This document shows, piece by piece, positions 1-64,000 of a DNA stretch of 64,000 bases. Under the pieces are notes generated by a model. It worked only from the letters and a program-made list of their open reading frames with translations. It was not told the DNA's origin and ran no database searches. The stretch comes from Haloarchaeobius salinus. GTDB lineage: Archaea; Halobacteriota; Halobacteria; Halobacteriales; Natrialbaceae. The translations under genes and the position numbers were made by a program. Location of the stretch: assembly GCF_024464185.1 (NCBI RefSeq), contig NZ_JANHAU010000001.1, forward strand, positions 248,001-312,000, read 5' to 3'. Positions within the stretch are counted from its first letter, which is position 1, and every line of letters starts with the position of its first letter.

Positions 1-60
1 GACGTTCGCCGCCTCGCCCTTGCCGCTCCCGGGCAGGCCGACTGTTCCGATGACGGTCAT
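1..60 (-). CDS. P-loop nucleotide kinase-like protein (UPF0200 type), N-terminal fragment
   Basis: Only the first 20 residues lie in the window; the rest runs off the left edge. The ATG is at the complement of bases 58-60. The peptide begins MTVIGTVGLPGSGKGEAANV, which holds a Walker A loop (GLPGSGKGE) directly after the first beta strand. That arrangement fits adenylate-kinase-like or dephospho-CoA-kinase-like proteins, and the wording of the loop resembles the archaeal UPF0200 group. The substrate cannot be judged from this fragment. It is divergent from the YccF gene to its right. Confidence 0.65.
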   Translation of the reverse strand, partial: MTVIGTVGLPGSGKGEAANV

Positions 61-165
61 CGCTCGGGAATTGTCGTGACGGCGGCTTAACCCCACCGCT
101 CTCCCGCCGACGGCACCGTGCCCCGCTGCCAACGCTTTTCGCCGGTGAGCACGTCATGGTCACGT

Positions 166-540
166 ATGGCCCGTTCCCTCCTCGTCCGTGCGGTGTGGTT
201 CCTCCTCGTCGGCTGGTGGCTCACGTTCGTCGCCATCAACGTCGCGTGGCTCCTGAACGTCACCATCCTCGGCATCCCGCTCGGGGTCGCCATCATCAAC
301 CGCGTGCCGACGCTGCTGACGCTGAAGGAGCGCCGCCAGCCGATCGACCCCGACGCAGGTCGGAGCCAGCACTCGCTGCTCGTCCGGGCGGTGTACTTCC
401 TCCTCGTCGGCTGGTGGCTCAGCCTGCTCTGGGCGAACGTCGCCTGGGTCTTCGCGGCCTCCATCGTCGGCCTCCCCGTCGCCATCGTGATGTTCAACTA
501 CCTGCCGTACCTGACCTCCCTCTACCGGTTCGACGGCTGA
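166..540 (+). CDS. YccF domain (DUF307) membrane protein
   Basis: The protein has 124 residues and consists of two similar halves (about residues 4-52 and 68-115). Each starts LLVRAVxFLLVGWW and continues NVAW...IxGxPxxxxxxNxxP, the pattern of the YccF inner-membrane domain. Each half carries two hydrophobic segments, so the protein is probably integral to the cytoplasmic membrane. The function of the family is unknown. The ATG at 166 is preferred over the upstream GTG at 118 because homology-like sequence begins with MARSLLVRAVWF and the 16 residues before it are unlike the rest. A short acetyltransferase-like remnant overlaps its end on the other strand. Confidence 0.8.
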   Translation: MARSLLVRAVWFLLVGWWLTFVAINVAWLLNVTILGIPLGVAIINRVPTLLTLKERRQPIDPDAGRSQHSLLVRAVYFLLVGWWLSLLWANVAWVFAASIVGLPVAIVMFNYLPYLTSLYRFDG

Positions 541-635
541 GCGACGACCACGCCATCGGTCTCGAAAGCATCGGCGGGCACGCCGAGCTGGTCCGTCCAG
601 TACGTTTCGAGCGCCCGCTCCGTCGCCGGCTGCAT
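522..635 (-). pseudogene. Possible remnant of a GNAT-type acetyltransferase N-terminus
   Basis: On the minus strand an ATG at 635 opens a 37-codon frame that stops inside the 3' end of the YccF gene. Its peptide contains ALETYWTDQLGVPADAF, which resembles the start of some haloarchaeal GNAT acetyltransferases (aromatic residue, then LGV, then a short acidic stretch). No acetyl-CoA site follows. It could be the leftover of a gene cut by a rearrangement near the adjacent tRNA, or a chance frame. Confidence is low because the likeness is judged from a short stretch. Confidence 0.3.
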
Positions 636-752
636 GGTCGTCCCGACGCATGCACCCGTGGAAACACCTGGACCGGCGTGCGAGCACGTCGCACCAGCCG
701 CGTCGGTCGAATCCCGACCGTTTTTCTACGATGGCGACATAGCCGGAATCGA

Positions 753-827
753 GGGCACGTAGCTCAGCCTGGATAGAGCGTCGGACTTCTAATCCGATGG
801 TCGTGGGTTCAAATCCCATCGTGCTCG
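753..827 (+). tRNA. tRNA-Arg (anticodon TCT)
   Basis: A full cloverleaf of 75 bases can be folded. The acceptor stem GGGCACG pairs with CGTGCTC (one G-T pair). The anticodon arm is TCGGA-CTTCTAA-TCCGA, giving anticodon TCT for AGA codons. The T arm is GTGGG-TTCAAAT-CCCAT, followed by discriminator base G at 827. No intron is seen and CCA is not encoded. A T-rich stretch about 30 bases upstream (around 720-728) may act as the TATA element. The 3' part of this gene is repeated downstream (see the 918-1081 repeat). Confidence 0.95.
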
Positions 828-917
828 TCTGTCGTCACGAACTCGTGAGTGACGACGACGAGCAGCCGTGGGATTTGAAGCAGGGAGCGGAACGGAGTGG
901 AGCGACCGAGGTTCAAA

Positions 918-1081
918 TCCCATCGTGCTCGTTCGCTGCGCTCACTCGCACGATGTAGTCCCCCTCGCTCGCGACGCTCGCTCGCGGGACTCCCATCGTG
1001 CTCGTTCGCTGCGCTCACTCGCCCGATGTAGTCCCCCTCGCTCGCGACGCTCGCTCGCGGGACTCCCATCGTGCTCGTTCG
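918..1081. repeat. 73-bp tandem repeat containing the tRNA-Arg 3' end
   Basis: Two consecutive 73-base units (918-990 and 991-1063) and a partial third (from 1064) each begin TCCCATCGTGCTCGT, which is the 3' T-arm and acceptor end of the tRNA-Arg gene at 814-828. The first unit is also preceded by TTCAAA (912-917), so it extends the tRNA match further. Between the two full units I see one difference (CGCACGATG versus CGCCCGATG). Each unit also contains GTCCC...GGGAC inverted arms. The bases TTCAAATCCC at 912-921 are also present inverted at 870-879. Confidence 0.85.
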
Positions 1082-1389
1082 TCCGTGACTCTACTGCATC
1101 GTCTCTGGATACCTGATAGATAATGGTGTGTCCCTCGTCGAGGGGTGGACGCTAGAACACTAGCCTGCGTACTGATACCTGACAACGCAGTACAGAGACG
1201 TGCGTCGTCGGAACGGGGGGTAGTCCCGGCGGGCCGGCAGGCTCTCCGGCCAGCACCGTCGGTCCCCACCGGGGGGACGGGACCGGCGTGTGGGACGGGC
1301 CGCCGTGGAGTACGAACCGACGATGCAGGGAGGGGGGTCCAGTACCGCAACGACGCGGTCGACCCGTGCGGCGGACGGACCCGACGGCC
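1082..1389. other. Non-coding interval between repeat and membrane-protein gene
   Basis: This stretch of about 300 bases has open frames on both strands, but their products are rich in Arg, Pro and Thr without domains or plausible starts, and I take them as chance frames. I see no RNA gene. It probably contains only the 3' flank of the convergent gene at 1390-1704. Confidence 0.5.
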
Positions 1390-1704
1390 TCACCCGGCGG
1401 TCGCGGTCGTCCGTTTGCTCCTGACGTACCTGATGTAGCCGTACATCACACAGCACATCGACGCGAGCAGGAGGACGACGTGGACGACGGGGTGGACGTC
1501 GAGCGGTGGGAGGAGTCCGAAGGCACGCTCGAACGTGAGCATCGTGAGGACGAACAGGGCGCTGCCTGACTGGAGGACGACGAGCGCCCGTCGACGCTCT
1601 GCGGACACGCCACGGCGACGGCGGACCCACTCGGAACGGGCGACGACGAGGGCGAACACGACGGCGAGCGCGGCAACGAGTAGCCACGTGGCGGGCGTGG
1701 TCAT
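1390..1704 (-). CDS. Small membrane protein of unknown function
   Basis: The 104-residue product has three hydrophobic segments, at about residues 6-22, 44-61 and 70-90. Short basic loops (RSEWVRRRRG after the first, RYVRSKR at the end) follow the positive-inside rule. The start MTTPATWLLVAALAVV is a typical membrane start. No catalytic motif is visible and I do not recognise a named family. It is divergent from the MaoC-like gene at 1803. Confidence 0.7.
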   Translation of the reverse strand: MTTPATWLLVAALAVVFALVVARSEWVRRRRGVSAERRRALVVLQSGSALFVLTMLTFERAFGLLPPLDVHPVVHVVLLLASMCCVMYGYIRYVRSKRTTATAG

Positions 1705-1802
1705 CAGGGGACAGTAGGCCTCCCCGCCGCAAAAGTATTCGGTCGCTGACTATCGCGGTGACCGATATGCAGGTTTTAGTCGGAACCGGCCCACCCGGTG
1801 GT

Positions 1803-2237
1803 ATGGAGTACTTCGAAGATATCGAGGTCGGCGACACCCGGGAGTACGGCAGCTACACCGTCGAGGCGGCGGAGATCATGGAGTTCGCCGGGCAGTACGA
1901 CCCGCAACCGTTCCACACCGACGAGGAGGCCGCCGCGGAGAGCTTCTTCGGCGGGCTGGTCGCGAGCGGTTGGCACACCAGCGCCATCACGATGCGCCTG
2001 CTCGTCACGGGCATCTTCCCCGACACCTCGGCGATGGGCGCGGTCGGGGTCGACGAGTTGCGCTGGCCGAACCCGGTGCGGCCGGGCGACGAGCTCCACG
2101 TCGAGACGGAGGTGCTGCAGACGGAGGCGGACTACCGGCCCGGTGTCGGCCTCGTCCGGAGCCGCGTGGAGACGTTCGATGCCGACGGCGAACTGAAACA
2201 GCACTTCGTGAGTCGGGCGCTGTACGGGCAGCGCTGA
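1803..2237 (+). CDS. MaoC-like hot-dog (R)-specific enoyl-CoA hydratase/dehydratase
   Basis: The 144-residue protein has the single hot-dog fold signature of MaoC-like hydratases. The hydratase-2 motif is AGQYDPQPFHTD, with the expected catalytic Asp33 and His38. The later SGWHTSAITMRL segment is the central helix. Such enzymes hydrate trans-2-enoyl-CoA to (R)-3-hydroxyacyl-CoA in the cytoplasm, serving beta-oxidation or polyhydroxyalkanoate supply; the true substrate is not known here. The ATG at 1803 is chosen over 1758 because MEYFEDIEVGD is the usual start of the family. No related gene lies beside it, so pathway assignment is inference. Confidence 0.88.
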   Translation: MEYFEDIEVGDTREYGSYTVEAAEIMEFAGQYDPQPFHTDEEAAAESFFGGLVASGWHTSAITMRLLVTGIFPDTSAMGAVGVDELRWPNPVRPGDELHVETEVLQTEADYRPGVGLVRSRVETFDADGELKQHFVSRALYGQR

Positions 2238-2549
2238 CGCCCGGCCGAGAGATATGTGAGGGAGGCGACTGTTCTGTCCGTCCAGTCCGTCGCTTCGCGA
2301 CCCGATACATCTAGTGTCCGGCAGGTGGCCGACCCGCCGGTACCGTCCGGTCGATCGGCGGGTTTCGGGAGTTGAACTTTCTACGACCGTGGAAACGGGT
2401 CGTGGCCGGTCAGAGCCGAGGACGGTATCCTCTTCATACCGGGGACCATCGGGGGTGGCTGCCGGACATAACTATCGGCTATATTTATATCTGCCAGTTG
2501 AGAACAACCCGGTTGGGGAGCGCACTTCCCCACACTGGAGGAGAGACAC
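2238..2549. other. Intergenic region upstream of the propeller gene
   Basis: About 310 bases without a convincing gene. The right part turns AT-rich and holds the probable promoter (2480-2490). A Shine-Dalgarno-like GGAGGAGA at 2538-2545 precedes the ATG at 2550, unusual in a window where most genes look leaderless. Confidence 0.6.
2480..2490 (+). promoter_or_regulatory. TATA element of the propeller gene
   Basis: The AT-only run TATATTTATAT stands out in GC-rich surroundings 60-70 bases before the ATG at 2550. A start of transcription about 25 bases downstream would give a leader of some 35-40 bases that includes the GGAGGAGA at 2538-2545. Confidence 0.6.
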
Positions 2550-4619
2550 ATGACAGACGTAACGACAATCGCGACGGGAATCGACGCCGCCATCGGCTGT
2601 GACTACCGACGGACCGAACGCGCACTGTACTTCGTCGAGTACGGCGGCAGCATCGCACGCTACGACCTCGTCAGGGACGCGGTCGGCACGGTCTCCACCG
2701 GGACGGACACCATCATGGGGACCTACCAGTACGACCTCGACACCGGCCAGCAGGGGGCGGCCGGCGACGACGACGTGTGGTGGGAGATCATCACAGACGG
2801 CGAGCGCAAACTCGTCTCGCTGGAGGACGCCGCCATCGCGTACCTCGGGGACGTCGACTACGACGGCATCTCGTCGGCCGAGGTGCAGGACCTCGACTAC
2901 GACCGGACGCGGGACCTGAGCGGCAGCGACGACGACAACGAGCTGTTCGAGGGCGCGGTGTTCGCGGTCCGGACCAACGACGGCAACTACGCGAAGGTCG
3001 AGGTGCTCGACCACGGCGACGACCTGCAGGTCCGGTACCACACGTACGAGCTGCAGGACGCGTATCAGGAGCTCGGGACGGGCTACAACCGCCCGGAGGA
3101 TATCGTACTCGGCAGCGACGGCGGTCACGCGTACGTCACCGAGCGTGGCGGCGACGTCCTCCGTGTCGATCTGGACGACGCCGACCGGAGCCAGGCGACC
3201 GTACTCGCGAGCGGGCTCACGAGCCCCCACCAGCTCGCGCTCGACGACGACCACAACCAGGCCTACGTCGTGGAGTTCGACGATGCTGGCCGGCTGCTCC
3301 GGATCGACCTCACCTCCGGTGCCGTCGACGAACGCTACAGCGGACTCCACGGTGCCGTCGGGCTCCTCGTCGATGCGGAGCGACAGTTCGCCTACGTCAC
3401 CGAACAGCGCGGCGGCGGCGCGAACGGCGTCCTCACCCGCATCGACCTCGCGACCGGCGCGAACGAGGAGCTGGTCGAGGATCTGACCGCCCCGTTCATG
3501 CTCTCGTGGGGGAGCCCGACCGAGGACCGCGTCGTGTTCACCGAGCGCGACCCCGAGAACGCCGTCTCGGTGGTCGACCTCACGACGCTCGACGTGGACA
3601 CGCTCGTCGACGACGTGCCGTTCCGGCCGTCGAGCGTCGCGCTCGTCAGCGAGGACGACCTCCTCGTCTGCAGCGACGAGGTGCTCGCGGCCGTCGACCT
3701 CGCTGCCGACCTCTACCCGGCTGACGCGCCGCTGTTCATGGGCATCGGCCACGTTCCCGTCACCGATATCTCGCCGGACGGCTACGCCACCACCCAGGGC
3801 CCGGGCTACCCGCTCCAGACGGATAACGCACCGTTCGGCGGCCGGCTCCCGATCATGCTCAACCACGAGCGGGCCTACCACGACGAGGGGGCGCGCTACT
3901 ACCGCCTCCTCGTCGACGGGGACGAGCCACGTCAGAGCTGGCGGCAGCTCAAGTGGACGACCAGCACGAACCGCTTCGAGCCGGCGGCCGTCTCCGCGTC
4001 CAGCGGCGGCTACTACCCGGTGCACGAGCCCGGCGAGATATGGTACAACAGCCGGCTGGGCTACAAGCTCGGGACCGGCTGGCTCACCAACGGCGAACAC
4101 ACCATCACGGTGAAGTTCTACAGCGACCGGGACCGCAGCACCCTCGTCGACCAGGAGCACGTCGATGTGCGCATCGACAACCAGCACCCCCGCGCCGAGA
4201 TCGGGACCATCTACCACGAGCTCCCGTCCGGCGCTCCCACCCCGGAGGAGGAGATCGGGGCCTGCGGCATCGTCGACGGCGGAACCGACGAGTTCCAGGT
4301 GGCGGTCACCGCCCACGACCCGGAAGGCCACCTTCGGAGCTGGTCCCTGCGGACGCTCTGGGGCGACAACGAGAGCGCCCACGTCGCGAGCGACAGCTAC
4401 GACAACCACGACTCCTCGATCAGCTGGGCCGGCATCCAGGACAGCCGCGAACCGCCGGGCTGGTGGTCGGTGTACGCCCTCGAGTCCGAGTCGGCGCGCC
4501 AGTGCGCCCACACGTTCTACCTCGACGTCTGGGGACGGACGGTGAACGGCTACCATCACGTCCACCACTCGCGCTACCACAAGTCCATCACGATGCTGCT
4601 GCCCGACCCGAGTCCCTGA
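2550..4619 (+). CDS. Large beta-propeller (NHL/YVTN-like) protein of unknown function
   Basis: The 689-residue protein lacks a signal peptide and membrane segments. Residues about 1-40 look like one propeller blade (ALYFVEYGGSIARYDL). A separate acidic segment follows (about 55-170). Then at least five blades run from about 180 to 395, for example HAYVTERGGDVLRVDL, QAYVVEFDDAGRLLRIDL and FAYVTEQRGGG. The last 290 residues form another part, rich in Trp, Tyr and His, with GWWSVYALES and HHVHHSRYHKSITM near the end, probably beta-sandwich folds. I do not recognise a function. The blades suggest a ligand- or protein-binding scaffold. It stands alone, with its own promoter and ribosome binding site. 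Confidence 0.7.
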   Translation: MTDVTTIATGIDAAIGCDYRRTERALYFVEYGGSIARYDLVRDAVGTVSTGTDTIMGTYQYDLDTGQQGAAGDDDVWWEIITDGERKLVSLEDAAIAYLGDVDYDGISSAEVQDLDYDRTRDLSGSDDDNELFEGAVFAVRTNDGNYAKVEVLDHGDDLQVRYHTYELQDAYQELGTGYNRPEDIVLGSDGGHAYVTERGGDVLRVDLDDADRSQATVLASGLTSPHQLALDDDHNQAYVVEFDDAGRLLRIDLTSGAVDERYSGLHGAVGLLVDAERQFAYVTEQRGGGANGVLTRIDLATGANEELVEDLTAPFMLSWGSPTEDRVVFTERDPENAVSVVDLTTLDVDTLVDDVPFRPSSVALVSEDDLLVCSDEVLAAVDLAADLYPADAPLFMGIGHVPVTDISPDGYATTQGPGYPLQTDNAPFGGRLPIMLNHERAYHDEGARYYRLLVDGDEPRQSWRQLKWTTSTNRFEPAAVSASSGGYYPVHEPGEIWYNSRLGYKLGTGWLTNGEHTITVKFYSDRDRSTLVDQEHVDVRIDNQHPRAEIGTIYHELPSGAPTPEEEIGACGIVDGGTDEFQVAVTAHDPEGHLRSWSLRTLWGDNESAHVASDSYDNHDSSISWAGIQDSREPPGWWSVYALESESARQCAHTFYLDVWGRTVNGYHHVHHSRYHKSITMLLPDPSP

Positions 4620-4789
4620 TGCGGATCGCCGCCTGCCCGCTTCCGAGCCCCGCCCTTCGGTCGTGACGACTCCGGTCGAAATGCGCGAACAGGCGGGGTG
4701 CGGCAATCGCTGTCGGGCTACCTATCCGACACGGGTCACGTTAGCACAACGCCCATCAGAACCATACCTCTTGGCGGCCTGTCACGCCC

Positions 4790-6508
4790 ATGGTCGATGC
4801 CGCACCGCTGCTTCCGGGGCTGATGCTGCTGTCCGCGGCGGCGAGTGCGACCATCGCTGCGTACCTGCTGGTCTGGCTCCGTCAGGACAGGCCGGCACCT
4901 GGGATCCGATCGTTCCTCCTGGTCGCGACCGCCGCTGGCGTCTGGTGTCTCGGTGTGGCCCTGGTGCTCTGGGAACCGACGCTCGCGGGGATGGCGGCGT
5001 TCTCGGCGATCTCCTGGCTCGGGATGACCGCCCTCGCAGTCGCATGGCCGGCGTTCGTACTGGAGTACACCCGGTCGGTCGATGTGTTCCGTCCCCGGAT
5101 ACTGGGTGCGCTCTCGGTCGTCCCCGGAGCGACGTTGGTCGGTCTCTTCGTCTGGCCCGACCTGCTGGTAGCCGGGGTACACGTCGATAGCGTCGGCAGC
5201 CTCTCGACGCTCGACGGGACGCCCGGCCCCCTGCTCGTCGTGTTCGTCCTCTACACCTACGTCGTGAACACGGGGGCCCTGGTACTGCTGGCCCAGCACT
5301 ACCGCGAAGCCGGCGACCAGGTCCGCCCGCAGACGGGGGCGTTGCTCGTCGCCGGCGCGCTCCCCTTCACGGCCAGCATCGCCAGCCTGCTCGGAGTGAC
5401 CCCGTTCCAGCCGGTCGATCTGACCCCGTTCGTGTTCGCCGTCACGAACGTCCTCGTCCTCCTCGCACTGTTCCGGTACGAGCTGTTCCGTCTCGTTCCG
5501 GTCGCCCGGACGACCCTGGTGGAGGAGCTGACCGACGGCGTGCTCGTGGTGGCACCCGGCGGCGGCATCATCGACGCCAATCTGGCAGCCGAGACGCTCC
5601 TCGGGATCGACGGACTGGCCGGGAGCCACATCGACGATGTCCCGTACGACCTCGGCCTCGACGACGTGGACGCCACCGACCGACCGACGTTCACCACCGA
5701 CGGCGGGAGCCGTCACGTCGAGGTCGATGTCTCGACCATCCGGACGCCGAACGAGGGTGCCAGCGGCTCTCTCGTCGTCCTCCACGACGTGACCGAGCAG
5801 CGCGAGCGCGAGGCACTCCTCGAGGAGACGAACGAGCGCCTCGAGGAGTTTGCGAGCGTCGTCAGCCACGACCTCCGCAACCCGCTGGCCATCTCGCAGG
5901 GCTACGTCGAACTCCTCCAGGACCGCCACGACGACCCCGAACTGGAGGAGATAGCCGACGCGAACGACCGGATGCAGGAGATCATCGACGACACGCTGTC
6001 GCTCGCTCGCATGGAGACCAACTCCCTCGACGAGGAGTGGGTGCCGCTGCGGGAGGCGGCCACCGATGCCTGGCACGTCGTCGATACCGGTGGGGCCAGG
6101 CTCGCGATCGAAGCTGACGGCTCGGTGTACGCGGACCCCGGTCGGCTCCAAACCCTGTTCGAGAACTGTTTCCGGAACAGCGTGGAACACGGGGCAACGA
6201 GCGGTCGGACGACGTCCGACGACCCGCACGAGCACGGTGCTCCGGGCGACACCACCGAGCTCTCCGTCAGCGTCGGCACGCTCGCCGACGGGTTCTACGT
6301 CGCCGACGACGGGGTCGGCATCCCCGAGTCAATCCGCGACGACATCTTCGAGACGGGTGTCTCCGCCGACGAGGACGGCACCGGCTTCGGGCTCGCTATC
6401 GTCGAGCGCGTCGCCAGCGATCACGGGTGGACCGTCGAACTCGGCGACGCGTCCGAGGGTGCCCGGTTCGATGTACGGGGCGTCGACGTGCGTGAACGGG
6501 AGAACTGA
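4790..6508 (+). CDS. 7TM-PAS sensor histidine kinase
   Basis: The 572-residue kinase starts with seven hydrophobic segments (about residues 5-230) of the type found at the N-terminus of many haloarchaeal sensor kinases. A PAS domain follows (about 240-345, LTDGVLVVAPGGGIIDAN). The dimerisation helix carries the phosphorylated His360 in SHDLRNPLA. The ATPase part shows the N box (NCFRNSVEH), G1 (DDGVGIP) and G2 (GTGFGLAIVE). It should autophosphorylate in response to a membrane or lipid-phase signal and pass the phosphate to a response regulator, but none is encoded next to it, so it is an orphan kinase. It is convergent with the aminopeptidase gene. Confidence 0.92.
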   Translation: MVDAAPLLPGLMLLSAAASATIAAYLLVWLRQDRPAPGIRSFLLVATAAGVWCLGVALVLWEPTLAGMAAFSAISWLGMTALAVAWPAFVLEYTRSVDVFRPRILGALSVVPGATLVGLFVWPDLLVAGVHVDSVGSLSTLDGTPGPLLVVFVLYTYVVNTGALVLLAQHYREAGDQVRPQTGALLVAGALPFTASIASLLGVTPFQPVDLTPFVFAVTNVLVLLALFRYELFRLVPVARTTLVEELTDGVLVVAPGGGIIDANLAAETLLGIDGLAGSHIDDVPYDLGLDDVDATDRPTFTTDGGSRHVEVDVSTIRTPNEGASGSLVVLHDVTEQREREALLEETNERLEEFASVVSHDLRNPLAISQGYVELLQDRHDDPELEEIADANDRMQEIIDDTLSLARMETNSLDEEWVPLREAATDAWHVVDTGGARLAIEADGSVYADPGRLQTLFENCFRNSVEHGATSGRTTSDDPHEHGAPGDTTELSVSVGTLADGFYVADDGVGIPESIRDDIFETGVSADEDGTGFGLAIVERVASDHGWTVELGDASEGARFDVRGVDVREREN

Positions 6509-6558
6509 GGTGTCTCCTCGCGCCGACCCGTCTGTTTCTCGCGGACAGCCGGTCGCGG

Positions 6559-7647
6559 TCAGAACCCGTCCTCGAACCTGAACGTCCCGTCGCGCTGGAC
6601 GACCTCGCCGTCGACCTCGATGACGCTGTCCTCGCTCATGTCGACGATCATGTCGACGTGGACGGCGGACTCGTTCTGCTCGTTGCCCTCGCCGACGTTC
6701 GCCTCGTAGGCGCGGCCGACCGCCATGTGGACGGTGTCGCCCATCTTCTCGTCGAACAGCATGTTGTAGGTGAACCGGTCGATGTCGCGGTTCATGCCGA
6801 TACCGAGCTCGCCGAGTCTGCGCGCACCCTCGTCGGCGTTCAGCACCTCCGTCAGGATCTCCTCGTTCTTCTCGGCGCTGTGCTCGACGACCTCGCCGTC
6901 CGCGAAGGTGAGGTGGACGCCCGTGACCTCGCGACCCTGGTGGTAGAGCGGCTTGTCGAACAGCACCTCGCCCTCGACGCTGTCGGGGACGGGCGCGGTG
7001 AACACCTCGCCGCCGGGCAGGTTGTGCTTGCCCGTGTCGTTGATGGTCGTGTTGCCCGCGATGGACATCGTCACGTCCGTCGTGTCGCCGCTCACGATGC
7101 GGACCTCGTCGGCCGGGTCGAGGATCTCGACCATCTGTGCCTGGAACTCGCCCTGCTCGTCCCAGTCCTTGTTGACGGCGTCCCAGACGAAGTTCTCGTA
7201 GCCCTCGGTGCTCATCTCCGCGAGCTGGGCGTTCGCGCCCGCCGGATACTGCGTCAGTACCCACCGCTTCGAGAGCCGCTCGTCGAGCAGCGGCTTGCGC
7301 GCCGTCTCGTACTCGCGGGTCGTCGTCGGCTCCACGTCGGCGGTCTCGGTCACGTTCGCGTCGCCGCGGATGGCGATGTAGACGTCCATCTCCTCGAACA
7401 GCGCCATCTCGTGGCTCGGCAGCTCGAACCCGCCGTCGTGGTTGCGCAGGTAGGCACGTCGGAAGCGTGTCCCCGTTCGCTGGCTGATCGCCAGCGGGTT
7501 CGCGCCGACGTCAGCACACGTCTCGAACAGCGCCGCGACGAGGTCCTCGGCGACGGGATGGGCGTCGATGACCACGTTGTCGCCGGCCTGGAGGGCGGCG
7601 GAGTGCTCGGCGACGATGCGTGCGTGCTCGCGAACTCGTGGGTCCAT
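6559..7647 (-). CDS. M29-family metalloaminopeptidase
   Basis: The 362-residue protein matches the M29 (AmpS/AmpT, thermophilic aminopeptidase) family in length and motifs. It begins MDPRVREHARIVAEHSAALQ, then carries the GDNVVIDA segment, and near the end HVDMIVDM, which supplies metal-binding His and Asp. Other conserved parts include SGDTTDVTMSIAGN and GEVFTAPVPDS. These enzymes remove N-terminal residues from peptides in the cytoplasm with two divalent metals. A role in using peptides brought in by the ABC importer encoded just upstream on the same strand is plausible but inferred from proximity only. Confidence 0.9.
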   Translation of the reverse strand: MDPRVREHARIVAEHSAALQAGDNVVIDAHPVAEDLVAALFETCADVGANPLAISQRTGTRFRRAYLRNHDGGFELPSHEMALFEEMDVYIAIRGDANVTETADVEPTTTREYETARKPLLDERLSKRWVLTQYPAGANAQLAEMSTEGYENFVWDAVNKDWDEQGEFQAQMVEILDPADEVRIVSGDTTDVTMSIAGNTTINDTGKHNLPGGEVFTAPVPDSVEGEVLFDKPLYHQGREVTGVHLTFADGEVVEHSAEKNEEILTEVLNADEGARRLGELGIGMNRDIDRFTYNMLFDEKMGDTVHMAVGRAYEANVGEGNEQNESAVHVDMIVDMSEDSVIEVDGEVVQRDGTFRFEDGF

Positions 7648-7707
7648 ACCGGTAGTCGCGCCGGTGCTCGGTTATCGGTTTCGGTGCGAAACCCGACGGA
7701 GGGAGAA

Positions 7708-8259
7708 TCAGAGCTCGGGCTTCCAGTCGTCGATGCGCTCGGCGTACGGGACGAACTTCTCGTGGGAGTCGTGCTTGAACACGCCCAGGATGGTCCCGTC
7801 GAGCTTCTGGACGTACGTGTAGAACTCGCCCGCGTCCTCGGCGTCGTGGACCATGCCGGGGGCGTGGCGCAGCTCGTACTGCGCGGCGACGAACACCGCC
7901 GTCTCCGTCTCCGGGTCGCGGTACTCCACGACGAGGAACACGTTCCCGTCGACCTCGCGACGGAACACCTCGTACTCGGGGAACTCCTTGTCGCCGAACA
8001 CCTCGGTGAACTCCTCGCCGTGGTTCTTGGGGACCACGAACACCAGCCCGAAGCGGTCGTCGTCGCCCGCCTCGCGGTGCTGGGTCCCGGTGCTGCCGGC
8101 CATCATCGTGACCGTCTCCCAGCCCTCGTCCTCGCGCTCGTCCGCCAGCGCCTCCATGTCCTCGAGTGCGCCCTGCCAGGCTGACTTGAGGACCTCGGCG
8201 TTGTTCGTGATTCGGTCGACGTACTCGTCGTCGTGTTCACTGTCGGGGACGTCCGGCAT
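7708..8259 (-). CDS. Uncharacterised acidic haloarchaeal protein
   Basis: From the ATG at 8259 the product is 183 residues long and strongly acidic. It starts MPDVPDSEHDDEYVDRITNN and has a helical N-terminal third, then alternating strands (RFGLVFVVPKN, NVFLVVEYRDPETETAVFVA). There is no signal peptide, membrane segment or catalytic motif. An upstream extension of the frame exists, but its Arg- and His-rich sequence is unlike the rest, so the shorter start is used. I do not recognise its function. It lies at the end of the minus-strand block that includes the peptide importer, but a 60-base gap suggests separate expression. Confidence 0.75.
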   Translation of the reverse strand: MPDVPDSEHDDEYVDRITNNAEVLKSAWQGALEDMEALADEREDEGWETVTMMAGSTGTQHREAGDDDRFGLVFVVPKNHGEEFTEVFGDKEFPEYEVFRREVDGNVFLVVEYRDPETETAVFVAAQYELRHAPGMVHDAEDAGEFYTYVQKLDGTILGVFKHDSHEKFVPYAERIDDWKPEL

Positions 8260-8321
8260 ATCTGCACCCACGAAACGAAGCCGGATAAGCGTGTCTGACC
8301 GGCTCAGACAGCCGGGAACCG

Positions 8322-8801
8322 TCAGACCGTCCCGGGAGAGGTGATGCCGAAGACGAACTCCATCGCGATGGAGGTCGCGAGCATCAGGACGGCCGCCAGG
8401 AACTGCTTGGTGTGCGTCGAGAACCGGTCGTTCTCGTTCACGTCGACCCACCGCATCGGTGGGAGCCAGGCCGCGAGGCGCTCGAGCCGGGTCGACGACC
8501 GCGCGCCCACCGAGCCCGACGCCTTCTTCTGCCTGTCGTCGCCGCTGGTGACGAACTCCCCCTTCGACTCCATCTTCGACGGCGAGTCCGGGCGCAACTG
8601 GAACGACGCGTACGCGAGCAGCGCGAACCCGACCCAGAACAGCACGTACTTCGTCCGGAACAGCGTCCCCTCCCCCGAGAGCTCGAAGAACGCCGACGCA
8701 CCCGCGACTGCGGCGGCCAGCAGGACCGCGTACGCCAGGGCGTCCAGCGTCTTCCGACCGAGTCGGATCGCTCCGACCACCTCCGGGGGTCGGTCGCTCA
8801 T
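8322..8801 (-). CDS. Membrane protein of unknown function, last gene of the peptide-importer operon
   Basis: The 159-residue protein has hydrophobic segments at about residues 20-42, 50-66 and 135-155. Between them is a charged cytoplasmic-type loop ([18 protein letters not shown]). Its ATG overlaps the stop of the preceding ATPase gene in an ATGA arrangement, so the two are very probably co-transcribed and translationally coupled. I do not recognise the family. An accessory role in the importer is conceivable from the overlap alone. Confidence 0.75.
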
Positions 8802-10464
8802 CGCTTCTGTTTGAGCTTCTCGAACTCCGGCGCGGGGTCCTCGTACCGGTCGACGTGTCGGTGACAGAAGCTCGTCCGACCGTCGTCGCTGACCGTGTAG
8901 TGCTTCGGCCGGTCGGTGTCGCAGATGCTGCCGAACTGGTCGAACAGGTACTTCCGGGCCTTGTTGTCGTGGCCCTTCTCCACGAAGCTCGCCGCCTCGC
9001 GGACGTGCTCTGCGACCTCCGAGGGGACGTCCACGTCGCCGAACAGCTCGTCCGTAATCTCCGTCACGTCGGAGAAGCGCGTCGACCGACCGAGCAGCTC
9101 CCGGGCGTGGTCAGTGAGCGACCGGTCCGCACGGGTCCGCTCGCGGATGACCTCCCGGAAGACCTCGACGCGCTGCCAGATGTCGTCGTCGATGTGCTGG
9201 TACTCGTCGGGACGGATCTTCACCGGACAGCGCGTGCTGAACGGACAGCCGATGGGCGGGTCGCGCGGGCTCGGCGGCGTCCCGCGCAGGGTGATCCGGT
9301 CCTTCGACGCGGACGGGTCCGGCTCCGGGATCGCCGACAGCAGCGAGTGTGTGTACGGATTCCCGGGGTTCTCGAACAGCCCGTCCGTCGGGCCGATCTC
9401 CATCAGGTTGCCGAGGTACATCACCGCGACCCGGTCACAGATGTGCCGGACGACGCTCAGGTCGTGCGCGATGAACAGGTACGTGAGCCCGAACTCCTCC
9501 TGGAGGTCCTCCAGCAGGTTCAGGATCTTCGCCTGCACGGAGACGTCGAGCGCCGACACCGGCTCGTCGAGCACCAGGAAGTCCGGTTCGAGCGCGAGCG
9601 AGCGGGCGATACCCACGCGCTGGCGCTGCCCGCCGGAGAACTGGTGCGGGTAGCGGTAGTAGTGCTCCGGGCGGAGCCCGACGGTCTCCAGCAGTTCGCG
9701 GACGCGCTCGCGGCGCTCCCGGGGTGTCCCCCAGTTGTGGACGTCGAGCGGCTCGCGGACGATCTCGCCGACCGTCATCCGGTCGTTGAGGCTCGACTCG
9801 GGGTCCTGGAAGACGATACCGAGCTGGCGGCCGCGCAGCCGCTTCAGCGCGCGCGGCGGTGCAGTGGTCACGTCGATGTAGCCGCGGTCGACGTCGTAGA
9901 CGCCGTTCTCGATGCGGCCCTCCTCGACGAAGACGAAGTCCTTCTCGCCGAACAGGCCGAGCTTCGGGCCGAAGCCCTGGTCGATGACGTCCGAGACGTC
10001 CAGACCGGTCTGCTGGACGAACTCCGCGGCGTCGATTTCGTCCGCGCTGACGTCCTCCCAGCCGCGGTCGGGCGCGACCGCCTTCGGCTCGACGCCGTCG
10101 GCGAACAGCTTCGTCACCAGCTCCGTCGGTTCGTTGTCGGCGTACACCTCGCGGAGGTCGACCGTTCGACGCCCGTAGGTGTTGGCCATCTCCTCGACGA
10201 CGTCGGGCTTCTGGAATCGGCTCGTCCCGGCGGTCGCGTCCTCGAGCTGGACGAGCGTGCGCCCGAGCGTCGACTTGCCACAGCCGGACTCGCCGACGAG
10301 ACCGAGCGTCTCGCCCTTCTTGATGTCGAAGCTCACGCCGTCGACCGCCTTCACCGGCTCGTCGGCGATGAGCCCGCCACCGGGGTAGTACGTCTTCAGG
10401 TTCCGCACCTGGATCATCGGCTCTGCCTGGACCGTCGACTGCGACTCGGACATCGCTTGCTTGC

Positions 10465-10468
<4 letters not shown>
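8798..10468 (-). CDS. Dipeptide/oligopeptide ABC transporter ATPase (DppF/OppF type) with inserted domain
   Basis: The 556-residue ATPase shows Walker [10 protein letters not shown] (59-67), Q-loop at Gln221 (VFQDPESSL), signature SGGQRQR, Walker B FLVLDEP and the switch His in FIAHDLS. After it comes the C-terminal CPFSTRCP element typical of OppF/DppF, with more Cys residues ([15 protein letters not shown]). The distance from Walker A to the Q-loop is about 155 residues where about 50 is usual. The extra segment (about 75-200) includes [10 protein letters not shown] and [10 protein letters not shown] related segment is in the partner ATPase. It also has a long C-terminal extension. It works at the cytoplasmic face of the importer. 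Confidence 0.93.
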
Positions 10469-11858
<1,390 letters not shown>

Positions 11859-11862
<4 letters not shown>

Positions 11863-13679
11863 CCACCACCCCCTGCGGCGGCGGTCTCACCAGCACCACT
11901 GCCCTCGGACTGCGGGTCGATGGCGTCACGGATACCGTCGCCCAGCGCGTTGAAGCCGGTGACGACGAAGACGACCATCAGGCCCGGGATGGTGGCGATG
12001 TGCCACGAGACGGTGGTGACGTAGGGCCGACCGATGTTGACCGCACGGCCCCACTCGGGCGTCGGTGCCTGCACCCCGAGGCCGAGGAACGACAGTGCCG
12101 CGACGCTGATGATGATCCCCCCGATGGTGAGCGACCCGTAGATGAGCAGGTAGCCCGCCACGTAGGGGAGCATGTGCTTTCGCATCGTGGCCGACGGTCG
12201 CTGACCGTAGGACTTGGCTGCGTCGATCCACTCCTCCTCGGACACCTGGAACGCGGGCCCACGGATGGCACGCCACAGTCCCGGCCAGCCGGTGGCCGCG
12301 AAGATGAGTGCCAACAGGAACCCACCGCTGTAGATGTTCGAGATGGGGTGGTTCGCGAACACGACCGAGAGCAGGATGTAGATCAACAGCCCCGGTAGTG
12401 CCTGTATCGAGTCACTGGTGACGACGACGATGAGGTCGGCGAGCCCCTTGTAGTACGCCGTCACCATCGCGAGCGCGGTCGCGATGAAGCCGCCCAGGGC
12501 GATGGACAGCAAGCCGATGAACAGCGAGACGCGCGCGCCGTCGGCCATGAACGTGAACAAGTCCTTGCCGTTGGCGCGTTCAGAGAGTGTCCCGATGGGG
12601 TGGAACCGACCGTAGTCGTCGTAGCTCATCACACCGTAGTTCGAGTCGGGCGTCCCCTGGGAGGCGGACTGGAGGTTCGCCGTCCCGTGGGTCGACGTCT
12701 GCACCTGACCGTTCTCGACGTACTGGAACTCGTGTCCGTACGGGTTGTAGATGTTCTGTGCGGTGGTCGTCGGTCCCAGCGCGGGGGCGAACATCGCCAT
12801 CACGAGGAACAGGAACACGACCACGAAGCCGAACTGGCCCCAGCGGTGGGTGCGCAGCCGGTCGATCATGTCGTCACGCGGCGTCCAGTCGGCGAAGCGG
12901 TAGTGGCGACGGAACGTCTTGTAGCCCTTCCAGGCCCAGACGAGCCAGACGAAGGCGTACAGGTAGATCGCGAACACACGGACCGCCCAGGCGTAGGCGG
13001 GTGCGAGCCCGAGGAACGTGCCGTGGAAGTCGCCGATGGCGATGCGGGTGCCGAAGATCTCGCTCCCGGGCGGGTACTCGCCCTCGGCACCGGCGGGCGG
13101 GTTGAAGCCCTGGTTCGGGATCAGGTCCCGGGAGAGCAGCGTCGGGACGTTGGCGACGATCCAGTCCGCCGCCTTGGCCGTCGTCTGTGCGAAGCCGTGG
13201 ATCAGCTGTGCGAGCGTCGGTTCGCCGATGAGCGGGAGTGCGGGCAGGAACGCGAGCGGCTCGTACAGCAGGACGAGCCACAGCACCGCGAGGAACGCCC
13301 CGATGATGAACCGTTCGAGGAAGTCCGCCGAGATCGGCAGGTCCTCCAGTCCGAACGTCTCGACGACACTGAACGGGATGAACGCCGCCTTGACGAAGAC
13401 GGAGAACAACGCGAGCACGATGAGCGCGCCCAGTGCGGACATCACGGTCCCGCCGGCGAACCCGAGGGTGTCGTACATCGTGTCGACGTACCAGCCGCCG
13501 ACGTCCTTGCTGCCGCCGACGAGCGGGTTGATCTGTTCACCGAACAGGATCAGCGCGTCGACGAAGGCGCTGAACTCCACGGCGAGAAGCAGCAGTGCTC
13601 CGCCGAGCCAGACGAGCGCCGGTGTCGGGTTCGCCGCGATTCGACCGAAGACCGATTTGTTCTGAGTTACCTCGCTCAT
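11859..13679 (-). CDS. Peptide ABC transporter permease (DppC/OppC type) with extra N-terminal membrane domain
   Basis: The C-terminal 320 residues of this 606-residue protein are a DppC-type permease. The coupling loop (EAA motif) reads EEEWIDAAKSYGQ...MRKHMLP, and the family end SFLGLGVQAPTPEWG is clear. About 270 residues precede this, with four or more membrane segments and a long loop rich in Pro and Gly (about 165-215). That part is not found in ordinary DppC proteins, which have about 300 residues. An additional extracytoplasmic loop lies after FAPALGPTTTAQN. The extension may be an adaptation of haloarchaeal importers; its role is unknown. The C-terminus is low complexity (GAGETAAAGGGG). 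Confidence 0.9.
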
Positions 13680-13680
13680 G

Positions 13681-14766
13681 TTATTCGTACCCCACTCGTG
13701 GGTCGATGATCGTGTAGAGGAAGTCCTGGAAGATGTTCATGAAGACGATGATGAGGATGAAGATGTACATCAGGGAGCCGACCAGCGGCATGTCGCCCTG
13801 GATGGCCGCCTGGAAGAACAGGTAGCCGATCCCGTTGATGGCGAAGATCTGCTCCAGGATGACCGAGCCACCGATGAGCAGGAACGCCTCGTTCAGGATG
13901 ATCGGCACCAGCGGGATGAGCGCGTTCCGGAACACGTGCTTCCAGACGATCTTCTGTCGGGAGAGCCCCTTCGCGCGGGCGGTCTCGACGTACTTCGAGT
14001 TGATCGTCTCGAGCACCGCGGTCCGGCCCAGGCGCATCTCGTTACCCATGGACGCGGAGCCGAGGACGATGGCCGGCGGGAGGACCATCTTCACCGCACG
14101 CACGAACACCTCCCAGTCGAAGCTGAACAGGGAGATCGTGGTCCCGCCGATGGTGAACAGCTCGGTGCCGTTCGAGTTGTAGAAGTTCAGCGGCGGTGGC
14201 GTCCCGATGTTGTTGGTGACGAGCCAGGCGTCCCACTGGAACTGGACGACGCCGAACGTCAGTATCTCCGAGTAGTGGACTGACTGACTCAGCACCGAGT
14301 AGAGGATGACGCCGAGCCAGAAGTTCGGCATGGCACGCCAGATGATGCCGCCGAACGAGGCGAAGTAGTCACCCATCGTGTTCGGGTTGAGCCCGGCGTA
14401 GAAGCCGAGCGGGATGCCGATGAACAGCGGAATGAGTACCGACCAGAAGCCCAGCCAGAGCGTGCGCGGGGCGTGGTCGACGATGAGCGTCATCGCCTTG
14501 GTGTTCTCCTGGATGACGTAGGAGTTGCCCAGGTCGAACGTGAGCAGCCCGACCATGAACTCGATGTACTGTTCCCACAGCGGCCGGTTCAGTCCGAGTT
14601 GTTGTTCCACCCGGGCGTACTGCGACGGTGGAGTGTTCGGACCGAGGATGGCCGCAACCGGGTCGAGTGGACCCAGTCGAAGGATCATGAACGTGATTGT
14701 CACGCCGAACAGCACCACAGGGACTGCCAGGAGGAGTCTGCGGGCGAAGTACCCCCAGCGACTCAT
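13681..14766 (-). CDS. Peptide ABC transporter permease (DppB/OppB type)
   Basis: The 361-residue permease begins MSRWGYFARRLLLAVPVVLFGVTITF, the usual first membrane helix of DppB. It carries the family loop PLDPVAAILGP and the coupling EAA loop (YVETARAKGLSRQKI...HVFRNALIPLV). Six or so membrane helices are present. An extracytoplasmic insertion of about 60 residues (around 190-250, including NNIGTPPPLNFYNSNG) is longer than in bacterial DppB. It is the first gene of the dppBCDF-like operon and has its own promoter, separated from the binding-protein gene by a terminator-like T tract. Confidence 0.92.
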   Translation of the reverse strand: MSRWGYFARRLLLAVPVVLFGVTITFMILRLGPLDPVAAILGPNTPPSQYARVEQQLGLNRPLWEQYIEFMVGLLTFDLGNSYVIQENTKAMTLIVDHAPRTLWLGFWSVLIPLFIGIPLGFYAGLNPNTMGDYFASFGGIIWRAMPNFWLGVILYSVLSQSVHYSEILTFGVVQFQWDAWLVTNNIGTPPPLNFYNSNGTELFTIGGTTISLFSFDWEVFVRAVKMVLPPAIVLGSASMGNEMRLGRTAVLETINSKYVETARAKGLSRQKIVWKHVFRNALIPLVPIILNEAFLLIGGSVILEQIFAINGIGYLFFQAAIQGDMPLVGSLMYIFILIIVFMNIFQDFLYTIIDPRVGYE

Positions 14767-14815
14767 GGCACGGCCCTCCGGTGAGCCACTTCCATCACCA
14801 TTGTTCTACTGGGAG

Positions 14816-14822
14816 TATATTT
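14816..14822 (-). promoter_or_regulatory. Probable TATA element of the permease/ATPase operon
   Basis: TATATTT (minus strand AAATATA) lies 50-56 bases before the ATG of the first permease gene. It would allow the membrane and ATPase subunits to be transcribed apart from the upstream binding-protein gene. Confidence 0.5.
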
Positions 14823-14890
14823 CGCACCCATGGTTATGTCTTGCGTTCCTCAGCGGCCGTATTTCGGGACGTACCCGGGGCTACGCGCCC

Positions 14891-14904
14891 GAAAAATGAA
14901 AAAG
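14891..14904 (-). terminator. T-tract terminator after the binding-protein gene
   Basis: On the minus strand two T runs (TTTTTCATTTTTC) start 24 bases after the binding-protein stop codon. Runs of T without a hairpin are the usual archaeal terminators. Strong termination here would let the lipoprotein be made in excess of the membrane subunits. Confidence 0.6.
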
Positions 14905-14927
14905 CCGAAACGGGACCGAAACCCGAG

Positions 14928-16799
14928 TTAGCTGCGGTCGTTCAGGTAGACGTTGTTGAGCTTCTGGCGGCTGCCGCCACCGGCACCGACGCGCGGCATG
15001 TCGACCCAGTCGTACGCGAAGCGCTCGTTGGCCAGGTGGTAGGTGGGCAGCAGGATCATGTCGTCCCACAGCGCCTCCTCCATCTCGACGTAGGCCTCGT
15101 TACGGATCTGCTGGGCCTCCTCGGTCGGGGCCGGGTTGTTGCTGATGCGGTCCCAGGCGTCGGATGCGCGCTGCGGCGCGTCCGTGTCGGAGTCGTCCCA
15201 GTCGAGGTAGAAGCCCTGTGCACCGCCCTCCTGGTCGGTGTTCGTGAGCTCCGGAACGACCTGCCCGAGGAAGTTGTCCGGGGCGGGCCAGTCCATGATC
15301 CACCCGAGCGAGTAGGCGGCGAGGTTCCCGTTGCGGCCGCGGTTGAGCAGCGTCGAGAACGGTGCCTCCTCGAGCTGGAGGTTGACGTGGGCGTTCGCGA
15401 GCTTGTCGCGGAGGATGGTGCCCAGTCCCTGCCAGGTGTCGGACTCGTAGGTGGTCAGCGTGACCTCGTACTGGTTGTTCGGTCCGTAGCCAGCGTCCTC
15501 CATGACCTGGCGTGCGGACTCGATGTCGGTCGTGTTGTAGCCGTAGGGGTAGTTCTCCTCGGCGTGTGCGTCGTACTCCGGACCCTGACCGGGGTAGATG
15601 CCCGGCGGGGTGAGGTGGTACGCGGCCTTGCCGCGGCCCTTGAAGACCTCCTCGACACCCTCCTGCTGGTCGTTGACGTACGCCATCGCCTTCCGGGCGG
15701 CGGGCTCGATGTTCTTGGCGTTCAGGCCGATGTAGTACGTGTTGATGGTCGCGTACTTGAGGTACTGTGCGGTCTCACCGTTCCGCATCGGACCGTAGGT
15801 ACCGATCTCGCGACCTTTGGAGTCCTCCTGCTCGACGGAGACCAGGCTCGGGTCGTACTGCGACGTCGGCATGGAGACCAGGTCGGAGTTCTTGTTCTGG
15901 CCGTAGTTGTACGCAGCGTCGGTGTCCGTGATGACCTGCCAGTGGACGCCGGCGACGTGCGGGACCGGGCCGTGGTAGTCCTCGTTGCGGACGATGTCAC
16001 ACGAGGTGTTGGTCTCCCAGCTCTCGAACACGAACGGCCCTGCGCCGATCGGGTTGTTGCGTGCGAAGTCCTCGTACTCCATCTCGCCGTCGTAGTCCCC
16101 GTGGTCGCCGACGATGCCTTCCGGCACGGCGGAGAACGAGGTGTAGGCGAGCATCTCCAGCGTCGAGGCGAACGGCGACTGGAGGCTGAGCTCGAAGGTC
16201 TTGTCGTCGACGGCGGTCGCGCCGAGCGAACCCCACACGTAGTTGCCCTCGTCGTCGGCCTCCTGCTCGATGCCCATCGCGTAGTTGGTCGTGAAGTACT
16301 GACGACGGCTGTTCGAGGAGCCCGCGAGGCGCTCGAACGAGTAGACGAAGTCCTGTGCGGTGACCTCGTCACCGTTGTGGAACTGGACGTCCTCCTTGAT
16401 CTCGAACGTGTACGTCGTGAAGTCGTCGGAGATCTCGTAGTCGGCGGCGATGAGTGGTTCGACCTCGATCTCGCCGTTCGGGTAGTTCATCAGCGCGTCG
16501 AAGACGTTCTGAATGACCGTCCCGGACGCGGTGTCCGTCGCGGCCACCGGGTCCAGGGTGCTCATCGTCGAATTGATGAGCTGGAACGTCTTGTCGAGGA
16601 GTTCGCGGTCCTCACCCGTGTCTCGGGTGGTCTCGTCGGCCGCGGTCTCCTGTGCTTCGGTCTCGGTGTCCTCGGGTTCGGTCTCGGTGTCGTCTCCTTC
16701 ACCGCCACCGCCGAGACATCCCGCGACTGCGACTGCAGAAGCTGTGCCACCGGTCGCCTTCAGGAAGCGACGGCGGTCAATGCTGGTATTGTCTGTCAT
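14928..16799 (-). CDS. Peptide ABC transporter substrate-binding lipoprotein (SBP family 5)
   Basis: The 623-residue protein has a twin-arginine signal (DRRRFLKATGG) ending in lipobox VAGC, so Cys28 should be lipidated and the protein anchored outside the cell. An acidic Glu/Thr-rich linker follows. The body has the features of family 5 solute-binding proteins (DppA/OppA), for example DFTTYTFEIKEDVQFHNGD and DFVYSFERLAG. It should capture di- or oligopeptides in the saline medium and deliver them to the permeases encoded downstream on the same strand. Ligand specificity cannot be read off. Confidence 0.93.
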   Translation of the reverse strand: MTDNTSIDRRRFLKATGGTASAVAVAGCLGGGGEGDDTETEPEDTETEAQETAADETTRDTGEDRELLDKTFQLINSTMSTLDPVAATDTASGTVIQNVFDALMNYPNGEIEVEPLIAADYEISDDFTTYTFEIKEDVQFHNGDEVTAQDFVYSFERLAGSSNSRRQYFTTNYAMGIEQEADDEGNYVWGSLGATAVDDKTFELSLQSPFASTLEMLAYTSFSAVPEGIVGDHGDYDGEMEYEDFARNNPIGAGPFVFESWETNTSCDIVRNEDYHGPVPHVAGVHWQVITDTDAAYNYGQNKNSDLVSMPTSQYDPSLVSVEQEDSKGREIGTYGPMRNGETAQYLKYATINTYYIGLNAKNIEPAARKAMAYVNDQQEGVEEVFKGRGKAAYHLTPPGIYPGQGPEYDAHAEENYPYGYNTTDIESARQVMEDAGYGPNNQYEVTLTTYESDTWQGLGTILRDKLANAHVNLQLEEAPFSTLLNRGRNGNLAAYSLGWIMDWPAPDNFLGQVVPELTNTDQEGGAQGFYLDWDDSDTDAPQRASDAWDRISNNPAPTEEAQQIRNEAYVEMEEALWDDMILLPTYHLANERFAYDWVDMPRVGAGGGSRQKLNNVYLNDRS

Positions 16800-17107
16800 C
16801 CCAGGCAGCCATTTTGAGACGATATGGTTAAAATTACCGTTATGGTCTGTGGCTGTTTTACATACCCTAACATTTAAATTGGGGCTCCCCCGTCACCCGG
16901 TTTTCTCCCTCATTCATGCCAACGAGTAACACGGTAATGTTGCTGGTAGGGAAGCATTGAAGCACGATCCGCACCGGCTTGATATATAATGCAACCCTTT
17001 CCCGACCAGCTCGGTGGTGTTCCGTCGCACGCGAGGCGCGTGCGTGAAACAGTAAACTGAATTGTCGATTCGACGCGTTTATCAGTGCCCATGAGAGACT
17101 GACTCAT
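16800..17107. other. AT-rich divergent intergenic region
   Basis: About 300 bases without a gene between the binding-protein gene (left) and the 56-residue gene (right). It is clearly more AT-rich than its surroundings. On the minus strand ATTTAAATG (about 16873-16881) is a possible TATA for the binding protein with a leader of about 45-50 bases. On the plus strand TTTATC at 17078-17083 lies 25-30 bases before the next ATG. GATATATAATG near 16980 is another candidate element without an obvious gene. Confidence 0.6.
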
Positions 17108-17278
17108 ATGGCAGCATCCGAGCCAGGTTCGTCGGAGTTCCCTGACGAGCACGACGTCGTAGCGTCTGTCGATGGTGAAGGCTCCGCACAGGAGTACGTC
17201 ATCGCAGACATCACAGCGGATGGAGCCTGGCTCTCCATGCAGGCGGAGGACGCACCGGACCTCCCGGCCTGGCGATAA
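17108..17278 (+). CDS. 56-residue acidic protein of unknown function
   Basis: The ATG at 17108 opens a 56-codon frame. The product begins MAASEPGSSEFPDEHD, then VVASVDGEGSAQEYVIADI and TADGAWLSMQ, giving a short all-beta-like acidic protein. Codon use fits the host. A TATA-like TTTATC lies 25-30 bases upstream, the spacing expected for a leaderless message. A T run at 17348-17352 may terminate it. I recall small conserved haloarchaeal proteins of this shape but cannot name a function. Confidence 0.7.
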   Translation: MAASEPGSSEFPDEHDVVASVDGEGSAQEYVIADITADGAWLSMQAEDAPDLPAWR

Positions 17279-17377
17279 CGCCCGCCGGCTTCTCCCGCGA
17301 CGCAGCACCGACCAGCCGCGGCTCCGGTCGCGGCCGATGACACTACCTTTTTGCCGTCGACCCCCCTTCACGGGGAT

Positions 17378-17797
17378 ATGCACTACCGGGAGGTCGCCAC
17401 CGAGCGGGAGTTCTGCTGTCGGCTGGAGACCGGCGGCGACTGGCGCGCACAGCTCGAGGAGCTGGCCGCCGACGAGGAGATCGAGGCCGCCTGGTTCACC
17501 GGACTCGGCGCGGTCCAGGACGCCGAGGTGTGGTTCTACGACCAGGAGACCTGCGAGTACGACGCCGTCACCTTCGACGAGCCGCTGGAGGTCGCCGCCT
17601 GCGTCGGTAACGTCGCCGACCTCGACGGTGAGCCGTTCGCGCACACCCACGCCGTGCTCTCGCGGCCGAGCGGCGGCGCGCTCGCCGGGCACCTGGACGC
17701 CGCGACGGTCTGGGCCGGCGAGCTGTACGTCCGAGTGTTCGAGGAACCGCTCGTCCGCGAGCACGACGAGACCACCGACCTGGACCTCTGGCTATAA
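17378..17797 (+). CDS. PPC (PCC/DUF296) domain protein
   Basis: The 139-residue protein is a single PPC domain. It begins MHYREVATEREFCCRLETGGDW and shows IEAAWFTGLGAVQDAEVWFYD and the PFAHTHAVLSR segment with the paired His typical of the family. In plants PPC domains belong to AT-hook proteins; in prokaryotes they stand alone, form trimers and may bind DNA or a ligand. Its TAA stop shares one base with the ATG of polC (TAATG), so the two are translated from one message. The start at 17378 is chosen because it begins the conserved domain. Confidence 0.88.
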   Translation: MHYREVATEREFCCRLETGGDWRAQLEELAADEEIEAAWFTGLGAVQDAEVWFYDQETCEYDAVTFDEPLEVAACVGNVADLDGEPFAHTHAVLSRPSGGALAGHLDAATVWAGELYVRVFEEPLVREHDETTDLDLWL

Positions 17798-20700
17798 TGC
17801 GGGAGGCAGACGAGCGCTACTTCGAACGGATCGAATCGCGCCTCGGCGAGGCGTTCGACCTCGCAGAGCGCGCGAAGGCGACCGGCGGCGACCCCGAACC
17901 GGAGGTCGAGATCCCGACCGCCCGGGACATGGCCGACCGCGTCGAGAACATCCTCGGCATCGACGGCGTCGCCGAACGGGTCCGCGAACTCGAGGGCGAG
18001 ATGAGCCGCGAGGAGGCCGCCCTCGAACTCGTCGAGGACTTCGTCGAGGGCAGTGTCGGCGACTACGAGTCCCGCGAGGGGAAGGTCGAGGGTGCGGTCC
18101 GGACCGCCGTCGCCCTGCTCACCGAGGGCGTCGTCGCGGCCCCCATCGAGGGTATCGACCGCGTCGAACTGCTGGAGAACGACGACGGCACCGAGTTCAT
18201 CAACGTCTACTACGCCGGCCCCATCCGCTCCGCCGGCGGGACGGCACAGGCGCTCTCCGTGCTCGTCGCGGACTACGCCCGCGCACTGCTGGACATCGAC
18301 CAGTTCAAAGCTCGCGGTGACGAGGTCGAACGATACGCCGAGGAGATCGCGCTGTACGACAAGGAGACCGGCCTCCAGTACTCGCCGAAGGACGAGGAGA
18401 CGAAGTTCATCGCCGAGCACATGCCCATCATGCTCGACGGCGAGGCGACCGGCGACGAGGAGGTGTCGGGCTTCCGCGACCTCGAACGCGTCGACACCAA
18501 CTCCGCCCGCGGCGGGATGTGCCTCGTCCTCGCGGAGGGGATCGCGCTGAAGGCCCCGAAGATCCAGCGCTACACGAAGAACCTGGACGAGGTGGACTGG
18601 CCGTGGCTCCAGGACCTCATCGACGGCACGTACTACGACAAAGGTGGGGGCGACGACGACGGCGAGAGCGACGCGGACGACGACGGCGAAGAGACCGCGT
18701 CCGAGGACAGCGACGACGGCGAGAGCGACGCGGACGACGGCCCGACCGGCCCGCCACGCGTCGAGAAGAGCCAGAAGTTCCTGCGGGACCTCATCGCCGG
18801 CCGCCCCGTCTTCAGCCACCCCTGCGAGTCCGGCGGCTTCCGGCTGCGCTACGGCCGGGCGCGCAACCACGGCTTCGCGACGGCGGGCGTCCACCCCGCC
18901 ACGATGCACCTCGTCGACGACTTCCTCGCGACCGGGACCCAGATAAAGACCGAACGTCCCGGCAAGGCCGCCGGCGTCGTCCCCGTCGACTCCATCGAGG
19001 GACCGACGGTCCGACTCGCCAACGGCGACGTGCGCCGCGTCGACGACCCCGAGGAGGCACTCGAGATACGCAACGGCGTCGAGCGCATCCTCGACCTCGG
19101 CGAGTACCTCGTCAACTACGGCGAGTTCGTCGAGAACAACCACCCGCTCGCGCCCGCCTCCTACACCGTCGAGTGGTGGCGCGGCGAGCTGGACGAGGCG
19201 GGCGCGGACGTCCAGGCACTCAGGGACTCCCCGCACGTCGACCTCGAGGACCCCAGCGCCGAGGAGGCGCTGGAGTGGGTCGCGGAGTACGACGCGCCGC
19301 TGCACCCCGCGTACACCTACGTCTGGCACGACGTCTCCGTCGCCGCCTTCGACGAACTCGCCGAGGCCGTCGCCGACGGCTACGTCGAGGACGGCGTCCT
19401 GCACGTCCCGCGCCGGGGCGAGGTCCGCGAGACCGTCGAGACGCTGCTGAAACCGCACTACCAGACCGACGACGAACTGCTGATACGGGACTACGCCCCC
19501 TTCCTCAGGTGCCTCGGCGTCGACGCGGACCTCGAACGCACCTGGACGCTCGACGACCTCTCCGAGCGCGCGCTGACCTGGGGCACCAGCGACGACACGG
19601 TCGACGCCGGGCAGGTCGCCGACCCTGCCGACCCCGACGACGACCACCCGCCCGGCACCAACGCCATCGAGGCCGTCAACGAGGTCGCGCCGTTCACCGT
19701 CCGCGAGCGTGCCCCGACCCGCATCGGGAACCGGATGGGCCGGCCCGAGAAGTCGGAGTCACGCGACCTCTCACCTGCGGTCCACACCCTGTTCCCCGTC
19801 GGCGAGGCCGGCGGCAGCCAGCGCTCCGTCGCCGAAGGGGCGAAACACGCCCCCGACATGCGCTCGACCCCCGGCCGCATCGAGGCCCAGGTCGGCACCC
19901 GCGAGTGCACCGGTTGCGGCGAGAAAACGTTCGAGACGCGCTGTCCCGACTGCGGCGAGCGCACCGAACCGTACTACTTCTGCCCCGACTGCGAGCAGGC
20001 GCTCGAACCCGACGACGCGGGCCGGGTGTACTGCGACCACTGCGAGGTCGACGGGACCAGCGTCGAGTTCCACGAGATCGACCTCAAGGAGCAGTACTGG
20101 AGCGCCATGGACGAGGTCGGCGAGCGCGAGAACGCCTTCGAGATCCTGAAAGGCGTCAAGGGGCTCTCCTCGACGAACAAGACGCCCGAACCCATGGCCA
20201 AGGGCGTCCTCCGCGCGAAACACGGCGTCACCGCGTTCAAGGACGGCACCGTCCGCTACGACATGACCGACCTCCCCGTGACCGCCGTCCGCGCAACCGA
20301 GCTCGACGTCACCGCCGACCAGCTCCGCGCGCTCGGCTACGAGACCGACGTCCACGGCGACGAACTCCGCCACGACGACCAGCTCGTCGAGCTCAAGGTG
20401 CAGGACATCGTCCTCTCCGACGGCGCGGCCGAGCACATGCTCAAGACCGCCGACTTCGTCGACGACCTCCTCGAATCCTACTACGGCCTCGAACCGTTCT
20501 ACGAGATGGACGAGCGCGAGGAGCTCGTCGGCGAGCTCGTCTTCGGGATGGCACCCCACACCTCCGCCGCGACCGTGGGGCGGGTCGTGGGCTTTACGAG
20601 TGCTGCGGTCGGGTACGCGCATCCGTACTTCCACGCGGCGAAGCGCCGGAACTGCTTCCACCCCGAGACGAAGATCTGGTTCGAGGACGAGGACGGCGAG

Positions 20701-21948
20701 ACCCACTACGACGAGATTCGCTCGTTCGTGGAGGAGCGGTTGGACCCGGACTCAGCTGAGGAGGACGATTTCGGGACGCTCGTGCAGGCACTCGATGGGG
20801 AAGTATCGGTTCCGTCGCTCGCTGACGACGGCACGCTCGTTCGAAAGCCCGTAGAGGCGGTGTCGAAACACCGCTCGACGGATCATCTCATCGATATCGA
20901 GACCGACGACGGACGGTCGATCACGGTCACACCCGAGCACTCCATGGTCGTCTGGGACGACGGGCCACGGCACGTCGATGCACGTGAACTGGCGGTCGGT
21001 GATGAGATTCCGGTCGCTACGGTCGGGGCGAGCGTCACCGGCTCCGTCGACTCGGCTCTGACCGCAGACGGCGGTTCTCCGGAGGTTCACGTAGTAGAAC
21101 GGGTTCAGATTCGGCAGTCGGACGTCGAACACACGTACTCCCTCACGGTCGCAGACACGCACCGGCTCGTGGCGAACGGGATGCATGTGAAGCAGTGTGA
21201 CGGCGACGAGGACTGCGTCATGCTCCTGCTCGACGGCCTGTTGAACTTCTCGCGAGCCTACCTGCCGGACGCTCGGGGCGGCCGGATGGACGCGCCGCTC
21301 GTCATGTCCAGCCGCATCGACCCCTCGGAGATCGACGACGAGGCGCACAACATGGACATCATGTGGGAGTACCCGACCGAGTTCTACGAGGCGACCCGGG
21401 AGATGGCCGACCCCGAGGAAGTGGAGGACATCATGACGATAGCCGAGGAGACCCTCGGCACGGAGCGGGAGTACACCGACTTCGCCCACACGCACGACAC
21501 GACGGACATCCACATGGGGCCGGCGCTGTCGGCGTACAAGACGCTGGGGTCGATGCAGGACAAGATGGACGCCCAGCTGCACCTCTCGCGGAAGCTCCGG
21601 GCGGTCGACGAGACGGACGTGGCCGAGCGCATCATCGAGTACCACTTCCTGCCGGACCTCATCGGGAACCTGCGGGCGTTCAGCCGGCAGGAGACGCGCT
21701 GTCTGGACTGCGGCGAGAAGTACCGTCGGATGCCGCTGACCGGCGACTGCCGGGAGTGCGGCGGGCGGGTGAACCTCACGGTCCACCAGGGCTCGGTGAA
21801 CAAGTACATGGGGACGGCGCTGATGGTGGCCGAGGAGTTCGGCTGCCGTGACTACACCGTCCAGCGCCTGGAGAAGCTGGAGAAGGCGCTCTCGTCGGTG
21901 TTCGAGGACGACACGAACCGCCAGACGGGCATCGCGGACTTCATGTAA
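17797..21948 (+). CDS. polC: DNA polymerase D large subunit DP2, interrupted by a mini-intein
   Basis: The reading frame has 1383 codons; removal of a 181-residue intein (953-1133) leaves a DP2 of 1202 residues, the normal size. The N-terminal part has the family text INVYYAGPIRSAGGTAQALS. A variable acidic Asp/Glu/Ser linker lies near 285-315. A Cys cluster begins at Cys704 (CTGCGEK...CPDCGE...CPDCEQ...CDHCE). The catalytic motif after splicing reads RRN-CDGDEDC, with Asp1135 and Asp1137 the expected metal ligands. A second zinc site (CLDCGEKY...CRECGG) is near the end, and the last residues QTGIADFM fit a PCNA-binding box. DP2 joins DP1 to form the replicative archaeal polymerase D. The stop is intact although a TnpB element lies immediately behind it. 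Confidence 0.97.
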   Translation: MREADERYFERIESRLGEAFDLAERAKATGGDPEPEVEIPTARDMADRVENILGIDGVAERVRELEGEMSREEAALELVEDFVEGSVGDYESREGKVEGAVRTAVALLTEGVVAAPIEGIDRVELLENDDGTEFINVYYAGPIRSAGGTAQALSVLVADYARALLDIDQFKARGDEVERYAEEIALYDKETGLQYSPKDEETKFIAEHMPIMLDGEATGDEEVSGFRDLERVDTNSARGGMCLVLAEGIALKAPKIQRYTKNLDEVDWPWLQDLIDGTYYDKGGGDDDGESDADDDGEETASEDSDDGESDADDGPTGPPRVEKSQKFLRDLIAGRPVFSHPCESGGFRLRYGRARNHGFATAGVHPATMHLVDDFLATGTQIKTERPGKAAGVVPVDSIEGPTVRLANGDVRRVDDPEEALEIRNGVERILDLGEYLVNYGEFVENNHPLAPASYTVEWWRGELDEAGADVQALRDSPHVDLEDPSAEEALEWVAEYDAPLHPAYTYVWHDVSVAAFDELAEAVADGYVEDGVLHVPRRGEVRETVETLLKPHYQTDDELLIRDYAPFLRCLGVDADLERTWTLDDLSERALTWGTSDDTVDAGQVADPADPDDDHPPGTNAIEAVNEVAPFTVRERAPTRIGNRMGRPEKSESRDLSPAVHTLFPVGEAGGSQRSVAEGAKHAPDMRSTPGRIEAQVGTRECTGCGEKTFETRCPDCGERTEPYYFCPDCEQALEPDDAGRVYCDHCEVDGTSVEFHEIDLKEQYWSAMDEVGERENAFEILKGVKGLSSTNKTPEPMAKGVLRAKHGVTAFKDGTVRYDMTDLPVTAVRATELDVTADQLRALGYETDVHGDELRHDDQLVELKVQDIVLSDGAAEHMLKTADFVDDLLESYYGLEPFYEMDEREELVGELVFGMAPHTSAATVGRVVGFTSAAVGYAHPYFHAAKRRNCFHPETKIWFEDEDGETHYDEIRSFVEERLDPDSAEEDDFGTLVQALDGEVSVPSLADDGTLVRKPVEAVSKHRSTDHLIDIETDDGRSITVTPEHSMVVWDDGPRHVDARELAVGDEIPVATVGASVTGSVDSALTADGGSPEVHVVERVQIRQSDVEHTYSLTVADTHRLVANGMHVKQCDGDEDCVMLLLDGLLNFSRAYLPDARGGRMDAPLVMSSRIDPSEIDDEAHNMDIMWEYPTEFYEATREMADPEEVEDIMTIAEETLGTEREYTDFAHTHDTTDIHMGPALSAYKTLGSMQDKMDAQLHLSRKLRAVDETDVAERIIEYHFLPDLIGNLRAFSRQETRCLDCGEKYRRMPLTGDCRECGGRVNLTVHQGSVNKYMGTALMVAEEFGCRDYTVQRLEKLEKALSSVFEDDTNRQTGIADFM
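20653..21195 (+). other. Mini-intein in PolC (in-frame, 181 residues)
   Basis: The insert starts with Cys953 (CFHPETKIWFED, block A) and has block B TVTPEHSMVVW with the conserved Thr and His. It ends with block F (VEHTYSLTVADTHRLVANG) and block G MHVKQ, followed by extein Cys1134. There is room only for the splicing domain, so no homing endonuclease is present. The last intein residue is Gln instead of Asn and the residue before it is Lys instead of His. Inteins ending in Gln are known at this PolC site (Pyrococcus PolII) and can splice. Bases here are visibly less GC-rich than the flanking exteins. Confidence 0.93.
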
Positions 21949-21952
21949 ATTG

Positions 21953-22026
21953 CCTCGGGGTCAAGCCCCGAGTCTTTCGCGTGAACTCCCGTTCTACCCA
22001 CCAACAGTGGGAGGCGAATATTCGCC
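21953..22026 (-). ncRNA. Probable omega/reRNA 3' scaffold of the TnpB element
   Basis: The 3' end of tnpB and its right end form three successive foldable pieces: the palindrome GGCGAATATTCGCC (22013-22026), the hairpin CCCAC-CAACA-GTGGG (21997-22011) and CTCGGGG-TCAAG-CCCCGAG (21954-21972). In characterised TnpB systems the guide RNA overlaps the tnpB 3' end, ends at the RE and continues into flanking DNA as guide. The RNA 5' border lies further inside tnpB and cannot be set from sequence alone. The guide here would be the reverse complement of the last polC codons. Confidence 0.5.
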
Positions 22027-23208
22027 GTTCACGTTCAACGTCCCGCGATTCAAGCACACATCTACGGGTGCGCCTCCGTCGTTTGCGTTTTGCCGACGAC
22101 GGAGATACTGCAAACCGATATTCTTGGAAGCATTGTAGTCCGCGTGATTCTCGTACCCACACTTCTGACAACAGAACGCTTCACCAGACCGATTGTCGCC
22201 GTGGGTAAACCCACACGTCGAACACCGCTTTGACGTGTTTCGAGGGTCAACCTGTACGACTTCTACGCCGTACTCCGCTGCTTTGTACTTGACGTACTCG
22301 TAGAGCTGTCGGAACGCCCAGATGTGTTGCCACGTCGCCTTCGAGATGTTTTCGCGAATATGGGTCAAGTCCTCGAACACGATGTGTAAGCAGTCGTGTT
22401 CGACAGCCTCCTCAATGAGTTCGTTCGCAACAGAGTGCAGGTATATCTCGAATCGCCCTGTCTCTTTGCGACCGACACACTCGATGTTCTCGTGAGCGTG
22501 ACGCGAGCCGCACTGTTGGAGCGACCCACGGCGTTTCTCGTATTCTCTGCGCCAGTGGTTGAACTCATCAGCCGACCAGAAGCGCCCTGTGGAGGCGACG
22601 GCGAGGTTGTTGACGCCCAAATCCACACCAAGGACTGTTCTGTGCTCGGACTCGGATTCAGACGATTCGTTGTCTGCTTCGACCTTCCGCATCGACGCAT
22701 GCAAGTACCAGTCACCGTCGCGGTGCTGTAAGTGCGCCATCCGAAACTCGAAGTCCTCGTCAGATATGTACTTCGTCGGTGGTTTCTCCGAGTCTTCGGG
22801 AAGGATGTAGTCGCACTCGATTCGTCCATCAACGGTGGAGAGGGAAACGTGGTCGCGGTGGAACGTCGCACTTCGCTTGTCGTACACCGTACTATCCGCT
22901 GAGAAGTAGGGTCGCGACGTGTTCTCTCCACGTTTGAGGCGTTCGACGCCGCTTTTGACGGCTTCGACAGCCCGCCTGATGCCTTTCTGGACGAGGTTGG
23001 CGGTGAGGTCGGTTTCGTCGCGGAGTTGGTCGTAGAGTGCTTGTTCGGCTTTGGCTTTGGAGATGACGTGGTATCCGTCGTCGCCATGCCAGCACCACTC
23101 TGATGCAGTGTTGGCGCAGTGTTTGAATTGCTCGACAGTCTCTCGGAGGAGTGGGTTGGCTCCTTCAGGGGTGTCGAGTTTGATCACGGCGGTTCGACGG
23201 AATTCCAC
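21994..23208 (-). CDS. tnpB: TnpB RNA-guided nuclease (IS605 OrfB family)
   Basis: The 404-residue protein starts at a GTG (complement of 23206-23208), preceded by an in-frame stop. It has the full RuvC triad: Asp196 in VLGVDLGVNN, Glu279 in IVFEDLTHI and Asp357 in HADYNASKNIG. The zinc finger Cys329, Cys332, Cys347 and Cys350 (CSTCGF...CCQKC) is complete. No frameshift is seen, so it may be active. TnpB proteins cut DNA next to a short motif with the aid of a guide RNA from the element end, helping the element to persist. Its codon use and AT content differ from the neighbouring genes, in line with a mobile origin. Confidence 0.93.
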   Translation of the reverse strand: MEFRRTAVIKLDTPEGANPLLRETVEQFKHCANTASEWCWHGDDGYHVISKAKAEQALYDQLRDETDLTANLVQKGIRRAVEAVKSGVERLKRGENTSRPYFSADSTVYDKRSATFHRDHVSLSTVDGRIECDYILPEDSEKPPTKYISDEDFEFRMAHLQHRDGDWYLHASMRKVEADNESSESESEHRTVLGVDLGVNNLAVASTGRFWSADEFNHWRREYEKRRGSLQQCGSRHAHENIECVGRKETGRFEIYLHSVANELIEEAVEHDCLHIVFEDLTHIRENISKATWQHIWAFRQLYEYVKYKAAEYGVEVVQVDPRNTSKRCSTCGFTHGDNRSGEAFCCQKCGYENHADYNASKNIGLQYLRRRQNANDGGAPVDVCLNRGTLNVNGEYSPPTVGG

Positions 23209-23413
23209 TGTGTTTCACATATTAGCTTATAGTTACTTAAAGTCAGGGAGGTGGGCTGCCTTTGTAGCGTGGTTTGTGTAATGTTTGTAGACTTCCTTCC
23301 CGAGGTCAAGCCCTGGGGCATCCGGCTTGACTTTTCTGTGAGTGGGGCTGCGGTACTGTGACATGGTTCTGTGGAACACACCCTGTGTGAGTACCCAACG
23401 AAGAAACAGGGCC

Positions 23414-23419
23414 TTTAAG
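23414..23419 (+). promoter_or_regulatory. TATA element of the CBS-protein gene
   Basis: TTTAAG lies 26-31 bases before the ATG at 23445, the spacing expected for a leaderless haloarchaeal message. It shows that the TnpB insertion upstream did not remove this promoter. Confidence 0.6.
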
Positions 23420-23444
23420 CGGCTTTTGCACGTATCCGGCGGGT

Positions 23445-24299
23445 ATGAAAGTTGCCGACGCGATGACGCCGCGCTCAGAGTTGGTCACCGTCGAGCTGCC
23501 GGGCACCCGCGACGACGTGCTCGAGTACCTCCAGGAGTACGGCTTCTCTTCGGTTCCAGTCGTGAAAGAGACGGACGGCGTCGAGGCGTACCGCGGGCTG
23601 GTCTCGCGGGACCTGCTCATCGAGCGCCCCGACGAGGACCAGCTGGCGCTGCTGATGGACGAGGACGTGCCGACGACGACCCAGGAGACGGACCTCACCG
23701 AGGTCGCGCGCCTGATGGTCGAGGCGGGCGCGCGCCGGGTCCCGGTGGTCGACGGCGAGCTCGAGGGCATCGTCACCATCACCGACGTGATCCGCGCCAT
23801 CGCCCGCGAGAAGGTCGAGACTGACGCGGTCGCCGGCGACGTGGCGACCCGCGACGTGAACACCACCTACAGCGGCACGCCGCTGCCGGTCGTCGAGCGC
23901 GAGCTCTACTACGCGAACGTTCCCTACGCGGTGGTGCTCGACGACGACACCGACCCAGCGGGCATGATCACCGAGGTCGACATCGTCGCGGTCGCCCGCA
24001 TCGTCGAGGGCGAGGAGGACACCGGCGACTCCATCGCGAACCAGGACGACGAGTGGGCATGGGAGGGCATCAAGGCCGTCGGCGGCCGCTACCTGCCGAC
24101 CCGGAACGTCGAGGTCCCCGCGACGGCGGTCTCCGAGTTCATGACGGAGGACCTCGTTACGGTCTCCGCGAAGAAGACGGTCGTCGAGGCCGCCCAGCTG
24201 ATGATCCGGCACGACATCGAGCAGGTCCCGATGTTCTCCGGCGAGCCGCTCGTCGGCATCGTCCGGGACATCGACCTGCTGGAGGCGCTGTATGACTGA
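23445..24299 (+). CDS. Protein with four CBS domains
   Basis: The 284-residue protein is made of four CBS motifs in two pairs. It starts MKVADAMTPRSELVTVELPG; later segments include VPVVDGELEGIVTITDVI, YAVVLDDDTDPAGMITEVDI, and VSEFMTEDLVTVSAKKTVVE with VPMFSGEPLVGIVRDIDLL. CBS pairs bind adenosine nucleotides and act as energy sensors. No enzyme or transporter domain is attached, so it presumably acts on a partner. The 3' end overlaps glyS by 8 bases, which ties it to the glycyl-tRNA synthetase gene; the biological link is unknown. Confidence 0.9.
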   Translation: MKVADAMTPRSELVTVELPGTRDDVLEYLQEYGFSSVPVVKETDGVEAYRGLVSRDLLIERPDEDQLALLMDEDVPTTTQETDLTEVARLMVEAGARRVPVVDGELEGIVTITDVIRAIAREKVETDAVAGDVATRDVNTTYSGTPLPVVERELYYANVPYAVVLDDDTDPAGMITEVDIVAVARIVEGEEDTGDSIANQDDEWAWEGIKAVGGRYLPTRNVEVPATAVSEFMTEDLVTVSAKKTVVEAAQLMIRHDIEQVPMFSGEPLVGIVRDIDLLEALYD

Positions 24300-26022
24300 G
24301 ACGGCGGACGTCGTCGAGCTCGCGAAGCGACGGGGTTACTTCTTCCAGGCCAGCGGCGCGTACGGCGGCGTCTCCGGCTTCTACACGTTCGGCCCGCAGG
24401 GCGCGGCGCTCAAGCGCAACATCGAGGACGCCTGGCGCGACCGCTTCACCATCCAGGAGGGCAACCTGGAGGTCGACGCGCCGACGGTCGCCCCCGAGCC
24501 GGTGTTCGAGGCGTCGGGCCACCTCGACGGCTTCGACGACATGCTCGTCGAGTGTCCGGAGTGCGGCGAGAGCCACCGCGCGGACCACATCATCGAGGAC
24601 AACACGGACATCGAGGAGGCCGAGAGCTACCCGATCCCCGAGGTCGAGGAGCTCATCGCGGAGTACGAGCTGGTCTGCCCGTCCTGTGGTGCCGGCCTCG
24701 CGGGCCAGACGGTGACGGCGTTCAACCTGATGTTCGAGACGAACATCGGCCCCGGCTCCTCCCAGCCGGGCTACCTGCGGCCGGAGACGGCACAGGGCAT
24801 CTTCGTGGAGTTCCCGCAGCTGAAGGAGTACGCCCGGAACCAGCTCCCCTTCGGCGTCACCCAGATCGGCCGCGCGTACCGCAACGAGATCTCGCCCCGG
24901 CGGTCGCTGCTCCGGGTCCGGGAGTTCACGCAGGCCGAGCTCGAGCTGTTCGTCGACCCCGAGGAGGACGAGCCGGACCTCGACGCGGTGCGCGACGTGA
25001 CCGCGCCGCTGTACTCGGCGGCGATGCAGGAGGACCCCGACGCCGCGGCGGCCGAGTGGACCATCGGCGAGGCGGTCGACGAGGGCGTCATCGGCGACGA
25101 GTGGGTCGCGTACTACCTCGGCGTCGCGAAGGAGTGGTACGACCGCGTCGGCGTCGACATGGAGCGGTTCCGGTTCCGCCAGCACCTCTCCGGCGAGCTG
25201 GCGCACTACGCGGCGGACTGCTGGGACGCCGAGGCGGAGGTCGACGGCGACTGGATCGAGCTCGCGGGCTTCGCCTACCGCGGCGACTACGACCTCTCGA
25301 AGCACGCCGAGCACTCCGACGACGACTTCACGCTGTTCAAGCAGTACGACGAGCCCAGGACGGTCGAGCGTGCGACGGTCGACCCGGACATGAGCTACCT
25401 CGGTCCCGAGTTCGGCGGCGCAGCCGCCGGCATCGCCGAGGCGCTCCAGACGCTCGCCGAGCGCGACCGGACGGCGTTCGACGGTGACAGTGTGTCGGTC
25501 GAGGTCGACGGCGATGCCTACGACATCCCGTCCGAGCACGTGAACTTCAGCGTCGACGAGGTGACCGAGTCCGGCGAGCACATCACGCCCCACGTCGTCG
25601 AGCCGTCGTTCGGCGTCGACCGCGCGCTCTACACGGTCGTCCACCACGCCTTCAGCGAGGACGAGGTCGAGGGCGAGCACCGCAACTACCTCGCGCTCGA
25701 GCCCGAGGTCGCCCCGACGTTCGTCGGCGTCTTCCCGCTCACCGACCAGGACGGCCTCCCGGAGCGCGCACGCGAGGTGGCACAGGAGCTGCGCGACGCG
25801 GGCCTGTCGGTCACCTACGACGACTCCGGCTCCATCGGTCGGCGCTACCGCCGGCAGGACGAGGTCGGCACGCCGTTCTGTGTCACGCTCGACGGCGACC
25901 CGCAGGGTACCGCGACGGTCCGCGAGCGCGACTCGACCGACCAGATTCGGGTCGACCTCGCACACCTCGTCGACACCCTGACCGCCCTCCGAACCGGCGA
26001 GGCGACCTTCGACGACTACTGA
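24292..26022 (+). CDS. glyS: Glycyl-tRNA synthetase
   Basis: The 576-residue class II synthetase is of the archaeal/eukaryal alpha2 type. The N-terminus KRRGYFFQASGAYGGVSGF is diagnostic. Two CxxC pairs (CPECGESH and CPSCGAG) form a zinc site. Motif 2 reads GRAYRNEISPR (with FTQAELELF following), and the C-terminal anticodon-binding domain starts near VAPTFVGVFPL. It charges tRNA-Gly with glycine in the cytoplasm. The gene overlaps the CBS gene upstream and is followed after one base by the dolichol-kinase-like gene. Confidence 0.97.
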   Translation: MTETADVVELAKRRGYFFQASGAYGGVSGFYTFGPQGAALKRNIEDAWRDRFTIQEGNLEVDAPTVAPEPVFEASGHLDGFDDMLVECPECGESHRADHIIEDNTDIEEAESYPIPEVEELIAEYELVCPSCGAGLAGQTVTAFNLMFETNIGPGSSQPGYLRPETAQGIFVEFPQLKEYARNQLPFGVTQIGRAYRNEISPRRSLLRVREFTQAELELFVDPEEDEPDLDAVRDVTAPLYSAAMQEDPDAAAAEWTIGEAVDEGVIGDEWVAYYLGVAKEWYDRVGVDMERFRFRQHLSGELAHYAADCWDAEAEVDGDWIELAGFAYRGDYDLSKHAEHSDDDFTLFKQYDEPRTVERATVDPDMSYLGPEFGGAAAGIAEALQTLAERDRTAFDGDSVSVEVDGDAYDIPSEHVNFSVDEVTESGEHITPHVVEPSFGVDRALYTVVHHAFSEDEVEGEHRNYLALEPEVAPTFVGVFPLTDQDGLPERAREVAQELRDAGLSVTYDDSGSIGRRYRRQDEVGTPFCVTLDGDPQGTATVRERDSTDQIRVDLAHLVDTLTALRTGEATFDDY

Positions 26023-26023
26023 G

Positions 26024-26641
26024 ATGGACGACGAGGTCGCCAGACGGCTGGTCCACGCGAGCGGGGCGATACTGCCGACCACGTGGGTCGTCGGCCAGCT
26101 GGACGCCGTCCCGGAGCTCCCCTGGCAGGTGGTCCGGTACGTGCTCGTTCTGGCGACCATCCTCGCACTGGGGCTGGAGGTCATCCGGCTGTTCGTCGGC
26201 CTCGACTGGGCCATCTTCGAGAAGCTCACCCGCGAGTACGAGCAGGAGAACCTCGCGGGCTACGCGCTCTACATCATCGGCGGGACGTTCGCGGGCCTCC
26301 TGTTCGTCCCCGAGGTCGCCGTCCCAGCGATGTACATGCTGACCATCGGCGACCCCATCAGTGGCCTGCTCGGGTCGGGCGAGCTGCGGACGGTCAAGCG
26401 CCCGCGCGTGCTCGGGACGATGTTCGTCGTCTCGCTCGCGTTCGCCCTGCCGTTCCTGCCGGTCGTCGCGGCCGTCGGCGCGGCGGTCGCGTCCACGCTG
26501 GCCGACGGCGTCAAGCCGGTGGTCGCGACGTACGTCATCGACGACAACCTCACCATCCCCATCCTCGCGTCGATGGCCGCGGCCGCGGTGCTCGTCGCCA
26601 CCGGCGAGCCGGTCGAGGCGGTCGTCACCGCGATGGCCTGA
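26024..26641 (+). CDS. Dolichol kinase-like membrane protein
   Basis: The 205-residue protein starts one base after the glyS stop, so it is translated in the same operon. It begins MDDEVARRLVHASGAILP and has about six hydrophobic segments. The ARRLVHxSG start and the GDPISGLLGSGELR motif, followed by a TLADGVKP segment, resemble the CTP-dependent polyprenol (dolichol) kinase and phosphatidate cytidylyltransferase-like family. In archaea such an enzyme could phosphorylate dolichol for lipid-linked glycan carriers used in N-glycosylation of surface proteins. The assignment is by motif only. Confidence 0.8.
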   Translation: MDDEVARRLVHASGAILPTTWVVGQLDAVPELPWQVVRYVLVLATILALGLEVIRLFVGLDWAIFEKLTREYEQENLAGYALYIIGGTFAGLLFVPEVAVPAMYMLTIGDPISGLLGSGELRTVKRPRVLGTMFVVSLAFALPFLPVVAAVGAAVASTLADGVKPVVATYVIDDNLTIPILASMAAAAVLVATGEPVEAVVTAMA

Positions 26642-26747
26642 CCGGACCGGCGACTGGACCTCGGAACGCCCCGTCCCATCGCCTCGACGACCCTACACAC
26701 GTAGGCCCAACCTACAGCAACGAGGCAGGGGCACGTTCCGGTGGATC

Positions 26748-26867
26748 ATGACGACACTCGAGCTCATCATCGCGGCCGCGGTCGTCCTGCTCGTGCTCGC
26801 CGTCGTCGTCGCCGTCGTCGGCGACGAGGAGCTGCTGATCGAGCTCGTCGGCGAGCTCATCGACTGA
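26748..26867 (+). CDS. 39-residue single-pass membrane peptide
   Basis: The ATG at 26748 opens 39 codons whose product is MTTLELIIAA followed by a strongly hydrophobic Val/Leu/Ala run and an acidic tail (GDEELLIELVGELID). It is a plausible single-pass or membrane-attached microprotein. It sits between the dolichol-kinase-like gene and hef, with 106 bases before and 87 after. Codon use (GTC, CTC rich) fits the host, but the region is short and a chance frame cannot be excluded. Confidence 0.5.
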   Translation: MTTLELIIAAAVVLLVLAVVVAVVGDEELLIELVGELID

Positions 26868-26922
26868 CGGGCCGACGATCCGTCCCACCCCGTCGTTTCA
26901 CTTCCACCCCGGTCGGCGAACC

Positions 26923-26928
26923 CTTAAC
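26923..26928 (+). promoter_or_regulatory. TATA element of hef
   Basis: CTTAAC lies 27-32 bases before the ATG at 26955. This suits a leaderless message for hef separate from the glyS operon. Confidence 0.5.
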
Positions 26929-26954
26929 CGGGACGACGCCCAATCCCGCGGTAG

Positions 26955-29402
26955 ATGGCGACGACGGACAGCGACGGGGAGTCCATCGAGCACCCCCTGC
27001 TCACCCCTGGATTCCTCGAACGACGGCTCTACCAGCTCAGACTGGCCGGTACCGCGACCGAGGACCACACCCTCGTCTGTCTGCCGACCGGTCTCGGGAA
27101 GACGACGGTCAGCCTGCTGGTGACCGCCCGGCGGCTCGACGAGGTCGGCGGGAAGTCGCTGCTGCTCGCGCCGACGAAGCCGCTCGTCCAGCAGCACGCC
27201 GAGTTCTACCGCGAGGCCCTGACGATCCCCGACGACGAGATAGTGGTGTTCACGGGCGACGTGAGCCCGGACGACCGCGCGGCGCTCTGGGAGGACGCCA
27301 CCATCGTCATCGCGACGCCGCAGGTCGTCGAGAACGACCTCGTCGGCGGGCGGGTCTCGCTGCGCGACGTGACTCACATCACGTTCGACGAGTGCCACCG
27401 CGCGACCGGGGACTACGCCTACAACTTCATCGCCGAGCGCTACCACGGCGACGCGGCCGACCCGCTCGTCACCGGGATGAGCGCCTCGCCCGGCGGCGAC
27501 GCCGAGGAGATAGCGGAGGTCTGTGAGAACCTCGGCATCCGCGCGGTCGAGGTGATGACCGAGGAGGACGCCGACGTCGACGAGTACACCCACGACACCG
27601 AGGTCGAGTGGGAGAAGATACAGCTCCCCGAGGAGGTCATCGAGATACGCGACGCGCTCAACGATGTCATCTCGGACCGGCTGGGCAAGCTCAAGGAGCT
27701 CGGGGTCACCCGGAAGACCTCGCCGGACCTCTCCGAGCGCGAGATACACGAGATACAGGCCCAGCTCCGACAGATGATGGACAACGACCAGTCCGCGGGC
27801 TACGAGGGGATGAGCTTCCTCGCGGAGATACGCAAGCTCCGGACCGCCGTCACCTACGTCGAGACGCAGTCGGTCGAGGCGACCTGCCGCTACTTCGAGC
27901 GCCAGCAGAACGCCGCCCGGTCGTCGGGCGCGTCCAAGGCCAGCCAGCGCATGGTGTCGGAGCCGAAGGTCGAGGAGGCCATCCGTCGCGCCCACTCGTT
28001 CGACGACATCCACCCGAAGTACCGGAAGGCGCGCATCCTGCTCGCGGAGACGCTCGGCATCAAGGACGGCGAGCGCGTCATCGTCTTCACCGAGTCCCGC
28101 GACACCGCCGAGGCGCTCACCGACTTCCTCTCGAACCACTTCGAGACGCGCCGGTTCGTCGGGCAGGGCGACAAGGAGGGCTCCGACGGGATGACCCAGA
28201 AGGAACAGCAGGCGGTCCTCTCGGCGTTCAAAGCGGGCGAGTTCGAGGTGCTCGTCTCCACCAGCGTCGCCGAGGAGGGCCTCGACGTACCCGAGGTCGA
28301 CCTCGTGCTGTTCTACGAGCCGGTGCCGACGGCCATCCGGTCCATCCAGCGCAAGGGCCGAACCGGCCGACAGACCGAGGGCCGCGTCGTCGTCCTGATG
28401 GCCGAGGACACCCGCGACGAGGCGTACTTCTGGATCTCTCGCAGGAAGGAGAAGCAGATGGAGTCCGAGCTGCGCGAGCTGAAGGGCGTCGCCGACGAGG
28501 TCGCCGCGGACCTCGACGACGGCCAGACCAGCCTCGGCGAGTTCGACGACGGCGAGGCGGAGTCGGAGATGCAGCCCGGGCTGCAGGAGTTCGGGGGCGA
28601 GGACGACGGGTCCGACCCCGACGAGGCGGAGACAGACGACGATTCAACCGACGAAGGAGAGGAGGAGTCCACGACCGAAACCGCCGAGACGGCCGTCAGC
28701 GACGGCGTCGTCGCCACACCCGATTCCGACCCCGACGAGGACCTCGCCGAGATCGTCGTCGACCAGCGCGAGATGGACTCGGCGATTCCGCGGGAGCTCT
28801 CGACGCGCGACGACGTCACCACCCGGCTGGAGACGCTCGAAGTGGGCGACTACGTGCTCTCGGACCGCGTCGCAGTCGAGCGCAAGTCGGTCTCGGACTT
28901 CCTCGACACGCTCACCGGCAGCGACCGTTCGCTGTTCGAACAGCTACGGGACCTCTCGGGGCACTACGCCCGGCCCGTGCTCATCATCGAAGGGACGGAC
29001 AGCCTCGTGGGCACGCGGGACATCCACCCGAACGCGGTCCGGGGCGCGCTGGCGTCGCTCGCGGTCGACTTCGGCGTGAGCGTCCTCCGCACCGAGAGCG
29101 AGGCCGACACCCGTGACCTCCTCGCGGTCATCGCGGGCCGTGAGCAGACGACGAACGACCGCGAGGTGTCCGTCCACGGCGAGAAGGCCAAGAAGACGCT
29201 CACCGAGCAGCAGGAGTACGTCGTCGGGGCCATCGCGGACATCGGCCCGGTGACGGCGCGGTCGCTGCTCGCGCACTTCGGCACCGTCGAGGACGCGCTG
29301 TCGGCCACGGAGGAGGACCTGCTCGAGGTCGACGGCGTCGGGTCGGTCACCGCAGAACGGATCCGCGAGGTCGTCGGGAGCCAGTACGAGCCCGGGCGGT
29401 AG
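26955..29402 (+). CDS. hef: Hef helicase-nuclease (XPF/FANCM family)
   Basis: The 815-residue protein combines an SF2 helicase with an XPF-type nuclease. The helicase has Walker A PTGLGKTT (about residues 45-52), a DEAD-like box FDECHRATGDYAYN, and motif VI IQRKGRTGRQ. An acidic linker (about 530-590) follows the peptide QTSLGEF at 524-530, which fits a PCNA-binding box. The nuclease domain carries VVDQRE and VAVERKSVSDF, the catalytic Asp/Glu/Arg-Lys set. Tandem helix-hairpin-helix repeats end the protein (TARSLLAHFGTVED, LEVDGVGSVTAERI). Hef processes stalled forks and branched DNA. No residue of the active sites appears to be lost. Confidence 0.96.
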   Translation: MATTDSDGESIEHPLLTPGFLERRLYQLRLAGTATEDHTLVCLPTGLGKTTVSLLVTARRLDEVGGKSLLLAPTKPLVQQHAEFYREALTIPDDEIVVFTGDVSPDDRAALWEDATIVIATPQVVENDLVGGRVSLRDVTHITFDECHRATGDYAYNFIAERYHGDAADPLVTGMSASPGGDAEEIAEVCENLGIRAVEVMTEEDADVDEYTHDTEVEWEKIQLPEEVIEIRDALNDVISDRLGKLKELGVTRKTSPDLSEREIHEIQAQLRQMMDNDQSAGYEGMSFLAEIRKLRTAVTYVETQSVEATCRYFERQQNAARSSGASKASQRMVSEPKVEEAIRRAHSFDDIHPKYRKARILLAETLGIKDGERVIVFTESRDTAEALTDFLSNHFETRRFVGQGDKEGSDGMTQKEQQAVLSAFKAGEFEVLVSTSVAEEGLDVPEVDLVLFYEPVPTAIRSIQRKGRTGRQTEGRVVVLMAEDTRDEAYFWISRRKEKQMESELRELKGVADEVAADLDDGQTSLGEFDDGEAESEMQPGLQEFGGEDDGSDPDEAETDDDSTDEGEEESTTETAETAVSDGVVATPDSDPDEDLAEIVVDQREMDSAIPRELSTRDDVTTRLETLEVGDYVLSDRVAVERKSVSDFLDTLTGSDRSLFEQLRDLSGHYARPVLIIEGTDSLVGTRDIHPNAVRGALASLAVDFGVSVLRTESEADTRDLLAVIAGREQTTNDREVSVHGEKAKKTLTEQQEYVVGAIADIGPVTARSLLAHFGTVEDALSATEEDLLEVDGVGSVTAERIREVVGSQYEPGR

Positions 29403-29430
29403 GCGGAAGAGACGGTGTTCTTCGCGGGTT

Positions 29431-30033
29431 TCAGCGGCCCTGTAGCGCCGCCAGTGTCTCCGTCGCCTCGCGGACGGTCCGCAGGTACTCACGTGCGCGT
29501 TCCGGGTCGTCGGTGTTCGCGGCGGCCTCGCTGAACCGTCGGATGGTCGCCTCGATGGCCGCGGCCGCGTCGTCGAACTCGGCGGCGTCCGCCGGCGTCA
29601 CCGGTGTTCGGTCGTCGGCGCGCCGCGTTCGTCCGACGTGCTCGCGGGCCGGGGCTCGCGTTCGCTCCGGCGTCTCGGCCGCCCCCGCCGGCGTGGTACC
29701 ACGGGTGCGTGCCGGCTGTTCCGGGGTCGGCTCGGCCTCCGACGCCCCGTCTCGTCCGGGTGCCGGCTCCGTCTCGGGTTCGTCGGTGGACTGTTGCTGC
29801 TGTGCCTGCTGCTCTGCGGCCGGCTGGCCCCCACCCTGACAGGACGGACAGAACTCCTGGCCGTTCTGACGGAAGATCGGGTCGCCACAGCGGTCGCAGT
29901 GCCTGTTCGTCATCGTCGCGCCCTTCAGCAGGAGCTCGCTCATCCGACGTGTCTGCTCGCGCTCTTGCTCCTCGGTGGCGAACTGCTCGCGCAGCTTCTC
30001 TCGTTCGGCCTCCTTGTCGAACTCCTCGCTCAT
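29431..30033 (-). CDS. Zinc-ribbon protein of the Sjogren's syndrome autoantigen p27 family
   Basis: The 200-residue protein begins with a charged helix (MSEEFDKEAEREKLREQFA), then RMSELLLKGATMTNRHC. A four-Cys zinc ribbon follows (CDRCGDP...FCPSC, residues about 46-65). This order matches the archaeal relatives of the p27/SSSCA1 family. A long Gln/Pro/Thr/Ala-rich middle region (about 70-145) is probably unstructured, and the last 50 residues form an acidic helix (FDDAAAAIEATIRRF). The biochemical role is not known. It is convergent with hef. Confidence 0.85.
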   Translation of the reverse strand: MSEEFDKEAEREKLREQFATEEQEREQTRRMSELLLKGATMTNRHCDRCGDPIFRQNGQEFCPSCQGGGQPAAEQQAQQQQSTDEPETEPAPGRDGASEAEPTPEQPARTRGTTPAGAAETPERTRAPAREHVGRTRRADDRTPVTPADAAEFDDAAAAIEATIRRFSEAAANTDDPERAREYLRTVREATETLAALQGR

Positions 30034-30210
30034 GGGTGGTGGAACGTGTGCGAGGTCGAAAAGGGTACTGCCATCGACTCGTCTGCCCGTCGCCCCGGCC
30101 GCGACCGACGGTGCCCTCCCACCGCGTAACGCTCGCAGACCGACGCCGGCCTTCTTTCGCCCCCGGCGACCTGCACGTTTATTCCGTTCCGGGCGAAAGC
30201 AGACGCAACG

Positions 30211-30927
30211 ATGTCATCGGAACGTCATGCGTCGGGGCTCGTCGTGCTGGTGGCCCTGGCGACGGTCTGCGGGCTGCTCGCACCGGGCGTCGTCGCGGCC
30301 GAGCAGTCCGAGGCAACGATCACGGTCGGCGACGCGAGCGCCGCACCGGGTGAGACGGTGACCGTGGCGGTCGCCGTCGAGGGGGAGAACATCGCGGGCT
30401 ACCAGGCGAACCTCACGTGGGACCCCACGGTCCTGCAGTTCGAGTCCGTCGAGGGGGCCGACTTCTCCGCACCGGTGCAGAACGCGAACGAGGGCTGGGT
30501 GTTCATGACCCAGTCGCAGTCGAGCGGGACGCAGTCGCCGACGGTCGCACGCGTCACGTTCACGGTCGTCGGGGACGGGGGCGACGAGACCGACCTCGCG
30601 TTCGTCGAGGCGGACACCTCCACGAACGACGAGTCGAGCCAGCTGGTGACCGCCGTCGAGGGCGGCACCGTCACCGTCGCCGGCGGCAGCGCGCAGGCCG
30701 ACGCCGACGGTGGCGACGACGACGCCGCGGGGGACGACGGCGGGACGGCGGCCGGGACGAGCAGCGGTGGCGACGACGCCGCCAGCGACGGCAGCACCAG
30801 CACGGCCGAGTCGAGGGACGGCGGCGACAGCGGGCTCTCGCCGACGCTCGTCGCGGGCGGCATCGGCGGTGCGGTCGTCGTGCTCGGTGCGGGCTACGTG
30901 CTCGGCCAGCGCAGCGGTGGCGGGTGA
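30211..30927 (+). CDS. Secreted, membrane-anchored cohesin-domain protein
   Basis: The 238-residue protein has a Sec-type signal (about residues 1-30, hydrophobic [20 protein letters not shown]). A cohesin-like domain follows (about 35-150): [36 protein letters not shown], then VARVTFTV. After it is a Gly/Asp/Ser/Thr-rich stalk (155-205), probably glycosylated, and a C-terminal membrane helix ([20 protein letters not shown]). Cohesin domains bind dockerins in cellulosomes, but in haloarchaea they occur on the cell surface with unknown partners. A TTTATTCC element lies about 30 bases before the ATG. Confidence 0.88.
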
Positions 30928-30970
30928 CCGGTGCGGCGGGACGGTCGCCAGCAATGCCGACTTCGACACG

Positions 30971-30976
30971 TTTAAC
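30971..30976 (+). promoter_or_regulatory. TATA element of mdh
   Basis: TTTAAC, 28-33 bases before the malate dehydrogenase ATG at 31004, in the position for a near-leaderless transcript. Confidence 0.55.
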
Positions 30977-31003
30977 CGAGAATCGAGAGCAGTTTCGAGT
31001 GTT

Positions 31004-31918
31004 ATGGCGAAAGTTAGCGTAGTCGGCGCGGCCGGCACCGTCGGTGCCGCCGCAGGCTACAACCTCGCGCTTCGTGACGTGGTCGACGAGCTCGTCTTCG
31101 TGGACATCCCGGACCAGGAGGACGTGACGGTCGGACAGGCCGCGGACACCAACCACGGTATCGCATACGACTCGAACACGTCGGTCCGCCAGGGCACGTA
31201 CGCCGACACGGCCGGCTCGGACGTCGTCGTCATCACGGCGGGCATCCCGCGCCAGCCCGGCCAGACCCGCATCGACCTCGCGGGCGACAACGCGCCCATC
31301 ATGGAGGACATCGGTTCCTCGCTGGCCGAGCACAACGACGACTTCATCACCGTGACGACGTCGAACCCGGTCGACCTGCTCAACCGTCACCTGTACGAGG
31401 TCGGCGACCGCGACCGGAACCAGGTCATCGGCTTCGGTGGCCGACTCGACTCCGCGCGCTTCCGCTACGTGCTCTCCGAGCGCTTCGATACGCAGGTCCA
31501 GAACGTCGAGGCGACCATCCTGGGCGAGCACGGCGACGCGCAGGTCCCCGTGTTCTCGAAGGTCCGCGTCGACGGTGCGGACCCCGAGTTCAGCGACGAC
31601 GAGAAGGAGGAGATCCTCGGCGACCTGAAGGAGTCCGCGATGAACGTCATCGAGCGCAAGGGCGCGACCGAGTGGGGCCCGGCGACGGGCGTCGCCCACA
31701 TGGTCGAGGCCATCCTGCACGACACCGGCGAGGTGCTGCCGGCGTCGGTCAAGCTCCAGGGCGAGTTCGGCCACGACGACGTGGGTCTCGGCGTCCCCGT
31801 CAAGCTCGGCAGTGACGGCGTCGAGGAGATCGTCGAGTGGGACCTCTCCGAGTTCGAGCGCGACCAGCTCGGTGAGGCCGCCGACAAGCTCTCCGAACAG
31901 TACGAGAAGATCGCGTAA
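31004..31918 (+). CDS. mdh: Malate dehydrogenase (LDH-like, halophilic type)
   Basis: The 304-residue enzyme has the length and sequence style of halophilic tetrameric malate dehydrogenase. The NAD-binding loop is [15 protein letters not shown]. The substrate loop reads [13 protein letters not shown], with Arg in the position that favours malate over lactate. The catalytic His is in [16 protein letters not shown], and SNPVDLL is conserved. It oxidises malate to oxaloacetate in the citric acid cycle. The upstream in-frame extension is ignored because the protein starts cleanly at [11 protein letters not shown]. The acidic surface (for example [11 protein letters not shown]) is a halophilic trait. 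Confidence 0.97.
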
Positions 31919-31926
31919 CTCGGTTC

Positions 31927-32067
31927 CTACGTCGGTTCGTCGCCGTCACGCTGCGACGGCGGTCCGGCGACCTCGACGCGTGCGGAACGTGCCTGTGCCT
32001 CCGATACCCGAACGTCGAGCAGTTCCGCCCACTCGCGGAGACGAGCGGTGTAGTCGTCGGTCGACAT
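31927..32067 (-). CDS. 46-residue protein of unknown function
   Basis: A 46-codon frame starts at the ATG complementary to 32065-32067 and ends near the mdh stop. The product begins MSTDDYTARLREWAELLDVR and is a charged helix with a disordered tail (GPPSQRDGDEPT). There is no membrane segment. An inverted repeat covers its -3 to -33 region, where the TATA box would be expected, which supports real and regulated transcription. It follows the Bat-type regulator on the same strand. Confidence 0.55.
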   Translation of the reverse strand: MSTDDYTARLREWAELLDVRVSEAQARSARVEVAGPPSQRDGDEPT

Positions 32068-32069
32068 GG

Positions 32070-32100
32070 TTATGAGATGCATCGACACGAAATCTCATAA
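32070..32100. promoter_or_regulatory. Inverted repeat, probable operator/promoter of the 46-residue gene
   Basis: TTATGAGAT (32070-32078) and ATCTCATAA (32092-32100) are perfect 9-base inverted arms around a 13-base spacer. In minus-strand reading the distal arm occupies the expected TATA position and the near arm ends 3 bases before the ATG at 32067. The centre-to-centre distance is 22 bases, about two helical turns, which suits a dimeric DNA-binding protein. Confidence 0.5.
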
Positions 32101-32139
32101 CTGTTGTCCCGGGACTGTCCGGCCGGCCGCGGGCCGTGC

Positions 32140-34119
32140 TCAGGGTCGGTCGAAGAACTCGCCGACCAGCTTGCGCTCGGCCGCCCGGAGGTGCTGGTGG
32201 TACGTCGAGCGGGCGATACCCATCGACTCGGCGAGGTCGTCCCCGCTCGTCGGACGGGGCCACTCGAAGAAGTCCCCGAAGTAGGCCCGCTGGAGCGCGG
32301 TGAGCTGGCGGTCGGTCAGCTCCTCCTCCAGCGCGGCGATGAACTCCTGTTTCGTCGTCGCGGCCCGCTGGCGCTCGCGGTACGCCCCGAGACTGACGCC
32401 GTCGAACGCCTGCTCGACGTTGTCGACGACTGTCCGGGCGTTGGCCTCCCGGGGGAGTTCCACCTCGACGGTCGTCGTCTCCGGCGACGCCTCGATGTCG
32501 GTCACGTCGCCACCGTACTCCGCGAGCGTCGACAGCAGCCCGGAGCTGCCGATACTGAACTCGACGAGCGAGACGCCCTCGTTCCGGGTGATGACCTTCG
32601 CCGCGGCCACGTCGTCGTGTCCCTCGGCGATCTCGACGACATCGTCGGGGTCCTCGGACTCGACGGTGAAGAACATCCCGAGCGTGTCGTCGTCGCGGTA
32701 CACCGAGCCCGCGTACGACAGCGTCGCGTCCGCACGCTGGGCAACGTCGACGAAGAACACCGACGGGTCGTCGACGTGGAACGAGAGCTCCACGATGTCG
32801 TCGGCCGTCAGCGTGCGGCGCGTCTCCGCCGCCGACACCGCCGTCGCGACCATCCGGCCGAGCGCGGCGAGGATGGCGGCCTCGCGCTCGTCCAGCGCCG
32901 CCGCGTCGGAGGTGTACACCGTCAGCACGCCGTAGCGGGCGTCCCGGTACACCAGCGGGATGACCGCCAGGCTCTCGAACGGCTCGTCCGTCCGTGCCTC
33001 GTGCCAGTCCACCGTCGGCAGCTCGTCGACGGAGGCGACCTGCACCTCGCCGGTCTCGATGGCGCGGGCGACTGGACCGTCGCTCCGACTGAGTTCCAGC
33101 GGTTCGCCCTCCTCGCTCCCGCCGACGATGACGGTCGGGCGGATGCTGTCGTCGGCCAGGTCCGGCTCGCCGACCCACGCGCAGGTGTACGGGTCGGTGT
33201 CCGCGAGCAGCTCGGTGACGTTCCGCTCGATGCTCGCCCGGGTCGTCGACTCGACCAGCGCCCGCGTCGTCTCCTGGACGACGCCGTTCACCCGGTCGAG
33301 CAGGTGCTCGAGCCCCGCACGCTCGGTGTCGAGCATCGCGGCGCGGTGCTCGGCCGTGCGCTCGGCCTCCACGCGGTCGGTCACGTCGGTCTGGAACCCC
33401 ACGAAGTGTGTCACCTCGCCCGCCTCGTCCCCGACCGGCGCGATGTCCACCCGGTTCCAGAACCGCTCGCCCTCGTCCGTGTAGTTCACCAGCTCGACCG
33501 ACTCGGGCTCCTCGTTCTCGATCGCCTCGCGCATCGCCCGGACGGCCTCGGGGTCGGAGTCCTCGCCCTGGAGGAACCGGCAGTTCCGGCCGATGGCTTC
33601 CCCGCGCTCGTAGCCCGTGAGCCGGACGAACGACTCGTTGACGTAGATGAGCGGCGTGTCCGGTGCGGTCGCGTCCGCGATGGTGATGCCGACCGGGGCC
33701 TCGTCGAGTGCCCGCTCCTTCAGCCGGTCGGTACCCGTCCCCGCGTCGATGCACGCGCTGACGCGCTCGCGCAGTCGGTCCTCCCAGTTCCCGGTCCCTC
33801 GTCGTACGTAGCCGTCGACCCCCGCCGCGACTGCCTGCTCGGCCACCCGCTCGCTGCCGACCGCCGTACACAGCACGACCGGCACCCGGCCGTGGACCGC
33901 CCGGATGGTCTCCAGCAGCTCCAGCCCGGTCGCCTCGCCGAGGTCGTGCTCGCTCACGACACAGTCCGGCACCGCGCGCCCGATGGCCGAGAGTGCCTCG
34001 CCGTCGCTCTCGGCGACCTCGACCTGCACGTCGTCCCCAAGCGCCGTCAGTACAGCCGCCGTCTCCGCGGCCCGGTCCTCGTCGCCGTCGACGACGAGGA
34101 TCCGGGGCATCGCACTCAT
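32140..34119 (-). CDS. Bat-type transcription regulator with receiver, LOV, GAF and HTH_10 domains
   Basis: The 659-residue protein has a receiver domain (about 5-125), a PAS domain of LOV type (about 140-260), a GAF domain (about 280-440) and the bacterioopsin-activator fold ending in an HTH_10 helix-turn-helix (about 600-655, LAESMGIARSTYHQHLRAAE). The LOV part has the photoactive motif GRNCRFLQ with Cys180 and the other flavin contacts (VELVNY, FWNRVDIAPV, FVGFQTDVT). In the receiver the usual acceptor Asp is Glu (VVSEHDLGE), and the conserved Lys appears as Arg (YVRRGT). It probably controls genes in response to blue light or redox. A 46-residue gene with an inverted repeat lies downstream. 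Confidence 0.9.
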   Translation of the reverse strand: MSAMPRILVVDGDEDRAAETAAVLTALGDDVQVEVAESDGEALSAIGRAVPDCVVSEHDLGEATGLELLETIRAVHGRVPVVLCTAVGSERVAEQAVAAGVDGYVRRGTGNWEDRLRERVSACIDAGTGTDRLKERALDEAPVGITIADATAPDTPLIYVNESFVRLTGYERGEAIGRNCRFLQGEDSDPEAVRAMREAIENEEPESVELVNYTDEGERFWNRVDIAPVGDEAGEVTHFVGFQTDVTDRVEAERTAEHRAAMLDTERAGLEHLLDRVNGVVQETTRALVESTTRASIERNVTELLADTDPYTCAWVGEPDLADDSIRPTVIVGGSEEGEPLELSRSDGPVARAIETGEVQVASVDELPTVDWHEARTDEPFESLAVIPLVYRDARYGVLTVYTSDAAALDEREAAILAALGRMVATAVSAAETRRTLTADDIVELSFHVDDPSVFFVDVAQRADATLSYAGSVYRDDDTLGMFFTVESEDPDDVVEIAEGHDDVAAAKVITRNEGVSLVEFSIGSSGLLSTLAEYGGDVTDIEASPETTTVEVELPREANARTVVDNVEQAFDGVSLGAYRERQRAATTKQEFIAALEEELTDRQLTALQRAYFGDFFEWPRPTSGDDLAESMGIARSTYHQHLRAAERKLVGEFFDRP

Positions 34120-34170
34120 GTATACCCGTATCGGGCTCCCACCCTAAAGTACTTGTCAGTCTTTCGCACG

Positions 34171-34419
34171 CTACGGGATCAGCTGTTCGCCGTCGTCGTC
34201 GTACACGACGATGGCGTCGACCGGACACGACCGCGCCGCGAACTTCGCGTCCAGCTCCTCGCCCTCGGGTACCTCGACGGCGAACACGTCCTCGGCGATC
34301 TCCTCGCCCCCGACGAGGTCCGCCTTCCCGTCGTCCGTGTCCTTCTCGAAGCCCTCGCCCCACTCCGCCACGCACTGGAACATCCCGATGCAGGTGTCCC
34401 GGTCGAACTCGACTCGCAT
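34171..34419 (-). CDS. Ferredoxin, probably [3Fe-4S]
   Basis: The 82-residue acidic protein has Cys10, Cys16 and Cys65 in the order of a single-cluster ferredoxin (TCIGMFQC ... SCPVDAI). The second position of the usual CxxCxxC set is Met13, so only three Cys ligands remain, which fits a [3Fe-4S] cluster as in ferredoxins that feed cytochrome P450s. It should carry electrons in the cytoplasm. No P450 or reductase gene lies in the window, so its partner is unknown. The long upstream extension of the frame is not used because MRVEFDRDTC is the normal start. Confidence 0.85.
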   Translation of the reverse strand: MRVEFDRDTCIGMFQCVAEWGEGFEKDTDDGKADLVGGEEIAEDVFAVEVPEGEELDAKFAARSCPVDAIVVYDDDGEQLIP

Positions 34420-34487
34420 GGTCCGGGTTTCGTCCGAGCCGGGTATATGGTTGACGGGGCTGGGTTCCGGTCCGAGGACGGGCCGGC

Positions 34488-35012
34488 TCACTTCTCGACG
34501 ACGAGCAGCGAGACGCGCTCGCGGACCAGCTCGGAGAGCGAGGCGTCGGTCGCGGCGCGCTCTGCGTCCGAGATTCCGAAGAACTCGCAGACGCGGGCCT
34601 CGTCGGTGGCTGATTCGAGCACCTCGTCGTCGGTCCAGCCGGCGGCGAGCGCGTCCGCGGCGGCGGCCTCGCGGTCGTCGCTCGCGAACGGGTCGTCGGG
34701 GAACGCGCCCACGACGACGGCGACGACCGGCACGTCGTCGCCCTCGCTGACCCCGAGTTCGAGTGCGCGGGAGATCTGCCGGCGGCCGGCGGCGTACAGC
34801 AGTACCTCGACGCCGGGGTCGCGGGCGATGGCGTCGTCGCGCCGCCAGGCCCGCGCCGCGCGGTCGACCGCGGCCCGGAGGTGGGCCTCGTCGACGACGT
34901 ACCGCGGATCGAACGCCTGGACGACGCAGTCGTGCTCGGCGGCGACCGAATCGAGGACCGCGAGGAACTCGTCCACGTCGGCGACCGTCGTCCGGCCCTG
35001 GACCACCCGCAT
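34488..35012 (-). CDS. cgi121: KEOPS complex subunit Cgi121
   Basis: The 174-residue protein matches Cgi121 of the KEOPS complex, which makes N6-threonylcarbamoyladenosine at tRNA position 37. Conserved pieces are VVQAFDPRYVVDEAHLRAAVDRA and EVLLYAAGRRQISRALELGV. Cgi121 binds tRNA and the Bud32 kinase. Its ATG overlaps the hel308 TGA (TGATG), so both come from one message; the hel308-cgi121 pairing is common in haloarchaea by my recollection. The other KEOPS genes are not in the window. Confidence 0.9.
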   Translation of the reverse strand: MRVVQGRTTVADVDEFLAVLDSVAAEHDCVVQAFDPRYVVDEAHLRAAVDRAARAWRRDDAIARDPGVEVLLYAAGRRQISRALELGVSEGDDVPVVAVVVGAFPDDPFASDDREAAAADALAAGWTDDEVLESATDEARVCEFFGISDAERAATDASLSELVRERVSLLVVEK

Positions 35013-37396
35013 CAGAAGTCACCCAGGCTGGTCTGGCTCTGCGGTTCGTCGTCCGCCTCGTCCTCGTCGCCGTCGTCGCCGTCCGCGACCAGCTCGCTCG
35101 CCGGGTCGACACCCTCGACGGAGGGGACCTCCCGGCCGGCGTTCCCCATGATGGTCTCGGCGGTCTTCGGCCGGTCGCCCAGCGCGGCGAGCACGACCGA
35201 CTTCTCGACGGTGCGCAGGTCCTCCCGGTCCTCGATGCCCGCGTCGTAGAGCCGGCGGGCGCGTTTCCGGCCGACCTCGCGCACCGAGACGAGCTCGAGC
35301 AGCTCCTCGCGGACGCCGTCCTGCACGCGTTTCTTCGCCTCGCGCACCCCGACCGTCACCGGGCCGGGGAGGTCGAGCTCGCCCGCGATGCGCTCGGTCG
35401 CGCCGAGCAGCCACTCCGCCGTCTCGACCTTCCCGCGGAGGTCGCCCGGCCCCACGTCGTAGCGTTCGGTGATGCGGTCCTCGTCCACCTCGTCGGCCCA
35501 GTCCTCCAGCATCCGGGCGGTCTTGAGCGCGGAGAGCCAGTCCTCGAAGCGGTCCTCCTCGTACTCCGTCGGCGCGGGCCCGAGCAGCTCTTCCTCGCGC
35601 TCGTAGAACACCTCCGTGTACTCCTCGCGGTCGCCCGACTTCAGGTAGAGCTCGTACATGTCCGGCGTGCGCGAGAGCAGCTGGTAGAGCCCGAGCGGCG
35701 TGGGCTTCTCGACGCCGTCGCCGGTGTCGGGTTCGTCGACGGTGGACTCCTCTTTCTCCCCGTCGTCGGCCCGGCTGAACGTCTGGAAGCCCGCCGTCGT
35801 CTCCTCGGCTTCGAACTCGGTCGTCGGCTCGGTCGTGCCCGCGATGGACTCCAGTCCGTCGATGATGGTCGCCGCGCTCATCGGGTCGAGGTAGAGCATC
35901 GAGACGGTGTAGCCGACGTTCGTCGCCGCGAGTTCGTCGCCGTCGCGCTCGACGAAGCCGTTCTGGACGAGGTAGTCGACGACGCTGTCGGCGACGCGCT
36001 CCAGCCGTCCTTCTTCGGTGGACTGGCTGGCGTAGAGCGTCCGTTCGAGGAACGAAAGCAGTCCCTTGCGGGTGCGGGCGAAGCCGGACGCGATGGTCGC
36101 GAGCACGTGGGTCCGCATCGCCGGCTCGACCGCGAGCTTCGACCGGACGTCCTCGGGCTCGGCGTCGATGTACCGCTCCTCCAGCTCCTCGATGTCCTCG
36201 TGGCTGTTCGCGAGGAGCACCGCCTCGCCGTAGGGGTCCCGGCCGGGCCGGCCCGCCCGCCCCATCATCTGGTGGACCTCGAGCACCGACAGGGGCTGCA
36301 TCCCGGTGCCGTCGTAGCGACGCCAGTCCCGCACGACGACGCGCCGGCTCGGCGTGTTCACGCCCGCCGCGAGCGTCGGCGTGGCCGAGACGACCTTCAG
36401 CTTGCGCTCGCGGAACGCGTCCTCGACGAGCGACCGGTGTTCCCGTGCGAGCCCGGCGTGGTGGAACGCCGCGCCCTTCGCCACGGTGTCGGCGAGGTCG
36501 TCGCTCGTCTCCGCGTCGCTCACGTCCCGGATCTCCTCGGCGAGCTCGGCGAGCGCCTCCTTCGTCTCGCTGTCGAGGAACGGCTCGACCACGTCGCCCA
36601 GCCGGCGGGCAGACGCCTCCGCGTTCCGGCGGGAGTTGACGAACACCAGCGAGGAACCGCCCTCCGAGAGCGTATCGCGTACGAGGCCGGCTGTCTGCTT
36701 CTCGCCGTTCCGGACCGGCACCTCCCGTTTCGTGTCGTCCTCGAAGTGCAGCGCCTGCCCGTAGTGGACGCCCTTCCGGAGCTCGATGGGTCGCCAGTCG
36801 GAGTCGACGAGTTCCGCGTCGAGCCACTCGGCGATGTCCTCGGCGTTGCCGACCGTCGCCGAGAGCGCGACGACCTGCAGCCCGGGGTTGGTCTGCCGGA
36901 GCTTCGCGAGGGTGACCTCCAGCGTCGGCCCCCGGTTCCGGTCGTCGATGAGGTGCACCTCGTCGGCGACGACGCAGGTCAAATCCTCCAGCCACGGCGC
37001 GCCGTTGCGCACCAGCGAGTCGACCTTCTCGCTGGTCGCGACGACGATGTCCTTCTCGGCGAGCCAGCCGCCGTCGGACTCGTAGTTGCCCGTCGTGACG
37101 CCGACGCTCACGCCGAACGCCTCGAACGCCTCGAACTCGGCCTTCTTCTCGGAGGCCAGCGCCCGCAGCGGAACGATGTAGAGCGCCTTCCCGCCGCGCT
37201 GGACCGCCGACAGCATCGCCAGCTGGGCGACGAGCGTCTTCCCCGACGCGGTGGGGACGGAGGCGACGAGGCTCTGCCCGTCGGTGACGCCGGCCTCGAC
37301 CGCCTCGGCCTGTGGCGGGTACAGCTCGTCGATGCCCTGCTCGTGGAGCTGGTCGACGAAGGCCGACGGGACTCCCGGCACGTCCGCTGTCTTCAT
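35012..37396 (-). CDS. hel308: Hel308 DNA helicase
   Basis: The 794-residue SF2 helicase has the Hel308 motif set: Q motif [12 protein letters not shown], Walker A PTASGKT, box [12 protein letters not shown], motif [14 protein letters not shown], motif [13 protein letters not shown] and motif [12 protein letters not shown]. The ratchet and HhH domains follow ([15 protein letters not shown]). The C-terminus QTSLGDF fits a PCNA-binding box. Hel308 unwinds the lagging strand at blocked forks and restrains recombination. A TTTAAA lies 27-32 bases before the start. It leads the hel308-cgi121 pair. Confidence 0.96.
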
Positions 37397-37422
37397 CTAC
37401 CCCCCATTGGCTCCTGTCGTGG

Positions 37423-37428
37423 TTTAAA
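37423..37428 (-). promoter_or_regulatory. TATA element of hel308
   Basis: TTTAAA, palindromic, 27-32 bases before the hel308 ATG (minus strand). A second element, CTTTATACC around 37497-37505, points the other way but is about 170 bases from the MFS start. Confidence 0.6.
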
Positions 37429-37673
37429 CTGTCGTGTCGTGATGGCTCGCTCGTCACCTGTCGGGTGTGTGGTTGCGTGACATACCGTCCCCAGTTCTTT
37501 ATACCACACCGTCCACGGTCCACTCGAACCGTTCCATGACTCGCCGGCATCTCGGCCGTCCGGTGTTCGACCCCCGCTCGCCGCCTGCTTCCATCGCGGC
37601 CCGATAGCCGCAGCACTCGGGTTCGCCTCGCTACATTCCGTAGCCGCAGTGTCCCACTCGAACACAGACACAG

Positions 37674-39110
37674 ATGCCGACATCAACCGAGTCCCCGGCG
37701 TCGAGCCGGGGCTCACGCGACGCCGAATCGTCGACGACCCACGGACCGCCCACCGACGACCAGCCCACGGACCGCGGATCGCCCACCGGCGAAGAACCGT
37801 CCGCCGACCGACAGCCGTCGCTCTGGCGCAACCGCGACTTCCGGCGCTTCTTCGCGGGGCAGTTCGTCACCAACGCCGGCGACAGCCTCTACACCGTCGC
37901 CGTCCTCTGGCTCGTCTTCGAGCTGAGCGGCTCGACGGTGCTGACCGGTATCGCGAACTCGATGCTGCTGCTCCCGTGGCTCCTGCAGATCCTCGCCGGC
38001 CCCATCGTCGACCGCCTCCCGCTCAAGCCCGTCCTCGTGGGCTCGCAGGTCGTCCAGGGAGTCGTCGTCCTCGCGCTGCCGCTCGCGGCCGCGACGGGGA
38101 ACCTCAGTGTCGGGGTCATCCTCGCGGTCGTCCCGCTGCTGGTGCTGTCGACGCTGGTGATGGCACCGATGCAGACGACGCTGCTGCCCCGCATCGTCCC
38201 CGAGAACCGGCTCTCGAACGCCAACTCCGCGCTCGCGACCGTCACGCTCGGGCTGGACATGGTGTTCGACGCGCTCGGCGGCGCGTTCATCGCCGTCTTC
38301 GGCGCGACGACGCTGTTCCTGTTCGACTCGGTGACCTTCGCGCTCGCCGCGCTGCTGTTCGCCGGCATCGCCATCGGTGGCGACGACGGCGACGACGGCG
38401 AGGACGAGCAGCCGAGCGAGGAAGCGGACGAGGACGACACCGACGAGTCAGTCCTCGACGCGTACTTCGACGACCTCCGGGCGGGCATCGACACCCTCCG
38501 TGGGACCGTCTTCGTCGAGCTGATACTGATGACGGCGGTCGCGAACTTCGCCATCGGCGTGACGCTCGCCATCCTGCCGTCGTTCGGCGCGGGCCTCGGC
38601 GGCCCCGCCGTCTACGGCCTGCTGCTCGGCGCGCTCGGCATCGGCCGGCTCGTCGGCTCGGTCGTCGCGCCCCGGCTCGAAGGGGTCCGGTACGGCCGCC
38701 TGCTGCTCGTCGGCCACTCGCTGGGCGCGTGCTGCTGGGTGGCCGCGGTCTACGCGCCGACGCCCGCGCTCACCGTCGTCCTGTTCGGCCTCTCGTGGGT
38801 GCCCGCCGGCGCGAGCGGCGTGCTCACGGCGACGCTGAACCAGACGGTGTTCCCGAAGGACCTGCTCGGCCGCGTCTCCTCGGTGAAGGGGACCGCATCC
38901 GGGGCGACGCTCCCGCTCGGCTCGCTCGTCGGCGGTGTCGTCGCCGCGGTGCTGGGAACGACGACGACCATGGGCCTCGCCGCCGTCGGCTTCGGGTTCA
39001 CCGGGCTGTACACGCTCTTGCGTCCGCGGGTTCGACGGCTGCCCTCGGTCGCCGACGCCGACCCCGCCGCGTTCGACGTGGCAGTGGCAGGTGACGGCGA
39101 CGGGGAGTAG
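37674..39110 (+). CDS. MFS transporter (MFS_3, enterobactin-exporter-like)
   Basis: The 478-residue protein has a 50-residue disordered, Ser/Thr-rich head, then twelve predicted membrane helices. The text WRNRDFRRFFAGQFVTNAGDSLYTVAVLWLVFELSGS is typical of the MFS_3 drug/siderophore exporter group (given here as NRDFRRFFAGQFVTNAGDSL). An acidic central loop (about 245-265, DDGDDGEDEQPSEEADEDD) separates the halves. It should export a small molecule, but the substrate is not known. The TATA-like CTTTATACC at 37497-37505 suggests a leader of up to 150 bases if that is its promoter. Confidence 0.85.
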   Translation: MPTSTESPASSRGSRDAESSTTHGPPTDDQPTDRGSPTGEEPSADRQPSLWRNRDFRRFFAGQFVTNAGDSLYTVAVLWLVFELSGSTVLTGIANSMLLLPWLLQILAGPIVDRLPLKPVLVGSQVVQGVVVLALPLAAATGNLSVGVILAVVPLLVLSTLVMAPMQTTLLPRIVPENRLSNANSALATVTLGLDMVFDALGGAFIAVFGATTLFLFDSVTFALAALLFAGIAIGGDDGDDGEDEQPSEEADEDDTDESVLDAYFDDLRAGIDTLRGTVFVELILMTAVANFAIGVTLAILPSFGAGLGGPAVYGLLLGALGIGRLVGSVVAPRLEGVRYGRLLLVGHSLGACCWVAAVYAPTPALTVVLFGLSWVPAGASGVLTATLNQTVFPKDLLGRVSSVKGTASGATLPLGSLVGGVVAAVLGTTTTMGLAAVGFGFTGLYTLLRPRVRRLPSVADADPAAFDVAVAGDGDGE

Positions 39111-39163
39111 TCCCGTCCGAACCACCCCACGAGTTTTCCTCGCTCGCACCCGAACCTCCACCC

Positions 39164-40465
39164 ATGCCGACGCTCGACGACCCGGTGGAGGTCGGGTCGC
39201 TGACCCTCCCGAACCGGCTCTACCGGGCCCCGCTGCTGGAGTGTGCGGGGAACGGCGACGGCGCGGTCGACACGCTCATCCAGGATTTAGAGCCGGGAGC
39301 GGCGACGGGCGCGGGACTGCTCTGTCAGGGCGCGACCATCGTCCGCGGTGAGGGTGGCTGTGCCGCGCCGGGGATGACGAGGGTGCACGACCCCGAGTTC
39401 GTCGCCGAACTCGAACGGCTCACCGACCGGATTCACGAGCACGGGAGCCACGTCTTCTGCCAGCTGGAACACGGTGGCCTGCGGAGCATGGAGACGTGGC
39501 ACGCCGAGTATCGCGCCGAGCATCCCCACCTCGAACAGCTCGCGGTCTCGCGGCCGCCGTGGCAGCTCCGGCTGCTCGACCGGCTGGGATTCCTCGAGTT
39601 CTCGCCGCGCGTGCTCTCCACCCAGGAAGTGCGGGAGCTGGCCCGGGATTTCGCGAGGGCGGGAGCGCGGGCCATCGACGCGGGCTACGACGGCGTCCAC
39701 GTCGCGGGAGCGAACATGGGCATCGTCCAGCAGTTCCTCAGCCCGTTCTACAACCGGCGCGACGACGAGTTCGCCGACGGCGTGCGCTTCCTCGAACTGC
39801 TGCACGACGAGTTCCGCGACCGGGCGGGGGACGCGCCGCTGGTGACGAAGATTCCAGTTGAGACGCCGTCACCCCAGGTCGTCCGTCGGCGCATCGACGC
39901 GGACGACGCGGTCGTCATCGCGGAGCGGCTGGCCGAGACCGGCTACGACGCGCTCGCGCCGGTCGAGACCTCGGTGGTGTGGGACATGAGCATCGTCCGG
40001 GGGGAGTACCCCGCCCGGGCGTGGGGCGAGTCGTCGCTCCAGCCGGCGTACAACGCGGCGTTCGGCGGCCGGCTCCGCACCGAGGCGGTGAAGCTCGGCA
40101 ACAGGGTCGAGTCGCTGTTCTACGGCTTCGAGCCCGCGTGGAACGCCGACGTGGCCCGGCGCATCCGCGACGCCGTCGACGTGCCCATCATGCTGGAGGG
40201 GGGCATCAGGGAGCGCGGCCGCATCGACCGCCTGCTCGGGGAGTCGTGCGACCTCGTCGGGATGGCCCGGCCGTTCTACGCCGAACCGAAGCTCCCGGCG
40301 CGGCTGCTCGGCGAAGTACCGGAGTCGACGAGCGCGCTCTGTGCGAACTGCAACAACTGCACGGTGCCGCAGGTGACCGCGGAACCGGGCCGGTGTCGCA
40401 CGCCGAGTGTCGTCCGCGAGCGCGCCCGACGCGAGCGCGCCGGCGAGTACGAGACCGGTCGCTGA
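39164..40465 (+). CDS. Old Yellow Enzyme family oxidoreductase with an Fe-S site
   Basis: The 433-residue protein is an FMN TIM-barrel oxidoreductase related to NADH:flavin oxidoreductases and 2,4-dienoyl-CoA reductase. It starts MPTLDDPVEVGSLTLPNRLY and shows VFCQLEHGG, the GYDGVHVAGA segment, FLSPFYNRRDDEF and the phosphate-binding stretch IMLEGGIRERG. The C-terminal Cys393, Cys396, Cys399 and Cys411 (CANCNNC...C) match the [4Fe-4S] motif of dienoyl-CoA reductase, but the FAD/NAD domain that follows in that enzyme is absent. The substrate is not known. Within family proteins GxHxxN is usual where this one has LEHGGL, so substrate contacts may differ. Confidence 0.85.
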   Translation: MPTLDDPVEVGSLTLPNRLYRAPLLECAGNGDGAVDTLIQDLEPGAATGAGLLCQGATIVRGEGGCAAPGMTRVHDPEFVAELERLTDRIHEHGSHVFCQLEHGGLRSMETWHAEYRAEHPHLEQLAVSRPPWQLRLLDRLGFLEFSPRVLSTQEVRELARDFARAGARAIDAGYDGVHVAGANMGIVQQFLSPFYNRRDDEFADGVRFLELLHDEFRDRAGDAPLVTKIPVETPSPQVVRRRIDADDAVVIAERLAETGYDALAPVETSVVWDMSIVRGEYPARAWGESSLQPAYNAAFGGRLRTEAVKLGNRVESLFYGFEPAWNADVARRIRDAVDVPIMLEGGIRERGRIDRLLGESCDLVGMARPFYAEPKLPARLLGEVPESTSALCANCNNCTVPQVTAEPGRCRTPSVVRERARRERAGEYETGR

Positions 40466-40607
40466 GGCGTGCAGCCCCGGAATATTCCGGGTGTGGCCGC
40501 ACGTTCGGCTACAAACCTTATGATTGTGCAGTCCGCAACACCGTGTACATCACTCACATGGGGTCGACGGTCGACCACGGGTGACACACACGGGGGTCCG
40601 ACAAGCA

Positions 40608-40760
40608 ATGGCACAGTGTAACGTCTGCATGGAGGACATCGACGAGGAGGAAGAGACACACATCGAGGTCGTCAAACCGATGGAGTACAAGGGCTCGACC
40701 CAGCAGATACGCCACTACTACTGCAGCATCTCCTGCCTGCTCGACCAGGCTCAGGAGTAG
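40608..40760 (+). CDS. 50-residue zinc-binding small protein
   Basis: The ATG at 40608 begins a 50-residue protein with two CxxC/CxxxC pairs: CNVCMED near the start and YYCSISCLLDQ near the end. They can bind one zinc in a treble-clef or ribbon fold. The middle is acidic (DIDEEEETHIEV). Such small zinc proteins are plentiful in haloarchaea, where a few act in regulation, but I cannot assign a role. A perfect inverted repeat GGTCGAC-G-GTCGACC lies 32-46 bases upstream. Confidence 0.78.
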   Translation: MAQCNVCMEDIDEEEETHIEVVKPMEYKGSTQQIRHYYCSISCLLDQAQE

Positions 40761-40772
40761 CGCGGCCCCGGC

Positions 40773-41450
40773 TCAGGGACCGGTGACGAGTCCATCGGCG
40801 AGTCTCCCGAGCGGTGCCTCGACGGTGTACGACGGCGTCGAGAGCGTCAGTACCGACTCTTCGGTGATGTCCGCGAAGCGCACGTGGACGGTGTAGGAAC
40901 CGTCGGCCGCGATGGGGGCGGCCTCGTCCTGATCGGACGCGAGGTCGCGGACCCAGGCCATCTCGTCGGCGTCGTCCGGGTCGGTCTCGCCGCTGATCTC
41001 GTAGAAGGCGGTGCTCGACTGCCCGGTGACCGGGTAGCCGCGGTCGACCCACTCGAAGTAGCCCTCGTCGATGACGTGGACGTCGGAGTAGCCGTTCTTC
41101 TGGAGGTGGGCGGCACGGAGCGACGAGAGGTGGTGCGGACAGCCGCAGTAGCAGACGATGCGGGTGTCGGTGTCCCAGTCCATCACCGGGTCCCCCGGCC
41201 CGCCCGGGTTGGCGGCCGGGCTGCTCACCGCGCCGACGATGTGTGACTGGTCGTACTGGCCGGGGCCGCGTGCGTCGACGAATCTGGCGGACTCCGCCTG
41301 GTGCCAGTCGTAGGTCTTGTCGACGGCCTGGAGGCTGATGGTCTCGCCCTCGACCACGGTGACGTTCGCGTCGCTTCCCCCTGCGAGACAGCCCGCGAGT
41401 CCGGCCGCACCCAGGGCGGCCGAACTCGCGAGGAACGTGCGGCGGCGCAT
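40773..41450 (-). CDS. Secreted rhodanese-domain lipoprotein
   Basis: The 225-residue protein starts MRRRTFLASSAALGAAGLAGC, a twin-arginine signal with lipobox LAGC, so it is anchored outside the membrane. The rhodanese domain runs from about 45 to 140: RFVDARGPGQYDQSHIVGAV, then the active-site loop VCYCGCPHHLSS, then YFEWVDRGYPV. The loop has Cys where sulfur would be carried and His in place of the usual Arg. A separate beta-rich C-terminal part follows. It may transfer sulfur or act in redox at the cell surface; this is inference. It is convergent with the zinc protein gene. Confidence 0.88.
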   Translation of the reverse strand: MRRRTFLASSAALGAAGLAGCLAGGSDANVTVVEGETISLQAVDKTYDWHQAESARFVDARGPGQYDQSHIVGAVSSPAANPGGPGDPVMDWDTDTRIVCYCGCPHHLSSLRAAHLQKNGYSDVHVIDEGYFEWVDRGYPVTGQSSTAFYEISGETDPDDADEMAWVRDLASDQDEAAPIAADGSYTVHVRFADITEESVLTLSTPSYTVEAPLGRLADGLVTGP

Positions 41451-41692
41451 GTCGGGCGCTAGGTACTCGACGTGGATAGCGATGTTGGTCGACTGCAGCC
41501 CCCTCTGTTTCCACTGGAGAAGGAGGTGCTGGAGTGCGGAAACGGTCCAGTCGAAGCATCTGAAGAGTCCGTCGTGGTCGGTCTCCGATGGCCGCGTGGG
41601 GTTCGGACATCGACGGCGGCCTCGGCAGGCCATGCTGCTCGTGAGCAGTCCGCACGACAGCTTGATACGGCGGCCGCGGGAATCGGTGTGGC

Positions 41693-42943
41693 GTGTCCAC
41701 GACCGACGCGACCGGCGGTGGAGAGACGCCCGACGACACGGCCGGTCCGGGGGACGGCCCGGCCGTCGCCAGCGAGCGCGCCCGCTGGGGGCTGCTCCTC
41801 GGCGCGAGCATCATGTCCGTCTCGCTCGGGGCGTACGAGCTCGCGCCGGCGAGCGTGACGACGCTCATCCGGCAGTCGCTCGACATCGGTCCCTCGGCGG
41901 CCGGGCTCGTCGTCAGCGTGATGTTCGGCACCGCCGTCGTCGCGAGCCTCCCGGTCGGGGTCGTCCTCGACCGGACGAACTCCCGGCACGCCTGTGCCGT
42001 CGCCGTCGGCTTCCTGCTCACCGCCGGCGTCTGGGGCTGGTACGCCGCGAGCGTCGGGTCCTACGCGATGGTGCTCGCCTCGCGCGTCCTCGGCGGGCTC
42101 GCCTACGTCGTCGTCTGGAACGCCGGCATCGACGTGGTCGGGCGCTCGTTCCCGACCGAGCGGCAGGCGACCGCCGTCGCCACGTTCACCGCCAGCGGTC
42201 CGGTCGGCTTCGCCGTCGGCCAGGCCGCCGCCCCACTGGTCGCCGAGACGTTCGGCTGGCCCGCCGTCTTCCCCGCGTTCACCGCGCTCTCGGTCGTCGG
42301 CCTCGCGCTGTTCTGGCCGACCAGCCGGGGGAGCGGCCGCGCGAGCGATACGCCGACGCCCACGTTCGCGGACCTCTCGCGGGTCGTCACCGACCGGCGC
42401 GTCTGGCTCGTCGGCATCCTCGGCTTCCTCGGCTACTCGCTGTACCTGTTCGTCAACAGCTGGGCCCCCTCCTACCTGACCGACGAGCTCCGGCTCTCGC
42501 TCGTCGTCAGCGGCGCGCTCTCGGCGCTGTTCCCGGCGGTCGGGGTGCTCTCGCGCATCAGCGGTGGCGTGCTCTCGGACCGGCTGTTCGGGGGGCGTCG
42601 TCGCCCCGTCGTGCTGGCCTCGTTCGTGGTCGCGACGCCGGTCGTCGCCGCGTTCACCTTCCTGCCGTCCGTGGCCCTCGTCGTCGCGGCGTTGCTGGTC
42701 GCCGGCTTCGCCATCCAGCTCTGTCTCGGCCTCGTGTTCGCCTACGTCCGCGAGCTCGTCGAGCCCGCGGTCGCCGCCACGGCCGTCGCGTTCCTGACGA
42801 GCGTCGGCCTCGCGGGGGCGTTCGCCGCCCCCATCGTCGGCGGCGCGCTCATCGACGCGACGAGCTACGACGTCGCGTTCCTCGTCGCGGGGCTGCTCGG
42901 CCTCGTCGGCGTCGCGGTGGCGTGGCGCGCCCCGGAGCCGTGA
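41693..42943 (+). CDS. MFS transporter
   Basis: The 416-residue protein begins at GTG 41693 with a 25-residue polar head, followed by twelve hydrophobic segments. Typical MFS loop text is VGVVLDRTNSRHA between helices 2 and 3 and SGGVLSDRLFGGRRRP between helices 8 and 9. It should move a small solute by proton coupling; the substrate is not known. It is divergent from the rhodanese gene with about 240 bases between them. No operon partner is obvious, as the next gene starts 75 bases downstream. Confidence 0.85.
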   Translation: MSTTDATGGGETPDDTAGPGDGPAVASERARWGLLLGASIMSVSLGAYELAPASVTTLIRQSLDIGPSAAGLVVSVMFGTAVVASLPVGVVLDRTNSRHACAVAVGFLLTAGVWGWYAASVGSYAMVLASRVLGGLAYVVVWNAGIDVVGRSFPTERQATAVATFTASGPVGFAVGQAAAPLVAETFGWPAVFPAFTALSVVGLALFWPTSRGSGRASDTPTPTFADLSRVVTDRRVWLVGILGFLGYSLYLFVNSWAPSYLTDELRLSLVVSGALSALFPAVGVLSRISGGVLSDRLFGGRRRPVVLASFVVATPVVAAFTFLPSVALVVAALLVAGFAIQLCLGLVFAYVRELVEPAVAATAVAFLTSVGLAGAFAAPIVGGALIDATSYDVAFLVAGLLGLVGVAVAWRAPEP

Positions 42944-43018
42944 CCGACGGAGGTACCGCCACCCCGACCGACGCACGTACCGCCAAGCTATTTCCCGGCG
43001 CGCGGTGACCACGCGCCC

Positions 43019-43366
43019 ATGCAACAGCTCTACATCGCCGGCGGCGCGGCCGCCGTCGTGCTCCTCGTCGCCGTCGCGGCCGTGCTCCGGCGACGCGGCA
43101 GCAGCGACGCCCGGGCCTCGAAGCGCGCCCACGAACAGGCACAGGAGCGCGAGCCACCGGTCGACGTCGGCGACACCGTCGAGTTCGGCATCACCGAGTT
43201 CACCGACCACCACTCCGGCGAGCGCGTCGCCGTCGGCAAGGTCGAGGGCTTCGTCGTCTTCGCCGAGGACGTGCCGTCGGGGTCCGAAGTCGGGGACGTG
43301 GTCCGCGTGAAGATCACGTCGTTCAACCGCGGCGGCACCTCGGCGGACGGAACGGTCGTCGGGTAG
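43019..43366 (+). CDS. Membrane-anchored TRAM-domain protein
   Basis: The 115-residue protein starts with one membrane helix (MQQLYIAGGAAAVVLLVAVAAVL), followed by a basic, charged stretch (RRRGSSDARASKRAHEQ). The rest is a small beta-barrel of TRAM type (VDVGDTVEFGI, AVGKVEGFVVFAED, GDVVRVKITSFNRGG). TRAM domains bind RNA, and small archaeal TRAM proteins act as RNA chaperones. Linking one to the membrane is known in haloarchaeal gene sets but its purpose is unclear. The gene stands between an MFS gene and an ADP-ribosylglycohydrolase gene. Confidence 0.88.
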   Translation: MQQLYIAGGAAAVVLLVAVAAVLRRRGSSDARASKRAHEQAQEREPPVDVGDTVEFGITEFTDHHSGERVAVGKVEGFVVFAEDVPSGSEVGDVVRVKITSFNRGGTSADGTVVG

Positions 43367-43412
43367 CGCGACGGACGAAACCGATTTCCTGTCGTCTTGT
43401 GAACATCAGGGT

Positions 43413-44324
43413 ATGTCCACGAACCGCGCCGAGGGCGTCCTCCTCGGGTTGGCCTGTGGCGACGCGCTCGGTCGACCCGTCGAGTTCCGGAGCGCCGGCC
43501 AGATCGCCAGCGCACACGGCACACTCACCGAGATGGTCGGCCACGGCACGTGGAACCAGCCGGCCGGCACCATCACGGACGACACCGACCAGGCGCGCTG
43601 CATCGCCCGGAGCCTCGTCGAGTGTGGGCGGTTCGACCCCGCCGACGTGGCCGACCGGTTCGTCGCGTGGTACGAGTCAGGACCGTTCGACATCGGTGGC
43701 ATGACCCGGCGGTCCATCGAGCGGCTCCAGGGGGGCGAGCCCTGGGACGAGGCGGGGCAGACCGTCTGGGAGGACAGCCACGAGGGCGCGAACGCCGGCA
43801 ACGGGAGCGTGATGCGCTGTCCGCCGCTCGCCGTCGCGTTCGCCGACGACCCGGAGACGCTCGACCGGACGAGCCGCGACTCCTCGCGCATCACCCACGC
43901 CGACCCACGCTGCACCGCCGGTTGTGTCGTCCTGAACCGCACGATAGCGGGCCTCCTGCGGGACGACGAGGAGTCCCTCGCGGCCGCACTCGACGCGACC
44001 GAGATCCCCGAGGAACTCGCCGCCGCGCTCCACCCGGTCGCCCGCGGTGACACCGTCGACGACCTCTCGACCTCGGGCTACGTCGTCCACTCGCTCCAGA
44101 CCGCACTCCACGACGGCCTCCGGGGCGAGAGCGCGGAGGACGCCATCGTCACCGCGGTCAACCGCGGCGGCGACACGGACACGGTCGGTGCCATCGCGGG
44201 GGCCGTGGCGGGGGCCCGGTTCGGGGCGGACGCGCTGCCGTCGCGCTGGCTCGCCGAGATCGACGAGGAACCGGAGCTCCGGCGGCTCGCGGGCGCGCTC
44301 GACGGCTGGGACGGCGCGGACTGA
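43413..44324 (+). CDS. ADP-ribosylglycohydrolase family protein
   Basis: The 303-residue protein belongs to the ARH/DraG family. It begins GVLLGLACGDALGRPVEF. The two metal-binding clusters are present: ITDDTDQA (near residue 55) and NRGGDTDTVGAIAGA (near residue 250), along with NAGNGSVMR. These enzymes remove ADP-ribose from proteins or other acceptors with two Mg ions. In the cytoplasm it could reverse a modification, but no ADP-ribosyltransferase is encoded nearby. All metal-binding residues I can identify are in place. Confidence 0.92.
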   Translation: MSTNRAEGVLLGLACGDALGRPVEFRSAGQIASAHGTLTEMVGHGTWNQPAGTITDDTDQARCIARSLVECGRFDPADVADRFVAWYESGPFDIGGMTRRSIERLQGGEPWDEAGQTVWEDSHEGANAGNGSVMRCPPLAVAFADDPETLDRTSRDSSRITHADPRCTAGCVVLNRTIAGLLRDDEESLAAALDATEIPEELAAALHPVARGDTVDDLSTSGYVVHSLQTALHDGLRGESAEDAIVTAVNRGGDTDTVGAIAGAVAGARFGADALPSRWLAEIDEEPELRRLAGALDGWDGAD

Positions 44325-44331
44325 GGGCCCC

Positions 44332-45503
44332 CTACCGCCGGCCACCGGCCAGCTTCGAGGCGGCGGCCGACCCGCGGAGCCGGAGCATCGACAGCGTGCC
44401 GACGAGGGGCCCGAGCGCGAGCGGTGCGAACGCCCATCGCCAGCCGACCACGCCGACGAGTACGGGTACCAGCTGGATGGAGACGGTGGTCAGCAGGAAG
44501 CCGATGGCGGTCTGGAGCGTCAGCGCCGTCCCGACGTAGGACTCCTCGGCGAGCTCCGAGACGGCCGCCGAGAACTGCGCCGAGTCGGCGACGATGGCGA
44601 CGCCCCAGACGAGTACGAACGGGACCAGCAGGACGAGCGACGAGCCGAACACCAGGCCAGCACCGAGGCAGGCGACCCCGCTGACGACCATGCTCGCGCT
44701 GGTGACCGAGGTGCGACCCAGCCTGTCGGCGGCCGACCCGGCGAGGACGGCACCCAGCCCGCCGACGCCGATGGTCCCGAACGCGAGCAGCGAGGCTCGC
44801 GACGAGGTAGGCCGGGATCCACGTCCAGACGGCGTACAGCTCCCACATGTGGCCGAAGTAGCCGCCGTTGGCCAGCATCGTCTCGCGGTCCCGGAGGATG
44901 CGGCCGATGGCCCCCGGGTCGAAGGGGGCCGCCGGGGCCTGGTACGGCCCCGGTTCGACCAGCAGCACGAGGAGGCCACCGACCGTCGCGAGCGCGGCTG
45001 CACCGTAGAGGACGACCCGTGGCTCCCCGACGCCGCCGAGGGAACGGAGGAGGTGGGGAAGTGCCGAGCCGACGGTCAGTGCTCCCACCATGGTACCGAT
45101 GGCGAACCCACGACCCTCCCTGAACCAGCCGGCGAGCAGCTTCATCCCCGGCGGGTAGACGCCGGCGAGTGCGACACCGGTCAGAAATCGCAGGACGATG
45201 GCCGGTACCGCGCTGGTGACGACGCCCGCGATGAGGGCCGTACAGGCCGCGCCGCCGACGGCCGAGCCGGCGATGAGGTACCGCGGCCGGACGACGTCGG
45301 AGAGCGTGAGGATGGCGGACAGCAGCGCGCCGACGACGAACCCCAGCTTGGACCGCGATGGTGAGCCACGCCGTCTCGGTCGCCGTGAGCCCCCACTCGG
45401 CGGCCAGTTCGGGGGCGGCGGCGCTCGCACTGAACCACAGCGACATGACCAGGAGCTCTCCCGCTGCCACCACCAGCAGGACGCGGCGTCTGCGAGACAG
45501 CAT
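44332..45503 (-). pseudogene. MFS transporter gene with two frameshifts
   Basis: An MFS transporter can be read from the ATG at 45503 (MLSRRRRVLLVVAAGELLVM) to a stop at 44332, but only by changing frame twice. After WLTIAVQ the frame is lost at about 45348, where an additional T (TT in CCAGCTTGG) fits a one-base insertion; the sequence resumes as LGFVVGALLSAI. It is lost again near 44790-44805, after PAYLVAS, and resumes as SLLAFGTIGVGG. Together the parts form a protein of about 390 residues with about twelve membrane segments. A TATA-like CTTTAG lies 28-33 bases before the start. Either the gene is decaying or the assembly has two single-base errors. Confidence 0.8.
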
Positions 45504-45530
45504 TCAGTTCGGTACGTTGGACCCGCCGGA

Positions 45531-45536
45531 CTAAAG
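45531..45536 (-). promoter_or_regulatory. TATA element of the frameshifted MFS gene
   Basis: CTTTAG on the minus strand 28-33 bases before the ATG at 45503, showing that the promoter of the frameshifted gene is still present. Confidence 0.45.
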
Positions 45537-45638
45537 CCTCCACTCACCCGGGGGTGAGTGCCCCACCGCTCGTCGCCCCCGTGACGGGGCGGTCGCGACC
45601 TGTGGCGATGTGTCACCGGGATGCCAGTCGGCAAGAAG

Positions 45639-45645
45639 CGTTAAG
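45639..45645 (+). promoter_or_regulatory. TATA-like element of the beta-helix gene
   Basis: CGTTAAG lies 24-30 bases before the ATG at 45669, in the position expected for leaderless transcription. Confidence 0.45.
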
Positions 45646-45668
45646 CACACACATATCAGTCTACGGTC

Positions 45669-47447
45669 ATGGCTTTCTCGCGACGGGAGCTGCTCCGGGC
45701 CGGCGTCCCCCTCACGATGGTCGGTCTCGCGGGCTGTAGCTCGAACGGCAACGGCGGGTCGGGCGGCGGGTCGACGACGGCACCGCCGACGCAGGCATCG
45801 ACCACGCGACGACAGACGACGCAGTCGACGACACAGCAGTCGACCACGCAACAGCAACAGCAGACGGACACCTCGGACTCGGCCTGCGAGTCGCCGGTCG
45901 AGGTGTCGGGCACCATCACCGAGGACACGACCTGGGACTGCGACCGGTACCACATGACCGGCGACGTGACCGTCGCGAACGGCGCGACGCTGACGGTCGA
46001 CAGTACGGTCGTCGATACGGCGGCGGACACGCTGCTGTCGGTCGGTGACGGGGCGACGCTCGTCAGTACCGGCACGGCGGAGTTACCCACCGTGTTCCGC
46101 AGCGAGACCCACCAGCCGGGGAGCTGGAAGGGCATCGAGGTGACCGCCGGCAGCGTCGAGGCGTCGTTCGACAACACCATCATCCGCTTCGGGGGTGCCG
46201 GTGGCTGGGCGAACGTCTACCTCCAGAACGGCGCGACGGCGGCGTTCCACAGGTGCATGTTCGACCGCTCGTCGACGTACGGCGTCCACGCCGAGGCGAA
46301 CACCGGCTTCACGTCGTTCTCGGACTGCTCGTTCCTCGACAACCAGTCGGGCTCGATGCGGATCCCGGCAACGGCCATCCCCGACCTCGAACTCTCCACG
46401 ACGTACACCAATAACAACCTCCCGGGCAAGGTCGTCGTCGACAACGAGACCGTCACGCAGGACGCGACCTGGCCGGCCATCGACAGGCCGTACGTCTTCC
46501 CGGACGGGGCGACCATCGCGGCCGGGGTGGCGGTCGAGGCGGGCACGCTCTGCTGGTTCGGGCAGGGGTCGTTGCTGTCGGTCGAACGGGGCGGTGTTCT
46601 CGACGCTCGCGGGGAGGCAGCGTCGCCGGTCAGGTTCGTCGGCGAGCAGACGGGGACCCCCGGGTTCTGGCGGGGCATCGAGATCGTCTCGAACGACCGG
46701 AACAGCCTCTCCAACACCCTGGTCGCCGGCGGCGGTGCCGACGGCTGGGCGAACGTCTACGTCCAGAACGGGGGGCGGGTGTCCATCGACAACACCAGCC
46801 TCGTCGGCTCGGCCACCTACGGACTCCACGCGGAGGCGAACACGACCCTGTCCACGTTCGAGGGGGTCGGTTTCACGCGCAACCAGCAGGGCTCGATGCG
46901 GATTCCGCTGCCCAGCCTCGGTCGGGTCGGCCCGGACACGGTCTTCGTCGACGGGGGCGGGGAGAACCACATCGAGGTCACCGACGAGACAGTCACCCAG
47001 CCCGCCAGATGGAACCTGCCCGACGTACCGGTTCACTTCCCGGGGAACGGCCGCATCCGGGCCGACGTCACCGTCGACCCCGGCGCGACGTTCACGTTCG
47101 CGCAGGGCTCGCTGCTCTCCGTCGAGCAGGGCGGGAGCCTCCACGCGGTCGGTGGTTCGGCGGCGGACGAGACGATCACCTTCCGCGGTGACGCCGACGT
47201 CCCCGGCTTCTGGCGGGGCATCGAGTTCGTCTCGCTCTCCCCCGACAACGTGCTCGATAGCTGTGAGATTGCCAACGGCGGGAACGGCGGCTGGGCGAAC
47301 GTCTACGTCCAGAGCTCCGGGATGGCGACGGTGCAGAACTCCACGCTCCGGGACAGCTCGACGGCGGGCATCATCGCGGAGGACGGCGCCAGCCTGACCG
47401 AGTCCGGCAACACGTTCTCCGGGAACGCCGACGGCCCCATCGCCTGA
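45669..47447 (+). CDS. Secreted beta-helix lipoprotein with three repeated modules
   Basis: The 592-residue protein has a twin-arginine-like signal (SRRELLRAGVP) ending in lipobox LAGC. A Thr/Gln-rich stalk follows (about 35-75). The body consists of three modules of about 180 residues, each with an FWRGIEV or SWKGIEV segment, GGWANVYVQ, and STYGxHAEAN or the related SSTAGIIAEDG. This is the pattern of right-handed parallel beta-helix proteins (pectate-lyase-like fold). No catalytic residues are obvious, so it may be a structural or sugar-binding surface protein. It has its own promoter and no operon partner. Confidence 0.82.
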   Translation: MAFSRRELLRAGVPLTMVGLAGCSSNGNGGSGGGSTTAPPTQASTTRRQTTQSTTQQSTTQQQQQTDTSDSACESPVEVSGTITEDTTWDCDRYHMTGDVTVANGATLTVDSTVVDTAADTLLSVGDGATLVSTGTAELPTVFRSETHQPGSWKGIEVTAGSVEASFDNTIIRFGGAGGWANVYLQNGATAAFHRCMFDRSSTYGVHAEANTGFTSFSDCSFLDNQSGSMRIPATAIPDLELSTTYTNNNLPGKVVVDNETVTQDATWPAIDRPYVFPDGATIAAGVAVEAGTLCWFGQGSLLSVERGGVLDARGEAASPVRFVGEQTGTPGFWRGIEIVSNDRNSLSNTLVAGGGADGWANVYVQNGGRVSIDNTSLVGSATYGLHAEANTTLSTFEGVGFTRNQQGSMRIPLPSLGRVGPDTVFVDGGGENHIEVTDETVTQPARWNLPDVPVHFPGNGRIRADVTVDPGATFTFAQGSLLSVEQGGSLHAVGGSAADETITFRGDADVPGFWRGIEFVSLSPDNVLDSCEIANGGNGGWANVYVQSSGMATVQNSTLRDSSTAGIIAEDGASLTESGNTFSGNADGPIA

Positions 47448-47487
47448 GACAGTCGATCCCCGCCGCGTCGGGCTACCGACGGCCCCG

Positions 47488-47766
47488 TCACTCGTCCCTG
47501 AGTGCGGCCGCGACGGCCTCGAGCTCCGCCTTCCGGAACGCACCCGTCGTCTGCTCGGGGTCGTCCTCGCCCAGCTCGCCGATCTTCCAGAGGATGCCGG
47601 CCCGCATCTGTGCCTTCGACGGGAGCGAGCCCGCCCCGATGTCGTAGCCCACGGCCTCGCAGATGGCGGCGAGCGCCTCCTTGGTGAACGCCGTCGATTC
47701 GACCCGCTCGTACCGTCCGACCGCCTCCCTGATCTCGTTCCGGAGGTCGTCGACAGTCTTCGCCAT
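47488..47766 (-). CDS. Conserved-looking 92-residue protein of unknown function
   Basis: The 92-residue protein is mostly helical and acidic: MAKTVDDLRNEIREAVGRYER, then ALAAICEAVGYDIGAGSLPS and MRAGILWKIGELGEDDPEQT. No metal site, signal or membrane segment is seen. The text SLPSKAQMRAGILWKIG recalls the small helical DNA-binding or restriction-associated domains, but I would not assign a function from this. It is upstream of recQ on no shared transcript that I can show: recQ ends 70 bases further along on the same strand. Confidence 0.7.
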   Translation of the reverse strand: MAKTVDDLRNEIREAVGRYERVESTAFTKEALAAICEAVGYDIGAGSLPSKAQMRAGILWKIGELGEDDPEQTTGAFRKAELEAVAAALRDE

Positions 47767-47836
47767 ACGTCCCCCGCGTGGCGGAACGTGCTGTAGATTC
47801 CGGTCGGCAGGGATCGGTCGTGGGTGTCGGGGGAGA

Positions 47837-49921
47837 CTACCACCGTGTCCGCTTCGCGAGCGCGAACGGGTACACCGTGTCGCTGTCGGCGTCCCTGAGC
47901 GTCATCCCCGCCTCGGTGAGCGTCCAGCGCGTGTCGACCAGCTCGTCGACCAGCAGGACGGGGCCGTCCGGGAGCTCGTCGCACACCTCGAAGGCGCCCT
48001 CGACGTCCCAGCGCTTCTGGTACGAGTTCTTCAGCTCCGCGGGGGGTGCGGTTTCCGCGACCTTCCGGAGGGCGGGCACGTACGGCACGCCCAGCCGCGC
48101 CGCGATGCGGGCGGCGAGGTCCTCGACCCGGCCCTCGCCCGAGCGCGACGGCACCGCGGTCACCCAGGCGGGCTCGGGGTCGGGTACCCACTCGTCCCGG
48201 ACGTGGGAGGCGGCCGCGTTCACCACGTCGTCGCCGTAGTTCCCCTCGCGTTCGTACTGCTCGCGGACCCGCTCGCCGAGGCCCGGGTCGCCGTAGCTGC
48301 AGAGGGCGCGGCCGTCGTCGGGTTTGCGCGCCTCCTCGATCTTCGTCCGCCCCCCCTCGCGCCGGGGCATGTAGTAGCGCGGGGAGAGCTCGCTCCACGA
48401 CTCGGCCTCGTAGTGCTCGACCGCGGCCTCGACGAGCGCCTCGTCCTGTACCGCTCGGGGGAAGAAGTCGCCGGCGCAGTTGGCGCACTGCCCGCAGGGC
48501 TCCGCGAGCGAGCCGTCGAGCACGTCGTCGACGAACCGGGTCAGGCAGTCGTCCGTCGCGACGAAATCCTGTATCTGTCGGAGCTCGCGGTAGCGCTGGG
48601 CCGTGATGGACTCGATGCGCTCGTGGTCGTACGACCAGCGCTTGGTCGTGCGCTCGAAGCCGTCGTCCACCCGGAGCACCGCGTTCTCGACCCGCAGGAT
48701 GTTCAGGCACTTCGAGGCGACCTTCCACGAGACGTTCGCCCGCTGGAGTATCTCGTACTTGTACAGCGGCGCGTCCGCGTCCTCGATGGTCTCGAGCACG
48801 AGGTCGAACTCGGCGGGCGTGGGGAACGCGGACTCGATGAAGTACTCGGCGATGTCGTCGTCCTCCTCGCCCGAGAGCAGGACGGCGAACGCCTCGTCGA
48901 GCCCGCGGCCCGCGCGGCCGATCTCCTGGTAGTACCGGATGAGGTTCGGCGGGCGCTGGTAGTGGACGACCCAGCCGAGGTCGGGCTTGTTGAACCCCAT
49001 GCCGAGCGCGTTCGTCGCGACCAGCGCGTCGACCTCGTTGGCCAGGAGTTCGTCCTCGAGCTCGCTCCGCCGGTCGCCGTCCATCCCGCCGTGGTACGGC
49101 TCCACGTCGAACCCCTGTCTGTTCAGCCACGCCGCCACCAGCTCCACCTCGTCGGTCGTCAGGCAGTAGACGATGCCCGACGACGGGAGCCCGTCGATGT
49201 TCTCCGCCAGCCACGCGAGCCGCTCCGCTCTGGACCCGATCTCGACGGTCTGGATGCGCAGCGACTCGCGCACGAGGTCGCCCCGGACCACTTCCAGGTC
49301 CGGCACCTGTCTGGTCACGTCGTCGACGACCCGGTCGTTCGCCGTCGCGGTCGTCGCCGCGACGGGGATGTGCTCGGGTAGCTCCTGCAGGATGCGCCTG
49401 ATGCGCCGGTAGTCCGGCCGGAAGTCGTGGCCCCAGTCCGAGATGCAGTGGGCCTCGTCGACGACGAGCAGCCCGAACTCCTCGCGCATCTCGGCGAGCA
49501 CCGCCGCCTGGAACTCCTGGTTCGCGAGGCGTTCCGGCGAGATGAGCAGGATGTCGCAGTCGCCGTCGACGACGCGTCGCTTCGCCTCGTCCCACTCGTC
49601 GGTGTTGTTCGAGTGGATGGTGTACGCGTCGAGGTCGAGCTGTGCGCTCGCGTCCTGGATCTGGTTGCGCATCAGGGCCAGCAGCGGGCTGACGATGAGC
49701 GTCGGCCCCGCGCCGCGCTCCCTGCGCAGCTTCGTGGCGATGAAGTACACCGTGCTCTTGCCCCAGCCGGTCCGCTGGACGAGCAGGAGGCGCTGCTGGT
49801 CGTTGACCAGCCCGTCGATGGCCTCCCACTGCTGCGGGCGGAACTGCGCGTCGGGACCGATGCTCCGTTCGAGCAGCTGCTGGGCCTCCGCCCTGGAGAC
49901 CTGTTCGGAGGGGGTGTTCAC
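47837..49921 (-). CDS. RecQ-family DNA helicase fused to a phosphoribosyltransferase-like domain
   Basis: The 694-residue protein starts at GTG (complement 49919-49921). The helicase has Walker A RTGWGKST (50-57), box II VVDEAHCISDWGHD, and motif VI QEIGRAGRGLD, followed by the RecQ zinc site (CGQCANC). After residue about 540 it has a different part with GPVLLVDELVDTRWTLT (near 655-670), which matches the PRPP-binding loop of type I phosphoribosyltransferases. The PRTase part seems complete in length. RecQ unwinds duplex DNA 3' to 5' in repair. The fused domain suggests a link to nucleotide metabolism, which is inference. A GGTTATC lies 25-31 bases upstream. Confidence 0.9.
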   Translation of the reverse strand: MNTPSEQVSRAEAQQLLERSIGPDAQFRPQQWEAIDGLVNDQQRLLLVQRTGWGKSTVYFIATKLRRERGAGPTLIVSPLLALMRNQIQDASAQLDLDAYTIHSNNTDEWDEAKRRVVDGDCDILLISPERLANQEFQAAVLAEMREEFGLLVVDEAHCISDWGHDFRPDYRRIRRILQELPEHIPVAATTATANDRVVDDVTRQVPDLEVVRGDLVRESLRIQTVEIGSRAERLAWLAENIDGLPSSGIVYCLTTDEVELVAAWLNRQGFDVEPYHGGMDGDRRSELEDELLANEVDALVATNALGMGFNKPDLGWVVHYQRPPNLIRYYQEIGRAGRGLDEAFAVLLSGEEDDDIAEYFIESAFPTPAEFDLVLETIEDADAPLYKYEILQRANVSWKVASKCLNILRVENAVLRVDDGFERTTKRWSYDHERIESITAQRYRELRQIQDFVATDDCLTRFVDDVLDGSLAEPCGQCANCAGDFFPRAVQDEALVEAAVEHYEAESWSELSPRYYMPRREGGRTKIEEARKPDDGRALCSYGDPGLGERVREQYEREGNYGDDVVNAAASHVRDEWVPDPEPAWVTAVPSRSGEGRVEDLAARIAARLGVPYVPALRKVAETAPPAELKNSYQKRWDVEGAFEVCDELPDGPVLLVDELVDTRWTLTEAGMTLRDADSDTVYPFALAKRTRW

Positions 49922-49945
49922 ATCTGCTCTCTGCTCGGCTTCGGT

Positions 49946-49952
49946 GATAACC
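49946..49952 (-). promoter_or_regulatory. TATA-like element of the recQ gene
   Basis: GGTTATC on the minus strand, 25-31 bases before the GTG start at 49921; position and AT content fit a leaderless promoter, though it is a weak match. Confidence 0.4.
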
Positions 49953-50014
49953 CTTCGGTGGGGCAGCCGGTTCGGGCCGTCGTCGGGCCCTCGGCCGTCC
50001 GCCGTCGCCTGGAC

Positions 50015-52453
50015 TCAGTCGTCCGCGGCCTGCGGCTCGGGCGTCGGGGTCCGCGCTGCGGCCGCCGGCTCCGACATCGGCGTCCACTCCAGCTCGCCGT
50101 CGTACTCGAACGCGCGGTGCTCCTGCGTGGGGTCGACGACCGTCAGCGAGAGCCAGCCGTTGTCGAGCAGGCCCGCCACGGTCGGGTTGTCGGCGAGCAC
50201 GTCCGTGACGCGCTCGACGGGCGCGTGCACGACCGTCGAGAGCCGGAGCGGCTGGTGGTACGGCTCGTCGTCCGCGGCGTACAGCGACTGCAGCGGGAGG
50301 CCGGCCATGAGGTCGCCGCCGTTGCCCTGGTAGACGCCGACGTTCCCGACCGGGTTCTGGGTCACCTTCGAGCCGCTGCCGTAGGCCGCGTTGTCGACCG
50401 TCGAGAAGTAGTACTGCGTGTTGATCCACTGCGTGACGACCAGCGGTCCGGCCACGATGGCCGCGAGGGCGTCGCCGTCGGGGTCGGTCGACCAGTCGTA
50501 GGAGTGGAGGAACGAGCGGCCGTCGAGGTCGAGGTCGTCGGTGAGCTCGCGCGGGCCGACGACGAAGCCGGCGTTGCCGGCCAGCCCCCACTCGGGGCGG
50601 GTCTCCGCCCAGTCGGCGGCGCGGCGCTGGGTCTCGCGGACGCCAGACTCGCCCGCCACGCCCATGTCCTCTGCGCGCTCGGCTGCGGCGTCCGCCCGGG
50701 CGGTCCCGAGGTCCGCGCGGAGCTGCTCGAGGTCGGCCGCGTGGCTCTCGGGAACGTGGCCGTCGTACAGCTCGACCTCGTCGGTCGTGGTGGTGTGCTC
50801 GCCCGCGACGAAGACGGTGTCCGCCGGAACCTCGATGCCGCGCTCGCGGAGGTCGGCCCTGACGTCCTCGTCGTTGCAGATGGCGGCGAGGACGCGGGCG
50901 TTCGGGCCGCCGGCGTTGCCGGCGCAGGCCCCGCAGTCGAGGCTCGAGTCGAACGGGTTGTTCGCCGTCTCGCTGGCGTGGCCGGTGAAGACGACGAGCC
51001 GGGCGAAGCGCTCCCAGCCCAGCAGCTCGAACGCGGTCGCGGCGTACTCGACCTTCTCCGCGTGGGTGAGGCCCTCCCGCAGCGGGTTGACCGAGTCCGG
51101 GTTGTAGTCGACCGACGGCTCGCAGAACTCGTGCTCGTCGGGCACCCGCCGGTCGACCGCGTCGAGCAGGTCGTGGACGCGTCCCGGCAGGAGCGTCCGG
51201 GCGGCCAGTGCGGCACCGTAGCCCGCGCCGGCGCTCTCGACGAAGCTGAACGCGGTCGCGGCGTTGGACCGCATGCGCTCGACCGCGCGCCGTCCGGCCG
51301 TCACGGCGGCGTGCCAGCGGTCGTGGGCGGCCTGCTCGCCGTCCCCGCCGCCCGTGGGGTGGGCCGCGATGCGGTGCTGTGCGTCGAGGATCGGCGGGCA
51401 GGCGTCGACGGTCGCGTCGGCGTCGTAGCCGGCGTACCGCATCGGCACGCCGAAGAAGCCGGCGTAGCCGTGGGTCTCGTAGTCGCCGGCGGCCTCGACG
51501 TGGCGGCGGAGCACCTCGGAGCGGGTGTCGATGCAGAACACCAGCTGGGCGTCGGGGCGTCCCGCGTCGTCGCGCTCGGCGGCCGCCCCGCTCGCGTCGG
51601 CGACCGCGTCGACCAGCTCGCCGCGGTAGCTCGCCTCCCACGCGCGCAGCCAGACCTCGGGGAGGGGGACGTCGGCACCGGGCGTCTCGGTCCCACCGTC
51701 CGGGCCGTCGGGCGTCTCGTCGGGGCCGACGGGCGCGTCGAACAGGTCGGCGAGCGTCAGCCGGACCGCCAGGTAGCCCGCGAGCGTGATGGGGTACTCG
51801 GTCTGCCAGTCGTCGCCGGCGTCGGCGCGCTGCTTGAGGAACCCCGTCCAGCCCGGGAGCGCGGTCAGCTGGAACTCGAGGACGTCGCGCCACTCGCCGA
51901 CGGGGTAGTCGGTCAGGACCTCCCGGACGGCGTCGACCGGTTCGTCCGGCTGGTCGGCGAAGGCCTCCCCGCCGGGGATGTCGTCGTCGTGGGGGGCCAG
52001 TCGCCGGACCGCCGCGTAGAACCCCCGCTCGCGGTTCGGCATCCGCCACTTCGCCCGGCCCTGGTCGAGGAAGGCCGCCAGCCACTTCGTCAGGACCGCG
52101 TCGACCCGGTCGGTGGCGGTCTCCACGTCCGACCCCGGCGTCCCGACGGACCCGGCGGCGGCCAGCCGGTCGAGCGACGCCGCGGGGTCGTCGTCGTAGC
52201 CGTGGGCGGCCAGTTCGCTCCGCAGCACGTCGGGGTCGATGTCGCCGCGCTCCCACGCCGCCCGGAACACGTCGGCGCTCGGGTAGCCGGTGCCGCCGAG
52301 GGTCTGCTCGGCGTCGGCGACGGCCTCGTGGAACGGCTGGTCCTCGAAGCCGGCGAGCGGGTTGGCGGTCACGAACGAGTGCAGCGGCCAGACGGAGCCG
52401 ACCGCGTCGGCGGCCGCGTCGATGCGCTCCTCGATAGCGGGTTCAGTACTCAT
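50015..52453 (-). CDS. dabA: DabA, carbonic-anhydrase-like subunit of the DAB inorganic-carbon system
   Basis: The 812-residue protein belongs to the DUF2309/YbcC family now known as DabA. The zinc site of the family is present: Cys307 and Asp309 in LVFCIDTRSE, His492 in FTGHASETANNPF and Cys507 in SSLDCGAC; the spacing from the third to fourth ligand is 15 residues, as in the characterised bacterial protein. DabA hydrates CO2 at the membrane when driven by the cation-conducting DabB. The gene overlaps dabB by 11 bases and follows it in one operon. Acidic Asp-rich patches are halophilic. Function in bicarbonate uptake is known from bacterial relatives, not shown here. Confidence 0.9.
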   Translation of the reverse strand: MSTEPAIEERIDAAADAVGSVWPLHSFVTANPLAGFEDQPFHEAVADAEQTLGGTGYPSADVFRAAWERGDIDPDVLRSELAAHGYDDDPAASLDRLAAAGSVGTPGSDVETATDRVDAVLTKWLAAFLDQGRAKWRMPNRERGFYAAVRRLAPHDDDIPGGEAFADQPDEPVDAVREVLTDYPVGEWRDVLEFQLTALPGWTGFLKQRADAGDDWQTEYPITLAGYLAVRLTLADLFDAPVGPDETPDGPDGGTETPGADVPLPEVWLRAWEASYRGELVDAVADASGAAAERDDAGRPDAQLVFCIDTRSEVLRRHVEAAGDYETHGYAGFFGVPMRYAGYDADATVDACPPILDAQHRIAAHPTGGGDGEQAAHDRWHAAVTAGRRAVERMRSNAATAFSFVESAGAGYGAALAARTLLPGRVHDLLDAVDRRVPDEHEFCEPSVDYNPDSVNPLREGLTHAEKVEYAATAFELLGWERFARLVVFTGHASETANNPFDSSLDCGACAGNAGGPNARVLAAICNDEDVRADLRERGIEVPADTVFVAGEHTTTTDEVELYDGHVPESHAADLEQLRADLGTARADAAAERAEDMGVAGESGVRETQRRAADWAETRPEWGLAGNAGFVVGPRELTDDLDLDGRSFLHSYDWSTDPDGDALAAIVAGPLVVTQWINTQYYFSTVDNAAYGSGSKVTQNPVGNVGVYQGNGGDLMAGLPLQSLYAADDEPYHQPLRLSTVVHAPVERVTDVLADNPTVAGLLDNGWLSLTVVDPTQEHRAFEYDGELEWTPMSEPAAAARTPTPEPQAADD

Positions 52454-53921
52454 TGTAGTCCTCCGTGTCGGTCAGCAGGGTCTCGCGGGCGGGCTGGCCC
52501 GCATTCAACAGCCGCACGTAGAGGCGTTCGCTACGGCGGTAGACGCCGGTCTCGACGGCGAGGTACGTCAGGAAGAACGCCGCCGCGACGAGGGCGTGGA
52601 CCGGCGTCAGGGCCGCGGGTTCGCCGACCGCCGGGAGGCCGTGGAGCAGCCCCTCGACGACGCCGTACACCGCCGCGTAGACGGCGATGGCCGGCAGCGC
52701 GACCAGCGGGACGGCTCCGTAGCGGACCGCCGCGGTGACTCCCGACTGCCGGACGACCTCGCGGGCGGCGTGGACGACCGTCAGGACGACGAGCCCGGCG
52801 AGCAGGAGCCCGCTGTCGAGCGCGGTTCCCTTGCCGGTGAGGGCGGCGAAGAGCCCACCGCCGGCGAGGGCGGTGAGGGCGATCACCGCGACGCCGACGG
52901 CCCCGGTCGAGCCGTCGTCGCTCGTCCCGTTCGGGGCCGTGTGCTCGACGCGGCTCCCCGACGCGAGGAACTGGTAGGCCTTGTAGAAGCCGTGCAGTAT
53001 CAGGTGGGTGATGGCGGCCCCGAAGAAGCCCAGGCCGGCCTGCAGCAGCATGAACCCCATCTGCCCGACGGTCGAGCAGCCGAGCGTGCCCTTGACGTCC
53101 GTCTGGACGGTCTTCAGGAGCTTCCCGCCCAGCGCGCTGGCCGCCCCGACGAGCACGACCCCGAGCATGACCGCGGGTTCGACGGTGACGACCGGCGCGA
53201 ACCGCACCAGCAGGATGCCGCCCGCGTTGACGAAGCCGGCGTGCATCAGCGCCGAGGCCGGGGTGGGGGCCGTCATCGACGAGAGCAGCCACGTGTGGAA
53301 CGGGACGAGCGCGGACTGGACCATCGCCGCCACCACGAGCCCCCCGGCGGCGAGCAGGACCGGCGTCGATGAGGTGGCCCCGGCCAGCCCCGAGACGGTG
53401 GTCGCGCCCGTCTCCCACCACAGCGTCGCGAGTGCGACGCCCAGCAACGCGCTGCTCGCGAGGAAGTACCGCTGTGCGAGTGCCCCCGCAGCCCGGGCCT
53501 GTGCCCACCCCTCGACGTGCCCGATCAGGTCGGCCATCACGAGCCCCATCGCGAGCCACGCGAGCCAGAACAGCACGAGGCTGTCGGCGGCGACCAGCAC
53601 CAGGACGACCAGCGTGAACGCGAACACGCGGCCGAAGAAGCGGTCGATGGTCCGGCTCCCGGCCATGTAGCGCCGGGCGTAGCTGTGGACGATGCCGCCG
53701 AAGAAGGTGACCGCCGTCCAGAGCACGACGGTCAGTCCGTCGACGGCCACGAGACCGGGCAGTTCCCAGCCCTCGCCGCGCCACCACCGGGCGGCGAGTG
53801 CGACGAGGCTCGCACCCCACAGGAGCCACACGGCTCGGGTCAGCGTCGCCGGCAGCCGTGCGCGTTCGCGGTCCGGAGTCGGAAGCTGTCCCACCGTCGT
53901 CGGCTGTTCGTCTCCTGTCAT
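52443..53921 (-). CDS. dabB: DabB, NuoL/MrpA-like membrane subunit of the DAB inorganic-carbon system
   Basis: The 492-residue membrane protein belongs to the proton-translocating NADH dehydrogenase 5/MrpA family, with about twelve or more membrane helices. Typical text: HSYARRYMAGSRTIDRFF, ALMHAGFVNAGGILLVRFAP, and TDVKGTLGCSTVGQMGFMLLQ. Because it precedes and overlaps dabA, it is the DabB partner rather than a complex I subunit. It is expected to use the cation gradient to drive CO2 hydration by DabA. The upstream region is AT-rich with TTTAATAA (54014-54021 region) and a palindrome. Confidence 0.88.
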   Translation of the reverse strand: MTGDEQPTTVGQLPTPDRERARLPATLTRAVWLLWGASLVALAARWWRGEGWELPGLVAVDGLTVVLWTAVTFFGGIVHSYARRYMAGSRTIDRFFGRVFAFTLVVLVLVAADSLVLFWLAWLAMGLVMADLIGHVEGWAQARAAGALAQRYFLASSALLGVALATLWWETGATTVSGLAGATSSTPVLLAAGGLVVAAMVQSALVPFHTWLLSSMTAPTPASALMHAGFVNAGGILLVRFAPVVTVEPAVMLGVVLVGAASALGGKLLKTVQTDVKGTLGCSTVGQMGFMLLQAGLGFFGAAITHLILHGFYKAYQFLASGSRVEHTAPNGTSDDGSTGAVGVAVIALTALAGGGLFAALTGKGTALDSGLLLAGLVVLTVVHAAREVVRQSGVTAAVRYGAVPLVALPAIAVYAAVYGVVEGLLHGLPAVGEPAALTPVHALVAAAFFLTYLAVETGVYRRSERLYVRLLNAGQPARETLLTDTEDYNEY

Positions 53922-54259
53922 CGGTTGCTCCGTCGGTGACCGACGCCGCCTGCGACGGGGATGGCCGTCGCCGTCGTCGCCGGTCGTTCCTACCCAGTGT
54001 ACGAACGAATTGGTTATTAAAGATTTCTAATCGACCAAATTGTTCAACAATATTTGCCAAGACGAACGTAACGGTCGTTCACGCTGGTTCGCTGTTCGCC
54101 GTCGACGGGCTGTCTCCCGCTGGATATCGGCGCTGGGTGAGAACGTCACGCACTGTCGCCACCGGCGAACAGATGCGTCGAACATACTCGCCTGATTCCC
54201 GAACTGTTCGTCCACGGACGATGGCAAACCATATCGGTACCCGCCACCCGGGTTCGCGT
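53922..54259. other. AT-rich control region upstream of dabBA
   Basis: About 340 bases without a gene between the divergent dabB and amidohydrolase genes. Bases 54000-54060 are sharply AT-rich. On the minus strand TTTAATAA at about 54014-54021 may be the dabB TATA with a leader of about 65 bases. The palindrome ATTGTT-C-AACAAT at 54039-54051 lies 20-35 bases further upstream, where an activator would bind. For the right-hand gene CCATATCGG near 54231-54239 is a possible TATA. Confidence 0.6.
54039..54051. promoter_or_regulatory. Palindrome upstream of dabB
   Basis: ATTGTT-C-AACAAT is a perfect inverted repeat with a one-base centre in the AT-rich dabB upstream region. Its place just upstream of the probable TATA suits an operator or activator site. 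The regulator is not known; an Lrp-type gene lies 1.3 kb away. Confidence 0.4.
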
Positions 54260-55276
54260 ATGGAGGCACTGACCGGGACCATCCTGGCGGGCGAGTCGTT
54301 CGAGCCGATACGGGGACGCGTCGTCGTCGAGGAGGGTCGCATCGCCGCCGTCGAGGAGGAGCCGGTCGAGAGCGAGGACATCGTGCTGCCGGCGTTCGTC
54401 AACGCCCACACGCACCTGGGCGACTCCGTGGCGAAGGACGCCGCCGTCGGCCTCTCGCTCGAGGAGGCGGTCGTCCCGCCGGACAGCCTGAAGCACCGCC
54501 GGCTCGCGGCCGCCAGCCACGAGGAGCTCGTGACCGCGATGCGTCGGACGCTCCGACACGTGGGACGGACGGGGACGCTCTCCTGTCTGGACTTCCGCGA
54601 GTTCGGGGTCGAGGGGGCCCGCGCGCTCCGCGAGGCGGCCGCACCGCTCGACGTCGAGCCGTTCATCTTCGGGAGCGACGACCCGGCGGTGCTCGAGGTC
54701 GCCGACGGCTACGGTGCGAGCGGCGCGAACGACGACGACTTCACCGCCGAGCGCGCCGCCGCCGGAGCGCGCGGCGTCCCCTTCGCCATCCACGCCGGCG
54801 AGCCCGACGCGACCGACATCCACCCCGCGCTCGACCTCGACCCGGACCTGCTGATCCACATGGTCCACGCCGAGGCGGAGCACCTCGAGCGCGTCGCCGA
54901 CCAGTCGGTTCCGGTCGTGGCCTGCCCGCGGACGAACGCCGTACTCGACGTCGGCACGCCGCCGATACGGGCGCTGCTCGACCACACGACCGTCGCGCTC
55001 GGTACGGACAACGTCATGCTGAACCCGCCGTCGATGTTCCGCGAGATGGCGTACACGGAGCGCCACTTCGACGTGACCGTCCGGGAGGTGCTGCGGATGG
55101 CGACGACCGCCGGCGCTGAGATCGCCGGCCTGGACTGCGGTGTCATCGAGCCCGGCAGGCGGGCGGCGCTCACCGTGCTCGACGGCGACTCGGACAACCT
55201 GGCCGGTTCGGCCGACCCGGTGGCGGCGGTCGTGCGCCGGGCGACCGAGCGCGACGTGGACCGCGTGGTGCGCTAG
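54260..55276 (+). CDS. Amidohydrolase (metal-dependent deaminase-like)
   Basis: The 338-residue protein belongs to the amidohydrolase superfamily. It has the first-strand HxH motif in LPAFVNAHTHLGDSV, then AIHAGEPDATD with the middle His, IHMVHAE with another His and ALGTDNVMLNP with the metal-binding Asp. The order and the TDN text fit the deaminase-like subgroup (guanine/cytosine deaminase, TatD-far). The substrate cannot be named. The ATG at 54260 is chosen because MEALTGTILAGESFEP is the usual start. Its stop overlaps the convergent Lrp gene by four bases. Confidence 0.85.
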   Translation: MEALTGTILAGESFEPIRGRVVVEEGRIAAVEEEPVESEDIVLPAFVNAHTHLGDSVAKDAAVGLSLEEAVVPPDSLKHRRLAAASHEELVTAMRRTLRHVGRTGTLSCLDFREFGVEGARALREAAAPLDVEPFIFGSDDPAVLEVADGYGASGANDDDFTAERAAAGARGVPFAIHAGEPDATDIHPALDLDPDLLIHMVHAEAEHLERVADQSVPVVACPRTNAVLDVGTPPIRALLDHTTVALGTDNVMLNPPSMFREMAYTERHFDVTVREVLRMATTAGAEIAGLDCGVIEPGRRAALTVLDGDSDNLAGSADPVAAVVRRATERDVDRVVR

Positions 55277-55755
55277 TCGTCCGTCCCGGCCTGCTCGGGG
55301 TCGAACTTGCCGAACGGCTTCGTCTCGTGGCTGCGGACGAGCACCTCGTCGGCGACCGTCACACCCAGGTCGAGCAGCGCCTGTGCGACCGGCGTGATGT
55401 CGTCGTCGGACTCGCCGACCGCGGTCACGAGGAGGTTCTGCTCGCCGGTGACGAGCTCCTGGACGGAGACGACGCCCTCTATCTGCATGATCTCGGGGAT
55501 GAGCTCGCCACGTTCGGGGATCGACGCGGTACAGAAGAGCAGCATCCGGAGCGGGTAGCCCGACCGCTGGTAGTCAACGTCGGCGCTGTAGCCCTTGACG
55601 ATGCCCTCGGACTCGAGCCGCTGGATTCGCTTGCGGACGGTGCTGTCGGAGGTGCCGGTTCGCTCCGCGATGTCGCCCGACGACATGTTCCGGGCGTCCT
55701 CCTGGAGCGCGTACAGGATGGCGCTGTCCACGTCGTCGATGTCCTCGTCGCTCAT
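55273..55755 (-). CDS. Lrp/AsnC-family transcription regulator
   Basis: From the ATG at 55755 the product has 160 residues. The N-terminal helix-turn-helix reads DVDSAILYALQEDARNMSSGDIAERTGTSDSTVRKRIQRLE. The C-terminal RAM domain (GVVSVQELVTGEQNLLVTAVGES) binds amino acids or similar effectors in the family. (The HTH recognition part is TSDSTVRKRIQRLE.) An earlier GTG at 55773 would add six residues. It is convergent with the amidohydrolase gene. Its regulon is not visible; autoregulation is usual. Confidence 0.88.
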   Translation of the reverse strand: MSDEDIDDVDSAILYALQEDARNMSSGDIAERTGTSDSTVRKRIQRLESEGIVKGYSADVDYQRSGYPLRMLLFCTASIPERGELIPEIMQIEGVVSVQELVTGEQNLLVTAVGESDDDITPVAQALLDLGVTVADEVLVRSHETKPFGKFDPEQAGTDD

Positions 55756-55852
55756 ACCCCGTACATCGGCCACATGGCTACTTTACCTTTGTACGTTGTC
55801 CGGCCCCGAACGGTCGGGTGTGCGGCCGCGAGGAGCGGCCACGGCCGGGTGG

Positions 55853-57769
55853 TCAGTAGCCGCTGAGGTTGAACTCCGCCAGCTGGGTGAACGTCGTGAT
55901 GCCCGAGCTGTGGGGGACCTCGTCGGTCCGGCCCTCCATCAGGAGCCAGAAGAGGACCGACTCGCCCTGGATGGGTTCGTCGTCGACGTACTGTGCGGGG
56001 TGGTAGAAGCCGAGTTCGGCCTGGGCGTTGAGCACGCGCAGGGCCTCGCCGATCTCGTCCTCGTGCGGGCGGACGACGACGGCCTCCTGCGTGTCGTCGA
56101 GCGGCACGTCGATGGTCTCCGAGCCGTCCGGGTTGGTGAAGCGGACGACGCTCTCCTCGTCGCCGACGAGGTAGAACTCGGAGTCGGGCGTCGTCCAGTC
56201 GTCGCCGTCGAACACCTGCGTCGTGACGCCGTCGGTCGTCCCGGGCGTCGGGACGGTGAGCCAGTTCTCCAGGTAGTACTGGGCGGGGCCGGACTGCTCC
56301 CGGTCGCGGTAGGAGTAGAACTCGGTGACGTAGCCCGGCCCCTGGCGCATCCACACCGGCATGAACACGCCGTCCTCGTAGAACTGGTAGTTGATGTAGT
56401 AGTTGTACGGCGCGAAGCGGTGCCCGGAGTGGAAGTCCCGCGCGTTCTCCACCGCCCCGGTGTGGTAGTGCGTGCGGATGTTGAACCCGCTCGGTCGGCC
56501 GTCCTCGGCGGGGTACTCCGTCGAGCCGAGGATGCCCGGGCCGCCGAGGCTGAGGCTGTGGATGTCCCAGAACAGCAGTTCGCCGCTGAACACCGGCTCG
56601 TCGGTCGGGAACATGAACTCACGCGTGTTCCGCCCGTTCCGCTCGGGGAGGTCGTAGCCGGTGGACGTGCTGAACGGCGCGGTGAGCGAGAACACCGGCG
56701 AGCCGTTGTAGCTCGCGCTCACCTCGGCACCGACGGTCCGCGGGCCGGACCACTCGACGGTCCAGCCGTCCTGCTCGATGGTGCTCGGCGGCTCCTCGAT
56801 GCGGTGGTAGCCGTTCGGAGCCGTGATCTGCGGGCGTTGCATCATCGGCGGGACCGGCACCTCGCCGAGCACGGACTCCCCCGGCGGGTTCGTGTTCGCC
56901 GCCATCTCCATCACCGGGTGCTCGGTGAAGTCCTCGACGACGTGGAGGTCGAGCAGCTCGAGCTCCTCGCCGGCGACGTAGATGAAGCCGCTGACGACGA
57001 ACAGCTCGTCGCCGTCGTACACGTAGTAGATGACGTTCGAGACCTCGCCGTGGGGGTAGTCCTCGTAGGCGGTGATGATCTCCGCCGCCTTCACCATCGG
57101 GTACCACTCGTTCCCCTCGAGATGCTGCCAGACCTCGTCCATGTCGAGGACGAAGTCGTGGCGCGCCCGCTGGGTCTCGTTCCAGCCCCCGCGTGGCCAC
57201 GTCACGTCGGTGGGGTCGGTGATGTGGAGCCCGAGCAGCTCGTCGGTCCGCCGGTCGACGAGGCCGTACGCCACCTGCCGGTCGGTCGCGGTCACCTCGA
57301 ACTCCCCCGACTCGCGGCCGCCCTCGACGGTCATGCCGGTCGTGCCCTGGACGCTGACGGCGTCGAGCCGGTTCGTCAGCGGGTCGTACGCCTCGAACGA
57401 GGCGACCCAGTCGCTGGCGAGGTCGTTGACCGCCGGGTCCGCGACCAGCGCCTCGACCGCCTGGCGCTTCCGGTAGGTCCACAGCTCCCGGAAGCCGAAC
57501 TCGCTGACGTCCCGCGGCCCGATGCGACGCGCCGAGGTGATCCGCTCGCCCGGCTCCGGCGGGTCCTCGGGTTCCTGGGTCTCCGTCTCGGTCTGGTCGG
57601 TGGTGGTCGATGGGGGGCTCGTCGTCTGCGTGTTCCCCGGCGTGTCCGTGCCGTCGCCCCCGTTCGCGTTACACCCCGCGAGCGAGGCGGCCGCCGCGGC
57701 GCTCATCGCCGCGACGAACCGCCGTCTGCTCGTCGCCCTGATCCGGCCGCGGTGGCCATTGCGTGTCAT
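55853..57769 (-). CDS. Large secreted lipoprotein, weakly copper-amine-oxidase-like
   Basis: The 638-residue protein has a Tat signal (TSRRRFVAAMSA) with lipobox LAGC and a Thr-rich linker (about 35-75). The body has HSLSLGG, IRTHYHTGAV and PYNYYINYQFYEDGVFMPVW. The last stretch recalls the quinone-forming part of copper amine oxidases (family text NYDY...W.FY.DG), but the sequence here is PYNY and I cannot find the copper His-x-His downstream of it. It may be an inactive or distant relative, or an unrelated fold. It is divergent from the halocyanin gene with 207 bases between. An AT-rich TTTTATG lies 32-38 bases before the ATG. Confidence 0.55.
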   Translation of the reverse strand: MTRNGHRGRIRATSRRRFVAAMSAAAAASLAGCNANGGDGTDTPGNTQTTSPPSTTTDQTETETQEPEDPPEPGERITSARRIGPRDVSEFGFRELWTYRKRQAVEALVADPAVNDLASDWVASFEAYDPLTNRLDAVSVQGTTGMTVEGGRESGEFEVTATDRQVAYGLVDRRTDELLGLHITDPTDVTWPRGGWNETQRARHDFVLDMDEVWQHLEGNEWYPMVKAAEIITAYEDYPHGEVSNVIYYVYDGDELFVVSGFIYVAGEELELLDLHVVEDFTEHPVMEMAANTNPPGESVLGEVPVPPMMQRPQITAPNGYHRIEEPPSTIEQDGWTVEWSGPRTVGAEVSASYNGSPVFSLTAPFSTSTGYDLPERNGRNTREFMFPTDEPVFSGELLFWDIHSLSLGGPGILGSTEYPAEDGRPSGFNIRTHYHTGAVENARDFHSGHRFAPYNYYINYQFYEDGVFMPVWMRQGPGYVTEFYSYRDREQSGPAQYYLENWLTVPTPGTTDGVTTQVFDGDDWTTPDSEFYLVGDEESVVRFTNPDGSETIDVPLDDTQEAVVVRPHEDEIGEALRVLNAQAELGFYHPAQYVDDEPIQGESVLFWLLMEGRTDEVPHSSGITTFTQLAEFNLSGY

Positions 57770-57800
57770 TGTCTACCGTACTAAAGAGTGGGAGCGGCAT

Positions 57801-57807
57801 CATAAAA
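57801..57807 (-). promoter_or_regulatory. TATA element of the lipoprotein gene
   Basis: TTTTATG on the minus strand, 32-38 bases before the ATG at 57769. Confidence 0.45.
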
Positions 57808-57944
57808 CTGAGGAAACGTTGTGCCACTGAAAGGAGACGGCCGTCCCGTGCCGGCCGCGACGACGGTCCCGACCGTCGTCCGCCGACCACGCGACCACCG
57901 CCGTTCGTCGACCCCCGGACGTGCCCCGTCATGACTTACCAAAC

Positions 57945-57951
57945 GTATATT
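57945..57951 (+). promoter_or_regulatory. TATA element of the halocyanin gene
   Basis: TATATTA lies 26-32 bases before the ATG at 57977, a near-ideal archaeal TATA box for a leaderless message. Confidence 0.65.
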
Positions 57952-57976
57952 ACCGTGCTCCCACTCGGCAACAACC

Positions 57977-58513
57977 ATGAGCCGACCTCGCACACGCCGC
58001 ACGGTCGTCCGGGCGGTCTGTGGCAGCCTCGCCGTCGGTGTCGCCGGCTGTCTCGGCGGCGATTCGACCGACGGCGGTACGGACGAACCCGCGACGACCA
58101 CCGACGCCCCGGCGACGACGACGCAGGCGACGACCGCCGACCAGGGGACCGAGACCGCCGACCAGCCGACGGTCGAGTCGTTCCTCGCGGACACGAGCAA
58201 CTTCGACGGCGTCGTCGACCGGACCGGGACCGACGCGGTCGAGGTCGAGGTCGGCGTCGAGGCCAACGGCGCGTTCTTCGGCTTCGGCCCGGCGGCCGTC
58301 CGCGTCGACCAGGGGACGACGGTCACCTGGACGTGGACCGGCCAGGGCAGCACCCACAACGTCGTCGCCAGACACGGTGCCGAGTTCGCGAGCGAACAGA
58401 CCAGCGAGGCCGGCTTCACCTTCGAGCACGTCTTCGACCAGCCGGGGACCGTGCTGTACGTCTGCGAACCGCACGAGGGCGTCGGCATGAAGGGTGCGGT
58501 CGTCGTCGAGTGA
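57977..58513 (+). CDS. Halocyanin (type 1 copper protein)
   Basis: The 178-residue protein has a signal with lipobox VAGC, a Thr/Asp-rich linker (about 30-65) and a cupredoxin domain. The four copper ligands are visible: His in GSTHNVVARHG, Cys and His in YVCEPHEGVG, and Met in GMKGAVVVE. Halocyanins carry electrons at the outer face of the membrane, for example to terminal oxidases. The Thr-rich linker and the Tat-like start are shared with the lipoprotein encoded divergently. No oxidase gene lies near. Confidence 0.93.
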   Translation: MSRPRTRRTVVRAVCGSLAVGVAGCLGGDSTDGGTDEPATTTDAPATTTQATTADQGTETADQPTVESFLADTSNFDGVVDRTGTDAVEVEVGVEANGAFFGFGPAAVRVDQGTTVTWTWTGQGSTHNVVARHGAEFASEQTSEAGFTFEHVFDQPGTVLYVCEPHEGVGMKGAVVVE

Positions 58514-58667
58514 CCCGGCCGCCGCGCGGCACTCCCGATACTAGGTGTATTATCGGCTGACGGGGTGGTAATAGACAGCACTTTTGGGTGTCTGCCGCCG
58601 TCTCCTCCATCGTACCGATGATGGAGACGCGGCACCACTCGCTGCAGCAACGCGGACGGAACCGCCC

Positions 58668-59219
58668 ATGACGGAGCTCTCGACCGACGCGTTCCCGCCC
58701 TCCGAGGAGGTGGCCGACGTCCTCGCACGACCACCCGTGCGGACCGAGACGGTGCTGGTCCCCGTCGGTCCGGCCGACGGCCACCGAGCCGAGGCGCTCG
58801 CGGAGACGGCCGCCGAGGCCGCCGGACTGCTGCAGACGACGGTCCGGATCCTGCACGTGTTCACGGAGTCGCGGTTCGAGCGGGTCCGCGAGACGCTCTC
58901 GTCGGAGACGGACACGCCGCTCTCGCCCGACGAGGCGGCCACCCACGTCGAGCCGGTGCGGGCGGTCGCGAGGGCGCTCTGCACGCCGCTACGGCAGTAC
59001 GGCACGACGATGGACGTCACCGGCCGCGTCGGCGACGACGTGAGTCGGGAGATCGTCGCCGCTGCCGAGGCGCTCGACGCGAAGCGGGTCTTCGTCGGTG
59101 GCCGCAAGCGGAGCCCCGTCGGGAAGGTCCGGAACGGGAGCACCGCACAGCAGGTGCTGCTCGACGCGCCCTGTCCGGTGACGTTCGTCCGCGATTTCGA
59201 GTCGTCGACCCAGGGCTGA
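58668..59219 (+). CDS. UspA-like universal stress protein, copy A of a duplicated module
   Basis: The 183-residue protein has the Usp fold: ETVLVPVGPADGHRAEAL near the start, RILHVFTESRFERVRE in the middle and RVFVGGRKRSPVGKVRNGSTAQQVLL with the ATP-loop-like GGRKRSPVGKVxNGS motif near the end. The ATG at 58668 is chosen because MTELSTDAFPPSEEVADVL is shared with the broken copy at 62457. A related but frameshifted gene lies 3.8 kb to the right. Sequence before the start is also similar in both copies (AGGTGT and nearby), so a segment was duplicated, not just the gene. Confidence 0.88.
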   Translation: MTELSTDAFPPSEEVADVLARPPVRTETVLVPVGPADGHRAEALAETAAEAAGLLQTTVRILHVFTESRFERVRETLSSETDTPLSPDEAATHVEPVRAVARALCTPLRQYGTTMDVTGRVGDDVSREIVAAAEALDAKRVFVGGRKRSPVGKVRNGSTAQQVLLDAPCPVTFVRDFESSTQG

Positions 59220-59398
59220 TGCCGGTCCTCCGGTCCGCGAGTCACCCTCCCGCTGCGACCGACGGGTGAACTCGTGGCGCTCCTGCCCGACGAGCGTCGC
59301 GCTGGGCTACTGTCTCCCGCGCGCCGCGTTGCGTCTGTCTCGTCGTCGCGGCCGACCCGACGACACCGCCGGATAGTCGGAGAACCCCGGACGGGCCG

Positions 59399-59638
59399 TC
59401 AGTCCTCGAACTCCTCGTCGTACTGTTCGTAGGTGACGGTCAGTCGCCCCGGGCTGCGACGCTTCGCCGCCTCTCGAAGGGTCCGGAACGCCTGCAGGCG
59501 TTCGTCGGCGTCGTCGCCCCCGTCTCGACTGTTCCGCGTTTCCTCTCGGACCGCGTCGTACACCTGTTCGAGGATGCGTAGCGCGGCGTACGAATCGGTT
59601 CTCGAGTCGATGTCGAACGACGCCTCGTACGTTGCCAT
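59399..59638 (-). CDS. 79-residue acidic protein of unknown function
   Basis: The 79-residue product begins MATYEASFDIDSRTDSYAALRIL and is acidic and helical, with YEQYDEEFED at the end. There is no motif. It lies between the two halves of module copy A, but no counterpart is present in copy B, where the two genes are only 84 bases apart. Either it was inserted in copy A or lost in copy B. Coding is likely from base use, but not certain. Confidence 0.6.
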   Translation of the reverse strand: MATYEASFDIDSRTDSYAALRILEQVYDAVREETRNSRDGGDDADERLQAFRTLREAAKRRSPGRLTVTYEQYDEEFED

Positions 59639-59798
59639 ACCCGTGGTTGGGGTCCCACGCCCTTGCCACCTCCGCCGTCCAGGGCGCGGGTTCGGAGCGA
59701 CGACCCACGCGATCTCGTCCCGGGTCCAGTTCCGCTCCGTGGCGGGCGGCTAAGTACCCCCGCGACGTACGGCTGCTGACGACGAACCCCACGAGCCC

Positions 59799-60000
59799 AT
59801 ACACGTCTCCATCTTCGGACGCACCATCGAGATCGACGAGTCGGCTATCGCCGAACCGCCCGACACCGTCCGCGAGTACGCACGGGGCGAGCGCGAGACG
59901 TTCGACCTGGCGGTCACCACCCCGAGGGCCTGACCGCCGACGTGATGGCCGACATCCCCTTCGGCGAGACACGCACGTATGGGGAGCTCGCGGCCGCAGC
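59799..60000 (+). pseudogene. Broken alkyltransferase (MGMT-like) gene, copy A
   Basis: This stretch is similar to the intact alkyltransferase gene at 63056-63472. Its start codon is ATA (59799-59801) where the other has ATG. After FGRTIEIDES...EYARGERETFDLAVTTP a one-base deletion leads to a stop. In the next frame DIPFGETRTYGEL can be read up to about 60000; beyond that the similarity ends, so the PCHR active site is lost. An upstream stretch around 59727-59799 is also similar to copy B. The remainder cannot make a working alkyltransferase. Confidence 0.85.
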
Positions 60001-60162
60001 CGCGCTCGTCGCCGCTGGCGTCCTCGTCACCGGCGGCCGGCACGCCTACGGACTGGCCCGATGCGTCGTGCACTGCAGGTGGATCACGTTCCTGTATGCG
60101 GAAGTCGCTCGGACGGGAGTGGGACGGACCGGGGCGACGACGCCGGGACCCGTCCGACGTGG

Positions 60163-60585
60163 TCAGCGGACGATGGTGACCGGGACGGGGACCCGCTCGG
60201 AGACACGTTCCGCGATGCTGCCGAGGAAGAACCGCTCGAAGCGGTCGTGGCTGTGGCTCCCCAGGACGACGTGGTCGACGTCGTGGTCCGCGACGTAGTC
60301 GAGGATCTCGTCGACCGGCCGACCGTGTTCGATCGCCGTCGTCAGCTCCACGTCGTACGTCTCGGCGAGCGTCTCGGCCTCCTCCAGGAGCGCCGCTCCC
60401 TCCGACTCGCGCTGCTCGTAGATCTCGCCGAGCTTCACGCCGACGTACTTCTCGGGCTGGTGGGTGACGGTCGTGTCGACGACGAACAGCGCCGTGATAT
60501 CGGCCTCCGGGAACCGCTCGCAGGCGAACTCCACCGCCTGCTGTGCGAGCGCCGAGCCGTCGAACGGGACCAGAACGCTGGTCAT
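60163..60585 (-). CDS. Universal stress protein UspA
   Basis: The 140-residue protein is a single Usp domain. It starts MTSVLVPFDGSALAQQAVEFA and ends with the ATP-binding motif LGSHSHDRFERFFLGSIAERV, which has the G-x2-G-x9-GS pattern in slightly altered form. Such proteins bind ATP and increase during stress. Its minus-strand promoter GTTTAAC (60610-60616) lies 25-31 bases before the ATG, facing the promoter of the NhaC antiporter. A link with the antiporter is plausible, as Usp proteins often accompany ion transporters in haloarchaea. Confidence 0.92.
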   Translation of the reverse strand: MTSVLVPFDGSALAQQAVEFACERFPEADITALFVVDTTVTHQPEKYVGVKLGEIYEQRESEGAALLEEAETLAETYDVELTTAIEHGRPVDEILDYVADHDVDHVVLGSHSHDRFERFFLGSIAERVSERVPVPVTIVR

Positions 60586-60609
60586 GCAGCCCCATTCGGT
60601 CCCTAGTGT

Positions 60610-60652
60610 GTTAAACTATCACATACGTTCGCCGTCGCCGTGGGAATTTAAG
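60610..60652. promoter_or_regulatory. Divergent TATA elements of uspA and the antiporter gene
   Basis: GTTAAAC at 60610-60616 (minus strand GTTTAAC) is 25-31 bases before the uspA ATG at 60585. TTTAAG at 60647-60652 is 25-30 bases before the antiporter ATG at 60677. The two back-to-back promoters share about 30 bases between them. Confidence 0.65.
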
Positions 60653-60676
60653 TCCGAATTTGTCGTATGGTAACGT

Positions 60677-62287
60677 ATGTCAGGGTTCGGTGCGCTCTCG
60701 CTCGTCCCGCCGCTGCTCGCGATCGTGCTGGCGATCGTCACCCGAAAGGCGGTCCTGTCCCTGTTCGTGGGCATCTGGGCGGGCGGCGTCATCTTGACGG
60801 GCGGGATCGGGTTGGGACAGACCTTCGACTGGATTGCGGCGGCGATCGGCGACAGCGTCTTCCACGCACAGATCATCATCTTCACGCTGCTGTTGGGGTC
60901 GGCGGTCGCGATGATCTGGCGGCTCGGCGGCTCCCACGCCGTCCGCGACTGGGCGATCGAACGTATCGACACCAAACGCAAGGCCGGCGTGGCGGCGTGG
61001 ATACTCGGCCTGGTGCTGTTCTTCGACGACTACGCCAACACGGCCGTCGTCGGGAGCACCATGAAGGATGTCTCCGACCACCTGGAGGTCTCCCGGGAGA
61101 AGCTCTCCTACCTGGTCGACTCGACGGCCGCACCGGTGGCGACGCTGGCCATCTCCTCGTGGGTCGCCTTCCAGCTGTCGATGATCGAGGCGGGCTACGA
61201 GGCGACCGACCTGGCCGAGAGCGATATCCCCGGCTCCTTCTCGGTGTTCCTGGAGTCGATCCCCTACAACATGTACTCCATCCTGGCCATCGTGATGGTC
61301 GGCATCGTCGTCCTCTCACAGCGCGACTACGGCGAGATGCTCACCGCCGAACACCGCGCCGCCGAGACGGGACGGGTCACCCGCGAGGACGCCCGGCCGA
61401 TGCAGGACGTCGAGTCCGAACTCGGCGAGCCGAACGTCGACGACCCGCGCCTGACGTCGTTCTTCCTGCCCATCGTCGTGCTGATCGCGGTCACCATCGG
61501 CTCGGCGCTGTGGACCGGCTACACGCCCGGTGCAACGCTGTACGACATGGTCACCGAGGCCGACTACGCCGTGGCGCTGATCTTCGGCTCCTTCGCGATG
61601 GTCGTCTCGACGTACGCACTGGGCTACGCCTACGGCCTGCTGTCGCTGGGCGAGAGCGTCGACACGACCATCGACGGCTTCGGCATCATGCTGACCGCGG
61701 TGACCATCCTCGTGCTCGCGTGGGGTATCGGCAACGTCGTCGCCCCCGTCGAGGACGGCGGCCTCGGCACGGGCGCGTACGTCGGCGACTTCGTCGAGCA
61801 GTTCGTCTCGCCGGAGCTCCTGCCCGTCATCGTGCTGTTCACCGCCGCCTTCATCGCCTTCTCGACGGGGAGCTCCTGGGGCACGATGGGCATCGTGACG
61901 CCCATCGCCGTCCCCGTCGCCTGGAGCCTGACCAGCAGTCACACCATGGTCGCTGTCATGGTCGGCATGGTGTTCTCCGGTGCCATCTTCGGCGACCACT
62001 CCTCGCCGATCTCCGACACCACGGTGCTGTCCTCGACGTTCACCGGCGCGGACCTCGTCGACCACGTCCGCACGCAGTTCTACTACGCGGCCACCGTCGT
62101 CCTCGTCGTCGCCGTCCTGATGCTGGTGTGGGGCTACACCCGGATCACGCCGTTCGTCCTGCTCCCCATCGGCATCCTCGCGCTCGTCGGCCTCGTCTAC
62201 GGGCTCTCCGAACTCGACGCCGGCCGCCGGGGCATCGACCCCAAATCCGCCGGCCGGCCGTCGCGCGCCCCGGCCGACGACGACTGA
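60677..62287 (+). CDS. Na+/H+ antiporter, NhaC family
   Basis: The 536-residue membrane protein is of the NhaC type, with about twelve to fourteen membrane segments. Typical text: LLGSAVAMIWRLGGS, VLFFDDYANTAVVGSTMKDV (with the paired Asp), FIAFSTGSSWGTMGIVTPIA and AIFGDHSSPISDTTVLSS. These are the cation-binding parts of the family. It should exchange Na+ for H+ and help keep cytoplasmic sodium low in brine. The cytoplasmic middle loop (about 220-260) and the C-terminal tail are acidic. It lies between the two copies of the USP/alkyltransferase module. Confidence 0.93.
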   Translation: MSGFGALSLVPPLLAIVLAIVTRKAVLSLFVGIWAGGVILTGGIGLGQTFDWIAAAIGDSVFHAQIIIFTLLLGSAVAMIWRLGGSHAVRDWAIERIDTKRKAGVAAWILGLVLFFDDYANTAVVGSTMKDVSDHLEVSREKLSYLVDSTAAPVATLAISSWVAFQLSMIEAGYEATDLAESDIPGSFSVFLESIPYNMYSILAIVMVGIVVLSQRDYGEMLTAEHRAAETGRVTREDARPMQDVESELGEPNVDDPRLTSFFLPIVVLIAVTIGSALWTGYTPGATLYDMVTEADYAVALIFGSFAMVVSTYALGYAYGLLSLGESVDTTIDGFGIMLTAVTILVLAWGIGNVVAPVEDGGLGTGAYVGDFVEQFVSPELLPVIVLFTAAFIAFSTGSSWGTMGIVTPIAVPVAWSLTSSHTMVAVMVGMVFSGAIFGDHSSPISDTTVLSSTFTGADLVDHVRTQFYYAATVVLVVAVLMLVWGYTRITPFVLLPIGILALVGLVYGLSELDAGRRGIDPKSAGRPSRAPADDD

Positions 62288-62456
62288 GGCCGACCGGGCG
62301 ACCGCCCCGCCGTCCCGCGTCCCGCGCCGATACGAGGTGTCTTTTCGGATTCGAGCGTGGTCTCGGGATCCCTTTTTGCCGTGCCCACCGTCCCGTCCGC
62401 CGTACGATGACGCGAGATCGCGACGACCGACGGCATCGACGACGGACGGCTCTCGC

Positions 62457-62971
62457 ATGACCGAGCTCACGACGGACGGGTTCCCACCCTCCGCGGAGCT
62501 GGCCGACGTCCTCGAACGTCCGCCGGTCCGGGCAGAGATGGTGTTGCTTCCCGTCGGCCCAACCGACGAGCATCGCGTCGAGGCGCTCGCAGCCACGGCA
62601 GCCGAGGCCGCTGGGATGCTGCAGACGACGTGCGCGTCCTGCACGTGTTCACGCAGGCGCGCCTCGAACGGGTCCGCGACGAGTTGGCGGGCGACGCCGA
62701 CACGGCGCTCTCGCCCGACGAGGCGGCGACGCACGTCGAACCGGTTCGAGCGGTCGCGAGCGAACTCTGCACCCCGCTCCGGCAGTGCGGGACGACGATG
62801 GACGTCACGGGGTGCGTCGGCGAGGACGTGAGCCGGGAGTTCGGCGCGAAGCCCGTCTTCGTCGGCGGTCGCCGGCGGAGCCCGGTCGGGAAGGGCAGGA
62901 AAGGCAGCACCGCACAGCGTGTGCTGCTCGACGCACCCTGTCCGGTGACGTTCGTCCGGGACCCGGCGTAG
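62457..62971 (+). pseudogene. Frameshifted UspA-like gene, copy B of the duplicated module
   Basis: Starting at ATG 62457 the product MTELTTDGFPPSAELADVLE follows copy A (58668-59219) up to about 62628. There ACGACG-TGCGCG lacks one base relative to copy A, and the frame changes. The rest can be read in the next frame (VLHVFTQARLERVRDEL ... CPVTFVRDPA) to 62971. In addition about seven codons are missing near VSREFGAKPVFVGG compared with VSREIVAAAEALDAKRVFVGG in copy A. Without the frameshift it would be about 170 residues. An internal ATG in the second part could in principle restart translation, but the N-terminal Usp strand would be missing. Confidence 0.82.
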
Positions 62972-63055
62972 CTCGTCGGCTGCCGACCAGTTCCGGTCCG
63001 GGGCGCACCCTGATGTCCCCGCGTGGCGTACCACCGACGACCGACTCCACCTCCC

Positions 63056-63472
63056 ATGCACGTCCCCATCTTCGGCACCACCATCGAGATCGACGAGAGC
63101 CACATCGCCGAACCGCCCGCGGTCGTTCGCGAGCAGGTCCGCGAGTACGCACGGGGCGAGCGCGAGACGTTCGACCTGACGGTCACCACACCCGAGGGCC
63201 TGACCGGCGACGTGATGGCCGCCATGGCAGACATCCCCTACGGCGAGACACGCACGTACGGGGAGCTCGCGGCCGACCTCGACACCGCTCCCGTCGCCGT
63301 CGGCCAGGCGTGCGGGCGGAACCCCGTCCCGGTACTCGTCCCCTGCCACCGCGTCGTCGGCAGCGACGGCGGGCTTAGGGGCTACTCCGGCGGCGACGGC
63401 GTCGCCACCAAGCGGCGGCTCCTCGAGTTCGAGCAGGGGACGACGCAGACGCGGCTCTCGGGGGAGTCGTAG
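63056..63472 (+). CDS. Methylated-DNA-protein-cysteine S-methyltransferase (MGMT/Ogt), intact copy B
   Basis: The 138-residue protein has the active-site Cys97 in LVPCHRVVG and the recognition helix GETRTYGELAADL. It begins MHVPIFGTTIEIDES, which is a short version of the N-terminal domain. Such proteins remove O6-alkyl groups from guanine by transfer to the Cys, inactivating themselves. The gene follows the broken USP copy by 84 bases. Its counterpart in copy A is destroyed, so this is the only intact one in the window. Confidence 0.92.
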   Translation: MHVPIFGTTIEIDESHIAEPPAVVREQVREYARGERETFDLTVTTPEGLTGDVMAAMADIPYGETRTYGELAADLDTAPVAVGQACGRNPVPVLVPCHRVVGSDGGLRGYSGGDGVATKRRLLEFEQGTTQTRLSGES

Positions 63473-63572
63473 GCACGCTCCGGGACGTCTCCACCCGTTC
63501 GACGCCCGATTCTCCGCCGTAGAACGCTCTCCGGTCCGTTCCGTAGCGACCAGCACGCGACCCCAACCATTA

Positions 63573-63604
63573 TATTAGTAGACTCTAATATTAGCATGTG
63601 CTAA
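63573..63604. promoter_or_regulatory. Inverted repeats over the arsR promoter
   Basis: Three related inverted repeats lie directly before the arsR ATG at 63606. TATTAG (63573-63578) pairs with CTAATA (63585-63590); CTAATATTAG (63585-63594) is itself a palindrome; TTAGCA (63591-63596) pairs with TGCTAA (63599-63604). TATATTA (63571-63577) lies 29-35 bases before the ATG and may be the TATA box. A dimeric repressor bound here would cover the TATA box and start site. Confidence 0.6.
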
Positions 63605-63605
63605 A

Positions 63606-63986
63606 ATGAGTGAACGGTCGACCACCACCCCACCGACGGACGCACAGACCGAGCAGGGGACCGGCTGCTGTTCGGGGGCCCACTCGCACTCCCTGCCGGA
63701 ATCGGCGGTCGCCACCGACGTCGAGCTCCTCGCGACGCTCGGGAACGACACCCGCTACGAGGCGCTCCGGGTCATCGCCGAGGCAGACGACGACGTCTGC
63801 GTCTGCGAGATCGAGCCCGCACTCGGCGTGAGCCAGGGCGCGGTCAGCCAGGCGCTCTCCCGGCTGTTCAGCGCCGGCCTCGTCGAGCGACGGAAGGAGG
63901 GTCGCTGGCGGTACTACTCGCCGACGCCCCGGGCGGAACGACTGCTCGCCGCACTCGACGAGACGAGAGGCGACGACCGTGACTGA
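63606..63986 (+). CDS. ArsR-family metalloregulator
   Basis: The 126-residue protein has a winged-helix ArsR fold: DVELLATLGNDTRYEALRVIAE, then the recognition helix GVSQGAVSQALSRLFSAGLV and the wing KEGRWRYYSPT. The CVC pair in DDVCVCEIEP fits the As(III)/Sb(III)-binding site of ArsR proteins. An additional Cys-Cys and His lie in the N-terminal tail (GCCSGAHSH). It probably represses its own message until a metalloid binds. Inverted repeats cover its promoter. A following frame starts within its end (63979), so it probably leads an operon, such as one for arsenic resistance. Confidence 0.9.
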   Translation: MSERSTTTPPTDAQTEQGTGCCSGAHSHSLPESAVATDVELLATLGNDTRYEALRVIAEADDDVCVCEIEPALGVSQGAVSQALSRLFSAGLVERRKEGRWRYYSPTPRAERLLAALDETRGDDRD

Positions 63987-64000
63987 CAGACAGTCCACCA
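63979..64000 (+). CDS. Possible start of the next gene, cut by the window edge
   Basis: A GTG at 63979 overlaps the end of arsR by eight bases and reads MTDRQST up to the window edge. The overlap suits the second gene of an operon. Nothing more can be said; an arsenical transporter or methylase would fit the regulator but this is a guess. Confidence 0.3.

Follow-up and report, generated by a model that had tools for sequence, protein, structure and literature searches.

In the 64,000-nucleotide stretch of Haloarchaeobius salinus DNA analysed here (the window), one gene raises the question of whether a single archaeal protein could both perceive blue light and act on transcription, and what it would control in a genome without bop. 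The open reading frame runs on the minus strand (34119..32140), encodes 659 amino acids from an ATG start, and is a real gene with orthologues in all six genomes of the genus; its nearest named relatives, from Haloarchaeobius iranensis and Haloarchaeobius sp. FL176, are 90% identical over the full length. The sequence-only reading had proposed a complete LOV domain with Cys180 in a Bat-type regulator, with a GAF domain in between, and both parts of this description, including the numbering of the cysteine, were borne out. Five Pfam matches, all exceeding the curated cut-offs, give the order receiver, LOV, GAF, BAT and HTH_10, and we refer to the gene (32140..34119, minus strand) as LOV-Bat. 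On the same strand, the receiver-like domain (Response_reg) covers residues 7-106 (33802..34101), the LOV (PAS) domain residues 134-258 (33346..33720), of which Pfam PAS_9 takes up 142-248, and the GAF domain (GAF_2) residues 293-428 (32836..33243), after LOV and before BAT. The Bat-type C-terminus was confirmed by the BAT domain at residues 440-593 (32341..32802; E 1.8e-40, 138.7 bits against a cut-off of 25.8) and the DNA-binding HTH_10 domain at residues 601-652 (32164..32319; E 2.1e-17, 63.1 bits against 23.1). In the alignment of 32 relatives, the receiver position at which a phospho-acceptor Asp is usual is variable, and in LOV-Bat it is Glu57, so that the usual phosphorylation is probably absent from this receiver. 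Because the conserved Asp is missing, control through receiver phosphorylation was judged unlikely.

The LOV assignment rests on Pfam, PDB matches, an alignment with Bacillus subtilis YtvA and a structural model. The motifs GRNCRFLQ, VELVNY, FWN and FVGFQTD are all present, and Cys180, at which the flavin adduct is expected to form (codon 33580..33582, minus strand), aligns with YtvA Cys62. All ten LOV residues listed in PMC4682037 were kept, namely the equivalents of YtvA G59, N61, C62, R63, F64, L65, Q66, N94, N104 and Q123. The top PDB sequence matches were LOV domains or LOV fusions (E 4e-35 and weaker), and the closest NCBIfam stretches belonged to LOV photoreceptors, among them the YtvA family (1.6e-43), with scores under the whole-protein cut-offs. 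Modelling of residues 125-290 (mean pLDDT 80.7) confirmed the PAS/LOV fold, with a Z of 16.1 and an rmsd of 1.8 over 107 residues against phototropin LOV1. In the full-length AlphaFold2 model, a continuous helix of residues 247-290 (33250..33381, minus strand) joins LOV to GAF; this model is weak, with a pLDDT of 44-60 in the first half of LOV and a pTM of 0.36, and its domain arrangement is not interpretable. A chance or frame artefact as the origin of the LOV motif was ruled out by the Pfam, PDB and YtvA comparisons, since the best PDB matches are LOV domains and the model fits LOV structures with a Z of about 16. Judged from these residues and the predicted fold, the blue-light sensor of LOV-Bat is apparently intact. 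Three more proteins of the window genome combine a Cys-bearing LOV domain with what look by eye like histidine-kinase parts, thus blue-light sensing would not be limited to LOV-Bat. Elsewhere in this genome (L084, 1501-1857), a LOV-like domain carries a motif degraded to GRDWLFLEG.

What such a sensor might control is suggested by the neighbourhood of the gene. The genomic context, which like the strand was missing from the sequence-only reading, is the most informative part of the analysis. In H. iranensis (G009), FL176 (G037) and a third sister genome (G056), the order on one strand is bat-bop-crtY-brp, followed by mdh, whereas in the window genome (G000) and in G062 bop, crtY and brp are all absent and the locus is otherwise intact. 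Bat therefore adjoins bop in the orthologous loci of three sister genomes and has no such neighbour in the bop-less window genome. The deletion starts directly past the bat stop and ends at about the brp stop, and leaves a 72-bp scar (32068..32139) that separates the bat stop from a small ORF; the scar holds no UAS-like sites, and the three sister genomes carry at this position the ~2.8-2.9 kb of bop-crtY-brp with UAS-like sites. The small ORF (46 aa; 31927..32067, minus strand) marks the right-hand junction; it is 98-100% identical in G062, G037 and G009 and gave no Pfam match. A conserved TTATGA...GATGCATC..CATAACC stretch precedes it. The right synteny anchor is the lactate/malate dehydrogenase-family gene mdh (31004..31918, plus strand; Ldh_1_N, Ldh_1_C), the position of which is identical across all genomes of the genus. 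On the other side, the stretch upstream of bat (34120..34170, minus strand) contains CTTTAGGGTGGGA, conserved in G000, G062, G037 and G009, and is likely the promoter of bat itself. It is followed by a single-cluster ferredoxin gene (34171..34419, minus strand; Fer4_15), which adjoins bat throughout the genus and in Halorubellus and lies close to bat in a distant MAG (L052). Judged from synteny, this ferredoxin could be a functional partner of LOV-Bat, or its position could be due to chance.

The product of bop in the sister genomes matches solved proton pumps (cruxrhodopsin-3, deltarhodopsin and bacteriorhodopsin), and its helix-C sequence, RYADWLFTTPLLLLDLALL, is by eye what we take to be typical of proton pumps. 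The Pfam matches of crtY and brp are Lycopene_cyc and BCD (beta-carotene dioxygenase), respectively. Searches for rhodopsin and Brp/Blh (BCD) genes found none in G000 or G062, and the same searches succeeded in the sister genomes. In G061 (L122) bop alone is missing, bat-crtY-brp is kept, and a rhodopsin is encoded elsewhere in the genome; this arrangement represents an intermediate stage in the decay of the operon. The tree built from four neighbouring genes gave the groups (G000,G062), (G037,G009) and (G056,G061), with a support of 0.996 for each of the first two. Since G000 and G062 pair in this tree, a single loss explains both, and one deletion before their split is the simplest history. 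In the distant MAG L052, the Bat of which is 46% identical, bat-bop is found close to the same ferredoxin, Hel308 and Cgi121 genes, thus the bat-bop linkage is older than the genus. In Halorubellus, bop is absent at the orthologous site. Besides this bop-less orthologue, one Halorubellus genome (G006) has another, divergent LOV-Bat at a different locus (L118, 6852-11414), with bop-crtY-brp following it. Given this context, the window genome holds a putative orphaned bacteriorhodopsin activator.

Rhodopsin genes similar to the bop of the genus were taken from relatives and from a sample that spans the class, and the flanking DNA was searched for Bat with the window protein as the query, so that very divergent Bats may have escaped detection. 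Within 4 kb of bop, the bop-anchored set contained 33 Bats, with Cys at the LOV position in 22, Pro in 8 and His in 3. Leaving out one row that is identical to another locus gives 32 Bats (21 Cys, 8 Pro and 3 His), and adding the loci retrieved with the window protein as the query gives 42 (31 Cys, 8 Pro and 3 His). Where Bat and bop shared a strand and Bat lay directly upstream, it was the Cys form in 22 of the 23 cases. The N, N and Q positions of the signature were kept in all sampled bop-linked Bats, save for one replacement of N by Q. The Cys-less Bats formed two groups on a quick tree (SH-aLRT support), in which the deep forks are not firm. All Pro-type Bats came from one family (f5), which agrees with the Pro form that Yee et al. 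studied in Halorubrum. The expectation that most Bat-like regulators lack the cysteine thus held within the window genome, where one of the 14 BAT-domain proteins above the cut-off has a LOV domain, but not for Bats that adjoin bop (Cys in 22 of 33). At one further locus (L201 of G039), two apparently identical bop genes lie in tandem near 8154 and 10054, ~1.9 kb apart, and no Bat was found nearby.

The sequence ahead of bop offers a candidate site for the regulator. In all three bop-bearing species of the genus, AACTAGTTCGG is found 38 bp ahead of the bop start, and a CCCAACYAGTTNGG-like repeat recurs several times in the bat-bop spacers of G037 and G009. The motif AACTAGTTNGG was derived from the genus and then tested on other families. 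With at most one mismatch, it was present at 21 of the 30 bop genes with a Cys-type Bat, at 5 of the 40 without a Bat and at none of the 11 with a Pro or His Bat; the Fisher test for the first two groups gave 1e-6. In the bop-anchored subset, the corresponding counts were 14/22, 5/39 and 0/11 (p 9e-5 for the first two). Most sites lay between -35 and -44 of bop. The motif resembles the ACTAGTT core that we take to be that of the H. salinarum bop UAS. Adjacency and motif co-occurrence make AACTAGTTNGG a likely, if putative, binding site of LOV-Bat, and bop would most likely be its target operon in the relatives. Genome-wide, the exact pattern occurs one to five times per genome of the genus. 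A one-mismatch scan with CNAACYAGTTNGG returned about 70-90 hits in each genome; many of these looked coding, and the scan was dropped. In the window genome, the exact scan revealed no conserved target site; the one exact match there (C2:452566) does not correspond to any of the sites in the relatives and was treated as chance. In G037 and G009 (L253 and L261), a second conserved AACTAGTTNGG-type site lies near 1500, upstream of a small membrane-protein-like ORF, and could possibly mark a further Bat target.

For LOV-Bat we infer flavin binding and a photocycle, a DNA site, activation and light-dependent transcription, as well as its present targets. Blue light would lead to an adduct between Cys180 and the flavin, the resulting change would travel along the helix of residues 247-290 to GAF and BAT, and DNA binding or dimerisation of the HTH_10 end would be altered. 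The ancestral LOV-Bat would have switched on the downstream bop-crtY-brp, probably through the AACTAGTTNGG site that lies ~38 bp ahead of bop. The genes for the pump, the lycopene cyclase and retinal formation would later have been deleted in the ancestor that the window species shares with G062, and the regulator left behind. That LOV-Bat is a one-component flavin blue-light receptor and activator, which once drove bop-crtY-brp and is now an orphan, is in our view probable. We are more doubtful of a wider version, possible as it is, in which a Cys-type LOV-Bat, as a direct blue-light receptor acting at AACTAGTTNGG near -38, would be the commoner haloarchaeal bop activator, the Cys-less forms would be derived, and the window species would have retained its LOV-Bat through the loss of all retinal proteins and redirected it to new targets. 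As for the one-protein blue-light switch of transcription put forward in the sequence-only reading, it is partly supported as the best reading of the sequence, given the intact signature, the LOV-GAF helix and the receiver without Asp; its kind has been reported before.

The LOV domain shows a change in its substitutions. If there was a single loss, the divergence between the G000 and G062 bat genes all postdates the deletion. In this orphan pair the LOV domain has 24 nonsynonymous and 24 synonymous substitutions, versus 1 and 19 in the pump-bearing pair G009/G037 (Fisher 3e-4, or ~1e-3 once four domains are allowed for), whereas receiver, GAF and BAT+HTH did not differ between the pairs. The pattern indicates a LOV sensor that is freed or retuned, not neutral, and a DNA-binding end that is constrained as before. 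The raised LOV change could mean that light sensing is decaying, not being retuned. This is what one would see if the sensor were decaying now that the operon is gone, with LOV-Bat persisting as a constitutive or redox regulator, or only briefly in evolutionary time, an account to which the lack of a conserved target site in the exact scan of the window genome also lends weight. We nevertheless consider it rather unlikely, since the dN/dS of the orphan pair is still about 0.29 for LOV and about 0.08 for BAT+HTH, neither orphan species has lost any of the ten signature residues, and LOV-Bat contains neither frameshift nor stop. The orphan LOV-Bat is still under purifying selection and therefore probably serves other targets.

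The role of the cysteine itself can also be read differently. LOV-Bat might mainly be a flavin sensor of redox state or oxygen, in which Cys only tunes the response and the effect of blue light is a side effect. H. salinarum Bat, which has no such Cys, induces bop both in light and when oxygen is low (PMC3184054, PMC4844311), reduction of the flavin elicits a response in a Cys-less BAT-LOV (PMC4682037), and Cys, Pro and His forms all adjoin bop. Against this, the cysteine and the whole LOV signature have been kept in 22 of the 33 bop-linked Bats, and an archaeal LOV domain with the adduct Cys photocycles normally (PMC12202551), and we regard a sensor of this type as unlikely. A different history is that the ancestor of the window species never had bop-crtY-brp, that G009/G037 and G056 acquired the cluster independently, and that the role of LOV-Bat was always another one. 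At this site Halorubellus, the next genus out, carries bat-mdh but no bop, so that a gain inside the genus followed by later losses is conceivable. Separate gains are nevertheless quite improbable, as the site and order of the cluster are identical in G056 and G009/G037, G061 keeps crtY-brp at the site without bop, and the distant MAG has bat-bop near the same three neighbours. Loss of the operon from beside a putatively light-responsive LOV-Bat thus is the reading that we prefer.

The reactive Cys is missing from the Bats that have been studied to date, and most sampled bop-linked Bats have a complete LOV signature. Cys-type Bats together with one promoter site would form a simple natural test system of one photoreceptor, one site and one operon. 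The window genome would be the natural knock-out of the target, in which a light-sensing regulator has outlasted its pump, and the orphan LOV-Bat allows one to ask which other genes it controls and how fast a photosensor drifts without its output. A salt-stable one-protein light switch could, in addition, serve as a genetic tool for haloarchaea.

Among known proteins that combine LOV and HTH, EL222 of Erythrobacter litoralis has another type of HTH, is much smaller, and contains neither GAF nor BAT, and its effector part is unrelated to that of LOV-Bat. It is alike in outline, as one protein in which blue light leads to DNA binding (PMC4844311). The domain order REC-PAS-GAF-BAT-HTH_10 is typical of Halobacteria (Galperin et al., PMC5847659). 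H. salinarum Bat likewise has PAS, GAF and a C-terminal HTH and is encoded in the bop cluster; it acts in light and at low oxygen (PMC3184054, PMC1447603), and its receiver is divergent (PMC5847659). It has no reactive Cys (PMC4844311), whereas LOV-Bat has Cys180, yet in a genome without bop. The Halorubrum BAT-LOV of Yee et al. (2015) shares the domain set and the flavin-binding LOV-like domain; with Pro in place of Cys it binds flavin, responds to reduction and photoreduces poorly, in contrast to the Cys180 form of the window (PMC4682037). Direct light sensing by Bat has been suggested, not established (PMC4682037). Valle et al. (2025) described a haloarchaeal LOV domain with a normal photocycle in high salt, ALovD-1 of Halonotius, which like LOV-Bat has the adduct Cys and photocycles in up to 3 M salt, but comes from a histidine kinase and not from a DNA-binding protein (PMC12202551). 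The survey of Losi et al. (2014) reports 167 archaeal LOV proteins, an HTH domain in about 30% of the halobacterial ones, and the order receiver/GAF/PAS, LOV, PAS, GAF and HTH, and points out the resemblance of LOV-HTH proteins to Bat (PMC4844311). LOV-Bat fits this halobacterial type, with receiver, LOV, GAF and HTH in the same order and the canonical Cys; the survey covers architecture and a LOV tree, and the section consulted makes no mention of a link between the Cys-bearing proteins and bop operons, of the promoter site or of an orphaned copy (PMC4844311). In our literature search, with most subscription journals outside its coverage, we found no paper that states the orphaned-regulator or Cys-Bat/bop/site links. 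In view of the reports by Losi, Galperin, Yee and Valle, the window LOV-Bat therefore belongs to an already known kind: haloarchaeal LOV-HTH proteins had been described, and what is added here is the orphaned regulator and the association of the Cys-type LOV-Bat with bop and the promoter site.
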